In this document: positions 1 to 64,000 of the stretch, in pieces | Position numbering within the stretch: the stretch's first letter is position 1 | Layout of the letters: every line of letters begins with the position of its first letter | Assembly (NCBI GenBank): GCA_017517305.1 | Contig: JAFWZV010000001.1 | Span: forward strand, 1 to 64,000 | Direction: 5' to 3' | DNA length: 64,000 bases | Origin: Lachnospiraceae bacterium | Lineage (GTDB): Bacteria; Bacillota; Clostridia; Lachnospirales; Lachnospiraceae | Made by a program: the position numbers and the translations under genes | The notes under the pieces: model-generated | What the model was told of the DNA's origin: nothing | Seen by the model: only the letters and a program-made list of their open reading frames with translations | Databases searched by the model: none

Positions 1-16
1 GGGGAGGACTGATATA

Positions 17-763
17 ATGGAATACATTAAGGTGACAAGCGAAAACATAGAAAAAGAACATATATGTTGTGCGATTTCAAATAACAATGACATCCAAGTA
101 TCATCAAAAAAAGCTTGGCTGTCAGAACGGTTTGAAGATGGTTTGGTTTTCCTGAAAAGTACAGAGAGAGGCAAGTGTTTTATTGAATATATCCCTGCCG
201 AAAATGCATGGAATCCGATTTCGGCAGATGAGTATATGTATATTGATTGTTTGTGGGTTGCAGGTTCGTTTAAGGGACATGGCTATTCATCAGATTTATT
301 AAATGCTTGTATTGAGGATAGTAAAAACAAAGGAAAAAAGGGATTGTGTATTTTAGCAGCGACAAAGAAGAAGCCATTTTTAGCCGATCCTAAATTTCTG
401 AAGTATAAAGGATTTCAAGTTTGTGATGAAGCTGATAATGGCATTCAGTTATGGTATTTGCCATTCGTAGAAAATTCCACATTGCCACAATTCAAAGAAT
501 GTGCGAAACACCCCCATACGGACGAAATGGGATATGTTTTGTATTATACAAGTCAATGTCCGTTTAATGCAAAGTATGTTCCTGTAATTGAAGGGATTGC
601 AAAAGAAAAGGCAATAAAATTTAAAGCGATTCATTTGCTGAGTAAAGAGGAGGCACAAAATGCTCCGACTCCAATTACAACATACGCATTGTTTTTTGAT
701 GGTAACTATGTCACCAATGAGCAGATGAACGACAAGAGATTTTTGAAATTGTTGGAGAAGTAA
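17..763 (+). CDS. GNAT N-acetyltransferase with C-terminal YoaP domain
   Basis: 248 aa. The N-terminal ~150 residues read as a GNAT fold, with a glycine-containing acetyl-CoA loop (FKGHGYSSDLL, about residues 84-94) and the typical tail LKYKGFQV. The C-terminal ~80 residues (from YYTSQCPFNAKYVP) match the YoaP-type thioredoxin-like extension found on some GNAT enzymes. The product is probably a cytosolic acetyltransferase; the substrate is unknown. A strong GGGGAGGA site 8 bases before ATG fixes the start. Fold assignment is by family knowledge; no substrate inference is possible. Confidence 0.85.
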   Translation: MEYIKVTSENIEKEHICCAISNNNDIQVSSKKAWLSERFEDGLVFLKSTERGKCFIEYIPAENAWNPISADEYMYIDCLWVAGSFKGHGYSSDLLNACIEDSKNKGKKGLCILAATKKKPFLADPKFLKYKGFQVCDEADNGIQLWYLPFVENSTLPQFKECAKHPHTDEMGYVLYYTSQCPFNAKYVPVIEGIAKEKAIKFKAIHLLSKEEAQNAPTPITTYALFFDGNYVTNEQMNDKRFLKLLEK

Positions 764-928
764 AATTTCAGTCTTGCGGAGAGATTGAATGCAACAGAAG
801 ATTTGAATTTTGCTTTCGATGACCAGAATGAAAATCGTTAACGTTGCGCCTGTTTTCACAAGCGTTGCGTGACATAAAAAGAATTCTATTTTAATATCAA
901 AGTATCAAAAACAAAGGAGGTTCTTTTT
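764..928. other. intergenic stretch with a possible coding remnant
   Basis: Just after the GNAT stop, the + strand reads open from about 768 (FSLAERLNATEDL...) to a TAA at 841, with no start codon or ribosome binding site. This looks like the 3' end of a lost gene rather than a working one. An AAAGGAGG site at 913-920 belongs to the next gene. Confidence 0.3.
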
Positions 929-1210
929 ATGTTGAAGGAATTAAAGAAAAACAAAATGAGTGTTGTTGCAACTGGAATTTTATTTGGTGTTATGGGGGTA
1001 TTAATTATTCCTATGATAGCAGTAATTGTAAAAATATCGAATGCATTATCCCAAAAACATCCTAGGATATACAAGTATAGTATGATTGCTTTTATCGGTA
1101 TGTTATTGGCAATTAGCCTATTTTGCGTTGTTATTAAACATCAGATGAGTTTTCTTGTAATAGTTGCTTGTTTAGCAATAACATTATGCGACACTATTAA
1201 AAACAGATAA
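929..1210 (+). CDS. small membrane protein of unknown function
   Basis: 93 aa with about three hydrophobic segments (near residues 13-35, 49-67 and 71-86) and a basic N-terminus (KELKKNKM), consistent with an integral inner-membrane protein. A perfect AAAGGAGG lies 8 bases before the ATG. It sits 16 bases upstream of a membrane-tailed XRE regulator, so the two are likely co-transcribed and could act as a regulator/partner pair. That link is inference; no family was recognised. Confidence 0.7.
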   Translation: MLKELKKNKMSVVATGILFGVMGVLIIPMIAVIVKISNALSQKHPRIYKYSMIAFIGMLLAISLFCVVIKHQMSFLVIVACLAITLCDTIKNR

Positions 1211-1226
1211 TAAATGGAGTACAACT

Positions 1227-1688
1227 ATGGAAATATCAGATTTGATTAAATCAGCCAGAATTGAAAAGGGCTTAACCCAACAACAACTGGCTGATGTTGT
1301 CTTTGTTACGCGACAGACAATTTCGAAATGGGAATTGGGAAAAAGTGTTCCTGACCAAGCCTCTCTTATATTGCTATACCAGTATTTGGACATCAAGGAT
1401 AATGAGAAAAAACAGTTATCAAAGCTTATTTTTAATAAGCAAAATATTATATTAATTTTGATTGCAATCGTATTTTCTCCTATGGTTATTGGAGTACGTT
1501 TTATCTGTTGTAAAATTGATAAGATTGAAAATCGAAAAATTAAAGCGGTAATCAAGGTTATTGGCTTTGTTGTATTCTCATCGTATCTAGTATCTTTAAA
1601 ACAAAATGTGGCGTATTTGTTAATTGGTATATTTTCTCTGGTGTATTTGTTATATCAATTCTATTTGAGTGGATTGGAAACTAAATGA
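1227..1688 (+). CDS. XRE-family regulator with C-terminal membrane segments
   Basis: 153 aa. Residues 5-60 form a typical XRE helix-turn-helix (IKSARIEKGLTQQQLADVV...TRQTISKWELGKSVPD). The remaining ~80 residues carry about three hydrophobic helices (near 72-95, 108-125 and 130-148). The protein is therefore probably a membrane-anchored DNA-binding regulator. The start follows GGAG by 9 bases. It is paired with the small membrane protein upstream. HTH assignment is secure; signal and target are unknown. Confidence 0.85.
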   Translation: MEISDLIKSARIEKGLTQQQLADVVFVTRQTISKWELGKSVPDQASLILLYQYLDIKDNEKKQLSKLIFNKQNIILILIAIVFSPMVIGVRFICCKIDKIENRKIKAVIKVIGFVVFSSYLVSLKQNVAYLLIGIFSLVYLLYQFYLSGLETK

Positions 1689-1931
1689 TTTGTGTCAGCA
1701 AGTTTAAGGCAAGCGATAATTCATGAAATTTCAGTTTCATAAAGAACTGAAAGCATACGAAGAATTGAAATTAGTGGTGAATAGATGATAATAACATTAA
1801 GTGAGTATATTGAACAAAATAAATTTTGCAATATATAGAGGATATAAAAAACACATATCAAGATTATAAATTATATCCAGCATTTTATATTGCTGAATGG
1901 AAATCGAAATAATTGTTGGGAGAGGTGTATT
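1689..1931. other. gene-poor gap
   Basis: About 240 bases with no convincing gene. A 17-codon reading frame from ATG 1785 lacks a clear ribosome binding site. The region is AT-rich and may hold the promoter of the next gene, but no clean -35/-10 pair was seen. Confidence 0.4.
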
Positions 1932-2870
1932 ATGAAAAAAATAGAAATGATGCACCATATTGAATTGAAAGAGCTTTTTGATTCTTATGGTTGTTCTATG
2001 AATTCATTAGTTAATATACAAATTGGATATGATGAAAAGGTATACATTTTGCTAAGTGCATCCATACCTGAGAGGATTAAAGGGATGTTTGTGAATACGG
2101 AGGCTAACTCGAAGTATTCAGCAATTTGTTTAACTGTGGATTGGGATAATGGAATGATAACTCATCATCAGCTGATGGAGTTTGGGGTTCACAAGATGAA
2201 TTTTCATTATATTCAGCCTATAGGTGAGAATATATTATTGCTTGGTGCAAGGTGTCTATACAGAAAAGAAACTGGTCCTGAGATGAACGCTGTGATTGTG
2301 GATACAACTGGAAATATTCAAGCTGAATTCTGCCTGGGTGATGGAATACAGGATTGTATAGTTACAGATGAGGGGAATATTATTACAAGCTATTTTGATG
2401 AGGGTGTCTTTGGAAACTATGGATGGGAAAAGCCTATTGGTCACTGCGGACTAATTGTATGGTCCCAAAAGGGTGATATAAAATGGGAAGCAAACCGTAT
2501 GATAGATGATTGCTATGGGTTAAATGTAGATGAGAAGAATAACATTTGGTATTACTACTACTCTGATTTTGAGATGGTGAAAACAGATATGAAGGATGAA
2601 ATTGTGTATCATCCGCAGAATAGAGGTTTTAATTCATTTTTGATTACTAAGGACACAAGGACTCTTATACATGATGGAGGATATAGTAAGCATAGTGAGT
2701 TTTTTGCGGAAACGATTAATCACCATGAATTGTCTGGGTTAGAAAAGGTTGACCTTGTTTATAATGGGGGAACAATACTTAAAATAATGTGTAGCTTTAG
2801 AAGTGCAAAGATGGTGGTTGTGGATTCAAAGAATAGATTGTATGTGAAAGAAATTATATCATTAGGTTGA
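1932..2870 (+). CDS. hypothetical protein, possibly beta-propeller-like
   Basis: 312 aa from the ATG preceded by GGGAGAGG (the frame extends 14 codons further up without a binding site). No signal peptide or membrane helix. The sequence is a run of short beta-strand-like segments with repeated patterns such as GHCGLIVWSQKGDIKWEA and NVDEKNNIWYYYYS, reminiscent of WD/NHL-type sensor proteins. No catalytic motif was seen and the family is not recognised. It stands alone between accessory genes. Confidence 0.65.
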   Translation: MKKIEMMHHIELKELFDSYGCSMNSLVNIQIGYDEKVYILLSASIPERIKGMFVNTEANSKYSAICLTVDWDNGMITHHQLMEFGVHKMNFHYIQPIGENILLLGARCLYRKETGPEMNAVIVDTTGNIQAEFCLGDGIQDCIVTDEGNIITSYFDEGVFGNYGWEKPIGHCGLIVWSQKGDIKWEANRMIDDCYGLNVDEKNNIWYYYYSDFEMVKTDMKDEIVYHPQNRGFNSFLITKDTRTLIHDGGYSKHSEFFAETINHHELSGLEKVDLVYNGGTILKIMCSFRSAKMVVVDSKNRLYVKEIISLG

Positions 2871-2872
2871 TA

Positions 2873-3010
2873 ATGTGTTACGAAGAGATGGAAAAAAGCT
2901 TTAACTTAGTCAGATACGGTGAACCATATTATTCAGAGGCAAACACAAAGACATATCACGATATTGGAATAGAGTTGAGTCCACTTGCCGAAACATGGGA
3001 AGATACTTGA
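2873..3010 (+). pseudogene. short ORF, probable gene remnant
   Basis: 45 codons starting at ATG 2873 and ending TGA 3010 (MCYEEMEKSFNLVRYGEPYY...). It has a coding-like composition but only a poor ribosome binding site, and it overlaps nothing. It is most simply a fragment of a lost gene; a genuine small protein cannot be excluded. Confidence 0.35.
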
Positions 3011-3042
3011 GCTTGAGATGAAATGATAATATAATAAATACA

Positions 3043-3071
3043 TTGACACGATAAGATATTTGATATACTAT
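3043..3071 (+). promoter_or_regulatory. promoter of antisense RNA, cassette 1
   Basis: TTGACA at 3043-3048, a 17-base spacer and TACTAT at 3066-3071 form a sigma-A-type promoter. Nothing codes downstream before the hairpin at 3112-3145, so the expected product is an RNA of roughly 70 bases. Confidence 0.6.
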
Positions 3072-3077
3072 GATAAT

Positions 3078-3150
3078 AACGGAAAGGTAGAGAATTTCCA
3101 TAGGCTAAACGAAACGCCTAGAGAGGTGCGACTCTCTAGGCGTTTCTTGC
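3078..3150 (+). ncRNA. putative antisense RNA antitoxin, cassette 1
   Basis: Predicted short RNA from the promoter at 3043-3071 to the hairpin at 3112-3145. It contains TCCATAGGCT (3097-3106), which is repeated exactly at 3269-3278 over the start codon of the minus-strand peptide gene. The RNA can therefore pair with the peptide mRNA both at the terminator and at the start site, as RNA II does in the pAD1 par/fst system. Transcription is inferred. Confidence 0.55.
3112..3145. terminator. shared bidirectional terminator hairpin, cassette 1
   Basis: Perfect 14-bp inverted repeat (3112-3125 with 3132-3145, AAACGCCTAGAGAG) around a 6-base loop, with T-rich sequence on both sides. It ends the + strand short RNA and the minus-strand peptide transcript. 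The same hairpin recurs at 9546-9579 and 11676-11711. Confidence 0.75.
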
Positions 3151-3186
3151 TCTTAAAGCGAGCTACTCTTTGTGGGTTGTTGCCGT

Positions 3187-3273
3187 CTACTTATCTCCAT
3201 CCAGCCACTTGCTTATGTAGTATGCGACTACACTTGCCACAACGGAGATAACGAAAGTAGAGAAAAAATCCAT
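3187..3273 (-). CDS. 28-aa hydrophobic peptide, type I toxin-like, cassette 1
   Basis: 28 codons from ATG (3273-3271) to TAG (3187). The peptide has one hydrophobic helix (STFVISVVASVVAYYI) and a polar tail KWLDGDK, the plan of Fst/Ldr-type membrane toxins. GGAGG stands 8 bases upstream of the ATG. A near-identical gene is at 11752-11838, and both share a leader (GCTGTCGACTC...TAGCGTAAAGCGA). It converges on the short + strand RNA through the hairpin at 3112-3145. Toxicity is inferred from layout, not shown. Confidence 0.65.
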   Translation of the reverse strand: MDFFSTFVISVVASVVAYYISKWLDGDK

Positions 3274-3349
3274 AGGCTTCACCTCCTCTCGCTTTACGCT
3301 AGAAAGAGTCGACAGCCTATATAAAAACAGATAAATATAAAATGTATAT

Positions 3350-3485
3350 TTATGAGTTATCTGGATGTTTGCTTTTCTCAATAAGTCTAATTTCAAGTTC
3401 CATATCAACGGCATTTGCCAGTTTTGTAAGTACATCTATAGTTGGCATATTTCACTTAGCTTCAATTCGAATAATATTAATCCAT
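3350..3485 (-). pseudogene. decayed XRE regulator, cassette 1
   Basis: The minus strand encodes a broken copy of the regulator at 9597-9881. The tail NMPTIDVLTKLANAVDMELE lines up with NMPSIDILTKLANAVDMELE of the intact gene. The codon for Arg in EAKRNM is now TGA (3454-3452), the region encoding most of the helix-turn-helix is deleted, and the surviving start codon is out of frame. A TAA at 3352-3350 ends it. Confidence 0.8.
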
Positions 3486-3641
3486 AGCACACCTCCCTAA
3501 ATACAAATAATACGTATCAATTATAATGCGATGTCGTCAGAAAGTAAACGAGTATTTCGCTTTTAATTTATGATTGTAAGAAGTTACAATAATGTGGTAG
3601 GATAACTTTATATAAGAAATAAGCTTGCGAGGAGACACAAG

Positions 3642-4133
3642 ATGAATATAGACATTAGAGAATACAGTGAAAATGACCTGCCAGATATGATAGCTATCTG
3701 GAATGAGGTGGTGGAGGAAGGAATTGCATTTCCCCAGGAGGAGATGCTGACCATAGAAACAGGAAGAGAATTCTTCGGTTCACAGACCTACACAGGAGTA
3801 GCTTATGACAGTGATACAGGTGTGATATACGGCTTGTACATATTGCATCCAAATAATATTGGCAGGTGTGGACACATTTGCAATGCAAGCTACGCAGTAA
3901 GATCTGATGTGAGGGGGCTGCATATAGGTGAGAAGTTGGTTTGTGATTGCATCAAACAGGGTGATTTGCATGGCTTTAGGGTGTTGCAGTTTAATGCGGT
4001 TGTTGCTACGAATGTTCATGCCAGACACTTATATGAGAGATTAGGATTTAAACTGCTTGGTATTATAGAGAAGGGCTTTCGTATGAAGGATGGACATTAC
4101 GAGGATATATGTCCGTATTATCGCTTGCTTTAG
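3642..4133 (+). CDS. GNAT N-acetyltransferase
   Basis: 163 aa, single GNAT domain over the whole length. The acetyl-CoA loop is RSDVRGLHIGEKLV (near residues 92-105), followed by the C-terminal signature NVHARHLYERLGFKLLG. It resembles amino-acid/phosphinothricin-type acetyltransferases (residues 1-30 IREYSENDLPDMIAIWNEVV). GAGGAG lies upstream of ATG. It is the first gene after toxin-like cassette 1 and is probably transcribed alone. The substrate is unknown. Confidence 0.9.
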   Translation: MNIDIREYSENDLPDMIAIWNEVVEEGIAFPQEEMLTIETGREFFGSQTYTGVAYDSDTGVIYGLYILHPNNIGRCGHICNASYAVRSDVRGLHIGEKLVCDCIKQGDLHGFRVLQFNAVVATNVHARHLYERLGFKLLGIIEKGFRMKDGHYEDICPYYRLL

Positions 4134-4211
4134 CATTAGGATAAAAATAGGTTCATTAGTAGAGTTGACAAGAAGGTCAAGCTACTGGAGATAGGAAAGG
4201 GAAGATTAATT

Positions 4212-4646
4212 GTGAAATTAGATATTAATGTTATTGCAGAAACATTGCTTTGGGAAAATGTATCGAAATATGTTGAGCAAGTAACAGAACTTAGGACAAT
4301 AATAGGAGGTATAACATATATTGATGTTGGACTGATAGATAAAATAGATGAATGTGAGATATTGGATACAGAAGAGTTTACTCTTATAGAGATAACAGAG
4401 GGAATAAATAGTATTCGAGTTAAATTTGAAATGCCATTTGCACTTTGCTGTTGGGCTAATAAAAAACATATATTTAGCGTTACAGCTGTTGCAAATGGTG
4501 AGTGCGTAATTCCTGATGAGAAAAACTTTGATTATTCATCTGTAGATTTTGATAGTATGAACAGAAAAGATTTATTAGATGTTGGAGAAATCGTTTGCAT
4601 AGACAATATTAAGTATAATTATGTTGAGGTTGATATGCATGTGTAA
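4212..4646 (+). CDS. hypothetical protein
   Basis: 144 aa, acidic, no signal peptide or membrane helix. A Cys-Cys pair occurs in the middle (FALCCWANK). A GGAAAGGG-type site precedes ATG, and the gene ends 17 bases before the next acetyltransferase, so the two may be co-transcribed. No family recognised; probably a small soluble protein. Confidence 0.6.
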   Translation: MKLDINVIAETLLWENVSKYVEQVTELRTIIGGITYIDVGLIDKIDECEILDTEEFTLIEITEGINSIRVKFEMPFALCCWANKKHIFSVTAVANGECVIPDEKNFDYSSVDFDSMNRKDLLDVGEIVCIDNIKYNYVEVDMHV

Positions 4647-4663
4647 GTGAAAGAAAGGATATT

Positions 4664-5104
4664 ATGACTATACGATTAATGACAATTAAAGATTATAGCT
4701 CAGTGTACGCACTTTGGCTATCCTGTTCAGGTATGGGACTAAATAATTTGGACGATTCAAGGGAAGGAATTGAGAAGTTCTTAAAGAGAAATCCAACTAC
4801 CTGCTTTGTGGCAGTAGAGGATGAAGAGGTTGTTGGAGTTATTATTGGGGGACATGATGGTAGAAGAGGATATATTTACCATACTGCAGTACATAAAAAC
4901 TACAGGCGTAGAGGAATTGCAGAAAATCTACTTGATAAGTGTTTGGAAGCATTGAAGGCAGAGGGGATAAATAAGGTTGCGTTGGTTGTTTTTGAACGAA
5001 ATTGGGTAGGAAACTTTTTCTGGCAGAAGCAGGGCTTTGATGTAAGAACTGATTTGGTTTATAGGAATAAGGCAATTGCAGAAATAGAGAGAAAAGATAC
5101 ATAA
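4664..5104 (+). CDS. GNAT N-acetyltransferase
   Basis: 146 aa. Compact GNAT domain with motif A HTAVHKNYRRRGIAENLLDKC (about residues 66-86; R-R-x-G-I/A loop) and the motif-B tail NFFWQKQGFDVR. Similar in plan to YpeA/RimI-like enzymes. GAAAGGAT before ATG; it is followed after 18 bases by a flavodoxin gene, suggesting an operon. Substrate unknown. Confidence 0.9.
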   Translation: MTIRLMTIKDYSSVYALWLSCSGMGLNNLDDSREGIEKFLKRNPTTCFVAVEDEEVVGVIIGGHDGRRGYIYHTAVHKNYRRRGIAENLLDKCLEALKAEGINKVALVVFERNWVGNFFWQKQGFDVRTDLVYRNKAIAEIERKDT

Positions 5105-5122
5105 GAAGGGGAGGTACATAAT

Positions 5123-5593
5123 ATGAGCAAAAAACTAGTAGCGTATTTTTCGGCATCAGGAGTTACTGCCAAGGTTGCAAATGCATTGGCAGAGGCAGCG
5201 GGTGCCACCTTACATGAGATTAAGCCGGAGGTTCCATATACGACAGCAGACCTTGACTGGATGAATAAGCAGAGCAGAAGCTCCGTGGAGATGTCGGATA
5301 AGTCATCCCGCCCGGCCATTAAGGATAAGCTTGATAATATGGCAGATTATGATGTGGTATATTTGGGCTTCCCTATATGGTGGTATGTTGCTCCAACCAT
5401 AATTAATACATTTTTGGAAAGCTATGATATGAGTGGCAAAATGATTATATTATTTGCCACATCAGGAGGAAGCGACTTTGGTAAGACGGTTGAAGGATTG
5501 AAATGTAGCTGCCCTAATTCTAATATTATGGAAGGAAAGATTGTTAAAGCAAGTTCTATGATGGAGGATATACAAGAGATAATTTCGTTATAG
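5123..5593 (+). CDS. flavodoxin-family protein
   Basis: 156 aa flavodoxin fold. The FMN phosphate loop is YFSASGVTAKVANAL (residues 8-22), and the second flavin-contact region is GFPIWWYVAPTIINTFLE (near residues 79-96). Such proteins are cytosolic electron carriers or quinone/flavin oxidoreductases in anaerobes. A strong GGGGAGG precedes ATG. Partner enzymes cannot be named from context. Confidence 0.9.
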   Translation: MSKKLVAYFSASGVTAKVANALAEAAGATLHEIKPEVPYTTADLDWMNKQSRSSVEMSDKSSRPAIKDKLDNMADYDVVYLGFPIWWYVAPTIINTFLESYDMSGKMIILFATSGGSDFGKTVEGLKCSCPNSNIMEGKIVKASSMMEDIQEIISL

Positions 5594-5670
5594 TGTTTGC
5601 CTGAATGATTTTATAAAAGAACTAGAGTTTTCGGGGCGGAGAGTAAAAAAAATATACGAGGAAATACGAG

Positions 5671-6174
5671 ATGAAGATACACATCATAGGCTGTAGTGGT
5701 TCCGGAAAGACCTACCTAGCTAAGGCATTGTCAAATAAATATGATATTCCACATTTCGATTTGGATGATGTGCAGTGGGACAACAGAGCTGATAGATATG
5801 GTGTAAAGAATTCACCCCAAAAGAGAAATGAATTGTTGCAGGAAATACTTGCTAATGAGCAGTGGATAATTGAAGGGGTATATTACAAATGGGTTGGATT
5901 AAGCTTTGAAGAAGCCGATACAATCTATGTGCTTGATATGCCCAAGCATCTCTATAAATCAAGAATTATAATTCGTTTTTTAAAGAGAAAAATAGGATTA
6001 GAAAAGGGAAAGAAGGAAACCATAAAATCAGTAATATCGCTTTTGAAATGGACTGATACATTTCAGGATAAGAATATGTCTGAGATAAGAAAAATCCTTG
6101 AAACATATCAAGAAAAGATTATATGGATTAGAAGTAAGAACGAGATAAAAGATATTATAAGAATAAACACATAA
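5671..6174 (+). CDS. P-loop kinase of the FlaR/topology-modulation type
   Basis: 167 aa with a Walker A loop at the extreme N-terminus (GCSGSGKTYLAKAL, residues 7-20), followed by FDLDDVQWDN and WIIEGVYYKW, the pattern of small adenylate-kinase-like proteins annotated as DNA topology modulation protein FlaR. It probably phosphorylates an unidentified small molecule. The ATG lies 15 bases before the next gene's region, and the two may be transcribed together. The FlaR name is a family label, not a demonstrated role. Confidence 0.75.
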   Translation: MKIHIIGCSGSGKTYLAKALSNKYDIPHFDLDDVQWDNRADRYGVKNSPQKRNELLQEILANEQWIIEGVYYKWVGLSFEEADTIYVLDMPKHLYKSRIIIRFLKRKIGLEKGKKETIKSVISLLKWTDTFQDKNMSEIRKILETYQEKIIWIRSKNEIKDIIRINT

Positions 6175-6189
6175 GATTGGGGAATTACC

Positions 6190-6927
6190 ATGGCATTTAT
6201 GGGGATTATGATAGTGGGAGCTATTCTACTGATCATTTTAGGAATTGTTATATTTACAATTGCAACTCTTGTTATAGGATTGGTTAATAAAAAGAAACAC
6301 AAAATTTTGTCTAAGGTGATGCTGATTTTATCCGGCATAGGAGCCTTGTGCCTTACGGGAATTTTGATTTTCATATTTATGCCAAGGCCGGAGATAATTG
6401 AGACACCTAATGGTGAGGTGAAGGTTAAGAAAAGTATAATAGAGGACTATAAGGTATGCCTTGAAAATAGGGATTTGGTGGAGCTTAAGGAACTGCTGGA
6501 TGAACAACCTGCTTTGGTGTTTTATAGGGATGCAAATAGAGTCACCATGATTGATTATGGTATGTATAATACTGATGTGGAGCTGATGCAGCTTGCTTGG
6601 GATTACGGCGCTATATTTGATAATCCTATTACCTATGACCATCTGGTGTTTGATAATTCAGCCCACTCATTTTTCGTTAGATTGGACTACCCTGATGTTA
6701 AGAAGGAGGTTCTTCACGAAAAGGGAGTTACGACAGAGGACATCATAGCTACGGTGGAGTTTATGATTGAACATGGAGCGGAGCTTACTTATAGCCAGGA
6801 TACCAATGGGCATACCGGCAATTTTTATAATGACGCACTATGGTGGGTTATGCTGGATGGAGTTCAGAGTGATTTGGACGATGAGTTGCTGGAACTGATT
6901 GAAGAAGGTATGAAAGGAAAAAAATAA
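6190..6927 (+). CDS. membrane protein with cytosolic ankyrin-like C-terminus
   Basis: 245 aa. Two hydrophobic helices (about residues 5-33 and 43-65) joined by a KKKHK loop. The rest is a soluble domain with helical pairs resembling ankyrin repeats (CLENRDLVELKELLDEQPAL, TVEFMIEHGAEL). Both termini are probably on the same side of the membrane. It ends 1 base before the aldo/keto reductase, so translation is likely coupled. No named family. Confidence 0.65.
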   Translation: MAFMGIMIVGAILLIILGIVIFTIATLVIGLVNKKKHKILSKVMLILSGIGALCLTGILIFIFMPRPEIIETPNGEVKVKKSIIEDYKVCLENRDLVELKELLDEQPALVFYRDANRVTMIDYGMYNTDVELMQLAWDYGAIFDNPITYDHLVFDNSAHSFFVRLDYPDVKKEVLHEKGVTTEDIIATVEFMIEHGAELTYSQDTNGHTGNFYNDALWWVMLDGVQSDLDDELLELIEEGMKGKK

Positions 6928-6928
6928 T

Positions 6929-8107
6929 ATGATATACAGCGATTTTCAAGATAAAAAACTATCATTACTTGGCTTTGGTGCCATGAGACTTCCTACTAGA
7001 GAGGATGGAAGTGTGGATGAAGAGCTTGTGAGAGACATGACTAAGTACGCCATGGATAAGGGGGTTAATTATTTCGACACAGCATTTCCTTACCATGGTG
7101 GACATTCTGAGGTTGTAATGGGTAAGGTGCTTGGGGAGTATCCAAGGGACAGCTATTTCCTTGCCACAAAGTATCCGGGACATCAGATTAGCAGTAGCTA
7201 TAATCCGGCGGAAATATTTGAGGAGCAGCTTAGAAAATGTGGTGTGGATTACTTTGATTTCTATCTCTTACATAATGTGTACGAAAACTCTATGGATGTG
7301 TACCTAGATCCTAAGTGGGGAATTATAGATTATTTTAAGGAGCAAAAGCGATTAGGTCGAATCAAGCATCTGGGCTTTTCTACCCATGCAAAGCTTGAAG
7401 GCCTGGAACAGTTTTTAGATGCCTGTGGTGAGGATATGGAGTTTTGCCAGATTCAGCTTAATTATCTGGACTGGACTCTACAGGATGCAAAGGGCAAATA
7501 TGAGCTGCTTACCGAGAGAGGAATACCTGTCTTTGTTATGGAGCCTGTAAGAGGTGGTAAGCTGGCTAGTCTTGATGCTGAGAATGAAACAAAGCTTAAA
7601 GACCTTCGTCCTGATGAGTCAATTCCTGCCTGGGGCTTTAGATTCCTACAGGGGCTTCCTAATGTTAAGATGGTTTTAAGCGGAATGTCTAATATGGAGC
7701 AGATGGTGGATAATGTAAAAACATTTACCGAGGAAAAACCGCTTTCGGTTCAGGAGACTGACCTGATTCTTGAAATAGCTGAGGGTATGAAGAATTCCAT
7801 ACCTTGTACGGCTTGTAAGTATTGCACTAGTGGTTGTCCTATGGGACTTGATATACCAGGGCTTATTGCCACATATAACGAGATACGATTTGCTCCTGTG
7901 GTTAACTCTGTTATGCATCTTCAGGCCATGTCAGCTGACAAGCAGCCATCTGCTTGTATCGCATGTGGGAAATGTTCACAGATATGTCCTCAGGGTATAG
8001 ATATACCACAGGTTATGAAAGATTTTGCAGAAGCTTTAGATAAGATTCCTAAGTGGGCAGATATCTGTCGTCAGAGGGAAGAGGAAGCGAAAAAGCTGAG
8101 ACAGTAA
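6929..8107 (+). CDS. aldo/keto reductase with C-terminal 4Fe-4S domain
   Basis: 392 aa. Residues 1-~270 form an aldo/keto reductase barrel: DTAFPYHGGHSE contains the Asp and Tyr of the catalytic tetrad, FLATKYPG the Lys and DFYLLHNV the His. The C-terminal ~100 residues carry ferredoxin-type clusters (CTACKYCTSGCPMGLDIP and CIACGKCSQICPQGIDIP), as in the COG1453 group common in Clostridia. It probably reduces a carbonyl using electrons through Fe-S clusters. AAAGGA precedes ATG. Confidence 0.92.
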   Translation: MIYSDFQDKKLSLLGFGAMRLPTREDGSVDEELVRDMTKYAMDKGVNYFDTAFPYHGGHSEVVMGKVLGEYPRDSYFLATKYPGHQISSSYNPAEIFEEQLRKCGVDYFDFYLLHNVYENSMDVYLDPKWGIIDYFKEQKRLGRIKHLGFSTHAKLEGLEQFLDACGEDMEFCQIQLNYLDWTLQDAKGKYELLTERGIPVFVMEPVRGGKLASLDAENETKLKDLRPDESIPAWGFRFLQGLPNVKMVLSGMSNMEQMVDNVKTFTEEKPLSVQETDLILEIAEGMKNSIPCTACKYCTSGCPMGLDIPGLIATYNEIRFAPVVNSVMHLQAMSADKQPSACIACGKCSQICPQGIDIPQVMKDFAEALDKIPKWADICRQREEEAKKLRQ

Positions 8108-8155
8108 AAGTTTTCGATTACGAATAATAGAAGGGAAAATTGTTGAAAGAAAGAT

Positions 8156-8968
8156 ATGTTTGGAAAAAAGAAAAATACCGATAATCAAATTAAAGAATCC
8201 ACATTTTCCTGTCAAAGAGCAGGTCTTATAATTCGTGGTACTGAATTTAGACCTAAAGGGAAGAATCTTCCAATTGCTATAGTTAGCCACGGCTTGAATG
8301 AAGGGCAAAATGGTGTGAAGAAGTATGCGCGTTTTCTTGCGGAAAGAGGCTACGTAGCCTACTGTTTTGACTTTTGTGGTGGTGTGGAAGAAAAGTGCGA
8401 AAGCGATGGTGAAACTAGAGTTATGACGGTTCTTACAGAAGTTGAGGACTTGGAAGTGGTTATGGAATATGCCAAAAGTCAGCCATACGTTAATTCTAAC
8501 AGAGTGCTTCTTATGGGCTGTAGCCAGGGTGGCTATGTGTCAGCTTATGTGGCTGCAAAGCATAACTTAGAAGTAGAACAGCTAATATTGTTCTTCCCAG
8601 CCTTCTGTATAGCTGATATGATAGAGAAAGGTAATCTACTGGGTACGAAGTTTAATCGTAGAAGAGTTCCTGACGAGATGAAATGTGCAGGTATTACATT
8701 GGGGAGATGTTACCTAGAGGTGGCTTACGATATAGATATCTACGAGGAAATAAAGGGTTTTGACGGAGATGTTTTAATTGTCCATGGTTCAAAGGATAAG
8801 AACGTAGACATAACCTATTCCCAGAAAGCTTACGAGACATATCTTGGCGTGGAATCAAAGCGTGAGGAACCGAGAGAAGTGCTACTTAGGATTGTGGATA
8901 AAGGCAAGCATGGCTTTGACGGAAAATACGCAGAACAGGCTATGGAGTATATGAAAGAGGTTGTGTAG
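8156..8968 (+). CDS. alpha/beta hydrolase
   Basis: 270 aa alpha/beta hydrolase without signal peptide. The nucleophile elbow is LLMGCSQGGYVSAY (Ser near residue 122). VSHGLNEG is the oxyanion-hole segment, VHGSKDKNVD carries the acid, and KGKHGFDG the His. It resembles dienelactone-hydrolase/esterase-like cytosolic enzymes. The binding site before ATG is weak (GAAAGA). Substrate unknown. Confidence 0.9.
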   Translation: MFGKKKNTDNQIKESTFSCQRAGLIIRGTEFRPKGKNLPIAIVSHGLNEGQNGVKKYARFLAERGYVAYCFDFCGGVEEKCESDGETRVMTVLTEVEDLEVVMEYAKSQPYVNSNRVLLMGCSQGGYVSAYVAAKHNLEVEQLILFFPAFCIADMIEKGNLLGTKFNRRRVPDEMKCAGITLGRCYLEVAYDIDIYEEIKGFDGDVLIVHGSKDKNVDITYSQKAYETYLGVESKREEPREVLLRIVDKGKHGFDGKYAEQAMEYMKEVV

Positions 8969-9003
8969 TAAAACATTAATATACAAAAGGGGGATAAAAT
9001 TTT

Positions 9004-9462
9004 ATGAAACTATTTATTAAGCAGAGGGCGTTTTCCTGGTTCGATAATTACAAAATTTTCGACGAGGATGGAAATTCAATGTACAGCATAAGGGGTGAGC
9101 TTTCCTGGGGACATTGCTTAAGAATGTACGACACAGATGACAATGAAGTGTGTATGGTTCGTGAGAAAGCTGATACATTACTGCCTAAGTTTGAGATGTA
9201 CATAGGTGGTACATATATTGGATGTATTAGCAAGGAACCGGATGTGGCTAAGAATGTATATACAATTGACTTCAATGGCTGGCGTATAGAGAGCGACCTT
9301 ATGGAGAATGATTTCCAAATTTATAATGGAACAGGTTATCAGATTGCATCCATGACCAAGGAGGTTCTTAATCCTGCTGATACATATCGAATTAAAATAA
9401 CTAGTCCACAGGATGAATTGTATGTACTTATGCTGATGGTTGCTATAGATGCGGAGAAATAA
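9004..9462 (+). CDS. LURP-one-related / YxjI-like protein
   Basis: 152 aa, all-beta with the tubby-like pattern of LURP-one-related proteins (MKLFIKQRAFSWFDNYKIFD, WGHCLRMYD, MYIGGTYIGCISKE, NGWRIESDLM). Proteins of this family are cytosolic or membrane-associated and of unknown molecular function. AAAGGGGG stands before ATG. It precedes cassette 2, which starts 15 bases after its stop. Confidence 0.8.
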   Translation: MKLFIKQRAFSWFDNYKIFDEDGNSMYSIRGELSWGHCLRMYDTDDNEVCMVREKADTLLPKFEMYIGGTYIGCISKEPDVAKNVYTIDFNGWRIESDLMENDFQIYNGTGYQIASMTKEVLNPADTYRIKITSPQDELYVLMLMVAIDAEK

Positions 9463-9476
9463 AATGCAAATTTATA

Positions 9477-9505
9477 TTGACATTATAATCAAATCGATAT
9501 AGTAC
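9477..9505 (+). promoter_or_regulatory. promoter of antisense RNA, cassette 2
   Basis: TTGACA at 9477-9482 with a weak TAGTAC box 17 bases later (TACAAT at 9503-9508 is an alternative with a 20-base spacer). The surrounding sequence TTGACATTATAAT...AAATCGATATA is shared with the cassette 3 promoter at 11608. Confidence 0.5.
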
Positions 9506-9511
9506 AATTGT

Positions 9512-9585
9512 AACACAATGCTGTGAAAACTCAATGAGTTAAACGAAACGCCTAGAGAACTGCGACTCTCTAGGCGTTTCTCGTT
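9512..9585 (+). ncRNA. putative orphan antisense RNA, cassette 2
   Basis: Same layout as the short RNAs of cassettes 1 and 3. It carries CTCAATGAG (9530-9538) where cassette 3 has CCCAATGGG, and ends in the shared hairpin. No peptide gene accompanies it here, so its pairing partner, if any, lies outside this locus or is the tail of the XRE mRNA. Expression is inferred. Confidence 0.4.
9546..9579. terminator. shared terminator hairpin, cassette 2
   Basis: 13-bp inverted repeat (9546-9558 with 9567-9579), the same CCTAGAGA/TCTCTAGG core as cassettes 1 and 3. It lies 17 bases beyond the stop of the minus-strand XRE gene and can end both convergent transcripts. Confidence 0.7.
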
Positions 9586-9596
9586 CTTGAAGTGAA

Positions 9597-9881
9597 CTAT
9601 TCTTTGTTATTTCCTTTTTTCTTTTCAACGAGTTTAACTTCCAGTTCCATATCAACAGCATTTGCCAGCTTTGTAAGTATATCTATGCTAGGCATATTTC
9701 TCTTTGCTTCGATTCGAACGATGTTGGTTCTGGCGATACCTGTAAGATTGGCAATCTTTTCCTGTGACAAGCCCTTAGCTTTTCTGATTGCTATGTATTG
9801 GTCGATAATCCCATTTTTAATTCTTGTTTTCTCGGTTTCGATAAATGCTTCGTATTCTTCGGTTTTGTAAATGTAATCCAT
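9597..9881 (-). CDS. XRE-family regulator (HigA-like), cassette 2
   Basis: 94 aa on the minus strand. The helix-turn-helix spans about residues 28-80 (AIRKAKGLSQEKIANLTGIARTNIVRIEAKRNMPS); the acidic N-terminus (YIYKTEEYEAFIETEK) and basic tail resemble antitoxin-type XRE proteins. A GGGAGGGG ribosome site precedes ATG. No toxin ORF adjoins it. A decayed copy lies at 3350-3485 upstream of the cassette 1 peptide gene. It likely represses its own promoter (TATTATAAT region, 9905-9935), which is inference. Confidence 0.85.
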   Translation of the reverse strand: MDYIYKTEEYEAFIETEKTRIKNGIIDQYIAIRKAKGLSQEKIANLTGIARTNIVRIEAKRNMPSIDILTKLANAVDMELEVKLVEKKKGNNKE

Positions 9882-9899
9882 AATAACCCCTCCCTGTAT

Positions 9900-10020
9900 A
9901 AAAACTGATACGGATAAATTATAATACTATTAGTGATAAAAGTAAATATGTTGGGCGTAGAAATAAAAAATAATGAAAAAGCTAGTAGAATAGAGTATAA
10001 TGTTGGAGATAAGGGGGAGA
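9900..10020. repeat. cassette flank shared with 11950-12065
   Basis: The stretch beginning GATACGGATAAATTATAAT (near 9910) recurs at about 11960 and in degenerate form near 3512. It continues with similar sequence to GAGTATAAT. In cassette 2 this is the upstream region of the XRE gene; in cassette 3 it survives without the XRE gene. This shows that the cassettes are diverged copies of one segment. Confidence 0.6.
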
Positions 10021-10023
10021 ACT

Positions 10024-10101
10024 TTGCCTGCATTTGAGTTTTATCAGAAGAATGGTTTTTCATTATTGGAGAATCAGGTGTCGCTGGTTAAGGATTTGTA
10101 G
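10024..10101 (+). pseudogene. 3' remnant of a GNAT acetyltransferase
   Basis: The + strand reads LPAFEFYQKNGFSLLENQV to a TAG at 10101. FEFYQKNGFSLLE is the C-terminal GNAT signature, but no start or upstream domain remains. Probably the end of a deleted acetyltransferase. Confidence 0.6.
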
Positions 10102-10158
10102 GATATTTTGAAATGTTTATTGTACTATTTAGTAGATAGAAGATATGGAGGTAATAAT

Positions 10159-10725
10159 ATGAATAGTTCAGTTTTTAGTCGTGGTTTTGCTTTTGTAAGT
10201 TTAATAATGACATTGATTTTGGTTATATCTTGTTCCATATTCATTGTTAAACCATTGTTTTATGTCGTTCAGTCTTATTGTGGTGGTTGTTATTCGGATG
10301 AAGAGGTTTTGGAAATAACCATTGATGAAAGCGGAGACATGGCGCGACATGAGAAAACAGAAATGGAAGCAAGGATAGTTGTTGGTGGTGGAATAGGTAT
10401 ATTTTGTATAGCACTTTTAAATGCCTGGGTATGTTTAAGAAGATTGAATAATAATTGTATTAAAAGTCCTGTAAACAAGGCTGTGGGTTGCTTCTGCTTT
10501 AATTTGCTAGCTGTATTACCAGTTTTAATTCTTAAATTTTTATTAGATGCAACAGCAGAAAAGAATGATGGGATATTCGCGACGGACGGATTGTTTGCCT
10601 ATAAAGAGATGAATATGTTTAACATATTTGATTTTATTGTTTATGCAGGGATTTTGACTGTTTTGATAAGTTTGATTAATGTCTTTACAGCTGCTTCGTC
10701 AAAAAAGGCGTTAAGTATGATGTAA
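10159..10725 (+). CDS. four-helix membrane protein, paralogue of the 62.4 kb gene
   Basis: 188 aa from the ATG behind ATGGAGG (an upstream in-frame ATG at 10108 has no binding site). Four hydrophobic helices near residues 11-34, 71-93, 107-128 and 155-175. KPLFYVVQSYCGG and KSPVNKAVG match KPLFYITQSYAGG and KSPVNKAVG in the C-terminal half of the protein at 62390-63367, which adds a zinc ribbon. The outside loop is acidic. The shared domain is not one I recognise. Confidence 0.75.
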   Translation: MNSSVFSRGFAFVSLIMTLILVISCSIFIVKPLFYVVQSYCGGCYSDEEVLEITIDESGDMARHEKTEMEARIVVGGGIGIFCIALLNAWVCLRRLNNNCIKSPVNKAVGCFCFNLLAVLPVLILKFLLDATAEKNDGIFATDGLFAYKEMNMFNIFDFIVYAGILTVLISLINVFTAASSKKALSMM

Positions 10726-10746
10726 AAAATGCAAAAGGATTAGATT

Positions 10747-11511
10747 ATGTTAGGAATATATTTTAGTGGAACAGGCAATTCAAGATATGCATTAGAGGTG
10801 TTTCTTAAGGAATACAAGGAAGATTCACCTATTTATGGGGTAGAGGATAAAAAACTTGTGGAAGAGTTAAGTAAGCATGATGAGATAGTGTTTAGCTATC
10901 CAGTGCAGTATAGTGATGTTCCTATGATTTTGAGAGATTTTATACATAATAATTCAAAGCTGTGGCAGGGGAAGAGAATCTTTGTTATAGCTACAATGGC
11001 TATGTTCAGCGGTGATGGCGCAGGGGTATTAGGTCGCTTGCTTAAAAAATATGGTGCCCAGATCACTGGTGGTCTGCATCTTATAATGCCTGACAGTATT
11101 GCTGACGAGAAGGTGTTAAAGCGCTCTTACGAGAAAAACTGGCAGCTTGTGGCAAAGGCTAAAACTAAGATAGTAAAAGCAGTAGCTGATATAAAAGTAG
11201 GCCGATATCCTAAAGAAGGCTTAGGTGCATTTTCGCGATTGGCAGGCTTTATAAGTCAGAGATTATGGTTTGGTCATAGAACTAAGGAATATAGCAATAA
11301 ACTAAAGATAGATACGGACAAATGTATTGGCTGCTCAAAATGTGTAAAGCTATGCCCCACAGAAAATATTGCAATGGAAGGTAAAAAGGCCAAGGCTGGC
11401 GACAGATGTACAGTGTGCTACAGATGTGTAAATGCCTGTCCTGTACAAGCTATAACCCTGCTTGGCAAAAAGGTTGTTGAACAGACTAACATAGAGAAGT
11501 ATGTGAAGTAA
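10747..11511 (+). CDS. EFR1-type flavodoxin-ferredoxin fusion
   Basis: 254 aa. N-terminal flavodoxin-like domain with FMN loop YFSGTGNSRYAL (residues 5-16) and FSYPVQYSDVP. C-terminal two-cluster ferredoxin domain (CIGCSKCVKLCP and CTVCYRCVNACP, near residues 196-237). This EFR1 architecture is common in Clostridia and Bacteroidales and carries electrons in the cytosol. AAAGGA lies 7 bases before ATG. Its electron partner is unknown. Confidence 0.92.
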   Translation: MLGIYFSGTGNSRYALEVFLKEYKEDSPIYGVEDKKLVEELSKHDEIVFSYPVQYSDVPMILRDFIHNNSKLWQGKRIFVIATMAMFSGDGAGVLGRLLKKYGAQITGGLHLIMPDSIADEKVLKRSYEKNWQLVAKAKTKIVKAVADIKVGRYPKEGLGAFSRLAGFISQRLWFGHRTKEYSNKLKIDTDKCIGCSKCVKLCPTENIAMEGKKAKAGDRCTVCYRCVNACPVQAITLLGKKVVEQTNIEKYVK

Positions 11512-11514
11512 ACA

Positions 11515-11592
11515 AAGAATTTGTGTAAACAGGCGAAGCTGGCTGATATAGATTATTTGCCAAAAAACAAGAAAAATTGTATTGACGAATAA
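11515..11592 (+). pseudogene. 3' remnant of a DUF5131 (Gp37-like) gene
   Basis: Directly after the EFR1 stop the + strand reads KNLCKQAKLADIDYLP to a TAA at 11592. This repeats, with a few base changes, the last ~16 residues of the intact gene at 13989-14729 (KDLCKQAKLADIDYLP). Nothing upstream of the match survives, so it is a leftover of a second copy. Confidence 0.75.
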
Positions 11593-11607
11593 TAGTTGAT
11601 TATTCTA

Positions 11608-11636
11608 TTGACATTATAATTAAATCGATATATTAT
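11608..11636 (+). promoter_or_regulatory. promoter of antisense RNA, cassette 3
   Basis: TTGACA (11608-11613), 17-base spacer, TATTAT (11631-11636): the best of the three cassette promoters. Only non-coding sequence lies between it and the hairpin at 11676-11711. Confidence 0.7.
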
Positions 11637-11642
11637 GATAGT

Positions 11643-11716
11643 AACAAAATGCTGTAAATACCCAATGGGTTATACGAAAAGCCTAGAGAGGTGCCACTCT
11701 CTAGGCTTTTCTCGTT
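11643..11716 (+). ncRNA. putative antisense RNA antitoxin, cassette 3
   Basis: Predicted ~70-base RNA ending in the shared hairpin. It contains CCCAATGG (11661-11668), repeated at 11834-11841 over the TTG start codon of the minus-strand peptide gene. The matched segment differs from cassette 1 (TCCATAGGCT), so each RNA fits its own peptide mRNA. Expression is inferred. Confidence 0.55.
11676..11711. terminator. shared terminator hairpin, cassette 3
   Basis: 15-bp inverted repeat (11676-11690 with 11697-11711). Relative to cassette 1 the stem pair C-G near its base is A-T here on both arms (AAACGCC/GGCGTTT versus AAAAGCC/GGCTTTT). This compensatory change keeps the stem intact. Confidence 0.75.
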
Positions 11717-11751
11717 CTTAAAGTGAACTACTCTTTGTAGGCTGTTGCTGT

Positions 11752-11838
11752 CTACTTATCTCTATCCAGCCACTTGCATATGTAGTATGAGACTACGCCT
11801 GCCATAACAGAGATAATAAATGCTGTAATTATTCCCAA
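11752..11838 (-). CDS. 28-aa hydrophobic peptide, type I toxin-like, cassette 3
   Basis: 28 codons starting at TTG (11838-11836), 9 bases after GGAGG, ending TAG at 11752. The peptide (MGIITAFIISVMAGVVSYYI then CKWLDRDK) has the same length, helix position and tail as the cassette 1 peptide. The leader GCTGTCGACTCCATCTAGCG is also shared. It converges on the + strand RNA at 11643-11716. Likely membrane-acting if translated. Too short for usual gene callers; no XRE gene remains here. Confidence 0.65.
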   Translation of the reverse strand: MGIITAFIISVMAGVVSYYICKWLDRDK

Positions 11839-11949
11839 TGGACTTCACCTCCCTTCGCTTTACGCTAGATGGAGTCGACAGCCTATATTAACTAACAAAT
11901 TGTGTGTTCTTTGATTCTGGAAAAGAAATCAATAACATACATACATCTG

Positions 11950-12085
11950 TATCAAATTAGATACGGATAAATTATAATACTGATAGTTGCAAAAGTAAAT
12001 ATATATGATTGGATAAAAATGATGAAAAATGCTGTGGAATTGAGTATAATTGTGTTAGTGATGTAAATGCAATCGCAAGAGGGGG
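11950..12085. repeat. cassette flank and repeated 5' leader
   Basis: Contains the second copy of the GATACGGATAAATTATAAT flank, then a leader (12052-12085, GTGTTAGTGATGTAAA... ending AATCGCAAGAGGGGG) that recurs at 15178-15212 with 2 differences in 34 bases, before an unrelated gene. The G-run serves as ribosome binding site in both places. Confidence 0.6.
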
Positions 12086-12094
12086 ACGGGATAT

Positions 12095-12490
12095 ATGAAT
12101 CAATGTATATTTTGTAATAAAGAAAACATATCAACTAGCTTTGTATACGAGGATGAAGTAGTGATGGCATTTATGGATATGGATCCAATTAACGAAGGTC
12201 ACGTTTTGCTGGTACCCAAGGCGCACTATCTTGATATTGAGGAAATACCGGACGAGATATTGTCCCACCTAATGCTTGTGTCAAAGAAAATAATTACAGC
12301 TATTAAAGAAGTATATAATCCAGATGGATATAGCATTATGCAAAATGGTGGAGCATTTAATGACATAGGGCATTATCATTTGCACATATTCCCTAGATAT
12401 GATGGGGATGGATTTGGGTGGAACTATGGGCAGGAGCCTAAAGAGGTAAATGGAGAGATTGCAAAGCGAATTAGAGAGAAAATAAGATAG
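12095..12490 (+). CDS. HIT-family nucleotide hydrolase
   Basis: 131 aa. Histidine triad HYHLHIFPR near residues 91-99 with the preceding SIMQNGGAFNDIGHYH, and an N-terminal zinc-type CIFC (residues 4-7). HIT proteins cleave adenosine phosphoramidates and dinucleoside polyphosphates in the cytosol. It follows a G-rich ribosome site inside the repeated leader. It ends 10 bases before the DUF89 gene, so co-transcription is likely. Confidence 0.92.
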   Translation: MNQCIFCNKENISTSFVYEDEVVMAFMDMDPINEGHVLLVPKAHYLDIEEIPDEILSHLMLVSKKIITAIKEVYNPDGYSIMQNGGAFNDIGHYHLHIFPRYDGDGFGWNYGQEPKEVNGEIAKRIREKIR

Positions 12491-12500
12491 GGTGATTGTT

Positions 12501-13388
12501 ATGAGAGCAAATTCAATGTGCATATCCTGTATATTAAAAAAGCAAGAAAAACTGATAAGAGATTTCTCTGATGAAGATAAAAAATTACAGTATATAAACA
12601 GAGTATTAGAAATATTACACGAACATGGACAGACAGAATCTTCGCCGTGGCTTGCAGAGAAAATAAATCAGTTATATGAAGAATGCTGGGGCGAAGGAGA
12701 GGATTATATCGATACAAAACAAAGATATAATCAACTACTGATGTCCAAGGAAAAAGAGATATTATCATGTATTAATAATTCAGATGACTGTATTAGGGAA
12801 TGTATAAAATATGTCAGTGCAGGAAATTATATTGATTTTTCCGCAGTAGATAATGTAAATGAGCATACATTGGATGAATTATTACAAAAGGTAAATGAAG
12901 AAAATATATCTGAAATAGAATATTTTAATTTCAAGAGAGATTTGGAACAGTCAAAGAAACTTGTATATTTGACAGATAATTGTGGCGAAATATTGCTAGA
13001 TAAAATATTTATTAAGTGCATAGAGAATAAATATCCTAAGTTGAAAATCACAGTAATTGTACGAGGCCAAAATGTTATTAATGATGCAACCATAGAGGAT
13101 GCAAAACAGGTTGGTCTCACGGATATTGTGACTTGTATAGGTAATGGTAACGGTGCTCCGGGAACGGTTATAAAGCTACTTGGCGAGGAAGCTAAACAAG
13201 CCTTGCTTGAAGCAGATATGATTATCTCTAAAGGACAAGGAAATTTTGAGAGCCTGTTTGGAGAGGGATTAAATCCGTACTATATATTCCTGTGTAAATG
13301 TGAGCTTTTTGTACGTAGGTTTGGGCTAAAGCAATACGAGTCAGTGTTTATGAAGGAAGAGAGAATAAAGGGAATTGAAGTATGTTAG
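12501..13388 (+). CDS. DUF89-family damage-control phosphatase-like protein
   Basis: 295 aa from the ATG 8 bases after AGGG (a GTG at 12492 overlaps the binding site and is less likely). The N-terminus holds CISCILKKQ. The conserved core is TDNCGEILLDK, VRGQNVINDATIEDA and ISKGQGNFESLFGEG, the metal- and phosphate-binding motifs of the DUF89/ARMT1 family, which hydrolyses damaged or excess phosphometabolites. It is coupled to the HIT gene upstream. Confidence 0.88.
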   Translation: MRANSMCISCILKKQEKLIRDFSDEDKKLQYINRVLEILHEHGQTESSPWLAEKINQLYEECWGEGEDYIDTKQRYNQLLMSKEKEILSCINNSDDCIRECIKYVSAGNYIDFSAVDNVNEHTLDELLQKVNEENISEIEYFNFKRDLEQSKKLVYLTDNCGEILLDKIFIKCIENKYPKLKITVIVRGQNVINDATIEDAKQVGLTDIVTCIGNGNGAPGTVIKLLGEEAKQALLEADMIISKGQGNFESLFGEGLNPYYIFLCKCELFVRRFGLKQYESVFMKEERIKGIEVC

Positions 13389-13448
13389 CAATACAATATG
13401 CAAAATAATAAGTACTTAATAGCTGAAACAACAAAGGAAGAAAGAAAC

Positions 13449-13964
13449 ATGGTCTACAAAATAAAAAACAACAGCAAAATAGAATTACTATTTAACAACT
13501 GGCAGGAAACATTAATATGGTCTTGTCAGCAAGACGTTATGGGTCATTTGTACACTACATCATTGGATGACCCTCAATTCGTTATGGCATTAGTGGGAGA
13601 TTTCTGCTTCTTTGCAGGAAAGCCTGATAAGGAATTGGTTTCATTTAAGCCCCAATGGTGTCAGCAGGATTTTGTCATTATGACTCCACAATCTAAAGAG
13701 TGGTCTGACTTGATTGAGGGCACCTTTGGTGGTAGAGCTACCAAGGTTCAGCGATACGCTATAAAGAAGGAAATGAATATATTTGATGCAGACAAGCTAA
13801 AATGTATCGTGGCTAGTATATGTGGTGCAAAGCTTATATTAGAATGTTTAGACAGAGGGCTATATCCAAGCTGGGATGCTCAAAATATGGGCTCCGTTGC
13901 ACTTGCAGAGAAATTGGGATATCATTTCGACCATGCATATGATGCATACGAGATACAGTGGTAA
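13449..13964 (+). pseudogene. GNAT (PF12746-like) acetyltransferase with internal deletion
   Basis: 171 aa from the ATG after AGGAAGAAAG. The N-terminal half (substrate-side domain) and the extreme C-terminus (CGAKLILECLDRG...SWDAQNMGSVALAEKLGYHF) match the ~250-aa GNAT_acetyltran group. The middle, including most of the acetyl-CoA loop, is missing at the junction DADKLKCIVASICGAKL. The frame is intact, so a protein may be made, but it is unlikely to bind acetyl-CoA. The deletion is inferred from usual family length. Confidence 0.6.
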
Positions 13965-13988
13965 GGTGAGATAAGAGGAGTGTAAGCT

Positions 13989-14729
13989 ATGGCCATGTGG
14001 AATCCTTGGCGAGGCTGTAAAAAATGTAGTGATGGATGTCTGCATTGCTACATACACAAAGGTGATGCAAAACGAGGTGTCAACACCAATGATATTGCGA
14101 AAACTAAAGATTTTTACAAGCCTATAGATAAATTGAAAAATGGTAATTACAAGATGAAACCAGGATTGGTTTATCTTGGCTTTTCTACGGACTTTCTAAT
14201 TGAGGAAGCGGATGAGTGGCGCAAGGAGTGCTGGTCTATGATCAGGGAAAGACAGGATTGTACCTTTTTATTCCTAACAAAGCGCATTGAACGATTTATG
14301 GATTGTATCCCAGAGGATTGGGGTGATGGCTATGATAATGTGGTTGTGTGCTGCACCATTGAGAATCAAAAAAATGCAGATAAAAAGTTATCGGTGTTTG
14401 CAACACTACCTATCAAGCACAAATGCATTACAGTTCAGCCTTTGCTTGAAAAGGTGGATATGGAAAAGTATATGGATGATATAGAACTGGTTGTGGTTGG
14501 TGGTGAGTCAGATTATAACGCTCGCCCACTTGACTATGACTGGGTGTTAGATATTAGAGAGCAGTGCATAAAAAAGGACGTTCAATTTGAATTTAGACAA
14601 TGCGGAACACATTTTATAAAAGATGGTAAAAGGTATAAATTGCAAACAAAAGATTTGTGTAAACAGGCGAAACTGGCTGATATAGATTACTTGCCGGTAG
14701 GGAGAAATAATGAACATAAAACTAATTAG
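13989..14729 (+). CDS. DUF5131 (phage Gp37/Gp68-like) radical-SAM-type protein
   Basis: 246 aa. N-terminal WNPWRGCKKCSDGCLHCY provides a cysteine cluster typical of DUF5131 proteins. The family is found in phages and bacteria and is predicted to be related to radical SAM enzymes; its function is unknown. Further conserved pieces are FLFLTKRIERF and VVGGESDYNARP. The last 20 bases overlap the next acetyltransferase, indicating coupled translation. A fragment of a second copy sits at 11515-11592. Confidence 0.85.
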   Translation: MAMWNPWRGCKKCSDGCLHCYIHKGDAKRGVNTNDIAKTKDFYKPIDKLKNGNYKMKPGLVYLGFSTDFLIEEADEWRKECWSMIRERQDCTFLFLTKRIERFMDCIPEDWGDGYDNVVVCCTIENQKNADKKLSVFATLPIKHKCITVQPLLEKVDMEKYMDDIELVVVGGESDYNARPLDYDWVLDIREQCIKKDVQFEFRQCGTHFIKDGKRYKLQTKDLCKQAKLADIDYLPVGRNNEHKTN

Positions 14730-15174
14730 AGCTACAATTGAAGATTCTAAAGAACTATGGCAGATGCAACTTGAGTCGTTTCAGTCACTTTTAGATAAAT
14801 ATCAAGATTATGACACTAATCCCGCAAGTGAACCCATAGATAAAATAATCTATCGTTTGAAACAAGAGGAAACATATTATTATTTTATATGTATGGATGA
14901 TGCTAAGGTTGGTGCCATTCGAGTAATTGATTTTAAATCAGCTGGAAATAAGAGAATCAGTCCAATATTTATATTGCCACAATACCAAAATAAAGGTATT
15001 GCGCAGATAGCTATGCAACTATGTGAGCAACTTCATGGCAGTGAAAATTGGGAACTAGATACTATTTTACAGGAAGAAGGAAACTGCTATCTGTATGAGA
15101 AGATGGGATATCATAGAACAGGAAAAATTGTGGCTATAAATGATAAGCTGTCCTTGGTGTTTTATGAGAAATAA
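14710..15174 (+). CDS. GNAT N-acetyltransferase
   Basis: 154 aa GNAT domain. The acetyl-CoA loop is PQYQNKGIAQIAMQLCE (near residues 96-112; Q-x-K-G-I-A) and the tail is NCYLYEKMGYHRTG. AGGGAGA lies 6 bases before ATG, inside the end of the DUF5131 gene. Overlap with that gene suggests joint expression. Substrate unknown. Confidence 0.9.
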   Translation: MNIKLIRATIEDSKELWQMQLESFQSLLDKYQDYDTNPASEPIDKIIYRLKQEETYYYFICMDDAKVGAIRVIDFKSAGNKRISPIFILPQYQNKGIAQIAMQLCEQLHGSENWELDTILQEEGNCYLYEKMGYHRTGKIVAINDKLSLVFYEK

Positions 15175-15177
15175 ACA

Positions 15178-15212
15178 GTGTTAGTGATGTAAACGAAATC
15201 GCAAGAGGGGGG
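15178..15212 (+). repeat. second copy of the repeated 5' leader
   Basis: Nearly the same 34 bases as 12052-12085 (two substitutions plus extra Gs), starting 3 bases after the acetyltransferase stop and ending in the ribosome site of the next gene. A transferred or recombined 5' region is the simplest explanation. Confidence 0.6.
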
Positions 15213-15220
15213 GAGAGTGC

Positions 15221-15553
15221 ATGAGAAAAATTAATTATTACCAGAAGAAATATGATGCTATGGAAATATTTTATGGATGGGTTGACCAAGGAAGTGAATA
15301 TGACATTGCTGTTGAGCAAAGCATATATTATAACCAGGGCATGGAAGAGATAGATGAGATCATATTAAATATAACAATAGCAACTAGATTTGCAAGGTGC
15401 GGAAAAAGGATATCAGAGCAATTCAAGAAACACTTAGAAAGTATTCTACCTAAAGCTAAAATGTTAAACATAAAAGAATATGACTTGACAGATGATGAAA
15501 TAAAAGTTTTTAACGAGGAATTAGCAGAAGTAGAGGCTTTGATGAATTGGTAA
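15221..15553 (+). CDS. hypothetical small protein
   Basis: 110 aa, mostly helical and charged (YYQKKYDAMEIFYGWVDQGS, FKKHLESILPKAKML), without signal peptide or membrane helix. The G-rich site AGAGGGGGGGAG precedes ATG. Family not recognised; size and composition would suit a small regulatory or immunity-type protein, but nothing in it supports a specific role. Confidence 0.6.
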   Translation: MRKINYYQKKYDAMEIFYGWVDQGSEYDIAVEQSIYYNQGMEEIDEIILNITIATRFARCGKRISEQFKKHLESILPKAKMLNIKEYDLTDDEIKVFNEELAEVEALMNW

Positions 15554-15568
15554 TAAGGAGCTATGAAA

Positions 15569-16105
15569 ATGACCAATAAAAGCGTAATAGAAACAATACT
15601 AAATCGCCATAGCTATCGTGGCAAATATAAATCCACACCTGTGCCAAGGGAGGATTTAGTTACAATTATGGAGGCAGGTCTTGCGGCACCATCAGGCTGT
15701 AATAAACAGACTACAAGTCTTATTGCAGTAGATGACCCACAGGTTTTGAAGAAGCTTCACAGTGTAATTCAGCCACCGGTGGGAGAAACTGCGCCGGCTA
15801 TGATATGCGTCCTTACTCAGCGTAAAAATGCCTACAGGGACAAGTGTTTTGCAGTGCAGGATTACTCTGCAGCTATACAGAATATTCTCCTTGCTATAGC
15901 AGCTCTTGGATATGAAAGCTGCTGGTACGAGGGACACATTACAGATGAGGATAGAATCGGTGACCAGATGGCTAAGATATTAAATGTTCCTGAAGGCTAT
16001 GAGCTTGTGTGCTTCTTGCCAGTAGGAGTAGCAGAGGATGAAGTCACAGTGCCTGTTAAGAAAACATTTGAGGAAAGAGCTTGGTTTAACATAAAGGAGG
16101 ATTAG
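15569..16105 (+). CDS. nitroreductase-family protein
   Basis: 178 aa from the second ATG, 8 bases after AAGGAG (the ATG at 15563 lies only 2 bases from it). FMN-binding starts with NRHSYRGKYKSTPV and PSGCNKQTTSL, followed by ILLAIAALGYESCWYEG near residues 105-120. Such enzymes reduce nitro- or quinone compounds with NAD(P)H via FMN. It ends 1 base before the cyclase gene, so the two form an operon. Confidence 0.9.
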   Translation: MTNKSVIETILNRHSYRGKYKSTPVPREDLVTIMEAGLAAPSGCNKQTTSLIAVDDPQVLKKLHSVIQPPVGETAPAMICVLTQRKNAYRDKCFAVQDYSAAIQNILLAIAALGYESCWYEGHITDEDRIGDQMAKILNVPEGYELVCFLPVGVAEDEVTVPVKKTFEERAWFNIKED

Positions 16106-16106
16106 T

Positions 16107-16691
16107 ATGATTTACGATATATCTCAGGAGGTGTTTTCCTGTACAGTATTTCCGGGAGATCCATCTCCTATAGGTAGGAAGATGGAAACCATACAGGGCG
16201 GTGGCGTATGTAATCTGACAGAGCTTACCATGTGTGCTCACAATGGAACTCATGTGGATGCACCATATCATTTTATAGATGAGGGCAAGACCATAGATGA
16301 GATGCCACTGGATGCATTTGTAGGAGATTGCTATGTGGTTCATCATACAGGTGATGTGACTAGGGAAGATGCGGAAAATATATTAGAGAAGGCTAGCGTA
16401 AATGGTGCAGGCAAGAGGCTACTTATAGGCGGAAAGGCAACTGTAACTGCTGATGCGGCAAAGGTATTTGCCAATGCAAAGATTAAGCTTATAGGCAATG
16501 AAAGTCAGACAGTGGGACCTGAGAATGCACCTAAGGAAGTGCATATGATACTGCTTGGTGAGGAGATAGTTTTGCTTGAGGGCATAGTGTTAAAGGATGT
16601 GCCTGAAGGAAAATATCTGCTTAACGCAGCACCACTTAACCTAGGCGGTTGTGATGGAGCACCTTGTAGGGCCATACTTATTAAACAGTAG
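16107..16691 (+). CDS. cyclase-family (kynurenine-formamidase-like) hydrolase
   Basis: 194 aa with the metal-binding signature HNGTHVDAPYHF (about residues 46-57), typical of the metal-dependent cyclase/formamidase family. AGGAGG overlaps the end of the nitroreductase gene. AlkD follows 9 bases later. The exact substrate (formamide or polyketide-like) cannot be told from sequence. Confidence 0.9.
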   Translation: MIYDISQEVFSCTVFPGDPSPIGRKMETIQGGGVCNLTELTMCAHNGTHVDAPYHFIDEGKTIDEMPLDAFVGDCYVVHHTGDVTREDAENILEKASVNGAGKRLLIGGKATVTADAAKVFANAKIKLIGNESQTVGPENAPKEVHMILLGEEIVLLEGIVLKDVPEGKYLLNAAPLNLGGCDGAPCRAILIKQ

Positions 16692-16700
16692 GAGAAAAAT

Positions 16701-17390
16701 ATGACAAATCAAGAAATTAGAACCCGCCTAGAAGCTATGGCGGAAGCAAAATACAAGGAGTTTTCTCAGTCCCTTATACCGGGCAGCAGACCAATACTTG
16801 GAGTGAGAATTCCTGCCCTTAGGAATTTGGCTAAAGAACTTGCAAAGGGTGATTGGAAAACATATCTGGATAACGCAGTGGATAACAGCTTTGAGGAGGT
16901 GAATCTTCAGGGCTTTGTAATTGGCTACGTCAAAAGTGACTACCAAACCCTGCTACCATATATCAAGAATTATGTGGCGAAAATCAATGACTGGTCTTTG
17001 TGTGACGGTTTCTGTGCCACACTAAAAATCACCAAAAAATACAAATCGGAATTTAAGGAGCTACTTGAGGAGTATGCCCATAAGGACACTGAATTCGATC
17101 AGCGTTTTGTGGCTATTATGCTTATGGATTATTATCTTGAGGACGAGGATATTGACGAGACACTGGCTATGCTAGATGCCCTAAAGCATGACAGCTACTA
17201 TCGTAAAATGGGCGTAGCTTGGGCAGTGGCTACGGCTATGGCAAAGCAGAGGGAGAAGACTCTGACGTATATGCAACCAGGTAATAACACCCTGGATGAC
17301 TGGACCTATAATAAGTCTATACAGAAGATGATAGAGTCTTACAGAATTAGTGATGAAGACAAGATAATGCTGAGAAGCATGAAAAGATAA
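16701..17390 (+). CDS. AlkD-like DNA alkylation repair protein
   Basis: 229 aa of HEAT-like helical pairs. GSRPILGVRIPALRNLAKEL near the start, DNSFEEVNLQGFVIGYVK and NDWSLCDGFCATLK in the middle, and WAVATAMAKQREKTLTYM near the end are characteristic of AlkD-type DNA glycosylases that excise alkylated bases. It is last in the nitroreductase-cyclase-AlkD operon. Confidence 0.9.
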   Translation: MTNQEIRTRLEAMAEAKYKEFSQSLIPGSRPILGVRIPALRNLAKELAKGDWKTYLDNAVDNSFEEVNLQGFVIGYVKSDYQTLLPYIKNYVAKINDWSLCDGFCATLKITKKYKSEFKELLEEYAHKDTEFDQRFVAIMLMDYYLEDEDIDETLAMLDALKHDSYYRKMGVAWAVATAMAKQREKTLTYMQPGNNTLDDWTYNKSIQKMIESYRISDEDKIMLRSMKR

Positions 17391-17497
17391 AAATGATGAA
17401 TGGTATTGAGATGATTTGAGGTAATTTCACTACTAAAAAGCTTAATAAAAGGCATAAAAAAATCATAGAAGAAATATGACATAATATAATGGTAAAG

Positions 17498-17551
17498 ATG
17501 AGAGGAATATGGATTGGTTTACATAACAATTTGTGATTCCTCTCATTTTTT
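17498..17551 (+). terminator. terminator between alkD and the GH13 gene
   Basis: ATGAGAGGAAT (17498-17508) pairs with ATTCCTCTCAT (17536-17546), followed by a T-run. A TATAAT at 17485-17490 stands immediately before it without a good -35, so an attenuated leader is possible but unproven. Confidence 0.75.
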
Positions 17552-17610
17552 GGTATCATATTAACACTTGATGAGAACGAGGAATACAAACAACTAGGAG
17601 GACTAAAATT

Positions 17611-19443
17611 ATGGCATGGTATGATAACTCATGTTTTTATCACATTTATCCTTTGGGAATGGCTGGAGCACCGGCGCTTAATGACTACAGTGAGCCAGTG
17701 GAGAGACTTAATAAGCTTCTCCCATGGATAGAGCATATTAAGAATATAGGATGTAACGCACTTTATATTGGACCACTTTTTGAATCAGTTGGTCACGGTT
17801 ATGAGACCACAGATTATAAGAAGCTAGACAGCAGACTTGGAACTAATGATACACTTAAGAATTTTGTAAATGAATGTCACAAGGCAGGCATCAAGGTCAT
17901 TTTCGACGGTGTATTTAACCATACAGGAAGAGACTTCTTCGCATTTAAGGATATTCAGGCTAATAGAGAAAATTCAGCCTATAAGGATTGGTATTGCAAT
18001 GTAAACTTCTGGGGCAATAACGAGTACAATGATGGCTTCTCCTACGATAACTGGGGTGGCTACAACCTGCTTGCAAAGCTTAATCAGAAGAATCCTGCGG
18101 TTAAGGATTACATTTGCGATGTGATTAGATTCTGGGTTAAGGAATTTGATGTGGACGGAATTCGTCTTGATGCTGCCGATGTTCTTGACTTTGATTTTAT
18201 GAAGGACCTAAGAAGAGTGGCAAATGAAGTGAAGCCTGAGTTTTGGCTTATGGGTGAGGTTATCCACGGCAATTACGCACGTTGGGTCAATGAGAGCACA
18301 CTTCACTCTGTAACAAATTATGCTATGCACAAGGCTCTTTATTCAGGACATAATGACCACAATTATTTCGAGATTGCCCACACTGTAAAGTACCTTTCAG
18401 GTATGTGTGGCAACAACTTAAAGCTTTATAACTTCGTGGATAATCACGATGTGGAGCGTATTAATTCAAAGCTTACAAACAAGGCTAATTACAACCCTGT
18501 ACACGTGCTGATGTATACTATGCCTGGAGTTCCATCTATTTACTATGGTTCAGAGTTTGGTATCGAGGGTGTAAAGGGCTGGGGCACAGATGCTCCACTT
18601 CGTCCTGAGCTTAACTTTGAAGAGTATCAGGAGAAGGCTAAGACTAACCCTTGTGTAAAGCTTATCTCTGCTCTTGGTAAGATTCGTCAGGAGACAGAGG
18701 AGTTAAATTGCGGAGAGTACAAGGAGCTTGTTCTTACCAACAAGCAGTTCTCCTTCGCTAGAAATCATAATGGCAGCAGTGTAATAATCACTGTTAATAA
18801 TGATGAGGCAGATGCAACTATGACTGTTCAGGCAGGCAATTGCGCTGAGTATATTGGTGCTATTACAGGAGTTAAGGTTCCTGTTCAAAATGGATGCATA
18901 ACAGTATCTTTGAAGGCAAATTCAGGAGAAATCTGGAGACCAGCAGATAAGTATGCAGATAGTGCGCCAAAGGTTGCGGTGGATGAATCAGTGGTTGAAC
19001 CTACGGCTGAGGTGGATGCTGTACCTGTAGTAGAGACTGTAGTTGAAGAAACTGCTATGCCTATAGTAGAGCCTGTAGTAGAAGCTGAGGCAGAGAGTAC
19101 TATCGAATCAGAAGCAATTGAAGAAAATGTAGTATCGATAGAAGAAACTGTAGCTCCTGTAGAAAAAGCTGTGGTAGAGGGAAATGTGGAAAATGATATA
19201 GAGTCAGTAAAAGAGGAAGCTAAAGCTGAGGAAGAAGTAGTAGTAGAGACTACCAAGGAAGAACTTAAGAAAACAGTTGTCATCCCAGCAAATAAATCCT
19301 ACGAGGAAATGACTGTAGAAGAGCTCCAGCAGGTAATACTTGGTAAGATGGCTAAAAATGGTCCTGTAACTGAATATATGGAGAAGACTGTTTATGACAA
19401 TACACATCAGGGTTCATTAGTGACTTGGGCGAAGAGTTTTTAA
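17611..19443 (+). CDS. GH13 alpha-amylase-family enzyme with acidic low-complexity tail
   Basis: 610 aa, no signal peptide, so probably intracellular. GH13 regions: I FDGVFNHTGR, II DGIRLDAADV (nucleophile Asp), III MGEVIHGNY (acid Glu), IV FVDNHDVERI; a small C-terminal beta domain ends near residue 450. Residues ~455-560 are a Glu/Val/Ala-rich linker (e.g. VDAVPVVETVVEETAMP). A ~50-residue C-terminal module follows (from SYEEMTVEELQQVILGKM). It acts on maltodextrin-like glucans; exact specificity unknown. AGGAGG precedes ATG. Confidence 0.92.
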   Translation: MAWYDNSCFYHIYPLGMAGAPALNDYSEPVERLNKLLPWIEHIKNIGCNALYIGPLFESVGHGYETTDYKKLDSRLGTNDTLKNFVNECHKAGIKVIFDGVFNHTGRDFFAFKDIQANRENSAYKDWYCNVNFWGNNEYNDGFSYDNWGGYNLLAKLNQKNPAVKDYICDVIRFWVKEFDVDGIRLDAADVLDFDFMKDLRRVANEVKPEFWLMGEVIHGNYARWVNESTLHSVTNYAMHKALYSGHNDHNYFEIAHTVKYLSGMCGNNLKLYNFVDNHDVERINSKLTNKANYNPVHVLMYTMPGVPSIYYGSEFGIEGVKGWGTDAPLRPELNFEEYQEKAKTNPCVKLISALGKIRQETEELNCGEYKELVLTNKQFSFARNHNGSSVIITVNNDEADATMTVQAGNCAEYIGAITGVKVPVQNGCITVSLKANSGEIWRPADKYADSAPKVAVDESVVEPTAEVDAVPVVETVVEETAMPIVEPVVEAEAESTIESEAIEENVVSIEETVAPVEKAVVEGNVENDIESVKEEAKAEEEVVVETTKEELKKTVVIPANKSYEEMTVEELQQVILGKMAKNGPVTEYMEKTVYDNTHQGSLVTWAKSF

Positions 19444-19470
19444 AGATAATATATTTTTATGAGAGCTTAT

Positions 19471-19507
19471 ACCTCCTGCAAATCATAGTATTTGCGGGAG
19501 GTTTTCT
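19471..19507 (+). terminator. terminator of the GH13 gene
   Basis: ACCTCCTGCAAAT (19471-19483) pairs with ATTTGCGGGAGGT (19490-19502) with one G-T pair, followed by TTTTC. Confidence 0.85.
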
Positions 19508-19559
19508 TAATTTAGATTGAGATAAAAGGTGGTTGTCAAAATATATTTGAAAAAATGTG

Positions 19560-19620
19560 TTGACAAATACTGGAGAACGAATTATAGTACTATTGTACTA
19601 ATCGAGTAGTACAATAGTAC
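19560..19620 (+). promoter_or_regulatory. promoter and palindromic operator of the GntR-ABC operon
   Basis: TTGACA (19560-19565), 17 bases, TATAGT (19583-19588). A perfect 14-bp inverted repeat (GTACTATTGTACTA at 19587-19600, TAGTACAATAGTAC at 19607-19620) overlaps the -10 and start site. This is where a GntR dimer would repress its own operon. Confidence 0.8.
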
Positions 19621-19662
19621 AAATGGCGCGAAGAAGATTAATATACATAAGGAGGTGGATAC

Positions 19663-20031
19663 ATGCCGTGGAAATTTGATGCTAATTCTCCGATTTATCT
19701 TCAGATAATGGATGAGCTAAAGCTGAAGATAGCTAAAGGAGAACTGAACCCGGGCGATAAGGTTCCGGCAGTAAGGGAGCTTGCTATTATAGCAGGAGTA
19801 AATCCCAATACTATGCAAAAGGCGTTGTCTGAGCTAGAGAGGGAAGGCGTGCTTTATTCCCAGAGAACATCGGGGAGATTTGTTGCAGAGCTGGGTAATG
19901 GGCAGGCAGATATAAGACAGGGCATTTACAAACAATATATGGACACATTTGTAAGGGGAATGCGGGAACTTGGATTTGCAAATGATGACATAATTAAAAT
20001 ATTGGAGAAATATTTTGACGAGGAGGAATAA
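19663..20031 (+). CDS. GntR-family (YtrA subfamily) repressor
   Basis: 122 aa. Winged helix over residues 8-75 (PIYLQIMDELKLKIAKGELN, NPNTMQKALSELEREGVLYS), then a short ~45-residue helical tail as in the YtrA subgroup, which lacks a large ligand domain. AAGGAGG precedes ATG. The gene overlaps the operator's own operon and is followed after 3 bases by its ABC transporter, so it most likely represses it, possibly in response to envelope stress. Confidence 0.92.
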   Translation: MPWKFDANSPIYLQIMDELKLKIAKGELNPGDKVPAVRELAIIAGVNPNTMQKALSELEREGVLYSQRTSGRFVAELGNGQADIRQGIYKQYMDTFVRGMRELGFANDDIIKILEKYFDEEE

Positions 20032-20034
20032 TTA

Positions 20035-20736
20035 ATGAATTATTTGGTTGATATAACAGGTGTAAGAAAAGCCTACGGTAAAAATGTTGTTGTATTTGAT
20101 GGGCTTGGCTTAAAGATAAATGCGGGAAAAATAATAGGCTTACTAGGACCCAACGGAAGTGGCAAGACCACTCTTATTAAGCTTTTGGCAGGATTGCTTA
20201 AGGAGGATACGGGAACCATTTTAATCGATGGGAAGCAGGTTGGTCCAGAGTCCAAGGCTGTAGTGTCCTATCTTCCTGAGAGGACATATTTTAATGAAGG
20301 ACTTAAGGTAAAGCAGCTTATAAATATGTTTAAGGATTTCTATGCTGATTTCGATGAGACAAGAGCCTACGAGATGATGTCGCTTCTCAATATTGATACT
20401 AATACAGTACTTAAGAAGCTTTCAAAGGGTAATAAGGAGAAGGTTCAGCTTATTATGGTAATGAGCCGACGTGCAAAGCTATATCTACTTGATGAGCCGA
20501 TTGCGGGAGTTGACCCAGCTGCTAGAGATTACATATTACAGACAATACTCACTAACTATGATAAAGAGGCTTCGATCATTATATCTACGCATCTTATTCA
20601 GGATATTGAAAATATTTTGGATGACGTAATATTTATCAAGCAGGGGCAGATTGTGGCATATAACAGCGCAGATGCTCTAAGACAAGATAAAGGTCAGTCT
20701 ATAGATGAGATATTCAGGGAGGTGTTCAGATGTTAG
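20035..20736 (+). CDS. ABC transporter ATP-binding protein
   Basis: 233 aa. Walker A GPNGSGKTTLIKL (near residue 38), signature LSKGN (degenerate LSGGQ), Walker B LYLLDEPIAGVDP and switch His in IISTHLI. This resembles the YtrB/bacitracin-type exporters governed by YtrA-like repressors. Its last bases overlap the permease start by 7, so translation is coupled. Confidence 0.93.
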   Translation: MNYLVDITGVRKAYGKNVVVFDGLGLKINAGKIIGLLGPNGSGKTTLIKLLAGLLKEDTGTILIDGKQVGPESKAVVSYLPERTYFNEGLKVKQLINMFKDFYADFDETRAYEMMSLLNIDTNTVLKKLSKGNKEKVQLIMVMSRRAKLYLLDEPIAGVDPAARDYILQTILTNYDKEASIIISTHLIQDIENILDDVIFIKQGQIVAYNSADALRQDKGQSIDEIFREVFRC

Positions 20737-21491
20737 GAAAGCTTATTAAAAATGAATTTGTACAAAGATATAAGACTGTATGTGGTATCTACCTGATGGT
20801 ACTTGCCACTAGTATAGTGGAAAATATAGCTCGTTTAGTATACGACAATACAGAAAGTGATGTGATTGATAATTTATACCGCATAATTACTGTATCATTT
20901 ATGCTGGTATTCATAGGAAGTGCCGTTATGGTAGTGCTTCTTAGTTTTCTGGATTACAACAAAAGACTATTTAAGGATCAGGGATATCTGACTCATACCT
21001 TACCTGTTAAACCATCAACTATGCTTTTTGCTAGAGTTGTATGTGATCTTGCGATTTGTCTTAGTGTGGTGGTTGTATATCCATTCTGCTTTTCAATTGC
21101 AATAAGAAATTTTGATATGCTAAAGGATGTGTTTGATATATTCAATGAATTGTTCCTGCAACTGTCAGATTCTGAAATGCTTGAAATTTTTATTTCTGCT
21201 ATGGTAATGCTGTTCTTCATATTGCTGTTTTCTATATGGTTATATTACTTTGCATATGCAGCTGGACACAGCTTTAAAAAGAACAAGAGGGTTATGTCAG
21301 TGGTAATCTATATTGCAATATTTGCCATAAGTGAAGTGATACTTTCTCTTGTATCTACATGGGTAGAGAAGCTTGTAAATGTTCAAGACTTAACCGCTGT
21401 CATTATCCATGCCGTGGTATTTGCAATATATACTGTCTTATGTTTTATAGGTACTGCAACCGTATGCAAGAATCACCTCAACCTAGAGTAA
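20730..21491 (+). CDS. ABC-2-type permease
   Basis: 253 aa with about six membrane helices (near residues 20-38, 55-77, 98-120, 150-175, 190-212, 225-245). Partner of the upstream ATPase. The first residues MLGKLIKNEFVQRYKT have the amphipathic coupling helix common in such permeases. The substrate is unknown; context with a YtrA repressor suggests envelope-stress or peptide export. Confidence 0.88.
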   Translation: MLGKLIKNEFVQRYKTVCGIYLMVLATSIVENIARLVYDNTESDVIDNLYRIITVSFMLVFIGSAVMVVLLSFLDYNKRLFKDQGYLTHTLPVKPSTMLFARVVCDLAICLSVVVVYPFCFSIAIRNFDMLKDVFDIFNELFLQLSDSEMLEIFISAMVMLFFILLFSIWLYYFAYAAGHSFKKNKRVMSVVIYIAIFAISEVILSLVSTWVEKLVNVQDLTAVIIHAVVFAIYTVLCFIGTATVCKNHLNLE

Positions 21492-21525
21492 AACGAATAA
21501 ATTATATTATAGGATATTCATTTGC

Positions 21526-21570
21526 AATCTTATAGGAAAGCTTCTTGTAGCAAGTCGTCATACTAAAGTA
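21526..21570 (-). pseudogene. fragment of a glycosyltransferase 3' region
   Basis: About 40 bases repeat, with several changes, the sequence at 21796-21835 inside the glycosyltransferase gene. On the minus strand it reads TTCYKKLSYK against AACYKELSYK. A remnant of a duplicated copy. Confidence 0.6.
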
Positions 21571-21597
21571 AAAAATCGAAGTTACGTATATAAAAAT

Positions 21598-21650
21598 AAC
21601 GCTAAATTAATGAAAATTACCAATGTAATTGTCATTGATTTAGCGTTTTA
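21598..21650. terminator. terminator hairpin between convergent genes
   Basis: AACGCTAAATTAATGA (21598-21613) pairs with TCATTGATTTAGCGTT (21632-21647), with a nested AATTAC/GTAATT stem, then TTTT. It can serve the + strand ABC operon. Confidence 0.8.
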
Positions 21651-21697
21651 TATTGCAAAAAAGCAAGGGACAGGGTGAATGCAGAAGTCAGACCATA

Positions 21698-22762
21698 TTA
21701 CAGTTCCTCCGGCATCTCCCATTTATCAGCCTGTTCCTCCAACTTTTCGGCTTCAGCGATATATTGTCTTGCCATCATAGGATCAGTATTAGCCACTTTA
21801 TAGGAAAGCTCCTTGTAGCAGGCTGCCATACGAAGCAGTGGCAGGTCTCCTGAACTTCGTACATACACAAAGCTTTCAGTCTCAGTAGCTGCATTTTGGA
21901 ACCATATAGCTGCCTCATCAAAGTCTCCATGTGCGAAGAAATATTCTCCAAGCTCTATGCAAATCTCAGCGCATGGAGTGGTAGCAATATTTTTAAGACA
22001 AATCTTGAAAAATTCATCTGAATCACCGGATAATCTGTAGCATCTTGCTAACACGCAACCAGCCTCATCTCTTTCGTCCTGAGAGCGCATGGAATCCTTC
22101 ATAGTTGCTTCAAATACGTGAGTTGCCTTAAGAAAATCCGTATCATCTCCAGCTATAAAAAGTTCCTTTGCATACATACCATGCAGTTTTTTGGAAAATG
22201 GTTTTCCTGAATCAAAGGTATCTAGCAACACCGCTAAATCACGCTTGGCATGATTTCCATGAGCCTTGTGCATAATTTCTATGTCACTGTCATACACTAT
22301 AGGGTCAAGCTGTACAGTTTCGTGAATAGGATCAACCCATTTCAGAGTTCTAAGTCTTTTATAAAGCTTAGGTCTAAGCTCGATTTTGGAGTTATATGCA
22401 GTGTTGGTGTCCATATAATTAACATATTTCATAGTGACCACATCAATTTCAGGAAGTATAACCTGTTTAAGCTGCATAAACTTAGCTTGATTAGCTTTGT
22501 CAATGATTTCGTCAGCATCGGCGGAATAAACATAATCCCCAGTTGCTTTGGAAAATGCAAAATTTCTAGCTGCAGCAAAATCATTTCTCCATGGGTAGTC
22601 GTATATTTTATCGGTGTATTCTGCTGCAACATCCTTGGTGTCGTCCTTAGAACCTGTGTCAACAATGATGATTTCGTCGGCTATGCATGTAAGAGAATCT
22701 AAACAAGCTCCAAGTCTCATTCCTTCGTCTTTTACTATCATACAAACAGATATTTTAATCAT
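21698..22762 (-). CDS. family 2 glycosyltransferase with TPR-like C-terminus
   Basis: 354 aa on the minus strand, started at ATG 22762 behind AAAGGA (an upstream in-frame TTG is less likely). N-terminal GT2 domain: ISVCMIVKDEGMRLGACLDS, IIIVDTGSKDDT and the metal-binding DADE in YVYSADADEIID. The C-terminal ~150 residues are helical repeats (CVLARCYRLSGDSDEFF, GEYFFAHGDFDEAAIWF) resembling TPRs. Likely transfers a sugar in surface polysaccharide or glycoprotein synthesis. It stands alone, opposite to its neighbours. Confidence 0.9.
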   Translation of the reverse strand: MIKISVCMIVKDEGMRLGACLDSLTCIADEIIIVDTGSKDDTKDVAAEYTDKIYDYPWRNDFAAARNFAFSKATGDYVYSADADEIIDKANQAKFMQLKQVILPEIDVVTMKYVNYMDTNTAYNSKIELRPKLYKRLRTLKWVDPIHETVQLDPIVYDSDIEIMHKAHGNHAKRDLAVLLDTFDSGKPFSKKLHGMYAKELFIAGDDTDFLKATHVFEATMKDSMRSQDERDEAGCVLARCYRLSGDSDEFFKICLKNIATTPCAEICIELGEYFFAHGDFDEAAIWFQNAATETESFVYVRSSGDLPLLRMAACYKELSYKVANTDPMMARQYIAEAEKLEEQADKWEMPEEL

Positions 22763-23113
22763 AGGCAAATCCTTTCGTAAGTAATTGTGTTCATAGGCAA
22801 AGCTTTGTTTTGTCTATGGTGTTTCGACAAAAATTCAAATTCATATGTGCTATAGTGCATCTTGATGTAGTATTACTTGAATTAATAATATTATAGCAAA
22901 GTTGGCAAATAGGGTAAAGATGATAAATTATACCTTTTTTACTTAAAAACCCCTTGACATAAATGGCAAAAACTCGTAACATAGTATCGAAAACTACGTT
23001 ATGTAGAAACGAAGTTGCATGATTGGGAGTTTGTATTTTTTTGTAGTTGACTTCCATATAGTAGACTTCAAGTAATACAGATTAAGAATACATAGAAAAA
23101 TGTGAGGTAAGCT
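22763..23113. other. divergent intergenic region with promoter for degV-like gene
   Basis: No gene in about 350 bases. On the + strand, TTGACA (22954-22959), 17 bases, then TAACAT (22977-22982) is a likely promoter, giving a leader of about 125 bases before the DegV gene. On the minus strand a TATAATATT near 22880 may drive the glycosyltransferase. No riboswitch was recognised. Confidence 0.5.
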
Positions 23114-24001
23114 ATGGGAGATTATATTATTAGTGCCTGCTCAACAGCAGACTTAACTAAGGAGCAGTTCGAGAAGTTTGATATAAAGTATATTTATTTT
23201 CATTATTTTTTAGATGATGTACAGTATCCGGATGATCTGGGACAAACTATGTCCTTTGATGAATTCTATAAGAAGATGGCGAATGGTTCAGATACTAGAA
23301 CCTCACAGGTAAATGTTGATGAGTTTATAGAATTTTTCACACCATACCTTGAGGCGGGTAAGGATGTTCTTCACCTTACACTTTCATCAGGTATTTCTGG
23401 AGTATATAACTCAGCTATGATTGCTAAGCAGGAGTTAGAGGAAAAGTTCCCTGACAGAAAAATTATAGTAATTGATTCCCTTTGTGCATCAGCAGGCTAT
23501 GGTCTTCTTATGGCTGAACTTGCAGAGAAAAGAGATGCAGGAGCTACTATAGATGAGTTGGAGGCTTGGGCTAATGCTAATCTAATGAAGATGAATCACT
23601 GGGTTTTGGTTTCTGACCTTAAGTATTTGGTTAAGGGTGGTAGACTATCTAAGACATCAGGCTTCTTTGGTACTATGCTTAATATTTGTCCTATAATTAA
23701 TGTTAATAGCGAGGGTAAGCTTATTGCCAGAGAGAAGATTAGAACTAAGAAGAAGGCTATAAAGCGTATGGTAGAGCTTATGGAGGAGCAGGCTGAGGGT
23801 GGTCTTGACTACTCAGGAAAGTGTTACATTTCACAGTCCGCATGCATGGAGGATGCTAGAGAGGTAGCAGATTTAATCGAGGCGAAGTTCCCTAAGCTTA
23901 ATGGTAAGGTTGTAATTAATAGTATAGGTACAGTTATCGGTAGTCATACAGGTCCTGGAACAATAGCTTTGTTCTTCTGGGGCAAGGAGAGAACGCCATA
24001 G
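23114..24001 (+). CDS. DegV-family fatty-acid-binding protein
   Basis: 295 aa. DegV signature pieces: TRTSQVNVDEFIEFF (near residue 62), LTLSSGISGVYNSAMIA (near 90) and KYLVKGGRLSKTSGF. In Firmicutes these proteins (FakB) present fatty acids to the FakA kinase for phospholipid synthesis. No fakA is in the window, so its partner lies elsewhere. GAGG precedes ATG. Confidence 0.92.
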   Translation: MGDYIISACSTADLTKEQFEKFDIKYIYFHYFLDDVQYPDDLGQTMSFDEFYKKMANGSDTRTSQVNVDEFIEFFTPYLEAGKDVLHLTLSSGISGVYNSAMIAKQELEEKFPDRKIIVIDSLCASAGYGLLMAELAEKRDAGATIDELEAWANANLMKMNHWVLVSDLKYLVKGGRLSKTSGFFGTMLNICPIINVNSEGKLIAREKIRTKKKAIKRMVELMEEQAEGGLDYSGKCYISQSACMEDAREVADLIEAKFPKLNGKVVINSIGTVIGSHTGPGTIALFFWGKERTP

Positions 24002-24040
24002 AGTGTGCTGATATAGTTTGAAATATCATATTAGTGATGG

Positions 24041-24078
24041 AATCCACTGACCTATTGGTCGGTGGATTTGTTGTTTTT
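24041..24078 (+). terminator. terminator of the DegV gene
   Basis: AATCCACTGACC (24041-24052) pairs with GGTCGGTGGATT (24057-24068), followed by a T-rich run. A 72-codon frame across it (from 24034) is therefore considered spurious. Confidence 0.8.
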
Positions 24079-24169
24079 ATTCTGTTGGCTACGATTATAT
24101 GGGCATATATAAAATTAATCATATATGTTGCCCGGAAAATTATGTGTTATATGTTCCAAACTCATGAAA

Positions 24170-24385
24170 TCCGGGCAGTGGAGGTAAGAAAAATCCTATA
24201 TGCCCGCCAAAACAAAAATCCAGAGAGACAACCAGGAAAATTCGGGCAGTAGAGGTAAGAAAAATCCTATGTGCCCGCCAAAACAAAAATCCAGAGAGAC
24301 AACCAGGAAAATCCGGGCAGTGGAGGTAAGAAAAATCCTATATGCCCACCAAAACAAAAAATCACAAAAACAACCCTACGTATAG
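24170..24385. repeat. three tandem 71-bp repeats
   Basis: A 71-bp unit starts at about 24171, 24242 and 24313; the first two copies are almost identical and the third diverges at its end. Each unit contains CGGGCAG...GGTAAGAAAAATCCTA...TGCCC, giving an internal GGGCA/TGCCC pair. A lone GCCCGGAAAA lies just upstream (24130). No coding signal and no spacers. Confidence 0.85.
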
Positions 24386-24484
24386 AATTTTTTATTGTTA
24401 TTATGTCAAAATAGGAATATAATAAAGGCAGATTGTTTAGGCAACAAAAATATTACTAAAACAAGCAAAAAGGAGAGAAAAAAC

Positions 24485-25792
24485 ATGGCAAAGAAGTATT
24501 ATCAGCCTGAGATTGAGACTATGCCTGTTGAACAGCTTAAAGCACTCCAGAGCGAGCGACTTGTAAAGCAGGTAAAGCACGTTTGGGACAATGTTCCATA
24601 TTATCGCGCTAAGATGGAGGAGAAGGGCGTTACTCCAGATGATATTAAGGGAATAGAGGACTTACATAAGCTTCCATTTGTTACAAAGGATGACCTTAGA
24701 GAGGCTTATCCTTATGGACTTTTGGCAGCACCGCTTAAGGATTGTGTACGTATTCATTCAACTAGTGGTACGACAGGTAAGAGAGTTGTTGCATTTTACA
24801 CTCAAAACGATATAGACCTTTGGGATGATTGCTGTGCCAGAGCTCTTACTGCTGTTGGTGCAGATGAAGAGGATGTGGTACATGTATCCTATGGTTATGG
24901 ACTTTTTACAGGAGGGTTAGGACTTCACGGTGGTGCCCATAAGGCAGGCTGTATGACCATTCCTGCATCATCAGGTAATACTGACAGACAGATTCAGTTT
25001 ATGACAGATCTTGGTTCTACAATTCTTTGCTGTACACCTTCATATGCTGCATACCTTGCAGAGTCTATCGAGGAGAGAGGCGTTAAGGATGAGATTAAGC
25101 TTAAGGCTGGTATCTTTGGTGCAGAGGCTTGGACAGAGGAGATGCGTCGTGATATAGAGAATAAGCTTGGAATCAAGGCTTATGATATTTATGGTTTGAC
25201 AGAGCTTTCAGGTCCTGGTGTATCCTTCGAATGTGAGGAGCAGACTGGAATGCATATTAACGAGGATCACTTCATCGCAGAGATAATTAATCCTGAGACA
25301 GGAGAGGTTCTTCCTGAGGGTGAGAAGGGTGAGCTTGTATTCACAAGTATTACCAAGGAAGCATTCCCACTTCTTAGATATAGAACTAAGGATCTTTGTA
25401 TCCTTTCCAGAAAGCCTTGCTCATGTGGTAGAACACACATCAAGATGCGTAAGCCTATGGGACGTAGCGACGATATGCTTATCATTCGTGGTGTAAATGT
25501 ATTCCCATCACAGATTGAGACAGTTCTTCTTAATGAGGGTATGACTCCTAACTATCAGATTATCGTTGATAGAAAGAATAATACTGATACATTTGATATT
25601 AATGTTGAGATGAGTCAGGAGATGTTCTCAGATAACCTTGCTGAGGTTACTGCTAAGGAGAAGCAGCTTGTTGCATCCCTTAAGGCTATGCTTGGTATTC
25701 AGGCTAAGGTTCATCTTGTTGCACCTAAGTCTATAACAAGAAGCGAGGGTAAGGCAGTAAGAGTTATTGATAAGAGAAAGCTATATGACTAA
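24485..25792 (+). CDS. paaK: phenylacetate-CoA ligase family protein
   Basis: 435 aa from the ATG behind AAGGAGAG. Adenylate-forming enzyme: AMP-binding loop HSTSGTTGKRVVAFYT (near residue 95), YDIYGLTELSGPG and RYRTKDLC, with the C-terminal domain RSDDMLIIRGVNVFPSQIE typical of PaaK. It activates aryl- or other acids to CoA thioesters in the cytosol. Paired with an ACT protein 22 bases downstream, an arrangement common in anaerobes that ferment aromatic amino acids. The true substrate may differ from phenylacetate. Confidence 0.9.
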   Translation: MAKKYYQPEIETMPVEQLKALQSERLVKQVKHVWDNVPYYRAKMEEKGVTPDDIKGIEDLHKLPFVTKDDLREAYPYGLLAAPLKDCVRIHSTSGTTGKRVVAFYTQNDIDLWDDCCARALTAVGADEEDVVHVSYGYGLFTGGLGLHGGAHKAGCMTIPASSGNTDRQIQFMTDLGSTILCCTPSYAAYLAESIEERGVKDEIKLKAGIFGAEAWTEEMRRDIENKLGIKAYDIYGLTELSGPGVSFECEEQTGMHINEDHFIAEIINPETGEVLPEGEKGELVFTSITKEAFPLLRYRTKDLCILSRKPCSCGRTHIKMRKPMGRSDDMLIIRGVNVFPSQIETVLLNEGMTPNYQIIVDRKNNTDTFDINVEMSQEMFSDNLAEVTAKEKQLVASLKAMLGIQAKVHLVAPKSITRSEGKAVRVIDKRKLYD

Positions 25793-25814
25793 TATATAAA
25801 AGGAGGTTACTAAT

Positions 25815-26246
25815 ATGGCAGTTAAGCAGATTTCCGTATTTGTTGAGAATAAAAGTGGTGGACTTGCAGACATCACTAAGGCACTTTCAGATGCAAATGT
25901 TAATATAAGAGCACTTTCACTTTCTGAGGCTACAGATTTTGGTGTTCTTAGACTTATTGTAGATGATGTATTTGCAGCTGGAAATGCATTAAAGGAGAGC
26001 GGGCACATTTACAATATTACTGATGTTCTTGCAGTTGCAGGAGAGGACAAGCCAGGAAGTATTACTAAGATATTCACAGTGCTTGCAGAGGCTGGCATGA
26101 GTCTTGAATATGCTTATGCATTCTTCGCTAAGAGTCAGGAGAAGGCTATTATGATTATTAAGGTTGCAGACAGACTTGCTGCTAAGAAGGTTCTCAAAGA
26201 AGCAGGAATTCCTTTGGTTAAGGAAGAGGAGATAGCTAAGCTGTAG
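25815..26246 (+). CDS. tandem ACT-domain protein
   Basis: 143 aa with two ACT domains (about residues 3-66 and 70-140): QISVFVENKSGGLADITKAL and VAGEDKPGSITKIFTVLAEA. ACT domains bind amino acids. Lying directly after the paaK-like gene with AGGAGG before ATG, it probably regulates or senses for that enzyme; no DNA-binding domain is present. Confidence 0.9.
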   Translation: MAVKQISVFVENKSGGLADITKALSDANVNIRALSLSEATDFGVLRLIVDDVFAAGNALKESGHIYNITDVLAVAGEDKPGSITKIFTVLAEAGMSLEYAYAFFAKSQEKAIMIIKVADRLAAKKVLKEAGIPLVKEEEIAKL

Positions 26247-26327
26247 TACTGGCTTGGCAGTGATTGGATTTGCCTGAGACATTATACAGGATTTAATTAG
26301 TAGCTGACTTCGTCTGAGGAGGTACAT

Positions 26328-28067
26328 ATGAATAACAAAGTGTTCCATATATTTTATGCTTTAATGATTATTACCCTTGCTATTATGGTGGGGTGGATAT
26401 TGATAAAATATGATGGCAAATCTATAATTGAAGATAGCTTTGATGAAACCAGAGATTTTTCCACAGGATGGGTGTTGGCAGATGGCAGTGAAATAGATAT
26501 TGCTAAAATGGGGTCTGTAGAGGAGCTTCTTCCGGGAGAAGAATTTTCAGTTTATAATAAGGTTCCTGTTGATTTTGCCGAAGGAGAATATCTTTGCTTT
26601 AGAGCTAAGAATATATTCTTCACTGTATATGTGGATGGTCAGCTAGTGTATGATCCTTATGTTCCGGAAAATATATTCTACACAAAGGGACCGGGAACTA
26701 AGTGGCATTATGTAAAACTGTCTGAAACTCAAATAGGTAAGGAGATTGAGTTTAAGGTTACTAAGGTTTATGACTCGGGAAAAGCAAGTATTATAGACAT
26801 AGTGCTTGGGGAACCGGCTAGAGCTATTATGGATACCATAGAGGAAAAGCTGGTCGCATTTATTACCTGTATACTTACTATATTTATAGGAATACTCCTT
26901 ATTATTGCTGACATACCGATTAATATAAGTGCACGAAAGAATCATGAGCTTTTGTATCTGGGATTATTCTCTGTAAGTGTGGCGGGATGGTGCTTGGTGG
27001 AGACACATCTCATACAGTATTATCTAGGCGATAGCAGGGTTATGCAGCTACTGTCCTGTTGTGCTTTAATGATGATTGCTATTCCTATAATATTATATCT
27101 TGATGCAGCCTTTGGCTTTAGGAAGAGAAAGGTTGTTGCCGCTATGATTGGACTATCCTTTGGTAGCTTTGTACTAGCTATGATTTTGCATATGACAAGA
27201 ATAGCGGATGTTCATGAGACGCTGCATTTTAGTCATGTAGTGCTGATTATGTCAGCAATTGTATTGTTCTACACAATTATCAAGAACACCTTTGTGCTTA
27301 GTAAAAGTGCAGGGAAAAATATATTCAGGGTAATTCGAGGAGTAGGACTTTGTAGCTTGTCTGTGGCCACGGTGATAGATATAATTCGTTATTACGCATT
27401 TCAAAGCAATGATACGGCGATGTTTGTCCGTATAGGATTGCTTATATTTATAATTTGCTTTGGTGCATCAAGCTTGGAGAAGACTATCAATGCAGTGCGA
27501 TTAGGTGCTCAGACAGAAATTGTTAGTCAATTGGCATATCGAGATGGTTTGACAAGGATTGGTAATAGAACAGCCTTTAATGAGCGACTTGTGGAGCTTG
27601 AGGAGATAAAGGATCAGGTTGAAGCAATTGGTGTTGTAATGTTCGATGTGAATGACCTAAAATTCATCAACGATAATTTTGGCCATCACATGGGAGATGC
27701 AATGCTTGTGGCAAGTGCTAAGCTTATCGAAGATGCATTTCAGGAGCAGGACGCAGATTGCTTTAGAATTGGTGGAGATGAATTTGCAGTGTTAATAAGT
27801 GGAGATAATGTTGATGAACGCTTTGCGAGAGCCTTAGACAAATTCAAAACATTTATTCAGGAACACAACCAAAATGATAACAAGGAATTTCGAATAAGCA
27901 TAGCATATGGCTTTGCCAAGTATGAAGCATCAGATAAGGGTAAGCCACTATTAATGGTATATCAGCAGGCAGATATGTTGATGTATGATAATAAAAAAGA
28001 AATAAAGCAAAGCTTACAGGCGGCAGCTGACTATTATAGTAGTACAGGGAAGCTGAAGCAGGCATAA
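26328..28067 (+). CDS. membrane-bound diguanylate cyclase
   Basis: 579 aa. An N-terminal anchor helix (residues 6-26) and an extracellular ~140-residue sensor region precede about seven membrane helices (residues ~170-385), a 7TMR-DISM-like plan. The GGDEF domain follows (RDGLTRIGNRTAFNERL, FDVNDLKFINDNFGHH, FRIGGDEFAVL). The catalytic GGDEF is intact, so it should make cyclic di-GMP. The RxxD inhibitory site is absent (Glu and Ala at the expected positions), suggesting no product feedback there. AGGAGG precedes ATG. Confidence 0.92.
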   Translation: MNNKVFHIFYALMIITLAIMVGWILIKYDGKSIIEDSFDETRDFSTGWVLADGSEIDIAKMGSVEELLPGEEFSVYNKVPVDFAEGEYLCFRAKNIFFTVYVDGQLVYDPYVPENIFYTKGPGTKWHYVKLSETQIGKEIEFKVTKVYDSGKASIIDIVLGEPARAIMDTIEEKLVAFITCILTIFIGILLIIADIPINISARKNHELLYLGLFSVSVAGWCLVETHLIQYYLGDSRVMQLLSCCALMMIAIPIILYLDAAFGFRKRKVVAAMIGLSFGSFVLAMILHMTRIADVHETLHFSHVVLIMSAIVLFYTIIKNTFVLSKSAGKNIFRVIRGVGLCSLSVATVIDIIRYYAFQSNDTAMFVRIGLLIFIICFGASSLEKTINAVRLGAQTEIVSQLAYRDGLTRIGNRTAFNERLVELEEIKDQVEAIGVVMFDVNDLKFINDNFGHHMGDAMLVASAKLIEDAFQEQDADCFRIGGDEFAVLISGDNVDERFARALDKFKTFIQEHNQNDNKEFRISIAYGFAKYEASDKGKPLLMVYQQADMLMYDNKKEIKQSLQAAADYYSSTGKLKQA

Positions 28068-28090
28068 TCGCTTATACAAGAAATTTTGTG

Positions 28091-28118
28091 GGCTGTTGTA
28101 ATTTCAACAGCCTACTTT
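28091..28118 (+). terminator. hairpin after the GGDEF gene
   Basis: GGCTGTTG (28091-28098) pairs with CAACAGCC (28105-28112); the following T-run is weak (TACTTT). Confidence 0.55.
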
Positions 28119-28147
28119 GAAATTAATGTACATATGGAGGGAAGAAT

Positions 28148-28969
28148 ATGGATAACAATCAAAACAACGGACAGCCTATAGAGGGTCAGGGCTTTGTACA
28201 GCCACAGATGCAACAGTATGGACAGTCACAGCAGGGCTTTGAGCAACCACAGATGCAACAACAGTATGGACAGCCACAGCAGTATCAGCAGATGCAACAA
28301 CCATATGGACAGCCACAGCAATATCAGCAGATGCAGCAACCATACGGACAGCCACAGCAGTATCAGCAGATGCAGCAACCATACGGACAGCCACAGCAGT
28401 ATCAGCAGATGCAGCAACCATACGGACAGCCACAGCAACACCAGCAATATCAGCAGCCATATGGACAGCCACAGATGCAGGTGGGTCCTAAGAAGCCGGT
28501 TAATAAGAAGGCTATTGCCATTGTTGCTTCAGTTTTAGTTGTAGCTATCTTGGCTATAGTATTAGTTCCGAAACTATTTAAAGATAAGCAGAAAACACCA
28601 TTTGATGGTCTTAAGATGGGAATGTCTATGCAGGAGGTTGCTGTAGCACTAGATATTGAACCTGAATTTGATGAAAGCACTTGGTATAAGAGAGATGTGG
28701 AGGCCTTTGGAGCAGTAGGAAGACTTCAGATAATATTTAATTATGATGATGAGTTTGATCATGTTAACTGGTATGTTGATAGAGAAGATTGCTCTAGTTC
28801 AAAGGCTTATGACAAAGCTATTGAAGAAATCAAGGATTATTATACTGATAAGTATGGTGAGCCAGAATATGATCCTGAAGAGAATGAATACAACTGGGAA
28901 TTATCTATGGGTCTTGAATATGAGTTAGAGATTCAGGATGAGGATGAATTTGTACTAAGATATAGATAA
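28148..28969 (+). CDS. Gln-rich repeat membrane protein (paralogue A)
   Basis: 273 aa. Residues ~10-112 are Gln/Pro/Tyr-rich, built from 13-residue repeats (GQPQQYQQMQQPY) encoded by five 39-bp tandem units at 28271-28465. A basic stretch KKPVNKK, one membrane helix (near 126-145) and a ~125-residue C-terminal domain follow (FDHVNWYVDREDCSS, DYYTDKYGEPE, FVLRYR). The helix orientation (positive side first) puts the repeats in the cytosol and the C-terminal domain outside. The C-terminal domain is shared with the next gene; function unknown. Confidence 0.8.
   Translation: MDNNQNNGQPIEGQGFVQPQMQQYGQSQQGFEQPQMQQQYGQPQQYQQMQQPYGQPQQYQQMQQPYGQPQQYQQMQQPYGQPQQYQQMQQPYGQPQQHQQYQQPYGQPQMQVGPKKPVNKKAIAIVASVLVVAILAIVLVPKLFKDKQKTPFDGLKMGMSMQEVAVALDIEPEFDESTWYKRDVEAFGAVGRLQIIFNYDDEFDHVNWYVDREDCSSSKAYDKAIEEIKDYYTDKYGEPEYDPEENEYNWELSMGLEYELEIQDEDEFVLRYR
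28271..28465 (+). repeat. five 39-bp tandem repeats within a gene
   Basis: Units begin at 28271, 28310, 28349, 28388 and 28427; the middle three are nearly identical, the last is shuffled. In-frame, encoding 13 residues each, so copy number can change without breaking the gene. Confidence 0.9.
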
Positions 28970-28986
28970 CGAAGGAAAAATATAAT

Positions 28987-29796
28987 ATGCAACCTATATA
29001 TGATCAAAATCAAATGAATTATGCACAGCAAACCTATGATCAAAGTCAAATGAATTATGCACAGCAAACCTATGACCAAAGTCAAATGAATTATGGGCAG
29101 CAAGCCTATGACCAAAGTCAAATGAATTATGGGCAGCAAACCTATGGCCAAAGTCAGATGAATTACGTGCATCAAACCAATGACCAAAGTCAAATGAATT
29201 ACACACAATATTCATATGATCAAAATCAAATGAATTATACACAATCAATGTATAATCAAAGCCAGGTGAATTATATGCCATCGCAGCCACAGGCAGACAG
29301 CAATAAGAATAAACATATAAAAAATATATGCTTGATAGTTGTGGCAGTGATATTTATAGCTCTACTTGCAAGTATCTTTATACCTATGTTGTTTAAGTCC
29401 AAGGATCCATTTGCAAATATTAATCCAGGGGATTCCTTAGAGAAAACAATGAAGCGATATGACTTTACTGAAGATGATATAAGTCATAATATGGTGAGTA
29501 TGGATTTGGAGGGCTTTGGAATTGTTGGTAGCGCACAAATATGTTTGAGTAAGGATAGGCTGGACCATGTTAATTGGTATGTGCGTGAGGATGATTGTAA
29601 GGATAGAGATCATTATTATGATGTGTTAGAAGAAGTTAAGGATTATTACACAGATGAGTATGGTGCTCCTGAGGATGTTGAAGAACAGGGCTCCGACGAG
29701 AAATTAGTATGGCGAAGTGGACCTAATTCAGAGATTGCTTTAGCAACCCACGGTAATAAGTTTATACTTAGATATAGAAAAATATCGAAATATTAA
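28987..29796 (+). CDS. Gln/Asn-rich repeat membrane protein (paralogue B)
   Basis: 269 aa. Residues ~5-100 consist of about eight 12-residue repeats (QSQMNYAQQTYD). One membrane helix (near residues 112-133) and a C-terminal domain homologous to paralogue A (DHVNWYVREDDC, DYYTDEYGAPE, FILRYRK) follow. The gene starts 17 bases after paralogue A, so both are probably made together. The repeats differ in sequence from A but have the same composition and place. Function unknown. Confidence 0.8.
   Translation: MQPIYDQNQMNYAQQTYDQSQMNYAQQTYDQSQMNYGQQAYDQSQMNYGQQTYGQSQMNYVHQTNDQSQMNYTQYSYDQNQMNYTQSMYNQSQVNYMPSQPQADSNKNKHIKNICLIVVAVIFIALLASIFIPMLFKSKDPFANINPGDSLEKTMKRYDFTEDDISHNMVSMDLEGFGIVGSAQICLSKDRLDHVNWYVREDDCKDRDHYYDVLEEVKDYYTDEYGAPEDVEEQGSDEKLVWRSGPNSEIALATHGNKFILRYRKISKY
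29005..29290 (+). repeat. about eight 36-bp tandem repeats within a gene
   Basis: Period 36 from 29005 (units at 29005, 29041, 29077, 29113, 29149, 29185, 29221, 29257), diverging toward the 3' end; each encodes 12 residues. Confidence 0.9.
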
Positions 29797-29812
29797 CTAA
29801 TTCAAAAATTGG

Positions 29813-29841
29813 GTATAAACATTCCAAATTTTCACATACTA
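29813..29841 (+). promoter_or_regulatory. possible sigma-G/F-type promoter of spoVT
   Basis: GTATA (29813-29817), 17 bases, CATACTA (29835-29841) fits the forespore sigma-G/F pattern (CATWHTA -10). SpoVT is sigma-G-controlled in Bacillus. Match by eye only. Confidence 0.45.
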
Positions 29842-29896
29842 ACTCCATAACAAAAAATATGATAAATGTATAAGAATATAGTTATGGAGGAATGAG

Positions 29897-30445
29897 ATGA
29901 AAGCAACAGGAATTGTGCGTCGTATAGACGATCTTGGACGAGTAGTTGTACCCAAGGAGATTAGACGAATTTTAAGAATTAGAGAAGGTGATCCACTGGA
30001 GATATTTACCGATAAGGACGGTGAGATAATCCTAAAAAAATATTCCCCAATTGGAGAACTTAGTAGCTTTGCACAGCAATATGTGGAATCTACAGCTCAG
30101 ATTTTAGGTTGTCCTGTATGTGTCAGCGATAGAGATCAGATAATTGCAGTGGCAGGAATTCCTAAGAAGGAGCTTCTAGGTAAGAGCCTTCACAGAGATT
30201 TAGAGGATGCCATCAATGATAGAGAATCTTTTATGGCTCATAAGGGGGAAAATCGTTATATTAAGATAACTGGAAATGGTGAGAATGAATATAACGGACA
30301 GATTATCCAGACCATTATAAGCGAGGGTGATGCTATAGGTGCAGTTATCATTCTTGATAAGGATGGAAGTAGAACTCTTGGTGAGGCAGAGCTTAAAGCG
30401 GCTATAATTGCCGCAAATTTTCTGGGTAGACAGATGGAAGGATAA
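29897..30445 (+). CDS. spoVT: stage V sporulation protein T
   Basis: 182 aa. N-terminal AbrB-type swapped-hairpin DNA-binding domain (residues 1-50: MKATGIVRRIDDLGRVVVPK, RILRIREGDPLEIF) and a C-terminal GAF-like domain (VCVSDRDQIIAVAGIPKKEL). Length and layout match SpoVT, the forespore regulator that adjusts sigma-G genes. GGAGG precedes ATG. A forespore-type promoter is visible upstream. Confidence 0.95.
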   Translation: MKATGIVRRIDDLGRVVVPKEIRRILRIREGDPLEIFTDKDGEIILKKYSPIGELSSFAQQYVESTAQILGCPVCVSDRDQIIAVAGIPKKELLGKSLHRDLEDAINDRESFMAHKGENRYIKITGNGENEYNGQIIQTIISEGDAIGAVIILDKDGSRTLGEAELKAAIIAANFLGRQMEG

Positions 30446-30465
30446 GAAGAAAAAGTGCATAAATT

Positions 30466-30508
30466 GTGACAAATCCGTTTAAATCATTAAAATAGACGGA
30501 TTTGTTAC
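30466..30508. terminator. stem-loop after spoVT
   Basis: GTGACAAATCCG...CGGATTTGTTAC arms (30466-30481 with 30493-30508) form a long stem. It is followed by As, not Ts, on the + strand, so it is a weak intrinsic terminator or an RNA-stabilising stem. Confidence 0.5.
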
Positions 30509-30548
30509 AAAAAAATTAAAAAGTTGTTTAATTTTATAGGGTTTTCCC

Positions 30549-30577
30549 TTGACAAATAATGGGTAACAATGTATAAA
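30549..30577 (+). promoter_or_regulatory. hup promoter
   Basis: TTGACA (30549-30554), 17 bases, TATAAA (30572-30577): near-consensus sigma-A promoter, giving a leader of about 95 bases before hup. Confidence 0.8.
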
Positions 30578-30679
30578 TAAGCGTAGGGCATTTATGCAGA
30601 TGCCAATAATATGAATTAATTGAGTTTGCTAATTACTTGATTAATGGGAAAACGTTTGTATTATAGGAGGAATTTTTCA

Positions 30680-30952
30680 ATGAACAAGAATGAATTAGTT
30701 ACTGCTATGGCAGAGAAGACTGGTATGAAGAAGACAGAGGTAGAGAAGGTACTTAAGGCTTTCGTTGATACTGTAACTGCAGAGTTAAAGAAGGATGAGA
30801 AGATTCAGTTAGTTGGATTTGGTACATTCGAGGCAGTTAAGAAGCCAGCTAGAGAGGGTAGAAACCCAAGAACTGGTGAGACTATGAAGATCGCTGCTTC
30901 AGTAGCTCCAAAGTTCAAGCCAGGTAAGGCATTAAAGGATGCTCTTAACTAA
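30680..30952 (+). CDS. hup: HU-family DNA-binding protein
   Basis: 90 aa from the ATG after AGGAGG; an in-frame ATG at 30644 has no binding site. Whole-length HU: MNKNELVTAMAEKTGMKKTE, the beta-arm segment GFGTFEAVKKPAREGRNPRT and KFKPGKALKDALN. HU dimers compact the nucleoid. A strong promoter and favoured codons point to high expression. It heads the conserved S4-yabP-yabQ-divIC-spoIIE block but has its own terminator. Confidence 0.97.
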   Translation: MNKNELVTAMAEKTGMKKTEVEKVLKAFVDTVTAELKKDEKIQLVGFGTFEAVKKPAREGRNPRTGETMKIAASVAPKFKPGKALKDALN

Positions 30953-30974
30953 TTAGTCAAACATAAAGACGTAG

Positions 30975-31004
30975 AAAGCCATCGCATCAGCGGTGGCTTT
31001 TGTG
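30975..31004 (+). terminator. hup terminator
   Basis: AAAGCCATCGC (30975-30985) pairs with GCGGTGGCTTT (30990-31000) across ATCA, followed by TTTTG; partial read-through into the S4 gene is likely. Confidence 0.8.
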
Positions 31005-31038
31005 ATTATAGCAAAACATTTGGCAAGAGGAGAAGAAT

Positions 31039-31278
31039 ATGAGGTTAGATAAGTATTTGAAGGTGTCACGACTTATTAAGAGAAGAACAGTGGCCAATGA
31101 AGCTTGTGATGCGGGTAGAGTACAGGTTAATGGTAAGGTGGTAAAAGCATCTTATGATGTTAAGGTTGGAGATGTAATAGAAATTGCATTTGGCAATAAG
31201 GCGGTTAAGGCAGAGGTTACAATGATTGCTGACACAACCAAGAAGGATGATGCAAAGGAGATGTATAAATATCTGTAG
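31039..31278 (+). CDS. yabO: S4-domain RNA-binding protein (YabO/RqcP-like)
   Basis: 79 aa single S4 domain: MRLDKYLKVSRLIKRRTVAN, DAGRVQVNGKVVKASYDVK. This matches Bacillus YabO (RqcP), which acts in ribosome quality control with RqcH, and Hsp15-like proteins. Conserved position between hup and yabP. AGAGGAG precedes ATG. Confidence 0.92.
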   Translation: MRLDKYLKVSRLIKRRTVANEACDAGRVQVNGKVVKASYDVKVGDVIEIAFGNKAVKAEVTMIADTTKKDDAKEMYKYL

Positions 31279-31322
31279 TACATCATATAATGTATTAAGA
31301 TAGTATGGTTTGGAGACTCTAA

Positions 31323-31607
31323 TTGGATAGTAAAATAATTAATAAAGAGCACAAGCTGGGCATATTAAATAGAGAAAAGGTTCAGATTACAGGAGTGACC
31401 AAGGTTATATCTATAGAGGAACAACAGGTTATTCTTATAACAGATGTGGGGAAGATAACAATAAGTGGAAAGGACCTCCACGCGGGGAAGCTTGATGTTG
31501 TAGCTGGAGTTTTGGAGTTTACTGGTATGGTGAATAATATTAGCTACAGTGATTATAAGACTACAGGCCAAAAAGCTTCAGGCTTTGTGGGACGCTTGTT
31601 TAAGTAA
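31323..31607 (+). CDS. yabP: sporulation protein YabP
   Basis: 94 aa, TTG start 7 bases after GGAG. The beta-rich YabP family pattern is visible (NREKVQITGVTKVISIEEQQ, ITDVGKITISGKDLH, LDVVAGVLEFTGMVNNISYS). YabP is needed for spore coat/cortex formation. It ends 1 base before yabQ, as in other Clostridia. Confidence 0.93.
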   Translation: MDSKIINKEHKLGILNREKVQITGVTKVISIEEQQVILITDVGKITISGKDLHAGKLDVVAGVLEFTGMVNNISYSDYKTTGQKASGFVGRLFK

Positions 31608-31608
31608 T

Positions 31609-31983
31609 ATGACAGAGCTTATAAATGTTCAGTTTATCATGGTAGCTGTAGCCCTTGGCTTGGGTGTGCTGATGGGGTTTACTTATGATTTACTTAGATG
31701 TGTAAGAAGAATCCTAAATCATAATTTGGTATTTCTTTCCTTGGAGGATTTTGTTTACTGGTTTATATGGACTTTAATTGTGCTTGAAGCCATAGTGAGA
31801 TATAACTATGGAGAACTAAGAGTGTATATTTTTGTGGGTGTATTTGTTGGGTTTTTAATGTACAGAACCACTATAGGTTGGGTTTTTATGAAAACGTTTA
31901 ACTATATGTGGTGTATGTTGAAAAATTGTTTACATAATGCAAAGAAAAACTTGAAAAATAAACAAAATAATAGTAAAATATAG
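31609..31983 (+). CDS. yabQ: spore cortex biosynthesis protein YabQ
   Basis: 124 aa from ATG 31609, overlapping nothing but starting right at the end of yabP. Three to four membrane helices (near residues 8-28, 45-62, 70-92) and the family motif GFTYDLLRCVRRI. YabQ localises to the forespore membrane and is required for cortex synthesis. An upstream frame extension into yabP is not used. Confidence 0.93.
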   Translation: MTELINVQFIMVAVALGLGVLMGFTYDLLRCVRRILNHNLVFLSLEDFVYWFIWTLIVLEAIVRYNYGELRVYIFVGVFVGFLMYRTTIGWVFMKTFNYMWCMLKNCLHNAKKNLKNKQNNSKI

Positions 31984-32018
31984 GATAACTATAAGAATGT
32001 GGTTATATGAGGTAAGAT

Positions 32019-32321
32019 ATGAGTAATAGGAGAAGAACAACTAAAAAACAGTCCAAGACAGTCTCATTCTTTATATGGGTTGCTGTTTTAGTGGTATTGG
32101 GCGTATGCTCCGTTCAGGTATCTAACCTTTGCGATAAGAGTAAGGAACTTGCGGAAACAGAATACGCACTGGAGCTTAAGATTCAGAATGCTTACTTAGA
32201 GAAACAGGATTTGATAGCTCAGGAGCAGTACATGCAGACTAAGCAGTACATAGAGGATGTGGCTAAGGATAAGCTTGGATTAGTGTATCCAGATGAGATA
32301 GTAATTAAACCTAGTGAGTAA
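32019..32321 (+). CDS. septum formation initiator (DivIC/FtsB-like)
   Basis: 100 aa. Basic cytosolic N-terminus (RRRTTKKQSK), one membrane helix (near residues 17-36), then a coiled coil (about 42-75) and the family end KDKLGLVYPDEIVI. It joins the FtsL-DivIB/FtsQ divisome subcomplex. Conserved place between yabQ and spoIIE. AGGTAAG precedes ATG. Confidence 0.93.
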   Translation: MSNRRRTTKKQSKTVSFFIWVAVLVVLGVCSVQVSNLCDKSKELAETEYALELKIQNAYLEKQDLIAQEQYMQTKQYIEDVAKDKLGLVYPDEIVIKPSE

Positions 32322-32356
32322 AAGAACTGTAGTGATTGCTACAGTTCTTTTTTTGT
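32321..32356 (+). terminator. terminator before spoIIE
   Basis: AAAGAACTGTAG (32321-32332) pairs perfectly with CTACAGTTCTTT (32339-32350), followed by a run of 7 Ts. It separates the divIC-like gene from spoIIE, so spoIIE should have its own, probably Spo0A-controlled, promoter. Confidence 0.92.
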
Positions 32357-32485
32357 CAATATATATTTTCTGTACTACCCAAGATGTGACACAACAAATG
32401 ATTGGATATCTATATAATTTTTTAGTCAGGAGTTTATCATCAATTTCTGAATAAATGTTATTTGTTGTTGGCTGGGAGGTTAGAT

Positions 32486-34480
32486 ATGAATTGGACAAGA
32501 CTGTTAAATGGTTTGTGGATAGGAATTGCTGCATTTTTTATAGCCCGTTGTGTGATTATAGGAATCAATCCTCTGTTGGTTGGTTTTTTTGTAGCAATAT
32601 GTCTTGCTGGAGAGAATAGCTTTTGCGGATATATAGGCGGTGTAATAGGTTTACTTACAGCAGTACCCTTGGTTGACTGTGTAAGATATGGATTGGTTAT
32701 GCTGTTTATATCAGGTATGCTTAATGTAAAACAGTTACTTGTGACAAAGGGCAAGGAGTTATATATATGCTTATTGGCAGGAGCACTTTTGACTATGGTA
32801 ACCCTAACATTCGGATTTTTTGGATATATAAATAATGATGTGGTTATGTCCTCCTTGGAGGGTCTGCTAGCTTTTTCTACAGGGATGGTTTATCTGTATG
32901 CTATTAATATTATCAAATCAGATTATGCCAGAATTGCTACAGAGAATGAAGCTGCTATAAGCTGCTTGGCTTTTGGTGCAACTATATTGTTTGGAGTTCC
33001 TATAAATCTTTTGGGAGATATAAGATTAGCAGAGGCTGTAGCTTTGTTTGGAATGCTTACAGTCATATATAAGTTTGGATTTGGAATAGGTATGTGTTGG
33101 ACTATGGTTACAGGTTTTATTCTATCGTATCGTACAGGTATAGATGAATATCTTGTGGCTTGGATATTGGTGGGGGTATTAGCTCAGGGAATAGGCTGCG
33201 TGTTTGGTGGAGGTCGCTTTGGCTTTGGAATGTATTATGCTGGAGTGTATTTCTTGGTAGGAACATATCTTTATCCAAGTATTGTTACAGAGGATGGTAT
33301 TAAGGCCCTTGCTTCAGCTATGCTTGTTTTTCTGCTAGCACCTAAGCGTTTATTACTGAGAGTGGAGGAGAGAGTAAAAGGAGATATGCTGTCAGGTAAT
33401 TCTCCGGAATGGGGACGACTTATAATTGATAGAGTGAATAATCTATCTAGAGCATTTAAACGCATAGACTATACACTGGTTGGAGATACAGGAACAGGAA
33501 TTGGGTTTTGCGATGTGGGAAATATTATCGAAGGCTTTACCAACCAGCTAGAGAGAGCGGTGCCTATGAGAAAGACCATTACCTCGGCTATAATAAGTGA
33601 GCTGTCAGAACTAAATATTCACGTTAAAAATCTGGTGTTGGTTAAAAATCAGGATGAACGTTTTGAGGTATATATGACTGCTAAGGTTGATAGAGGGAAG
33701 CTGGTATTGGCATCTGCGGTGAGAGATATTGTGTCTAAGGAAATAGGCATGGATATGGAATTAAAGGATGAGAGCAGAAATATAGTTAGCAGAAATTACG
33801 AGATGATTTGTCTTAGACAAAAGCCAACCTATAGCTGCAGTACATCAGTAAGACGCTTAAGCAGATATGAAAATGAGGTATCTGGTGATGACTTTTATGT
33901 AGGGGATTTAACGGACGGACAGAAATTGATAATTCTTGCAGATGGCATGGGAAATGGAAAGGCCGCTGCAGATGATAGTGGACTACTAATTGAGACCATA
34001 GAGGAGCTTTTGTCAGCTGGCTTTGACAAGGAAACCTCTGTAAAAATAGTAAATACATATCTTGCTGATAAAAATAAAGGTGAAAGATTTTCCACCTTGG
34101 ATATGTTGATTCTGGATCTTCACACAGGATATGGGAAATTATTTAAGCAGGGTGCAGCCACCACCTTTGTGAAACGTGGTGAATGGATAGAGATGATAAA
34201 ATCAACTTCTCTTCCTATGGGGGTTATAGATGGAGCAGTCTGTGAATCCTGCAGAAAAAAATTCTATAATGATGATATAATAGTTATGATAAGCGATGGT
34301 GTATTGGAAAGTATTATTTTTGAGAATAAAGAGGACTTTATAAAAGAACTATTGTTAGGACTTGATAATCAGGATGCAGAAAGTATTGCTACCACTATAG
34401 TGGATGAAATAAGGAGCGCAAGTGGTAATCGTCTTAAGGATGATGCTAGTGTTATAGTGATAAAAATTAAGAAGAATTAA
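32486..34480 (+). CDS. spoIIE: stage II sporulation protein E
   Basis: 664 aa from the ATG after GGGAGG. About ten N-terminal membrane helices (residues ~10-290), a middle region, and a C-terminal PP2C phosphatase with metal sites IILADGMGNGKAAADDS and VMISDGVLE. SpoIIE dephosphorylates SpoIIAA to switch on sigma-F in the forespore and acts at the polar septum. About 150 residues shorter than Bacillus SpoIIE, within the usual clostridial range. Confidence 0.95.
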   Translation: MNWTRLLNGLWIGIAAFFIARCVIIGINPLLVGFFVAICLAGENSFCGYIGGVIGLLTAVPLVDCVRYGLVMLFISGMLNVKQLLVTKGKELYICLLAGALLTMVTLTFGFFGYINNDVVMSSLEGLLAFSTGMVYLYAINIIKSDYARIATENEAAISCLAFGATILFGVPINLLGDIRLAEAVALFGMLTVIYKFGFGIGMCWTMVTGFILSYRTGIDEYLVAWILVGVLAQGIGCVFGGGRFGFGMYYAGVYFLVGTYLYPSIVTEDGIKALASAMLVFLLAPKRLLLRVEERVKGDMLSGNSPEWGRLIIDRVNNLSRAFKRIDYTLVGDTGTGIGFCDVGNIIEGFTNQLERAVPMRKTITSAIISELSELNIHVKNLVLVKNQDERFEVYMTAKVDRGKLVLASAVRDIVSKEIGMDMELKDESRNIVSRNYEMICLRQKPTYSCSTSVRRLSRYENEVSGDDFYVGDLTDGQKLIILADGMGNGKAAADDSGLLIETIEELLSAGFDKETSVKIVNTYLADKNKGERFSTLDMLILDLHTGYGKLFKQGAATTFVKRGEWIEMIKSTSLPMGVIDGAVCESCRKKFYNDDIIVMISDGVLESIIFENKEDFIKELLLGLDNQDAESIATTIVDEIRSASGNRLKDDASVIVIKIKKN

Positions 34481-34576
34481 ACTACAAATACTGTTAAAAA
34501 TTTGTGACTACTCTGTACTTAATTGGCAGTTTGTGGTATATTTTACGTTACTAGACTTTGGATAAAGAGAGAAAAA

Positions 34577-35980
34577 ATGAGTAAAATTATTGATAAGGTT
34601 AATAATTTTATATTGGACAATCATATGATTAGTACAGGGGACAGAATAGTGCTAGGTTTATCCGGTGGAGCAGATTCTGTCTGCCTGTTGATTTTGCTTT
34701 TAGACCTGGCAAAAAGATATGGTTATGAGAGCAAGGATATTTATGCAGTTCATATCAATCATATGATACGTGGGAAGGAAGCTGATGAGGATGAGGAATT
34801 CGCAAGAGCCTTGTGCCAACAGCATAATGTGAATTTTAAGTCCTTTAGAAAAGATATAGTGTCATATGCTAAGGAACTAGGCTTATCTGTGGAGGAAGCA
34901 GGAAGAAGATATAGATATGAGTGCTTTGATATAGTGGCCAAAGAGAATAATTGTACTAAGGTGGCTGTGGCTCATAACAAAAATGACATGGCGGAGACTG
35001 TAATATTCAATATGCTTAGAGGTACAGGGCTTAGAGGAATGGCTGGTATGCAACCTGTGAGGGGGAATGTAATCAGACCTATATTGAATATCACCAGGAC
35101 TGAAATATTAGATTATCTTAATGAGAAAAATCAGGTCTACAGAAATGATTCCACCAATGATGGCTTGGATTATGACAGAAATAAAATAAGACATTTAATT
35201 CTACCTGCTATGTTAGATATTAACAAGGGTGCTGTGGATCATATTTGTCTGATGGCCTTAGAGGCTGGGAATAGCTATTCGTACATTCATGAGATGGCTA
35301 TGGAGGATTACAGTGGACATAGCAAGGAGGATGACTTTGGTAAGACCGTAACCTTGTCTGTAGGAGAATTATATAAATATAGTCCGGTGTTACAGGAGCA
35401 TCTTATACATGAAGCTATAGGTGATGTGGCAGGACTTAAAAAAGATATTACCAGAAAGCATGTAATGTCAGTGGTTGGACTTATATATCAGGATACAGGA
35501 AAACAGGTTGAATTGCCTTATGGCATAAGGGCAAGAAGAAGTTATGATGATTTAATCATATGCAATAAGCCAGATGTGGCAGAGGATTATAGAATAAAGC
35601 TTGAAACAGAGGGAACCATAATAGTTCCTGGAAAAGGTAGTATTGAATGCAAAATAATTGACTATAATCAAGATGTGGAGATATCAAAAAAAATCTATAC
35701 TAAAATGCTTGATTATGGTAAAATAAAAGATACGCTTTATCTAAGGACTCCTGAGGAGGGAGATTATATTGTCATAGATGCAAAGGGGAGCACCAAGAAG
35801 CTTTCTAGAGTTTTTATTGACAATAAGATAGACCGAGCTATAAGAGGGAGCTGGCCGGTTATAGCCTGTGGCAATAATATTGTATGGGTGGTTGGCCTTA
35901 GATTTAGTGAAGCATTTAAGATTGATGATAACACAAAGAAAATCTTATATATGGATTACAGAGGAAAAGGAGAGGAATAA
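34577..35980 (+). CDS. tilS: tRNA(Ile)-lysidine synthase
   Basis: 467 aa from ATG 34577 (AGAGAG upstream; the frame runs 18 codons further up without a site). PP-loop LGLSGGADSVCLL near residue 33, HINHMIRGKEADEDEEF and DRNKIRHLILP are TilS hallmarks, with the C-terminal substrate domains present. It converts C34 of tRNA-Ile(CAU) to lysidine. The stop overlaps the hpt start by one base. Confidence 0.95.
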   Translation: MSKIIDKVNNFILDNHMISTGDRIVLGLSGGADSVCLLILLLDLAKRYGYESKDIYAVHINHMIRGKEADEDEEFARALCQQHNVNFKSFRKDIVSYAKELGLSVEEAGRRYRYECFDIVAKENNCTKVAVAHNKNDMAETVIFNMLRGTGLRGMAGMQPVRGNVIRPILNITRTEILDYLNEKNQVYRNDSTNDGLDYDRNKIRHLILPAMLDINKGAVDHICLMALEAGNSYSYIHEMAMEDYSGHSKEDDFGKTVTLSVGELYKYSPVLQEHLIHEAIGDVAGLKKDITRKHVMSVVGLIYQDTGKQVELPYGIRARRSYDDLIICNKPDVAEDYRIKLETEGTIIVPGKGSIECKIIDYNQDVEISKKIYTKMLDYGKIKDTLYLRTPEEGDYIVIDAKGSTKKLSRVFIDNKIDRAIRGSWPVIACGNNIVWVVGLRFSEAFKIDDNTKKILYMDYRGKGEE

Positions 35981-36501
35981 TGGCAGAGAAGATAGGAGTA
36001 CTTATAAGTTCTGTAGAGGTTGAGGCAAAAATTCAGGAAATGGCGGATAAAATAAGCAAGGAGTACGAGGGCAAGGTAGTTCACATTATAGGTGTGTTAA
36101 AGGGAAGTGTATTCTTTATGTGTGAGCTTGCTAAAAGACTTACAATTCCTGTAACTATGGATTTTATGTCAGTTAGTAGTTATGGCAATGATACTAAGTC
36201 GTCTGGCGTAGTTAAGCTCATTAAGGATTTGGATGAATCTATTGAAGGCAGAGATGTGATTTTAGTAGAAGATATTATGGATTCAGGAAGAACTCTTTCT
36301 TATTTGGTGAAGATTCTTAAGGAGAGAAAGCCTAACAGCTTTAAGGTGATTACACTTCTTGATAAGCCGGATAGAAGAGTTGTGGAAATAGAGCCAGATA
36401 TGACATGCTTTGAAATCCCGGATAGGTTTGTGGTTGGATACGGCTTAGACTGTGCGCAGAAATATCGTAATCTTCCATACATTGGAGTAATTGAGGAATA
36501 A
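35980..36501 (+). CDS. hpt: hypoxanthine phosphoribosyltransferase
   Basis: 173 aa. The PRPP loop is VILVEDIMDSGRTLSYL (near residues 93-109), followed by DFMSVSSYGNDTKSSG and the C-terminal DRFVVGYGLDCAQKYR. It salvages hypoxanthine/guanine. ATG shares a base with the tilS stop (TAATG), so it is translationally coupled; AGGAGAGGA lies in the tilS tail. The tilS-hpt-ftsH order is the standard Firmicute arrangement. Confidence 0.96.
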   Translation: MAEKIGVLISSVEVEAKIQEMADKISKEYEGKVVHIIGVLKGSVFFMCELAKRLTIPVTMDFMSVSSYGNDTKSSGVVKLIKDLDESIEGRDVILVEDIMDSGRTLSYLVKILKERKPNSFKVITLLDKPDRRVVEIEPDMTCFEIPDRFVVGYGLDCAQKYRNLPYIGVIEE

Positions 36502-36532
36502 TCCTAAAATATAACGCAGAAGGGAGCATGAG

Positions 36533-38467
36533 ATGAATAAGAAAGTAAAAAGAGGCTTTGGTTTTTACCTAGTCTTAATTATGATAGGTGTTTGTATTAT
36601 AGTATTTCTTCAAACTAGAAATACCAACCTAGATACAAGCTACACTATAGATGATTTTAAAGCCCATGTATCAGAGGGACTTATTACGGAGGTTGCTATA
36701 TATCAAAATAGCGAGGTGCCAACAGGTGTGGTACAATTTCGTACTATATCATCAGTTAATAGTGTAACAGAATTTTACGTTTCTGACGTAAATGTGGTTC
36801 AGGAAATAGTAATGGAATATGGAAATGGAGACATTAAGATGAGTCTTCAGGATGTAACTGAAGATATGACCTTCTTCTCCATATTGCCTATAATATTAAT
36901 TGTATTCCTGCTTTTGTTTGTTTTAATGATGTTAGTTGGCGGTGGTGCTGGCGGCGGAGCCGGTGGTGGCGGAGCTGGAAAGGCCATGAGCTTTGGTAAG
37001 AGTCGTGCTAAGAAGACAGAAGAAGGGGACAACAAGTATACATTTAAGGATGTAGCTGGTCTTGATGAAGAAAAAGAGGATATGGAGGAAATAGTTGATT
37101 TCCTTAAGAATCCTAAGAAATATAGCGCGTTGGGTGCGAGAATTCCTAAGGGAGTACTTCTTGAGGGTCCTCCTGGAACAGGTAAGACTTTGCTGGCTAA
37201 GGCTGTAGCTGGTGAGGCAGGAGTTCCATTCTTCACCATATCAGGATCTGATTTTGTGGAGATGTTCGTTGGTGTAGGTGCATCTCGAGTTAGAGATTTG
37301 TTTGAGGATGCTAAGAAGAATTCACCTTGTATGATATTTATTGATGAGATTGATGCAGTTGGACGTAAGAGAGGCTCTGGTCTTGGTGGTGGTCATGATG
37401 AGAGAGAGCAGACCTTGAATCAGCTTCTTGTAGAGATGGATGGATTTGGTGCCAATGAGGGAATCATAGTGCTTGCAGCAACTAACAGAGTTGATATCCT
37501 CGACCCTGCCCTTCTTAGACCAGGAAGATTTGACAGAAAGGTTATGGTTGGAAGACCTGATGTTAAGGGTAGAGAGGCCATCCTTAAGGTTCATGTTAGA
37601 AATAAGCCATTGGCAGAAGATGTTGATCTTCATGAGATAGCTAGAACTACAGCAGGCTTTGCGGGAGCAGATCTTGAAAACCTAATGAATGAGTCTGCTA
37701 TAGCTGCTGCTAAGCAGAATCGTCAGTATATTAAGAAGGAAGATGTTGACAAGAGCTTTGTTAAGATTGGTATCGGTGGTGAGAAGAAGAGTCGTCTTAT
37801 ACCACAGAAGACTAGAGAGATTACTGCATACCATGAGGCAGGCCATGCAATCCTTTTCCACCTTTTAAGTGAGGTTGGTCCGGTACATCTTGTATCCATT
37901 ATTCCAAATGGACGTGGAGCAGGTGGATATACTATGCCACTTCCTGAGAATGATAACGTATTTATGACCAAGAAGAAGATGCTTCAGGATATTCAGGTAA
38001 GCTTTGGTGGTAGAATTGCAGAAGAGATAATCTTTGGAGATATTACTACGGGTGCATCTCAGGATATTAAGCAGGCTACTCAGATGGCACAGGCCATGGT
38101 AGTTAAGTATGGTATGTCTGATGAGATAGGACTTATCAACTACGAGGTAGATAGTGGTGAGGAGGTATTCCTTGGTAGAGATCTTGGACACTCCAGAAGC
38201 TATAGTGATGAGGTAGCAGCACTTATTGATAAGGAAGTTAGAAAGATTATAAAGTATTGCTACGATGAGGCTAAGCGCGTAATCATGGATCATATCGATG
38301 TTCTTCATGCTTGTGCTAAGAAGCTTCTTGAGAAAGAAAGAATTGATAGACCAGAATTTGAGGCATTATTTGATAAAAATTTTGGTGAAGATGTTGTAGA
38401 TAATGCAGAAAACACAGTTGAAACAGTGGAAAAAACTGATGATACAGTGGATAATGCCGATGAGTAA
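36533..38467 (+). CDS. ftsH: ATP-dependent zinc metalloprotease FtsH
   Basis: 644 aa. Two membrane helices (near residues 9-26 and 116-138) flank a small external domain. Directly after the second comes a Gly/Ala run (GGGAGGGAGGGGAG), more extended than usual. The AAA domain has Walker [13 protein letters not shown], Walker [13 protein letters not shown] and the SRH; the protease site is HEAGH (near residue 438). The acidic tail ([14 protein letters not shown]) is non-conserved. Degrades membrane and regulatory proteins. Confidence 0.97.
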
Positions 38468-38514
38468 TTGGTAAACTTTTACACAACGAGACGAATTCAT
38501 TGTGTAAAACTAAC

Positions 38515-38550
38515 AAAAAAGGGTTTGAAAAGGCTTTAAACCCTTTTTTG
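38515..38550 (+). terminator. terminator of the ftsH operon
   Basis: AAAAAAGGGTTT (38515-38526) pairs with AAACCCTTTTTT (38538-38549). A second stem just upstream (TTTTACACAA 38477-38486 with TTGTGTAAAA 38500-38509) may assist. Confidence 0.9.
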
Positions 38551-38610
38551 ATTGGTGCAAAATGTATAAAAAGTTCCAAAAAATAAAATAATGTTTGGGC
38601 AGACTTTTTA

Positions 38611-38638
38611 TTGTTTTTTAAAAGCAATCTGCTATAAT
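38611..38638 (+). promoter_or_regulatory. promoter of the small-RNA candidate
   Basis: TTGTTT (38611-38616), 16 bases, a perfect TATAAT (38633-38638). The transcript would start near 38645. Confidence 0.6.
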
Positions 38639-38644
38639 AACCGT

Positions 38645-38750
38645 TGTAACCCCCCAATACATTATATAGTTTTTTGCTACACCCCATAAGTAACAAAATA
38701 CCTTCTCCGAAGAGGACAGTCGAACGGTGGCTGTCCTCTTCTACTTTTTT
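38645..38750 (+). ncRNA. putative small RNA between ftsH and a GH13 gene
   Basis: About 105 bases between a TATAAT promoter and a strong terminator (GAAGAGGACAG at 38709-38719 pairing with CTGTCCTCTTC at 38731-38741, then a T-run). No start codon with a ribosome site lies in it. It carries two C-rich single-stranded-looking tracts (AACCCCCCAA near 38650 and CACCCCAT near 38690). In regulatory RNAs such tracts often pair with G-rich ribosome binding sites. Family not recognised; it could instead be an attenuator leader for the GH13 gene. Confidence 0.45.
38709..38749 (+). terminator. terminator of the small-RNA candidate
   Basis: 11-bp perfect stem (38709-38719 with 38731-38741), 11-base loop, then ACTTTTTT. 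Confidence 0.88.
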
Positions 38751-38855
38751 GTAAGCTATGTCGACACATCGCGCAAATATATTTCTTGTTAAATTTTCCA
38801 TATTGTATTAAAATAGACAGTGATTACATTTGAGTTGATGTGGGAGGAAGTCATA

Positions 38856-40958
38856 ATGTCTATGACGGATAGAATATCAAAAGCTAGGAAAACCTTTGAA
38901 TATATATTTAATACTAAGTCAGCACTGAATTTTGTGGCTCTTTTTGCAGATGGTACTGAGTTCTATAGAAGTCCTGCGGAGGTGGAGATGGGTGGCAGTG
39001 TCACCTTAAAGTTTAGAACTGCCGCAGATAATGTAGATAGAGTGTATCTTATATGTAATGGAGAGAGACATCTTATGAGTATAGCCAGCAAGGATAATCT
39101 CTTTGATTATTACTCATATACTGTTCAGGATATTGATGATGAACTTAATTATTATTTTGAGATACAGGCAGGTAATGTAATCTGCTATTATAATAAGCTG
39201 GGCTCTCAGAGAAATGTGAATCCAGATTACAACTTCCAGATATTCCCTGGCTTCAAGGTACCTACCTGGGCCAGAGGTGCAGTGTTCTATCAGATATTTG
39301 TTGATAGATTCTGTAATGGTGATGAAAGCAATGATGTACTTGATAATGAATATTGTTATATAGGTGAGGGAACCAGAAGAGTAACGGATTGGTTTAAATA
39401 TCCGGATAATATGGATGTGCGTTCCTTCTATGGTGGTGATTTGCAGGGTGTTATGAATAAGCTGGATTACCTGAAGGATTTGGGGGTTGACGTAATTTAT
39501 TTAAACCCAATATTCGTATCCCCATCTAACCACAAGTATGATATTCAGGATTATGATTATATTGACCCACATTTTGGCGTTATAGTAAAGGATGAGGGAG
39601 AGTGTTTGCCAGAATGGTCTAAGACTAATAAGGACTCAACCAGATATATTAATAGAGTAACAAACAAAGAGAATCTAGAGGCTAGTAATGCTTTATTTGC
39701 AAAGCTTGTTGAAGAGGTACACAAGCGTGGTATGAAGATTATTCTAGACGGAGTATTCAACCACTGTGGTTCCTTTAACAAATGGCTTGATAGAGAGTGT
39801 ATATATGAAAATCAGGAAGGCTATGAAAAGGGCGCATTTGTAGATGCAGAGAGTCCGTATAGAAGCTTCTTTAAATTCCACGATCAATGGCAGTGGCCAT
39901 ATAACACCACTTACAATGGATGGTGGGGACATGATACTCTTCCAAAGCTTAACTATGAGGAATCAGAGAAGCTTTATGAGTACATTATGAGAATAGGTGA
40001 AAAATGGGTATCACCTCCTTATAATTGTGACGGATGGAGACTTGACGTGGCAGCAGACCTTGGTTACACAGAGGAGTTTAATCATAAGTTCTGGCGAGAC
40101 TTCCGTAAGAGAGTTAAAAAAGCTAATCCAGATGCTATCATCCTTGCAGAGCATTATGGTGATGCGAAGAACTGGTTATTGGGTGATCAGTGGGATACAG
40201 TAATGAACTATGATGCATTTATGGAACCTATCACTTGGTTCTTGACAGGTGTGGAGAAGCATAGTGACGAGTTTAGAGGTGACTTGCTTGGTAACCCGGA
40301 TGCATTTACAGGCTCTCTTAGACATCATATGTCAAGATTTAACCAGAACTCATTGGAGGTTGCCATGAATGAGCTTTCTAACCATGATCACTCCAGATTC
40401 TTGACTAGAACCAACAGACGAGTTGGTCGTATTCATACCATGGGACCACATGCAGCTAACGAGAATATTAACAAGGGTGTATTTAGAGAAGCAGTGGTGT
40501 TCCAGATGACTTGGCCTGGTGCTCCAACCATTTACTATGGTGATGAGGCGGGACTTTGTGGATGGACAGACCCAGATAATAGAAGAACCTATCCTTGGGG
40601 TAGAGAAGATATGGAACTAATTCAGTTCCACAAGGATATTATAAAGATACACAAGGATAATGAAGCCCTTATGAAGGGATCTGTATTATTCTTGCATGGT
40701 GCATATAAGCTGGTTAGCTATGGAAGATTTACAGATAAGCAGGCTGTCATTGTTGTTATGAATAACGATTATGAGGATAGAGATATTAGTATTCATGTAA
40801 GCAGACTTGGAATTCCGGATCGCTCTAGACTTACGAGACTTATGCTTACAAATGAGGAAGGCTATGTGCTTAATAATGAGGAATACATTATAAAGAACAA
40901 CACTCTTAGTCTTAAGGTTCCTAAGATTTCTTCTCTGATATTCAAGTACGATAAGTAG
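38856..40958 (+). CDS. GH13 neopullulanase/maltogenic-amylase-like enzyme
   Basis: 700 aa from ATG 38856 after GGGAGG; no signal peptide, so probably cytosolic. An N-terminal ~150-residue beta domain of CBM34 type (LFADGTEFYRSPAEVEMGGS) precedes the barrel. GH13 regions: I ILDGVFNHCGSF, II GWRLDVAADLG (nucleophile), III ILAEHYGDA (acid), IV LSNHDHSRFLTR. The extra N-domain and HDHSRF resemble neopullulanases and cyclomaltodextrinases, which open small maltodextrins or cyclodextrins. Confidence 0.93.
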   Translation: MSMTDRISKARKTFEYIFNTKSALNFVALFADGTEFYRSPAEVEMGGSVTLKFRTAADNVDRVYLICNGERHLMSIASKDNLFDYYSYTVQDIDDELNYYFEIQAGNVICYYNKLGSQRNVNPDYNFQIFPGFKVPTWARGAVFYQIFVDRFCNGDESNDVLDNEYCYIGEGTRRVTDWFKYPDNMDVRSFYGGDLQGVMNKLDYLKDLGVDVIYLNPIFVSPSNHKYDIQDYDYIDPHFGVIVKDEGECLPEWSKTNKDSTRYINRVTNKENLEASNALFAKLVEEVHKRGMKIILDGVFNHCGSFNKWLDRECIYENQEGYEKGAFVDAESPYRSFFKFHDQWQWPYNTTYNGWWGHDTLPKLNYEESEKLYEYIMRIGEKWVSPPYNCDGWRLDVAADLGYTEEFNHKFWRDFRKRVKKANPDAIILAEHYGDAKNWLLGDQWDTVMNYDAFMEPITWFLTGVEKHSDEFRGDLLGNPDAFTGSLRHHMSRFNQNSLEVAMNELSNHDHSRFLTRTNRRVGRIHTMGPHAANENINKGVFREAVVFQMTWPGAPTIYYGDEAGLCGWTDPDNRRTYPWGREDMELIQFHKDIIKIHKDNEALMKGSVLFLHGAYKLVSYGRFTDKQAVIVVMNNDYEDRDISIHVSRLGIPDRSRLTRLMLTNEEGYVLNNEEYIIKNNTLSLKVPKISSLIFKYDK

Positions 40959-40975
40959 AAATGGGGGTAAAGAAT

Positions 40976-41929
40976 ATGAAGGTATTAATTATTGGTGCAG
41001 GCGCAGTTGGTATAGGTATCGGAGCATCACTTAAGTGTAGTAACGTGGATGTAGATTTTATTACATCAACCTTTGAAGTGGGACGCGCTATTAACGAGTA
41101 TGGCATTGCAAGAAAGGGCTTGTTTGGTAATGTAGCCATAGCCAAAGGACAGGTTGGAGTATATGAGGAGTATGCCAAGCTACCTAAGGATGCATATGAT
41201 TATGTTATTATTGCAACTAAGACTATAGCTAACTTAGAGGTTGCGACAAAGCTTTCAGAGGCAGAAGCATGTATGAAAGACACAGGTGTTATAGTATTTA
41301 TGCAAAATGGTATGGGCTACGAAGCGCCGTTTTTAGAGTATTTTCATGAGAGCAGCTTATATCACAGTAGAGTGATTACGGGATTTAAGCAGGAGGTTAT
41401 TAACGAGAGTACAGTAACTGCTCACCAGGCACCTATACTAATAGGCTCAATCTACGGTGGAGATTTAGATATTGTAAGACCTCTGGCAGATGCAATTAAT
41501 AAATCAGGTCTTCCTGCTCAGGTTGATGAGGATATTAGTATTGCTTTGTGGGACAAGTTTATATATAACACAACCCTTAATCCGTTAGGAGCAATTCTTG
41601 ATATGTCCTATGGTGAGCTTGCTGAGAATGACTATGCTCATTCTATGTTAGATGTACTTATTGAGGAAACCTTTGCAGTTATTAAGGCTGCAAATTGTAG
41701 AACCTACTGGGCAAGTGCCGATGAGTATAGAGATGAATTATTTAACAATTTAATTCCTGTAACAGGAAATCATCGTTCTTCAACTCTTCAGGATATTCAG
41801 AAAAAGAAGAAAACTGAGATAGAAACTATGACAGGAAGTCTTCTCGCAATAGCATCTCAGTGCAATGTTGCGGTACCAGTTCATACTATGGTTTATTCTC
41901 TTATTAAGGCAATGGAAGAGAAATTTTAA
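40976..41929 (+). CDS. ketopantoate reductase-like protein (ApbA/PanE family)
   Basis: 317 aa from the ATG behind GGGGG (the ATG at 40961 is within the binding site). NADP-binding loop VLIIGAGAVGIGIGASL at the N-terminus; ALWDKFIYNTTLNPLGAI (near residue 188) holds the catalytic Lys/Asn region of PanE. Family members make pantoate for CoA or act on other 2-keto acids. It follows the GH13 gene by 17 bases and may be co-transcribed without shared function. Confidence 0.9.
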   Translation: MKVLIIGAGAVGIGIGASLKCSNVDVDFITSTFEVGRAINEYGIARKGLFGNVAIAKGQVGVYEEYAKLPKDAYDYVIIATKTIANLEVATKLSEAEACMKDTGVIVFMQNGMGYEAPFLEYFHESSLYHSRVITGFKQEVINESTVTAHQAPILIGSIYGGDLDIVRPLADAINKSGLPAQVDEDISIALWDKFIYNTTLNPLGAILDMSYGELAENDYAHSMLDVLIEETFAVIKAANCRTYWASADEYRDELFNNLIPVTGNHRSSTLQDIQKKKKTEIETMTGSLLAIASQCNVAVPVHTMVYSLIKAMEEKF

Positions 41930-41982
41930 ATATTCACAAATAGAACAAATGTTTGTAAATATCTGTACATTTTGAATTGATT

Positions 41983-42027
41983 GTGATATAGTTATTATGT
42001 TTGGAGATAATAACTATATCACTTTTT
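41983..42027 (+). terminator. 16-bp perfect stem-loop upstream of uvrB
   Basis: GTGATATAGTTATTAT (41983-41998) pairs perfectly with ATAATAACTATATCAC (42007-42022) across 8 bases, then TTTTT. It ends 30 bases before the uvrB start, so it acts as a terminator for the upstream gene or as an attenuator/operator for uvrB. Confidence 0.85.
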
Positions 42028-42056
42028 GTTTGTATTATTTTGAGGAGGGGAATGTG

Positions 42057-44054
42057 ATGGACCATTTTGAATTGGTATCGGAATATCAACCTACGGGCGA
42101 TCAGCCTGAGGCTATAGATTCATTGGTTAAAGGCTTTGAAGCAGGTAAAAAGCAACAGACCTTGCTTGGTGTTACAGGTTCTGGTAAGACCTTTACTATG
42201 GCTAATGTTATTGCAAAACTTAATAAGCCAACTATTATATTGGCCCATAACAAAACTCTGGCAGCTCAGCTTTATAGTGAGTTTAAAGCATTTTTTCCTC
42301 ATAATGCAGTGGAGTATTTTGTATCTTATTATGATTACTATCAGCCGGAGGCTTACGTTCCATCCACAGATACTTATATTGCCAAGGATTCTTCTGTTAA
42401 TGATGAGATAGATAAGATGAGACATAGTGCAACGGCGGCTTTGATAGAGCGTAATGATGTAATAGTAGTTTCCTCTGTATCATGTATATATGGTATAGGT
42501 GATCCTGAGGATTATAAATCTATGATGATGTCTCTTAGACCTGGTATGATTAAGGATAGGGATGAGGTTATCAGACAGCTTATAGATATACAGTACACTA
42601 GGAATGATATGGACTTTGCCAGAGGTACATTTCGTGTAAAGGGAGATGTGCTTGATATTATTCCTGTGTCTACCTTCGAAGATGCTATAAGAGTAGAGTT
42701 TTTTGGAGATGAGATTGATAGAATAGTTGAGTTTGATCCTCTTACAGGAGAGATTAAGAGAAGTCTTAATTTTGCCTGTATATTTCCTGCATCTCACTAT
42801 GTGGTTGCTGAGGATAAGCTTAAGAAGGCTATAGTGGATATTGAGGCAGAGCTTAAGGAGAGAGTGGAGTATTTCAAGTCTAACGATAAGCTTTTAGAGG
42901 CCCAGAGAATAGCTGAGAGAACTCAGTTTGATATGGAGATGCTTAGAGAGACTGGTTTTTGTTCTGGTATAGAGAATTATTCTAGAGTACTGGCAGGGCT
43001 CGAGCCTGGAGCTACACCTAATACATTATTAAAGTTTTTTGATGATGATTATCTCTTGATTATAGATGAGTCTCACATTACTTTACCACAGGTTAGAGGT
43101 ATGTATGCAGGAGATAGAGCCAGAAAGCAGACTCTTGTGGATTATGGCTTTAGACTGCCATCTGCCCTTGATAACAGACCACTTAACTTTGGAGAGTTTG
43201 AGGACAGAGTAGATAAGATACTTTATGTGTCTGCTACACCGGGAGAATATGAGGCGGAGCATCAGGAAAATCGTGCTGAACAGGTAATTCGTCCTACCGG
43301 TTTGTTGGATCCATTGGTAGAGGTTAGACCTGTTGAAGGACAGATAGATGACCTTGTTGCAGAGGTTAACAAGGAGGTGGCTTTAGGTCACAAGATTTTA
43401 GTTACTACTCTTACAAAGCGTATGGCTGAGGACTTAACTGATTACATGAGACAGCTTGATATTAAGGTTAAGTATTTGCACTCTGATATAGATACTTTAG
43501 AGCGTATAGAAATAGTTCGTGACCTTCGTATGGGAGTGTTTGATGTGCTGGTAGGAATTAACCTGCTTAGAGAGGGACTTGATATTCCTGAGATTACATT
43601 GGTGGCCATACTAGATGCTGATAAGGAGGGCTTCCTTCGTTCAGAAACATCCCTTATACAGACTATAGGAAGAGCAGCAAGAAATGTTGACGGACATGTT
43701 ATAATGTATGCAGACACCATAACAAAGTCTATGGATGTTGCCCTTAAGGAGACCAACAGGAGAAGAACTATTCAGGATGAGTATAACAAAGCCCATGGTA
43801 TAACTCCTGAGAGTATTAAAAAGGAGATTCGAGACATAATATCCATAGAGGCAGACGCAGAAGCTTCCAAGGAGGAGAAACGCTTACAGTATGCCAAGGA
43901 GCCAGAGTCTATGACAGCCAAGGAGCTTAAGGAGGAGATTGCTCGAATTACCAAGCGTATGAATAAGGCTGCAGCAGAGCTTAACTTTGAGGAGGCGGCT
44001 AAGCTCAGAGATGAGCTAAAAGAGCTTAAGATTCATCTTAGAGATATGGACTAA
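42057..44054 (+). CDS. uvrB: excinuclease ABC subunit B
   Basis: 665 aa from ATG 42057 behind GAGGAGGGG (an upstream in-frame ATG lies in the terminator stem). Walker [13 protein letters not shown], the DNA-inserting beta-hairpin [12 protein letters not shown], helicase motifs [10 protein letters not shown] and [16 protein letters not shown], and a C-terminal UVR domain ([16 protein letters not shown]) that binds UvrC. The subunit verifies damage in nucleotide excision repair. Followed by a small membrane protein and uvrA. Confidence 0.97.
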
Positions 44055-44117
44055 AGAATAATGATTTGGGCATTACTATATGTGATTTGAGATAATAAAA
44101 TAAAGGAGGAAATGAAT

Positions 44118-44384
44118 ATGGAAAGAGAAGACATGATTGTGGAGATTTCAATGAGAACAGATATCCCTATGGAGGATGTGGAGGATGTCCTTGATTATCA
44201 GGATATTATCGAGGCAGAAGAGCTTATGTGCTGTAAGAAAAAGAAATGTATATTTATGACTATTCTTATAGTTATGTTTGTTATGGGGATGGCAGTAACA
44301 CTTTGCATACTTGATAAGAAAGAAAAAATTGATATTGAGGCTACTGTTAAAAAGTATGTAGATAAGTTTACTAAAGAAAAATAG
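44118..44384 (+). CDS. small single-pass membrane protein between uvrB and uvrA
   Basis: 88 aa from the second ATG, 8 bases after AAAGGAGG. An N-terminal acidic region with a helix-turn pattern (IVEISMRTDIPMEDVEDVLD), a CCKKKK stop-transfer-like basic patch, one membrane helix (near residues 50-70) and a lysine-rich end. The N-terminus is predicted cytosolic. No link to DNA repair is evident apart from its place between uvrB and uvrA. Confidence 0.75.
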   Translation: MEREDMIVEISMRTDIPMEDVEDVLDYQDIIEAEELMCCKKKKCIFMTILIVMFVMGMAVTLCILDKKEKIDIEATVKKYVDKFTKEK

Positions 44385-44410
44385 ATTGATTTGAAAGATG
44401 GAGAATAAAG

Positions 44411-47242
44411 ATGAGTGAGCATAAGTATATTAAGATTCAGGGTGCAAGGGAGCACAATTTAAAAAATATTGATATAAAAATACCTAGAGATAAATTTGTT
44501 GTTTTGACAGGTTTGTCAGGTTCAGGAAAATCTTCCCTAGCCTTTGATACCATATATGCGGAAGGACAGAGAAAATATATGGAGTCCCTGTCCTCCTATG
44601 CCAGACAGTTTCTAGGCCTTGCGGATAAGCCTGAGGTAGACAAGATAGAGGGACTGTCTCCATCTATTTCCATAGACCAAAAGTCTACCAATAGGAATCC
44701 TCGTTCTACAGTGGGTACAGTGACAGAGATTTATGACTATCTGAGACTTTTATACGCCAGAATAGGTATTCCACATTGTCCGAAGTGTGGCAAGGAAATC
44801 GCACGCCAGACTGTAGATCAGATGGTGGATGAGCTTATGAAGCTTCCTGAGGGAACTAAGTTTCAGCTTCTTGCTCCTATTGTTAGAGGTAGGAAGGGAG
44901 AACATGCAAAACTTTTATCTCAGGCTAGGAAAAGTGGTTTTGTTAGAGCTATAGTTGACGATAGCTTATATGAGCTTAGCGAGGAGATAGTGCTTGATAA
45001 GAACAAAAAGCATAATATAGATATCGTAGTAGATAGACTGGCAGTCAGAGAAGGAATCGAGAGTAGATTGGCAGGTTCTATTGAAACAGTTCTTAAAATG
45101 TCAGAGGGTATATTAAAGGTTGATGTTATCGGTGGTGAGATGCTTAGATTTTCCGATAGCTTTTCTTGCCCTGATTGTAATATAAGCATAGATGAGATAG
45201 AACCAAGAAGCTTTTCCTTTAATAATCCATTTGGTGCATGTCCTTGTTGTACAGGTTTAGGCTTTAAGCAGGAGTTTGATCTTGATCTTATGATACCGGA
45301 TCAGAAGCTTTCTTTGAATGAGGGGGCCATAGCAGTACTTGGATGGCAGTCTTCAGGCAAAAAGGGAAGTTATACTCATGCTATGCTGGAGGCTCTTGAA
45401 AGAGAGTATGGTTTGCCGTTGGATGTACCATTTAAGGATTTGTCTGAAGAGCATAAGAAGTTATTCCTGTATGGTACCGGTGGTAAGAAAATTATGGTTT
45501 ACTATGAAAGCTCACGCTATGGCTCTACTGAGTACTATACAGAGTTTGAGGGCTTAGTTAAGAATATTCAGAGACGCTACAGAGAGTCTGCAGAATCCAT
45601 AAGAGCAGAGTACGAGGAGTACATGACTAGTGTTCCTTGTGAGGAGTGTGGAGGTAAGAGACTTAAGCCGGAATCTCTGGCGGTAACTGTTGGTGGTAAG
45701 AATATATTTGATGTTACAGATATGTCTATAACTAAGCTTAATGATTTTTTGTATAGTATGGAGCTTAGCGATAGACAGAAGATTATAGGAGAACAGGTGC
45801 TTAAGGAGATTAAAGCGAGAATAGGATTCCTGATAAATGTGGGGTTAGATTATCTTAACCTATCCCGTGCTACAGGTACACTCTCCGGAGGAGAAGCACA
45901 GCGAATAAGACTTGCAACACAGATTGGTTCGGGCTTAGTTGGTGTGGCTTATATCTTAGATGAGCCAAGTATCGGTCTTCATCAGAGAGACAATGACAAG
46001 CTTATATCAGCCCTTAAGGATTTAAGAGACCTGGGCAATACTCTTTTGGTTGTAGAGCATGATGAGGATACTATGTTTGCTGCTGATCATATTATAGATA
46101 TAGGTCCTGGGGCAGGCTCCTTAGGTGGAGAAGTAGTAGCCCAGGGAACAGCACAGGATATTATGGCTTGTGAGAAATCTGTTACAGGAGCATACCTTAG
46201 TGGAAAGCTGAAGATACCTGTACCTGAAGAAAGAAAGGGACCTACAGGATATCTTACTATAAAGGGAGCCAGACAGAATAATCTTAAGAATATAGATGTG
46301 GACATACCTCTTGGAGTTATGACCTGTGTTACAGGAGTGTCCGGTTCTGGCAAGAGCTCGCTTATCAACGAGATATTGTATAAGAAGCTTGCAAGAAAGC
46401 TAAATAGAGCAAAAATCAAGTCTGGTGCTCACGATACCATAGAGGGTATAGAGCAGCTTGATAAGATTATAAATATTGACCAGTCACCTATTGGAAGGTC
46501 ACCTCGTTCTAACCCTGCTACATATACAGGTGTATTTGACCTTATTAGAGATTTGTTTGCAGGAACTAAGGATGCAAAGGCCATGGGGTATAACAAAGGT
46601 AGATTCTCCTTTAATGTATCAGGTGGTCGCTGTGAGGCATGTAAGGGTGATGGTATTATTAAGATTGAGATGCATTTCCTGGCAGATGTATATGTGCCTT
46701 GTGAGGTATGTAGAGGCAAGAGATATAATCGAGAGACTCTTGAGGTTAAGTACAAGGATAAGAATATATTCGATGTGCTTGATATGACTGTAGATGAAGC
46801 CTGTGAGTTTTTCAAGAATGTGCCTTCAGTCCTTAGAAAGATTAGCACACTTCAGGATGTAGGCCTGGGGTATATTAAGCTTGGTCAGCCATCCACCACA
46901 CTTTCTGGTGGTGAGGCCCAGCGTATAAAGCTTGCCACAGAGCTAAGTCGTAGAAGCACAGGTAAAACTATATATGTTCTTGATGAGCCAACTACAGGAC
47001 TTCACTTTGCAGATGTTCACAAGCTAGTGGACATACTAAGAAAGCTTAGTGAGGGTGGCAATACTGTTGTGGTTATCGAGCATAACCTAGATGTTATTAA
47101 GGTGGCAGATTACATCATAGATATAGGTCCGGAAGGTGGAGAAGGTGGAGGAACAATAGTTGCCCATGGAACACCTGAGGAAGTTGTAAAATGTAAGAAG
47201 TCATATACTGGAAAGTATCTGAAGAAGTATTTGGATAAGTAA
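44411..47242 (+). CDS. uvrA: excinuclease ABC subunit A
   Basis: 943 aa. Two ABC ATPase halves: Walker [15 protein letters not shown] (near residue 33) and [13 protein letters not shown] (near residue 640), with signatures [16 protein letters not shown] and [15 protein letters not shown]. Zinc modules are CPKCGK, CPDCN...CPCC and CEACKGDG...CEVCRG. It recognises damaged DNA with UvrB. Full length for the family. AAGATGGAG lies before ATG. Confidence 0.98.
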
Positions 47243-47289
47243 ATGGGAAAATGGTTATGTGTATAAATAGCTAAAATTATAATGGTAAG

Positions 47290-47331
47290 ATGGCATTGGA
47301 TGTATTGGTGAGTCTGATGCCATTTTTTATT
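47290..47331 (+). terminator. uvrA terminator
   Basis: ATGGCAT (47290-47296) pairs with ATGCCAT (47317-47323) across a large loop, followed by a T-run. Confidence 0.7.
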
Positions 47332-47343
47332 TTTATATTGGCA

Positions 47344-47441
47344 AAAAAGTATAAAGAGTTATAAAATATTGGAAAAAGTATAAAGAGTTATAAAAAATGT
47401 AATATTACGCAGGGTAAGGTATTGCTTGTGACCCAGCGTAA
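47344..47441. promoter_or_regulatory. repeat-rich control region of the MerR operon
   Basis: A 23-bp direct repeat (47344-47366 and 47373-47395, period 29) carries in each copy the dyad TATAAAGAGTTATA. Just downstream, TTACGCAGGGT (47405-47415) is inverted at 47431-47441 (ACCCAGCGTAA). These are plausible operators for the MerR-type regulator encoded 30 bases on. Confidence 0.6.
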
Positions 47442-47472
47442 TGTGTTATAAACCCAATTAGGAGGTGCAAAA

Positions 47473-48192
47473 ATGTCGTTATATACTACAGGAGAAGCTG
47501 CCAAGCTTTGTGATGTGACCGTAAGAACCATACAGTACTATGATAAGGAGGATATAGTACATCCAAGTCAACTTTCTGAGGGTGGAAGAAGACTATATTC
47601 GGATGAGGATATCAGCAATTTGAAGAAGGTATGTATGATTAAATCATTGGGAGTATCACTGTCTGCCATTAAAGAAATTATGAAGGATAAGGATGGACAT
47701 AAGGTAATCGAAACATTTCTTGAGGAGCAGGAAAAGGAAATTACTGAAGAAATAGGTGGACTTCAGGAGCGTCAAAAGCGTATTAAGCTGGTTAGAAAGA
47801 GCATAGAGGAAAGTGGCTTCTTGGCTGTAAATTCAAATGAAGACATAGATGAAATGATTGAAGAGAAAAAGAAGATGAACCAAATGAGACTTGTGGGAAT
47901 TTGCATAGGCTTAGTCTTAGAAGTTCTTGAGTGGGTAGGTCTTTGGTACTGGATAGTGCACAAGGATCCAACGCTGTTTCTGGTGGTGCTACCGGTACTG
48001 GTTGGAGTAAGTATATTTATTGTATGGTATGCCTACAATCATACTAAGTTTTTATGTCCACACTGCCATAGTCTGTTTAGACCCAGATTTATAGAGTGGT
48101 GCTTCGCTAGTCATACCCTAAAGCTTAGAAAGGTGACTTGCTTAGATTGTGGTCATAAAGGTATGTGTATAGAGAAGTATAGTAAAAGCTAG
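47473..48192 (+). CDS. MerR-family regulator with membrane/zinc-ribbon C-terminus
   Basis: 239 aa. Winged helix at residues 4-70 (YTTGEAAKLCDVTVRTIQYY), a coiled coil (about 75-130), two membrane helices (near 139-160 and 165-183), and a C-terminal CPHCHSLFRPRF...CLDCGHKGMC zinc-ribbon-like pair. It probably senses at the membrane and controls the ABC operon downstream. AGGAGG precedes ATG. Fusion of MerR to membrane helices is unusual outside Firmicutes. Confidence 0.9.
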   Translation: MSLYTTGEAAKLCDVTVRTIQYYDKEDIVHPSQLSEGGRRLYSDEDISNLKKVCMIKSLGVSLSAIKEIMKDKDGHKVIETFLEEQEKEITEEIGGLQERQKRIKLVRKSIEESGFLAVNSNEDIDEMIEEKKKMNQMRLVGICIGLVLEVLEWVGLWYWIVHKDPTLFLVVLPVLVGVSIFIVWYAYNHTKFLCPHCHSLFRPRFIEWCFASHTLKLRKVTCLDCGHKGMCIEKYSKS

Positions 48193-48210
48193 AAATGGAG
48201 GAAGAAAATT

Positions 48211-48426
48211 ATGATGTTAGCAAATGTAGATGTGCAGGAGTATCTGCCATTTTTGATACCGTTAATAATACTACAGTTTGTATTGCTTTTTATAGCATTA
48301 AGACATATTTTAACACATGATACCTATAAGAGGGGAAACAGAAAAATATGGCTTTTGATAACAATAGTGGGTATGGAATTTATTGGTCCAATATTATATT
48401 TTGCACTAGGAAAAGAGGATGAATAG
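48211..48426 (+). CDS. PLDc_N-domain small membrane protein
   Basis: 71 aa with two membrane helices (near residues 11-30 and 47-65) and the end GPILYFALGKEDE. This is the PLDc_N module found alone or before phospholipase D/cardiolipin synthases and often beside bacitracin-type ABC transporters. GGAGG precedes ATG. It ends 2 bases before the ATPase gene. Confidence 0.88.
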   Translation: MMLANVDVQEYLPFLIPLIILQFVLLFIALRHILTHDTYKRGNRKIWLLITIVGMEFIGPILYFALGKEDE

Positions 48427-48428
48427 CT

Positions 48429-49259
48429 ATGGATAATATACTAAGCATAAAAGGGATATCCAAAAGCTTCGGAGGTAAAAAGGTGCTGGATGATTTAACC
48501 TTTGAAGTTCCAAGGAATTCAGTGTATGGTTTCGTGGGCAAAAATGGTGCTGGTAAGACAACTACCATGAAGCTTATATTAGGTCTTTATCAGCCAGATA
48601 AGGGTGAGATATATGTGAATGGTAAGAAAGTAAGCTTTGGACAGAATGAAACTAACAAATATATAGGCTATCTTCCTGATGTGCCGGAGTTTTATGGATA
48701 TATGAAGCCTACAGAATACCTTAAGCTTTGTGCTGAAATTACAGATATTCCTAAGAATGAAGTTGATAGTAGAATTAAGGAAATTCTTACTTTAGTTGGA
48801 CTAGATAAAGACAACAAACGAATAAAAGGGTTCTCTCGTGGTATGAAGCAAAGATTAGGAATAGCTCAGGCTCTTCTTTCTAAGCCAGCGCTTCTTATCT
48901 GTGATGAGCCAACCAGTGCTCTAGACCCTATGGGTAGAAAGGAAATACTGGATATACTCAAATCAGCAAGTAAGGAGACTACAGTTATATTTTCTACACA
49001 TATTTTGACAGATGTGGAGAGAATCTGTGATAATGTGGGAATTCTTCATGAAGGAAAGCTTGCTTGGCAGGGTACTATGGAGCAGGTCGGTGCTATAAGC
49101 AGTAATAAAAGTTTTCAGGTTGAATTTGACTCCAATGAGGATATGAAAAAAGCTATAGAGGCAATAAAAAGTCAGAATATCAACATTTCAAATCTTGAGA
49201 TGAAGGATTCCAATCTGGAAAATTTGTTTATGGAGGTGATAGGTCATGAGACAGCTTAA
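48429..49259 (+). CDS. ABC transporter ATP-binding protein
   Basis: 276 aa. Walker A GKNGAGKTTTMKL (near residue 37), signature FSRGMKQRLGIAQALL, Walker B LLICDEPTSALDP, switch FSTHIL. The C-terminal extension (~60 residues) is of the BcrA/export type. Overlaps the permease gene by 14 bases. With the MerR regulator and PLDc_N protein it makes a four-gene export operon, probably for an antimicrobial or lipid-like compound (inference). Confidence 0.93.
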   Translation: MDNILSIKGISKSFGGKKVLDDLTFEVPRNSVYGFVGKNGAGKTTTMKLILGLYQPDKGEIYVNGKKVSFGQNETNKYIGYLPDVPEFYGYMKPTEYLKLCAEITDIPKNEVDSRIKEILTLVGLDKDNKRIKGFSRGMKQRLGIAQALLSKPALLICDEPTSALDPMGRKEILDILKSASKETTVIFSTHILTDVERICDNVGILHEGKLAWQGTMEQVGAISSNKSFQVEFDSNEDMKKAIEAIKSQNINISNLEMKDSNLENLFMEVIGHETA

Positions 49260-50019
49260 TGCTTTCATAAAGAAGGAATGGATGGAACAGTTTAGAACCA
49301 ACAAGCTTTTGATTATTATGATAGTATCTGTGATGATGGGAATTATGGCACCTGCAGTAGCTAAGCTAACACCAGTTTTGTTTGAGGCTATGGCGGACAC
49401 ATTGGCAGAGCAGGGTATAGCTGGTATAGAGGTTGGGGAGGTTACAGCACTAACCTCCTGGCAACAGTTTTATAAGAATATATCTATGCTTGTTATAGTT
49501 TTCGTGATTATGTATTCTGGGTCATATACAACAGAGTATCAAAGGGGTACGTTAATTAATATAGTAACTAAGGGAATGTCCAGGACCAAGATATTAGTAT
49601 CAAAGCTTCTTGTACAGCTAGTGGTGTGGACAATGGCTTATGTGGTGAATTTTGCTACAACCTATGTATATACTGAATATTATTGGGATAATTCAGAGGT
49701 TAAGAACTGTATATTTGCAGGTCTTATGGTCTACATATTTGGCATATGGACTATAGGGCTTTTGACGCTTGCTTCTAGTATAGGAGATACTAATATGTCT
49801 GTGTTGCTTATAACCGGAGGAGTGGTGGCTGTTTGTTATATCCTAAGTATAGTGCCTGATGTTGCAGAGTATATGCCAACAAAAATGCTTGGTGCAGTGG
49901 AGGTTTTGGATGGTAGCGTTAGCACAGCAAACTATGGTAAGGCTATAGCAGTGCTGGCGGCAACTTATATAATGTCCATTGTGGGAGCAATATTAATATT
50001 TAGAAAGAAAAAAATATAA
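49246..50019 (+). CDS. ABC-2-type permease
   Basis: 257 aa with about six membrane helices (near residues 22-42, 82-100, 118-140, 160-183, 187-205, 232-250); starts with the amphipathic RQLNAFIKKEWMEQFRTNK. Partner of the ATPase upstream, overlapping it by 14 bases. Substrate unknown. Confidence 0.88.
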   Translation: MRQLNAFIKKEWMEQFRTNKLLIIMIVSVMMGIMAPAVAKLTPVLFEAMADTLAEQGIAGIEVGEVTALTSWQQFYKNISMLVIVFVIMYSGSYTTEYQRGTLINIVTKGMSRTKILVSKLLVQLVVWTMAYVVNFATTYVYTEYYWDNSEVKNCIFAGLMVYIFGIWTIGLLTLASSIGDTNMSVLLITGGVVAVCYILSIVPDVAEYMPTKMLGAVEVLDGSVSTANYGKAIAVLAATYIMSIVGAILIFRKKKI

Positions 50020-50042
50020 TAAGTATATTAAAGTAAATTAAG

Positions 50043-50087
50043 AAAAAGTGTGATAGATTAATATCTAAAATCTATCACACTTTTTGT
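50043..50087. terminator. bidirectional terminator
   Basis: AAAAAGTGTGATAGATT (50043-50059) pairs perfectly with AATCTATCACACTTTTT (50069-50085); A- and T-runs on either side allow use from both strands. It overlaps the last codons of the minus-strand gene. Confidence 0.92.
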
Positions 50088-50618
50088 TTGGAAGGTTGAA
50101 CTTATATATATTGGAACTTGATCTCCGGGAGCAAATATGTACTGATAATCAAAAGTATTCCTACGTGAATTAAGGATAACAGTAGAAACTTCTTGTGTCT
50201 GGGCAGTGAAGGGATTTTTCCAAGATATAATAAGCTGTAAATGGTATGTGTTGATTAGAGTAGAGCTTTCGATTGTACCTTTGATTCGTGTGCCTCTTTT
50301 AAGAAGGTAAACATATAATATACAAGTGAAAAAAGTGCTGGTTATAAAGTAAAGCATTATAATAAATATGATTAAACCATAAAAAGGCATATCTTTTATA
50401 AAGGCCTCGAAAGCATCAGATAGGGGCACATTTTTTGAAAAATGGATATGAAAAGGCCATAGAGCTATCATAAAAAATGGGAAAAATAACAAGCTAAAAA
50501 CAAGAGTAAATTCAGGGAGATTTACAGAGTTGTTAATATAAGTATTTAATGTTTTTAATGGTTTGATTAATAACGGAATAAGTAATAAAATTCCTATATT
50601 TTGCAAAAAACTAATCAT
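50058..50618 (-). CDS. hypothetical membrane protein
   Basis: 186 aa on the minus strand from ATG 50618 behind GGGAGG; the frame extends 32 codons up without a binding site. Three hydrophobic stretches (near residues 5-17, 33-52 and 78-103), then a beta-rich domain (RIKGTIESSTLINTYHLQLI, APGDQVPIYISS) similar in feel to DUF3592-type proteins. Family assignment uncertain. The stop lies inside the shared terminator. Confidence 0.65.
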   Translation of the reverse strand: MISFLQNIGILLLIPLLIKPLKTLNTYINNSVNLPEFTLVFSLLFFPFFMIALWPFHIHFSKNVPLSDAFEAFIKDMPFYGLIIFIIMLYFITSTFFTCILYVYLLKRGTRIKGTIESSTLINTYHLQLIISWKNPFTAQTQEVSTVILNSRRNTFDYQYIFAPGDQVPIYISSTFQTKSVIDFRY

Positions 50619-50717
50619 TTTATTTGTCCTCCCTTTATAATTAATAAGTATACCATAATATGCATAGCGTTTACAGATATGAAAATAAAAAGATAAAATA
50701 AGACATTTATGCAAGTC

Positions 50718-50746
50718 TTGAATTATTAGTAAAGCTATTGTATAAT
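50718..50746 (+). promoter_or_regulatory. fba promoter
   Basis: TTGAAT (50718-50723), 17 bases, TATAAT (50741-50746), about 70 bases before the start codon. Confidence 0.75.
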
Positions 50747-50819
50747 GGCTACAACCGTGTTGCTATATAGTTAATCTATAAGGCGCAACAAAATTTATAG
50801 AACAATGGAGGAATACAAA

Positions 50820-51683
50820 ATGTTAGTTTCGGCAAAAGAGATGTTAACTAAGGCTAAGGCTGGAAAGTATGCTGTAGGTCAGTTCAACATCAACAATCTT
50901 GAGTGGACAAAGTCAATTCTTTTAACAGCACAGGAGCTCAACTCACCTGTTATCTTAGGTGTTTCTGAGGGCGCTGGTAAGTATATGTGTGGTTATAAGA
51001 CTATCGTAGGTATGGTTAATGGTATGCTTGAGGAGTTAAAGATTACTGTTCCTGTAGCACTTCACCTTGATCACGGTAGCTATGACGGAGCTTTAGCTTG
51101 TATCGAGGCTGGCTTCTCATCAGTTATGTTCGATGGTTCACACTACCCAATCGACGAGAACGTAGCTAAGACTACTGAGCTTGTTAAGATTTGTAACGAG
51201 AAGGGTATCTCAATCGAGGCTGAGGTTGGCTCAATCGGTGGAGAGGAAGACGGAGTTGTAGGTGCTGGTGAGTGTGCTGATCCAGATGAGTGTAAGATGA
51301 TTGCTGATCTTGGTGTAACTATGCTTGCAGCAGGTATCGGTAACATCCATGGTAAGTATCCAGAGAACTGGGCAGGTCTTAGCTTTGAGACACTTGATGC
51401 AGTTCAGCAGAAGACTGGTGATATGCCACTTGTACTTCACGGTGGTACTGGTATCCCAGCTGATATGATTCAGAAGGCTATTTCACTTGGTGTATCAAAG
51501 ATTAACGTTAACACTGAGTGTCAGCTTGCATTCCAGGAAGCTACTAGAAAGTACATCGAGGCTGGTAAGGACCTCGAGGGTAAGGGCTTTGACCCACGTA
51601 AGCTTCTTGCTCCAGGTGCAGAGGCTATCAAGGCAACTGTTAAGGAGAAGATGGAGCTCTTCGGTTCTGTTGGTAAGGCTTAA
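50820..51683 (+). CDS. fba: class II fructose-bisphosphate aldolase
   Basis: 287 aa from the ATG behind TGGAGG. Zinc and substrate residues in HLDHGSYDGAL (near 79), EAEVGSIGGEEDG, GNIHGKYPEN and LHGGTGIPADMI. Splits fructose-1,6-bisphosphate in glycolysis; some ketose-bisphosphate aldolases of this type use tagatose phosphates. Codon use is strongly biased and differs from its neighbours, as expected for a highly expressed glycolytic gene. Single-gene unit with its own promoter and terminator. Confidence 0.96.
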   Translation: MLVSAKEMLTKAKAGKYAVGQFNINNLEWTKSILLTAQELNSPVILGVSEGAGKYMCGYKTIVGMVNGMLEELKITVPVALHLDHGSYDGALACIEAGFSSVMFDGSHYPIDENVAKTTELVKICNEKGISIEAEVGSIGGEEDGVVGAGECADPDECKMIADLGVTMLAAGIGNIHGKYPENWAGLSFETLDAVQQKTGDMPLVLHGGTGIPADMIQKAISLGVSKINVNTECQLAFQEATRKYIEAGKDLEGKGFDPRKLLAPGAEAIKATVKEKMELFGSVGKA

Positions 51684-51710
51684 TATTTAGATATTATAGA
51701 CATATTATGG

Positions 51711-51742
51711 AAGAGGCTGTTTTCGGATAGCCTCTTTTGTGT
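51711..51742 (+). terminator. fba terminator
   Basis: AAGAGGCT (51711-51718) pairs with AGCCTCTT (51729-51736), then TTTG. Confidence 0.85.
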
Positions 51743-51870
51743 TACCATGGGAAAGAAAAAATGAATTTTATCAGCTATAGATAAGGTTCATTTTTAGTTT
51801 TACCATAAAAACATTTGATTGCATCGTATATATATCAGTAGACAAAAACTCTATCTGGAGGAACAAGTAT

Positions 51871-53292
51871 ATGAAGGATAAAAAGAAACTTATACCTAGA
51901 ATAATAATGATAATGATGTTACTGGTGCTTGGAATAGGAATAACTATATCTATAATAGATTTAGTTAAGGAAAAAAGTGGTGCTAAAAAGATGATAAATG
52001 ATGATGGACAGATTGTTACACTAGATGAAATACCAGGCAAAATGGACCAGCACACTGTGCTTCTTAGTGCCAGCCAAAGTAATAATGGGTTGGTTAGTAG
52101 AGAAGAGGATTATCATCAGTCTAATAAATGGAAGGTATATTATGACGGAACTGTAGAGTACTATGAGACTTATAATCTAAGCGGTAGAACTTCTATAGTT
52201 ACTTGGGAGCTTACAGATGAACAGTTTAATAAACTAATAGAGTTACTTCAAGGAAGCTTTTTCGATTATACTGAGGACTATGATTCAGCTTGTGACGGTG
52301 GCACTTGGCATTATACCTATTACAACCTAGAAGGAGAGAAGCTACATTCCTACAATGGCTATAATTATTCAGTTCCGGTGTTGCTTGATATATCAGAGAT
52401 ACTTAACTCGGATATGAGAGATGAGGCGGTGATTGAGCCTGTAGAAATGGGCGATAGTCACAGCATGTTAATGGATGTGGTATGGGACAGACATGTGGAG
52501 GATGTGAATGCTGATGAGTTAGTGTCTACACATTGGACCATTTACTATGATGGCTGGATTGAATCCACGGAGACCTATCAAATCGGTGGAACACAGTCAA
52601 CAATAACTTGGAGATTAGATGATTATGCTTATGGTAGATTGGTTAGAGAGTTAAAGTACTATTCAGATAAAAAGTATGATGAGGCAGTAACTGTAGATGA
52701 GGATTACTGGACTATGACACACTATGATGAGTCTGGAAATGGAATTTATAACGCTAATGCTATAAGTACAAAAGATAATATATTTGGTGGAATCTGGGGA
52801 GAACTTCAGGTTCCGGAGGAAGGTTTTGCTTATGTGGATACTACGGATTCTAAAGCTGGATGTACTACAGTATATAATGTGGATAATTATTCTATACAGA
52901 TAGAATCTATAAATCCAGGGCATTCAGATGGAACGGTACTATTTTCGTCTTATTTTTACTGGCAGGATGCGGAAGATTCCAGAACAACCATTAATATGGA
53001 ATATTACTTTGAGAAGGGCAGTCTAGTTGAAAGCTATGCCATAGACCAGATGTCTAAAACTACTCTAAATGGAGAGGATGTATACTATCATGTTAGTAGA
53101 TCAGATAATTGGCATGATACATTGTGGTTACACTATCACATTGATAACAATAGACATATGGTAATTCTATTAGAAACCACAGGATGGCGAGATGAGAATA
53201 ATAATTGGGTAGATGAGACGGATGCAGACTTAGAGAAGCTTGTTCGGGATGAAATACTTGAAAAAGCAGTTAACTTTAAAGTGGCTAGATGA
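51871..53292 (+). CDS. membrane-anchored envelope protein with duplicated domain
   Basis: 473 aa. An N-terminal membrane anchor (near residues 10-31) after a basic KDKKK start; the rest is probably outside the cell. Two related segments appear: WKVYYDGTVEYYETYNLSG...VTWELTDEQFNKL (near 85-125) and WTIYYDGWIESTETYQIGG...TWRLDDYAYGRL (near 215-255), each followed by Tyr-rich strands. An internal duplication is therefore likely. No lipobox. Function unknown; the next gene encodes a lipoprotein. Confidence 0.75.
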   Translation: MKDKKKLIPRIIMIMMLLVLGIGITISIIDLVKEKSGAKKMINDDGQIVTLDEIPGKMDQHTVLLSASQSNNGLVSREEDYHQSNKWKVYYDGTVEYYETYNLSGRTSIVTWELTDEQFNKLIELLQGSFFDYTEDYDSACDGGTWHYTYYNLEGEKLHSYNGYNYSVPVLLDISEILNSDMRDEAVIEPVEMGDSHSMLMDVVWDRHVEDVNADELVSTHWTIYYDGWIESTETYQIGGTQSTITWRLDDYAYGRLVRELKYYSDKKYDEAVTVDEDYWTMTHYDESGNGIYNANAISTKDNIFGGIWGELQVPEEGFAYVDTTDSKAGCTTVYNVDNYSIQIESINPGHSDGTVLFSSYFYWQDAEDSRTTINMEYYFEKGSLVESYAIDQMSKTTLNGEDVYYHVSRSDNWHDTLWLHYHIDNNRHMVILLETTGWRDENNNWVDETDADLEKLVRDEILEKAVNFKVAR

Positions 53293-53344
53293 TAGATGGG
53301 GATTAAGCATTATATTATAAAGCAGATTGAATTAGGAGATTGAT

Positions 53345-54568
53345 ATGAAGAATAAGGGGATAATAAAGACGAAATGTAAATACAGGAAAAAGTGGTTGAT
53401 GTGCCAGCTTGCAATACTAATCCTGTTAATCACAGGCTGTAGTAAGGTCACTGAAGAAGAAAAGTCTAAGCTAGATGAGACTAAGGATAAGGCGGTTATA
53501 TATTACAACGGAAAATATGATTTGGACGAAACAGTTGGGGACTACGATTACGACTATAATGAGGGATTGTTTGGACCAGCATATGATACAGAAACTATGT
53601 ATTTTGAAATGTCTGATGGCTATGTGGTGGTGTATGATGTGTCTAAGGATAGAATGCTTGATAACAGACAGTCGGATGAGATTGTAGGGGCTATTGAAGA
53701 GGTAATTTGGCCTGGTATATTTGAACAGGTTAAGAATATAACAGGGCAGGAAATGTATTGTAAGAAAATTGAGAGCATAAAGTATACTAGTTACGGCGCA
53801 GGCGGTGACAGAAGAGATAATTTCTTTACAGAGTATTACGAGGGAGATATTAAGTCCTATCTTGCTAAGGAGGACGTTGAGCTTTATGCCAATATGTCTG
53901 ATATGATTATAGTGTGCGATAATGAAAGCTGGAGTGAGGCGGTGGAGTACATGGAGGCTGAGATAGAAAGCTGCTTTGCCCGATATGATATCTATTGGGA
54001 TATAGAGATATTCTCATCAGATTTGTATGAAAAGTACAAGGGCAATTACAAGGATTATCGAGGTTCGTTGTATGGATATGATGGTTATATTGCAAGGGTT
54101 AGGATGGATAATGAATCAGGAACAAGTGAGCTTGTTATAGATAAACCTACATATATTCAGGTTTGTCCTGGAGTATATATGACCAGTGATGAATTTGACT
54201 TTGCATTATGTGAAGGAGATGTTATACTTGAAGAGGCTATGACAGGAGATGAATTAGCAGATTATTGTGAAACGGTGCAGGTAACTGTGGATGGTTCAGT
54301 ATATAAGGTCATATTTTCTGAAAGGGTAAAAGATTATCTTAAGACAGAAGACAAGGGCTACCTGAAGGTGTACTGCAAGATTGTACCAGAGGAATTATCG
54401 GTTCAAACCACTATGGAATTTTGTGAACTAAGTAACGGGGTAACTGATGATGTAGTTATGAAAGATTTTCACAGCGAAGACTGGGTGGATAATCTGGAGA
54501 TAGCTCATTATATGACTGTATGTGACGATGATTTATATTTCTTCGGAGAGTATGAGGCAACAGAATAA
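53345..54568 (+). CDS. putative lipoprotein of unknown function
   Basis: 407 aa. A basic start and a hydrophobic signal end in the lipobox LLITGC (Cys near residue 32), so the mature protein should be lipid-anchored outside the membrane. Acidic and Tyr/Asp-rich (YDLDETVGDYDYDYNEG). Starts 52 bases after the previous envelope protein and probably shares its transcript. No family recognised. TTAGGAG precedes ATG. Confidence 0.8.
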   Translation: MKNKGIIKTKCKYRKKWLMCQLAILILLITGCSKVTEEEKSKLDETKDKAVIYYNGKYDLDETVGDYDYDYNEGLFGPAYDTETMYFEMSDGYVVVYDVSKDRMLDNRQSDEIVGAIEEVIWPGIFEQVKNITGQEMYCKKIESIKYTSYGAGGDRRDNFFTEYYEGDIKSYLAKEDVELYANMSDMIIVCDNESWSEAVEYMEAEIESCFARYDIYWDIEIFSSDLYEKYKGNYKDYRGSLYGYDGYIARVRMDNESGTSELVIDKPTYIQVCPGVYMTSDEFDFALCEGDVILEEAMTGDELADYCETVQVTVDGSVYKVIFSERVKDYLKTEDKGYLKVYCKIVPEELSVQTTMEFCELSNGVTDDVVMKDFHSEDWVDNLEIAHYMTVCDDDLYFFGEYEATE

Positions 54569-54579
54569 GGATATAGTAG

Positions 54580-54609
54580 AAGGACAGTTCAAATTGAACT
54601 GTCCTTTTT
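54580..54609 (+). terminator. terminator after the lipoprotein gene
   Basis: AAGGACAGTTCAA (54580-54592) pairs perfectly with TTGAACTGTCCTT (54594-54606), then Ts. It isolates the Jet operon from upstream transcription. Confidence 0.9.
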
Positions 54610-54771
54610 GAAAACCCTAATTTGTATTATCTACCCTTAAAAACCACAAAATATCCTTTCCCTTGCTTGTATTTCCTCTTGTTTTGTATTAAAATTAACA
54701 TAATTATGGGATAGTGGGCTTTTATGCGGAAAAATGCCCCAATCCAACACTTATGAAACTACGAGGATACC

Positions 54772-56370
54772 ATGGCACTAAAGCACGTAATGATTAACGA
54801 CATAATTTCAGAACACAGCGCAAGAATGCAGAACCTTAAGAAATATTACCCATTCTTTGTGTTAAGCGAAACCACCTTTTCCCAGTACAAGGAGGGGAAA
54901 TATGGTTTTCTTGATATGGGTTATATTACTATGGCATCCTTGCGTTTTTTGATTAATGAGAATAATTTCCATGAGAAGGATATTACCTACGAGGAGTACG
55001 AGAGCTTTATGTCAGAGTTGCTTCGTCGAGACTTTGACCTAGACGAGCCTAAGGAAGAGGAAAAGCAGCTTATCTTGCATATATTTGACAAGCTTAAGAA
55101 TGATGGTAGAGCCTTTGAGTTTAAGTTTTACAATCCTGATACAAAGTCAAGTCAGATTGCCAGAGTTAAACTTATAGATTCTCGTATAGAGAATGGTCAG
55201 GTGCTTTATACCATTACTGCTGAGGGTATTGAGTTTTATCTTGATACCAAGGAGGTTAAGGATGAGAGCAAGATTAATGTGTCTCAGCTTCTCCTTGAGA
55301 AGATGATAACCTCCAATAACTTCAAGGGTGGTATCGATGTTGTTAAGAGAATTAATGCCCAGGTGATTAAGCTTAAGGCTGAGAAGGAGAACGTACTTAA
55401 GCTACTTGGCATGGATATATTTGAGGGTAATAAGGCCTATACAGAGTATATGGATACCATTGCAAAATGGTTTTCCGAGGAGCAGAAGCTTTTTGCTAAG
55501 AATAAGGCCTTGGTGGACAAGGCAATTAAGAAGGCTGAGTTTGAGAACAATCAGGCACAAGATTCGGATAAGAGTGGAGAAGGGGGAACTAAGCTTCTAC
55601 GTTCTAAGGCTTTAGAGGAAATCAGTAGCTTAGAGAATGAGCTTAAGAAGACCATATATAATCACAGTCAGCTTATAGCTGAGACAGTGGAGCTTTCGCA
55701 GATGGCAGACAAGATTATCGGTCAGGCAAAGCTTAGAAAGTTAAGACCTGTATTTGATTTTAGACAGAGTCTTGTAAATATTATGAAGCAGGATGACCCT
55801 TCCCTTATGGCTCATGTGGTTATGCCACTTTTTGCACCACGTATAGAGAAGACATTTTCTATTAAGTCCATAGACAATATGCTTACACTTAAATCAGAGG
55901 ACAAACAGCAGGGTGAGAAGGTGGAGAAGGCTAGCCTTGACTTAGATTTTAAATATGAGGATGAAATCCTTGATGAGAAGATAAGTCACAATTTTGCTAT
56001 GCTTTTTGTACAGCTACTTGACCAGCTTAAGAAGTGGAACAAGCTTAGTCTTAAGGAGTTTAATGGCATCTTAGAGATTAAGTTTACTAAGGATATATAT
56101 GAGAACAGAGATTATTATGCTTTCTTAGTTCACTTGGCAGGAAAGTGTGAATATAGCATGAAGCAAATGCTTGTAAAGCAGGATACCATGCTAGAGGGGA
56201 TGGTTATCTCCTATATGACAGAGGATGAAAAGTCCCAATATGAGGATATGGAATTTTCTATTTCCTTCGGTACTGAGGAGATAGAGCTTGGAGCTCTGGG
56301 TGACAATAAGGAAGCGTCACCGGATAGATTTGTAGTTACAGATATGTATTTTGAAAGGAGGCAGGGATAA
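54772..56370 (+). CDS. jetA: JetA-family (Wadjet/MukF-like) protein
   Basis: 532 aa. The N-terminal ~100 residues (MNDIISEHSARMQNLKKYYP, FLDMGYITMASLRFLINENN) and overall plan match the JetA family that I recall as PF18982 (formerly DUF5716), the kleisin-type subunit of Wadjet complexes. A helical/coiled middle (about 185-320) and a winged-helix-like end follow. It ends 2 bases before jetB. In Wadjet, JetA bridges the JetC heads. The ATG follows GAGGATACC, a modest site. Family call is strong, function here inferred. Confidence 0.85.
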   Translation: MALKHVMINDIISEHSARMQNLKKYYPFFVLSETTFSQYKEGKYGFLDMGYITMASLRFLINENNFHEKDITYEEYESFMSELLRRDFDLDEPKEEEKQLILHIFDKLKNDGRAFEFKFYNPDTKSSQIARVKLIDSRIENGQVLYTITAEGIEFYLDTKEVKDESKINVSQLLLEKMITSNNFKGGIDVVKRINAQVIKLKAEKENVLKLLGMDIFEGNKAYTEYMDTIAKWFSEEQKLFAKNKALVDKAIKKAEFENNQAQDSDKSGEGGTKLLRSKALEEISSLENELKKTIYNHSQLIAETVELSQMADKIIGQAKLRKLRPVFDFRQSLVNIMKQDDPSLMAHVVMPLFAPRIEKTFSIKSIDNMLTLKSEDKQQGEKVEKASLDLDFKYEDEILDEKISHNFAMLFVQLLDQLKKWNKLSLKEFNGILEIKFTKDIYENRDYYAFLVHLAGKCEYSMKQMLVKQDTMLEGMVISYMTEDEKSQYEDMEFSISFGTEEIELGALGDNKEASPDRFVVTDMYFERRQG

Positions 56371-56372
56371 AG

Positions 56373-57086
56373 ATGGAAGAGAGAAGCTTAGATAAAGCAC
56401 TTGATATATATTCAGCACTTATAACCGGACAGGAAGTATCCCGCTCTAATCAGGATACAAGAGATATGTATGAGGAGTACTATTCTAATTCGGCGGTTTA
56501 TGATATTACTAACCGTTTGGTGAAGAAGCTAAATCTTAACATTTATGAGTATAATGAGTCAATTTATGTTACTGCTGGAGAGGGTAACAGAGTGTTTGGA
56601 TATACCAATGAGGATATGAAGAGACAGCTAGGGCTCCGTCTTAATAAGGAGCTTTATATGGTGTATTTCATCATGTATAATGCGCTGCTTAGCTTCTATC
56701 AGGATTCAGCTTCATATCAGGTTAAGGAATATGTAAAGCAAGAGGAGATTATGGAAAGTGTAAGCTCATATCTTATGGCTATTACTAAGGATTTGTCTGT
56801 GTATTCCATGGATGACCTTGAGGCAGATAGCTTTAAGACAATTGCGCTTTTGTGGGATGAGCTTCCGGCAGTTACCTCAGATGACAAGGATAAGAACAGA
56901 GCCTCACGAGCATCTCGTACAGGCTATGTTAAGCTTACCTTCAACTTCCTTATAGCTCAGAAGCTTTTTGTGGAGGTTGAGGATAGATATTATCCTACTG
57001 ATAGATTTAAGGCTTTGGTTGAGAACTACTTTGAGGAGTACAAGGGTAGAATTTATAAGGCCTTAGGAGGTGAAGTGGATGCCTAG
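56373..57086 (+). CDS. jetB: JetB-like (MukE/KITE-type) subunit
   Basis: 237 aa, helical with winged-helix-like segments (ITNRLVKKLNLNIYEYNESI, RLNKELYMVYFIMYNALLSF, KLTFNFLIAQKLFVEVED), of the type I recall as DUF6063. Position between JetA and JetC and size match the JetB/MukE subunit, which binds the kleisin. AGGAGG of jetC lies within its end, and the jetC ATG overlaps its stop by 8 bases, so the three proteins are made in linked amounts. Confidence 0.8.
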   Translation: MEERSLDKALDIYSALITGQEVSRSNQDTRDMYEEYYSNSAVYDITNRLVKKLNLNIYEYNESIYVTAGEGNRVFGYTNEDMKRQLGLRLNKELYMVYFIMYNALLSFYQDSASYQVKEYVKQEEIMESVSSYLMAITKDLSVYSMDDLEADSFKTIALLWDELPAVTSDDKDKNRASRASRTGYVKLTFNFLIAQKLFVEVEDRYYPTDRFKALVENYFEEYKGRIYKALGGEVDA

Positions 57087-60000
57087 TATTAACAGAATCA
57101 GAGTTAACAATGTAAAGTATAATTTTGGCACCCAGTTCTATGATGATTTTACTATGAGGCTTTATGGTAAGAACACCCTCTATGATCTGGCAAATGGTGG
57201 TGGTAAGAGTGTGCTTATGCTACTTTTACTTCAGAATATGATACCTAATTGTACCCTAGATGATAAGCAGCCTATAGAGAAGCTTTTTAGAACAGGAAAT
57301 AGTAATACAACCATTCATTCCTTGGTAGAGTGGAAGCTGGATGATACTGATGATGGCTACAGATATATGACCACAGGCTTTTGTGCCAGAAAGGCAAAGG
57401 AAAGCGATAGTGAGTCTGAGGCTCGTGCTAATAAGGATGTGGCAGCAATAGAGTATTTTAATTATTGTATCTTCTATAAGGAGTACAATAAGCATGATAT
57501 AGTAAATCTTCCTTTGACTAAGGATGGAGAGAGAGTTACCTTCAGTGGGCTAAAGAATTTCCTTAAGGAGTTAGAACACAGAGATATGAGTCTTAAGGTT
57601 CGTATCTTTGAACGAAAGGGTGAGTATCAGCGATTTATCAGTGAGTATGGTATTCACGAAAGTCAGTGGGAGATAATCAGAGGAATTAACAAGACTGAGG
57701 GACATGTTAGAACTTATTTTGAGAATAATTATAAGACCACTCGTAAGGTAGTAGAGGATCTTCTTATAGAGGAGATTATAGAGAAAGCTTTCTTGGTGAA
57801 GACTAGCCGTGATGAGGATGGAACAGATTCTATGGCTAAGATGCTTATGGATATTAAGGAGCAGCTTACAGTCTTAGCTAAGAAGAAAAAGGATATTAAG
57901 GCTTATGATAGACAGGCTGAGCTTATAGGTGTTTTGGCGGATAAGGTAGAGTCCTTTATAGGTCTATTCAAAGAACAAAGTAGCTTGTCTGAGCTTTTGG
58001 CAAATATCTGCGTAACTGGGGAGGAGTTTGCCCGTAATGATGAGAAGCAGCTAAAGGCTTTAGAGCTTAAGAGAGATGAAGCTAGAGAGCTTAAGAATAA
58101 GCAGAGAGAACGTATAGAGTGTCTTAAGGTATCTAAGGATAAGAGACAGCTAGAGGAGCTTAACAAGGAGGAGCAGCTTCTACTCAATCGAGTTACAGAG
58201 CTTAAGGAAAGAGCAAAGTCCCTTAGGGAAGATCTTTCCCTAAAGGAAAGTATTAATGAATATTTGGAGTACTTGGATGATAGAGCTAAGTACTACCAGC
58301 ACGACGCAGTTATTAAGACAATGATGGCTGAGTCCTCTTTTGATGAGGAAAAATTATATACTTATGCATATAACATTAAGATGCGTACTGATAAGCTTCT
58401 TATGGATTTAAGAAAACAGATAGAGGAAGTTACCTCTGAATTAGCTAGCCTAAGAGAAAAGGATGCTATGAATGAGAAGCTTCTCTCGGAGGCTAAGGTG
58501 TCTCTGGCTGTTGCTAAGAATACTAAGGCTGCGGCGGATGAGGAGATAGTACATTTAAGCGAAGAACTGTCAGATATTAGAATGTCTATGAATAGCATCA
58601 AATTCACAGATGTGGGTCAGCAGCTTTCTGAGGCAAGAGATGTGGCTGCTACTTATGAGAAGGAAATAAATGATGCTAAGGCTCTTATGGATGAAAATTC
58701 TAATAAGATTCAGACAGCCACCATAGAGCTTACAGAATTGAATAACAAATTTTTGGAGAATGATAAGCTGATATCAGAGCTTACAGCACATCAGTCAGAA
58801 TATGATGAGGCTAGTGAAAAGCTTAATAATATTAAGACTGTATATGGCGCAACTAAGGAGGATGAGCTTCTTAGAATTATATCAGATAGAATTACTCAGG
58901 CTGTTCTTGATATTGCAGCAGTGAAGAAGAACATTGACAAGTCTATGAAGACAATCAATAGACTTAAAGAGGGCAGAATAATAGGTGTATCTAAGGCGGC
59001 TAAGAAGGCCATTGATTACATTGAAACTAGACATGGTATAGTGGCTATGTTTGGTATGGATTATTTGTCCGCGTTACCTGTTGATAAGCAAAAGGAGCTG
59101 CTTGCAACTAATCCAGAGCTTGCTTACGGCGTTTTGGTTAAGGATTATGAGGCAATTGCAGGAGATCCTAACATCTATAAGCTTGATACTGAAGAGGAAA
59201 CTGTAAATATTTATGATATGGAGGCAGTGGATTCTAAAGCGATACATTTTGGAGAAAATGTATTTTCTATACATGCAGACGCAGCATATATTACTGATGA
59301 GAATACCAAGGACAAGCTTATTGAGGCCGAGAGGAATAAGGTTAAGGATTATGAGCTTCAGCTTGAGATTAAGGATGAGATGCTTTCAGCCTACAGACAG
59401 GACCAGGAGTTTGTGCTTAGAATGTCTGAGAGTGATTTGCTTAAGTCTAAGGAGAAGCTTAAGGCTGCACAAGACCTTGCTGTTACCTTGGCTGAGCGTA
59501 TAGATGCTACTCAGAGCAATATTAAGGGCTATAAGCTGGCTATAGATAATGCAAAGACTCAGATAGAGGATAAGAAGGATGAGCTAGAAAAGTGCAATCA
59601 GGATATTACTAAGCTTTATGCAGTGGAGAAGCTTAGTGGTATTATTTCCGCTAAGGAGGAGATAGCTGATAAGGCCAGAGAGGATATTGACAGATTAGAG
59701 CTTCAGCTTAGTAATCTTGTGAATTCTTCTGATGATGAGGGTATGTCCTTGGTGGAGACAGAGGCAAAGCTTAATTCCCTTAAGGCAAGATATGATGAAC
59801 AAAATAGAGAGTGGGAGAGCAATTATAAGGCTTACTACAATATTGACAAGGAATATCAGATACTTACTATAGGTGATGATGAGCTTAAGGCTAGATTTAC
59901 AGCTATGGTTAGTATGGGCAGTGATGATGCTAAGGCCATAGAGGATAAGAAGCTTCTTATGGACACAATTAAGGTGTCTATGGACAGGGCCTTAAAGAAT

Positions 60001-61482
60001 ATCGAAAAGCGTGGAATTAGTCTTCAGATTTTGAAGGATTATGAGAAAAATAATCAGCTTTTTGTATCTGATGATAAGGTTTTAGATAGCTGTAAGCATT
60101 CTATACAGGATGTGGAGCAGCAGATTGCTGACGCAAGAGGCAAGCAGGAGAAAAAGCACGCTGAGATTAATAGATTAGAGGGTAGTATTGAATATGCTAT
60201 TAAGAATATTCAGGATGCCTTCGGTGAGTATGTGGAGGAAGATGCATCTCTTTCTGAGATAACTGCTACATTGGAAAATGGAGAAGAACTCCTAAAGCGA
60301 CTTGCCAAGGAGGCAAAGGATTACGATGAGGAGTATCGCAACTACCTTAAGACTCAGGGGTATATGGTAGATCTTTATAAGGATGTTAAGAGAATAGTTA
60401 CTACCAATGATATTAGCTTAGAGGGAGCAACTCCTATAAGTGAGGAGAAGGATAAGCTTAGAGAAATATTTGAGGATAGCTTACTTAAGTTTGACAGAAG
60501 CAATAAGGCTTTAGAGAAGGCGAAAAATGAATTGGTGCGCTTTAAGGGTAATACCTCAGTGGCATTAGAGCAAATGAGTGCTTTTGAGCTTGCTAATACA
60601 ATAAGGGAGGATGTGCTGATTCCTGCAGATTATGAAGCGGCAAACCTTCTTATGGATAATCTAAAGTCTATCTCTGATTATATCATTTTAGAGCGTGATA
60701 GAATTGAGAAGAGCTTGGTTGATATGGAGACTATTAAGGCTAACTTTGAGGAGCAGTGCTTACAGAGATGTCTGGATGTGAAGACTGAGCTTGATAAGCT
60801 TCCAAAGCTTTCTAGAATCGTAGCTGATGGTGAGGCCATTCAGATGGTTGGACTTAATATTCCATACTTTAAGGAGGAATTCTTGAAGCAGAGAATGTCA
60901 CAGTATATTGATAATATTGTGTCTCAGGCTGATGACTATGCAAATGAGAAAGATCAGGTGAAATTTATACGTAATAGCCTGGCTTTGAAGAAGCTATTTG
61001 GAGTAATAGTAACAGATATGAATGGTATCAAGCTTAGTCTTTATAAGCGTGAGCGCATTAAGGAGCAGAGTAGATATCTTAAATATGAGGAGGCTGTAGG
61101 TTCTACAGGACAGTCTCAGGGTATTTATATTCAGTTCTTAGTAAGTATAATTAATTACATTTCCGGTATGTATCACACTGGCAATGAGGATATAAGAACT
61201 AAGACTATATTTATAGATAACCCATTTGGTGCTGCAAAGGACGTGTATATTTGGGAACCAATATTTGCACTTCTTAAGGCAAATAATGTGCAGCTAATTG
61301 TACCGGCCAGAGGAGCAACACCTGCTATAACAGGCAGATTTGATGTGAATTATATCCTAGGACAGCAAATGTCTAAGGGTAAGCAGCTTACAGTAGTAAC
61401 AGATTACACCAGCAAGGTTGACCAGGAAGAGCTTGAGTACAAGGATCTTGAATTCGAGCAGGTTACCTTTGACTTTATATAG
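57079..61482 (+). CDS. jetC: JetC-like SMC ATPase
   Basis: 1467 aa from ATG 57079, 8 bases after GGAGG. Head ATPase parts are split to the two ends: the Walker A-like loop DLANGGGKSVLMLL (Lys 43) lacks the usual first Gly; signature TGQSQGIYIQFL (near 1335) and Walker B KTIFIDNPFGAAKD (near 1375) are at the C-terminus. Between them lie long coiled coils (about 260-600 and 740-1190) around a globular hinge-like part (HGIVAMFGMDYLSALPVDKQ). This is the MukB/JetC plan. In Wadjet such complexes extrude DNA loops and detect small circular DNA. Confidence 0.88.
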   Translation: MPSINRIRVNNVKYNFGTQFYDDFTMRLYGKNTLYDLANGGGKSVLMLLLLQNMIPNCTLDDKQPIEKLFRTGNSNTTIHSLVEWKLDDTDDGYRYMTTGFCARKAKESDSESEARANKDVAAIEYFNYCIFYKEYNKHDIVNLPLTKDGERVTFSGLKNFLKELEHRDMSLKVRIFERKGEYQRFISEYGIHESQWEIIRGINKTEGHVRTYFENNYKTTRKVVEDLLIEEIIEKAFLVKTSRDEDGTDSMAKMLMDIKEQLTVLAKKKKDIKAYDRQAELIGVLADKVESFIGLFKEQSSLSELLANICVTGEEFARNDEKQLKALELKRDEARELKNKQRERIECLKVSKDKRQLEELNKEEQLLLNRVTELKERAKSLREDLSLKESINEYLEYLDDRAKYYQHDAVIKTMMAESSFDEEKLYTYAYNIKMRTDKLLMDLRKQIEEVTSELASLREKDAMNEKLLSEAKVSLAVAKNTKAAADEEIVHLSEELSDIRMSMNSIKFTDVGQQLSEARDVAATYEKEINDAKALMDENSNKIQTATIELTELNNKFLENDKLISELTAHQSEYDEASEKLNNIKTVYGATKEDELLRIISDRITQAVLDIAAVKKNIDKSMKTINRLKEGRIIGVSKAAKKAIDYIETRHGIVAMFGMDYLSALPVDKQKELLATNPELAYGVLVKDYEAIAGDPNIYKLDTEEETVNIYDMEAVDSKAIHFGENVFSIHADAAYITDENTKDKLIEAERNKVKDYELQLEIKDEMLSAYRQDQEFVLRMSESDLLKSKEKLKAAQDLAVTLAERIDATQSNIKGYKLAIDNAKTQIEDKKDELEKCNQDITKLYAVEKLSGIISAKEEIADKAREDIDRLELQLSNLVNSSDDEGMSLVETEAKLNSLKARYDEQNREWESNYKAYYNIDKEYQILTIGDDELKARFTAMVSMGSDDAKAIEDKKLLMDTIKVSMDRALKNIEKRGISLQILKDYEKNNQLFVSDDKVLDSCKHSIQDVEQQIADARGKQEKKHAEINRLEGSIEYAIKNIQDAFGEYVEEDASLSEITATLENGEELLKRLAKEAKDYDEEYRNYLKTQGYMVDLYKDVKRIVTTNDISLEGATPISEEKDKLREIFEDSLLKFDRSNKALEKAKNELVRFKGNTSVALEQMSAFELANTIREDVLIPADYEAANLLMDNLKSISDYIILERDRIEKSLVDMETIKANFEEQCLQRCLDVKTELDKLPKLSRIVADGEAIQMVGLNIPYFKEEFLKQRMSQYIDNIVSQADDYANEKDQVKFIRNSLALKKLFGVIVTDMNGIKLSLYKRERIKEQSRYLKYEEAVGSTGQSQGIYIQFLVSIINYISGMYHTGNEDIRTKTIFIDNPFGAAKDVYIWEPIFALLKANNVQLIVPARGATPAITGRFDVNYILGQQMSKGKQLTVVTDYTSKVDQEELEYKDLEFEQVTFDFI

Positions 61483-61497
61483 AAGGGGGAGTAAGAG

Positions 61498-62373
61498 ATG
61501 CATTACAAAGAAGTTAAAGCCATACTTACCCCTCAGAATGGTATGAATCTATACAGAGGCTGTACTCATGGCTGTATATACTGTGATTCCCGTAGCAAAT
61601 GCTACCGTATGGATCATGATTTTGAAGATATTGAGGTTAAGCTTAGAGCTGCAGATTTGCTGGAGAATACCCTTAAGAAAAAGAGAAATAAGGGTATGAT
61701 AGCAACTGGCTCAATGACTGACCCTTATGTGCCTATAGAGGCAGAGCTAAAGATTACCAGAAAATGTCTCAACATAATTGATAGATTTGATTTTGGTGTG
61801 GTAATTCAAACAAAGTCAAATCTAATCATGAGAGATATAGATATATTGGAAAGTATTCATAAGAAAACAAAGTGCGTAGTGGCTGTGACTCTTACAACCT
61901 ATGATGAGGAGCTGTGTAGGAAACTGGAGCCTAATGTGTGTACCACTAGGGAGCGAGTGCAGGTTCTTATGGAGATGAAGAAGAGAGGAATACCTACAAT
62001 TGTTTGGTTAACTCCATTCCTTCCATTTATCAATGATACAGAGGAAAATCTTAGAGGGTTAATGAATTACTGTATTGAAGCAGGAGTTTATGGTATAATG
62101 AACTTTGGAATAGGACTTACTCTTCGTGAGGGTAATAGGGAATATTTCTATAGTCAGTTAGATATGCTTTTTCCGGGGATGAAGGAAAGGTATATTGAAA
62201 CCTATGGCGATTCCTATGAGGTGACAAGTCCTAATAATGATAAGCTTATGAAAATCTTTACAAATCTGTGTGAAGAGCATAATATTGTATATGACAAGGA
62301 AGAATTACACAGATATATGAGAGAGTATAAGAATAAACAAATTGGAACTCAGATAAGTTTATTTGATTTGTAA
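61498..62373 (+). CDS. SPL-family radical SAM protein
   Basis: 291 aa. Radical SAM cluster motif CTHGCIYC (residues 22-29) with the group pattern TGSMTDPYVPIE and TKSNLIMRDIDIL, as in spore-photoproduct-lyase-like proteins (COG1533). The C-terminal QIGTQISLFDL is also typical. It uses S-adenosylmethionine for radical chemistry; the substrate is unknown. It lies 15 bases after jetC with GGGGGAG before ATG, so it may be co-transcribed. It has no similarity to the JetD nuclease. Confidence 0.92.
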   Translation: MHYKEVKAILTPQNGMNLYRGCTHGCIYCDSRSKCYRMDHDFEDIEVKLRAADLLENTLKKKRNKGMIATGSMTDPYVPIEAELKITRKCLNIIDRFDFGVVIQTKSNLIMRDIDILESIHKKTKCVVAVTLTTYDEELCRKLEPNVCTTRERVQVLMEMKKRGIPTIVWLTPFLPFINDTEENLRGLMNYCIEAGVYGIMNFGIGLTLREGNREYFYSQLDMLFPGMKERYIETYGDSYEVTSPNNDKLMKIFTNLCEEHNIVYDKEELHRYMREYKNKQIGTQISLFDL

Positions 62374-62389
62374 ATAAGGAGGAAAGAAT

Positions 62390-63367
62390 ATGAATTGTCC
62401 AGTGTGTGGAACAGATTTAAATGGTAATCAGTTTTGCCCAAATTGTGGGGCAAATATGTCGGCCTTTGAGGGAGTGTCACAGGATAAGGTGATTGTTAAT
62501 CAGACACCGGCACAGCAGATGGCAGCAGGGGATGATAGTGTAACCCAGTTGATTCCAGAGAATTATATGAATTCTACAGGAGATGATACAGTAACTCAGC
62601 TTATACCTGAAAATTATATGAGTGCTCAGGGAGATGATACTGCAACTGTAATGCTTGATCCAAATCAGGTACAGCAGTACACACCTAATCAGCAACCAAC
62701 CTTTGCTCAGACCCCAAGTATGAATCAGGCGACACCGGCTTACGGTTATCAGCCCATTCAACCACAGTTTAATCAGGCTAATTACCAGTCGGGTAGTGGG
62801 CAGTCCCAAAGCTTTGGTGTGGTTAAAGCTGTGCCAGTAGCTAGTAAGATAGTTAGCTTATCAAGCTTGATAATTATTGTTGCATTGCTTGTATCCTGCA
62901 TAGTGCTTATTACAAAGCCACTGTTTTATATTACTCAGTCCTATGCAGGAGGAGTATTCTCAAAGGAAGAAATAGAAGAAGCAGTAATTAGCCAGGATGA
63001 GGATGACTATGAAGAAGCAAATCAGGCAGCACAGATTTTTGTAGCAATTATAATAGTGTTAGTAATTATAGCTGCGCTTAATGCTTGGTCCTGCTACTTG
63101 CGAATCAGTAAAGGTTGTGTAAAAAGTCCTGTTAATAAAGCAGTTGGAAACTTTGTGTTTTGTTTTTTTGGTGTAGCTGTATTCATAATATTTAAGTCTA
63201 TGATTGATGAGGTTGTTAAAGATGGAATCTATTATGGCTCATATACACCTGATGAGGCAGCTATGTTTAATGTGTACAGCCTAGTGTTTGTTTTAGGTTT
63301 AATAAGTTGTTTAGTTAATATTGTAAATATTATTACATCCGCTACAGCTAAGAATGCCGTAAGATAA
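62390..63367 (+). CDS. zinc-ribbon protein with repeated TQLIPENYM motifs and membrane domain
   Basis: 325 aa. Zinc ribbon CPVCGTDLNGNQFCPNCG (residues 3-20). A flexible linker has repeats DDSVTQLIPENYM and DDTVTQLIPENYM plus DDTATVMLDP, then a Gln/Pro/Asn-rich part. The C-terminal four-helix membrane domain (from about residue 150) carries KPLFYITQSYAGG and KSPVNKAVG, shared with the protein at 10159-10725. The Thr-Gln motifs resemble Ser/Thr-kinase sites bound by FHA domains (inference). AGGAGG precedes ATG. Confidence 0.85.
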   Translation: MNCPVCGTDLNGNQFCPNCGANMSAFEGVSQDKVIVNQTPAQQMAAGDDSVTQLIPENYMNSTGDDTVTQLIPENYMSAQGDDTATVMLDPNQVQQYTPNQQPTFAQTPSMNQATPAYGYQPIQPQFNQANYQSGSGQSQSFGVVKAVPVASKIVSLSSLIIIVALLVSCIVLITKPLFYITQSYAGGVFSKEEIEEAVISQDEDDYEEANQAAQIFVAIIIVLVIIAALNAWSCYLRISKGCVKSPVNKAVGNFVFCFFGVAVFIIFKSMIDEVVKDGIYYGSYTPDEAAMFNVYSLVFVLGLISCLVNIVNIITSATAKNAVR

Positions 63368-63390
63368 TTAAAGGGGAAAGGATACATAAT

Positions 63391-64000
63391 TATGGGAAAG
63401 TCAAAGGCGCAGAGAAAGCAGGAAAAGAAAGCTTCTATGCAGGATAATAAAAAGGTACAAGAGCAGGTAGAACCAAAAAAGCAGGAACAAAAACCAGAGG
63501 AGAAAAAACCAGAGGTTAAAGCACCAGAGAAAAAGTCTGTAGGTCCAGAACAGGTTAAGCTTACAATGTATACTTTGATATATATGGTGGTTACCTTTAT
63601 ATCTGGTTGTGTGACAGTTGTGGCCATGGTGGTATATGCAAAACCAATAATCAATGTGCTAAAGGTTACGGTTGGTTCAACTATCAATGATTACTCTTAT
63701 GAAGCAGTTGAACAGGTGCTGTTTGAGGATTATCCGGATATGCCGATTTACGGTTTATATCTTGGAATAGCTTTACTGGTAGCTGCCAGTGCAGTTGTTA
63801 CAGTAATTGGTCTTATCCGTGCAGTGGATGAGTATAATAAGCCAGGTATTGTTACAACAATTCTTGGATTTGTGTTTGCGGTGGGTGCATTTGCTTTATT
63901 TATCTACGCAAATGATTATACAATTGAAAAGATTAGATTGTTGGCAATACCAGAGAATCCACAATTTGGTATATACAAATTATATTTTCCATTCCTAATA
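63391..64000 (+). CDS. membrane protein with charged N-terminal tail, cut by window end
   Basis: At least 203 codons from ATG 63391 behind AAAGGGGAAAGG, open to the window edge. The Lys/Glu/Gln-rich N-terminus (KSKAQRKQEKKASMQDNKK, EKKPEVKAPEKK) precedes membrane helices near residues 57-79, 114-132 and 145-165. AKPIINVLK and YSYEAVEQVLFED sit where the previous protein has TKPLFYITQ and FSKEEIEEAV. It may therefore be a distant relative of that protein's membrane domain. Function unknown. Confidence 0.75.

Follow-up and report, generated by a model that had tools for sequence, protein, structure and literature searches.

Cassette 3, the last of three related copies in the window (the whole 64-kb stretch of DNA analysed; cassette 1 lies at 3042-3325 and cassette 2 at about 9472-9607), is most probably a chromosomal type I toxin-antitoxin module of the par/Fst kind, a reading to which the sequence comparisons below lead us to give a probability of roughly 0.88. 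A leftward mRNA would encode a membrane peptide of 28 residues, presumably toxic when made, and a convergent antisense transcript some 75 nt long, predicted to have its terminator in common with the toxin mRNA, would most likely keep the toxin-like gene switched off. Because the terminator is common, the two RNAs would first touch at complementary terminator loops; the antisense segment immediately before the terminator, which is complementary to the start codon plus its preceding spacer, would then bind the start region of the mRNA and block ribosomes. Aligned sequences show the overall layout, the repeat that covers the start codon, and locus-specific variation by which each RNA fits its own mRNA; variation of the repeat between loci should prevent cross-regulation of cassettes 1 and 3, despite their alike terminators.

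An earlier, sequence-only reading of the locus had proposed this layout (promoter, short RNA, hairpin, and a minus-strand peptide gene of 28 codons with a TTG start), and its description proved exact to the base. The segment that it placed in both partners, CCCAATGG, is present at both positions, the second over the TTG, and the different segment that it reported for cassette 1 is there as a 10-mer, TCCATAGGCT, where cassette 3 has CCCAATGG. The features of the three cassettes are as follows.

11608-11636, + strand: promoter of the antisense RNA, TTGACA-17-TATTAT, 11 of 12 consensus matches (TTGACA 11608-11613, spacer 17 nt, TATTAT 11631-11636, read directly)
11643-11716, + strand: predicted antisense RNA of about 74-75 nt, with ends placed 7 nt past the -10 box and at the U-run
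11660-11670, + strand: anti-start hairpin ACCC-AAT-GGGT of the antisense RNA, from the predicted fold
11661-11668, + strand: copy of the repeat CCCAATGG in the antisense RNA, from sequence
11676-11711, both strands: common bidirectional intrinsic terminator with a 15-bp stem
11752-11838, - strand: toxin-like membrane peptide of 28 aa, TTG start at 11836-11838, from the ORF and the family profile
11834-11841, - strand: copy of the repeat CCCAATGG in the toxin mRNA, spanning the TTG start, from sequence
11839-11884, - strand: putative leader of the toxin mRNA, from sequence
11846-11853, - strand: strong Shine-Dalgarno sequence, GGGAGGTG
11971-11999, - strand: promoter-like TTTACT-17-TATAAT upstream of the toxin gene, 10 of 12 matches
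3043-3071, + strand: promoter of the cassette 1 antisense RNA, TTGACA-17-TACTAT, from sequence
3097-3106, + strand: copy of the cassette 1 repeat TCCATAGGCT in the antisense RNA, from sequence
3187-3273, - strand: toxin-like peptide of cassette 1, 28 aa, ATG start, from the ORF and the family profile
3269-3278, - strand: copy of the cassette 1 repeat TCCATAGGCT over the ATG start, from sequence
9477-9583, + strand: antisense RNA and terminator of cassette 2, lacking a toxin, with hairpin AACTC-AAT-GAGTT
9597-9881, - strand: Xre/HTH_3 regulator gene in place of the cassette 2 toxin, from a domain match

Relatives of the peptide were gathered by a DNA search of 150 genomes of the family, 23 of which gave a match, and a profile built from 17 peptides then matched 123 of 397 sampled genomes of the family to which the window genome belongs (Lachnospiraceae). 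A scan of genome contigs confirmed at least 547 relatives, and a scan of viral contigs gave 34; among the best 80 of those at least 547, 27 are titled as Lachnospiraceae and others under genera such as Blautia, Butyrivibrio and Roseburia. From 221 loci we retained 175 toxin genes (Shine-Dalgarno score of at least 4, no more than 50 aa, enough flank, duplicates removed), the starts of which were picked by the Shine-Dalgarno sequence, blind to the repeat. A hairpin finder gave a terminator for all 175, not each of them checked by eye (that of locus L087 looks wrong), and removal of loci at least 80% alike around the start left 137 representatives.

In this set the start region (-14 to +11) was scored for its match to a 60-nt window opening 4 nt short of the end of the terminator stem. 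Cognate partners had a mean score of 8.89, compared with 5.11 for non-cognate partners; 20,000 permutations gave a mean of 5.13 (sd 0.089, maximum 5.50), which places the cognate value at a z of 42.2. At 87 loci the cognate RNA was the best or joint best of all 137, against a naive expectation of about one, somewhat more with ties. Control windows at the same loci gave z 6.3 in mid-coding sequence and z 0.1 in the 5' UTR, so that most of the matching effect belongs to the start region; the coding-window value, being above zero, counts against the toxin-antitoxin reading. Resolved by position, the match peaks from -2 to +2 (0.71-0.77, versus 0.25-0.36 for non-cognate partners) and is no better than in non-cognate pairs by about -10 and +6. 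This terminator-anchored test superseded a first repeat test with an unanchored downstream window (106 of 111 toxins), in which the scores were 7.75 versus 5.73 and the cognate RNA was strictly best at 18 of 106 loci; in the matrix from those 106 loci, four other RNAs score at least as high as its own with the cassette 3 start, in a set that includes the near-identical copy from the relative SIG302.

Paralogues and close relatives gave the same preference. Among 31 genomes or contigs bearing at least two cassettes (68 cassettes in all), the cognate RNA won 83 of 86 comparisons, with one tie and two against, both of the latter in G118, and predicted duplex energies averaged -28.6 kcal/mol for cognate and -12.5 kcal/mol for non-cognate pairs. 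In comparison with the relative whose toxin core is closest (identity averaging 0.86), it won at 118 of 137 loci, with five ties and 14 against. Single changes can be followed in near-identical pairs: a change of start from ATG to GTG between L149 and L151 is mirrored in the antisense RNA, as are one change of one between L176 and L183, two of two between L177 and L216, and eight of nine between L063 and L051; the counts are none of one for L069 and L066, none of three for L067 and L125, and none of four for L092 and L011. Over 39 close pairs, which overlap, 98 of the 195 positions that differ have the change mirrored in both partners, a count made without a shuffle control. Weak matches (score below 7) occur at 26 of the 137 loci, and these, together with the mirroring of only 98 of 195 positions, count against the toxin-antitoxin reading.

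The proposal that both segments had changed together, each RNA matching its own mRNA, is thus upheld in the representative set, among paralogues and against nearest relatives. Independent variation of the two segments, looked for by aligning many copies, was not found overall, within the limits set by the weak matches and unmirrored positions just given. The same proposal had been offered as strong internal evidence for pairing. A lone 8-bp repeat between short AT-rich windows is weak evidence, and it is the family-wide tests that place the cassette 3 repeat beyond chance.

Predicted pairing energies within and between cassettes, a check that the sequence-only reading had suggested, agree with these results for cassettes 1 and 3, whose own pairs are stronger than the crosses. 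Duplexes of the 5' part of the antisense RNA with the start regions reached -25.8 kcal/mol for cassette 1 and -16.8 kcal/mol for cassette 3 with their own partners, versus -12.2 kcal/mol for the cassette 1 RNA with the cassette 3 start and -12.5 kcal/mol for the reverse; the modelled preference of cassette 3 for itself is real but modest. The cassette 2 RNA gave -6.6 kcal/mol with the cassette 1 start and -9.6 kcal/mol with that of cassette 3. Co-folding of whole RNAs, with approximate ends, yielded -43.5 and -34.3 for the own pairs of cassettes 1 and 3 and -16.0 and -14.8 for their crosses, and, for the orphan cassette 2 RNA, -11.8 with cassette 3 and -24.0 with cassette 1. The last value is stronger than the crosses between cassettes 1 and 3, so the orphan RNA might touch the cassette 1 mRNA, a point that counts against the toxin-antitoxin reading.

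The remaining architecture likewise recurs across the representative loci. A promoter scoring at least 9 lies within 125 nt beyond the terminator at 127 of 137 loci, compared with 0.228 of shuffles, and a stricter score of at least 10 is reached at 94 of 137, compared with 0.028. With a threshold of 8 and a distance of 15-80 nt before the terminator, a promoter can be placed at 131 of 137 loci (base-shuffled controls reach 8 in 0.62), giving predicted antisense RNAs with a median length of 79 nt at those 131. The terminator stem of cassette 3 has an A-rich left arm and a T-rich right arm and can therefore terminate in either direction; over the 137 loci, A and T counts at the two bases of the stem average 5.9 and 5.8 of 10. 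The predicted fold of the cassette 3 antisense RNA has an MFE of -31.6 (z -6.07), and the 22-nt stretch of its anti-start hairpin, taken alone, is without significance (z -0.67). An Rfam search of the 64-kb window returned no match at gathering scores.

The repeat segment directly precedes the terminator, and at many loci it is able to fold into a small hairpin whose loop holds the anti-start. Hairpin scores averaged 9.18, versus 7.12 in dinucleotide shuffles (z 7.6, n=111), and reached at least 10 in 0.45 of loci versus 0.15 of shuffles; strong anti-start hairpins occur at 50 of 111 loci with 41 different stems, related loci not being independent. These stems lend support to a rival view in which the antisense RNA simply requires a small palindromic hairpin, the repeat carrying no pairing code and the toxin start resembling it by chance or shared origin; the hairpins of cassettes 2 and 3, which differ by a compensating pair change (CTC/GAG versus CCC/GGG) that preserves the hairpin, speak for it as well, each 22-nt hairpin alone not being significant. 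We nevertheless consider this explanation very unlikely, since the toxin start regions have no hairpin excess (7.11, versus 7.12 for shuffled antisense windows) and yet match their own RNA at z 42, while inspection shows one stem arm partly outside the matched segment in some loci (L043, L050) and an anti-start hairpin is missing from the fold predicted for the cassette 1 RNA. Hairpin constraint and pairing code may also act together. That the repeats are kept alike by a functionless DNA process, such as short gene conversion or repeat duplication, strikes us as scarcely credible: conversion could indeed copy one segment onto the other, and some loci have tandem cassettes, but the likeness is centred on the start codon and spacer, fades to non-cognate values around -10 and +6, and is absent from the upstream 5' UTR window (z 0.1).

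Regulation of a toxin by an antisense RNA matched to its start codon, as we propose for cassette 3, has close published counterparts. Like par of pAD1 (Fst/RNA I/RNA II), the cassette has predicted convergent RNAs, a bidirectional terminator and direct repeats over the toxin start (PMC7472228). In par, the terminator loops make the first contact, and pairing then extends to the repeats, hiding the start codon and ribosome site; the plasmid RNA II protects against its own toxin RNA but gives no protection against the chromosomal one, presumably owing to their different repeats (PMC7472228). The pAD1 locus differs in having two repeats (DRa, DRb) and a U-turn loop, whereas the branch described here has one continuous repeat over the start, and Fst has PxxxG where the present peptides have mostly SxxxG or SxxxS. 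The U-turn motif (YUNR) of the pAD1 prototype was found in the toxin-RNA terminator loops of only 20 of 137 loci; as not all homologues have a U-turn (PMC7472228), we do not treat it as defining. Fst-Sm/srSm of Streptococcus mutans resembles cassette 3, as predicted, in its convergent antisense RNA of about 70 nt, repeats overlapping the start codon and common terminator, and differs in its AP...G motif, its two tandem repeats, and its tested toxicity and protection, cassette 3 being known from sequence (PMC3543317). Lpt of L. rhamnosus pairs a 29-aa toxin with a 74-nt antitoxin RNA through complementarity around the start codon, and the repeat region of Lpt homologues includes a short plasmid-specific stretch; in contrast to cassette 3, Lpt is plasmid-borne with a longer, 24-nt complementarity (PMC5608710), and its proline is needed for toxicity (PMC7472228). 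The type I systems of Clostridioides difficile (CD2517.1/RCd8 and others) share with the proposed module convergent overlap, a small membrane toxin and mostly cognate-only action, but their toxins, of 47-53 aa (34-35 in some), are said to be unlike known type I toxins (PMC6563280).

Co-variation of the kind drawn from two cassettes by the sequence-only reading is accordingly a known trait of par/Fst loci, confirmed here over many of them. Both the mechanism and locus-specific repeats are already published for par/Fst; what is new is the branch and the scale of the co-variation evidence. A bolteae case and an Fst-like one in C. asparagiforme are mentioned in PMC6563280, and both may be members of the branch. 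We found no description of the branch in the literature searched, outside which many subscription papers lie, and four 7-letter strings from the peptide core occur in none of the literature texts searched.

All 36 peptides aligned have an invariant K, W and D within a core made up of a hydrophobic stretch, K-W-L-D and a charged tail. The Fst/Ldr superfamily is described as having a tryptophan between the transmembrane helix and the charged end, with P/D/S/TxxxG in the majority (PMC7472228), and the present peptides carry that signature as a tryptophan between hydrophobic stretch and charged tail with S/T/A-x3-G/S. Residues -13 and -9 from the tryptophan, scored in 171 of 175 peptides, are S/G in 74, S/S in 60, A/G in 19, T/G in 10, S/N in six and two other combinations once each; the S/S, A/G and S/N peptides bend the published motif, and proline occurs at neither position in the 171 (the profile was itself built from S members). 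Curated models cover the family weakly: PF13955 matched two of 36 peptides (best E 0.032), PF13940 five (best E 0.035), NF033608 eight (best E 0.00047) and NF047374 24 (best E 0.00094). The cassette 3 peptide falls below every cut-off of PF13955, PF13940 and NF033608, scores 14 bits against a cut-off of 60 for NF047374, and reaches no Pfam or NCBIfam cut-off, and a search of its own genome with PF13955 returned nothing. Given such weak matches, membership in the Fst/Ldr superfamily is likely by sequence, not proven. The weak matches also lend something to the idea that the peptide is a leader peptide or membrane regulator under the same antisense RNA, as does the purely predicted nature of its toxicity; since it agrees in anatomy and locus with Fst-family loci tested in S. 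mutans and L. rhamnosus, we allow this idea a slim chance.

A search of solved structures with the toxin profile gave as its sole match an irrelevant transporter (E 5.7), which was dismissed. We likewise rejected a weak cassette-like match in another contig (C10), in which the frame is open over the 59 codons translated and which the toxin profile misses at E 0.01. Peptide relatives were also seen in contigs labelled Phascolarctobacterium, Acidaminococcaceae, Muribaculum and Gastranaerophilales (L074, L076, L081, L082, L087, L109, L135), reflecting either transfer or mis-binned contigs. Three loci (L102, L153, L066) carry at least three toxin cassettes in tandem within about 1-2 kb; in all nine of their cassettes analysed the cognate match was the best of the set.

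Most of the sequence tests made support cassette 3 as a working type I module. Its interest comes from how extensive the insulation evidence is and from the hairpin display, rather than from the mechanism. Earlier literature presumed that par/Fst paralogues are kept insulated by their variable repeats; this view now has quantitative support over 137 loci, in a peptide family that curated models cover weakly and that is nonetheless common (the 123 of 397 family genomes noted above), and the natural variants could be used to measure the smallest number of base changes that sets two antisense circuits apart. We advance as tentative the broader idea that a large Fst-like branch, centred on Lachnospiraceae, uses a displayed anti-start loop as an address, a few spacer bases beside the start codon forming a locus-specific code that prevents cross-talk. 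If true, it would constitute a natural library of mutually insulated RNA switches, with many similar modules per cell.

Transcription of the cassette 3 toxin gene is less readily accounted for. Among 103 loci the leader has a median of 39 nt, and a toxin promoter scoring at least 9 was found in 0.76, compared with 0.20 of shuffles. No good -35/-10 pair was found for the cassette 3 toxin (score 6.5), and that of cassette 1 scores 8, also poor; these poor promoters count against the toxin-antitoxin reading. The promoter-like sequence at 11971-11999 belongs to a class with five sites in the 601 bases scanned, versus 3.4 in shuffles, and resembles the region upstream of the cassette 2 HTH gene (repeat D9: 9894-9949 and 11947-12002); inherited from a lost HTH gene, it may serve the toxin. 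The 5' and 3' UTRs of the toxin mRNAs are complementary over the 137 loci (z 9.3), for which cassette 3 would need a longer-than-usual leader: pairing of its AGGCTGT (11878-11884) with ACAGCCT beyond the stop codon would require a transcript that begins further upstream than the leader length usual in relatives allows. In the predicted fold of the cassette 3 mRNA, GGGAGGTG is partly paired upstream (CUCC/GGAG); Shine-Dalgarno pairing across loci was 0.75, versus 0.66 in shuffles (n=135), a small effect.

The Xre/HTH_3 gene is complete next to cassette 2, survives as a remnant next to cassette 1 (3350-3500), and is represented beside cassette 3 by the promoter-like stretch alone (11947-12002), and thus seems once to have belonged to the repeated unit. 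As a toxin partner it had one weak phmmer match, on the opposite strand (L144), among the open frames within the fetched flanks of toxin-bearing loci. The -10 position of cassette 2 reads TAGTAC and looks decayed. No partner for its segment turned up in the genome with the toxin profile or with one start-site pattern, and cassette 2 is probably an orphan antitoxin RNA.

The relative SIG302 (L062) carries cassette 3 at the same place with an identical peptide. One of 291 bases differs in the cassette, compared with 64 of 765 in the left neighbouring gene (p 1.3e-8), and 51 of 291 differ in the aligned part of the right-hand gene. Low divergence extends to 12094 (two substitutions and a 4-base gap in 194), so that this conservation could stem from purifying selection or from recent transfer of the entire stretch. 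The near-identity of the cassette counts for the toxin-antitoxin reading, and its possible origin in transfer against it. To the left of cassette 3, positions 11510-11561 repeat (92%) a 52-base stretch at 14644-14695, the 3' end of the gene at 13989-14729; this repeat is also present in the same relative, and is perhaps a trace of the arrival of cassette 3. Elsewhere in the window, head-to-tail repeat arrays occupy 24167-24379, 28211-28513 and 28946-29305, with periods of 71, 39 and 36 bases.
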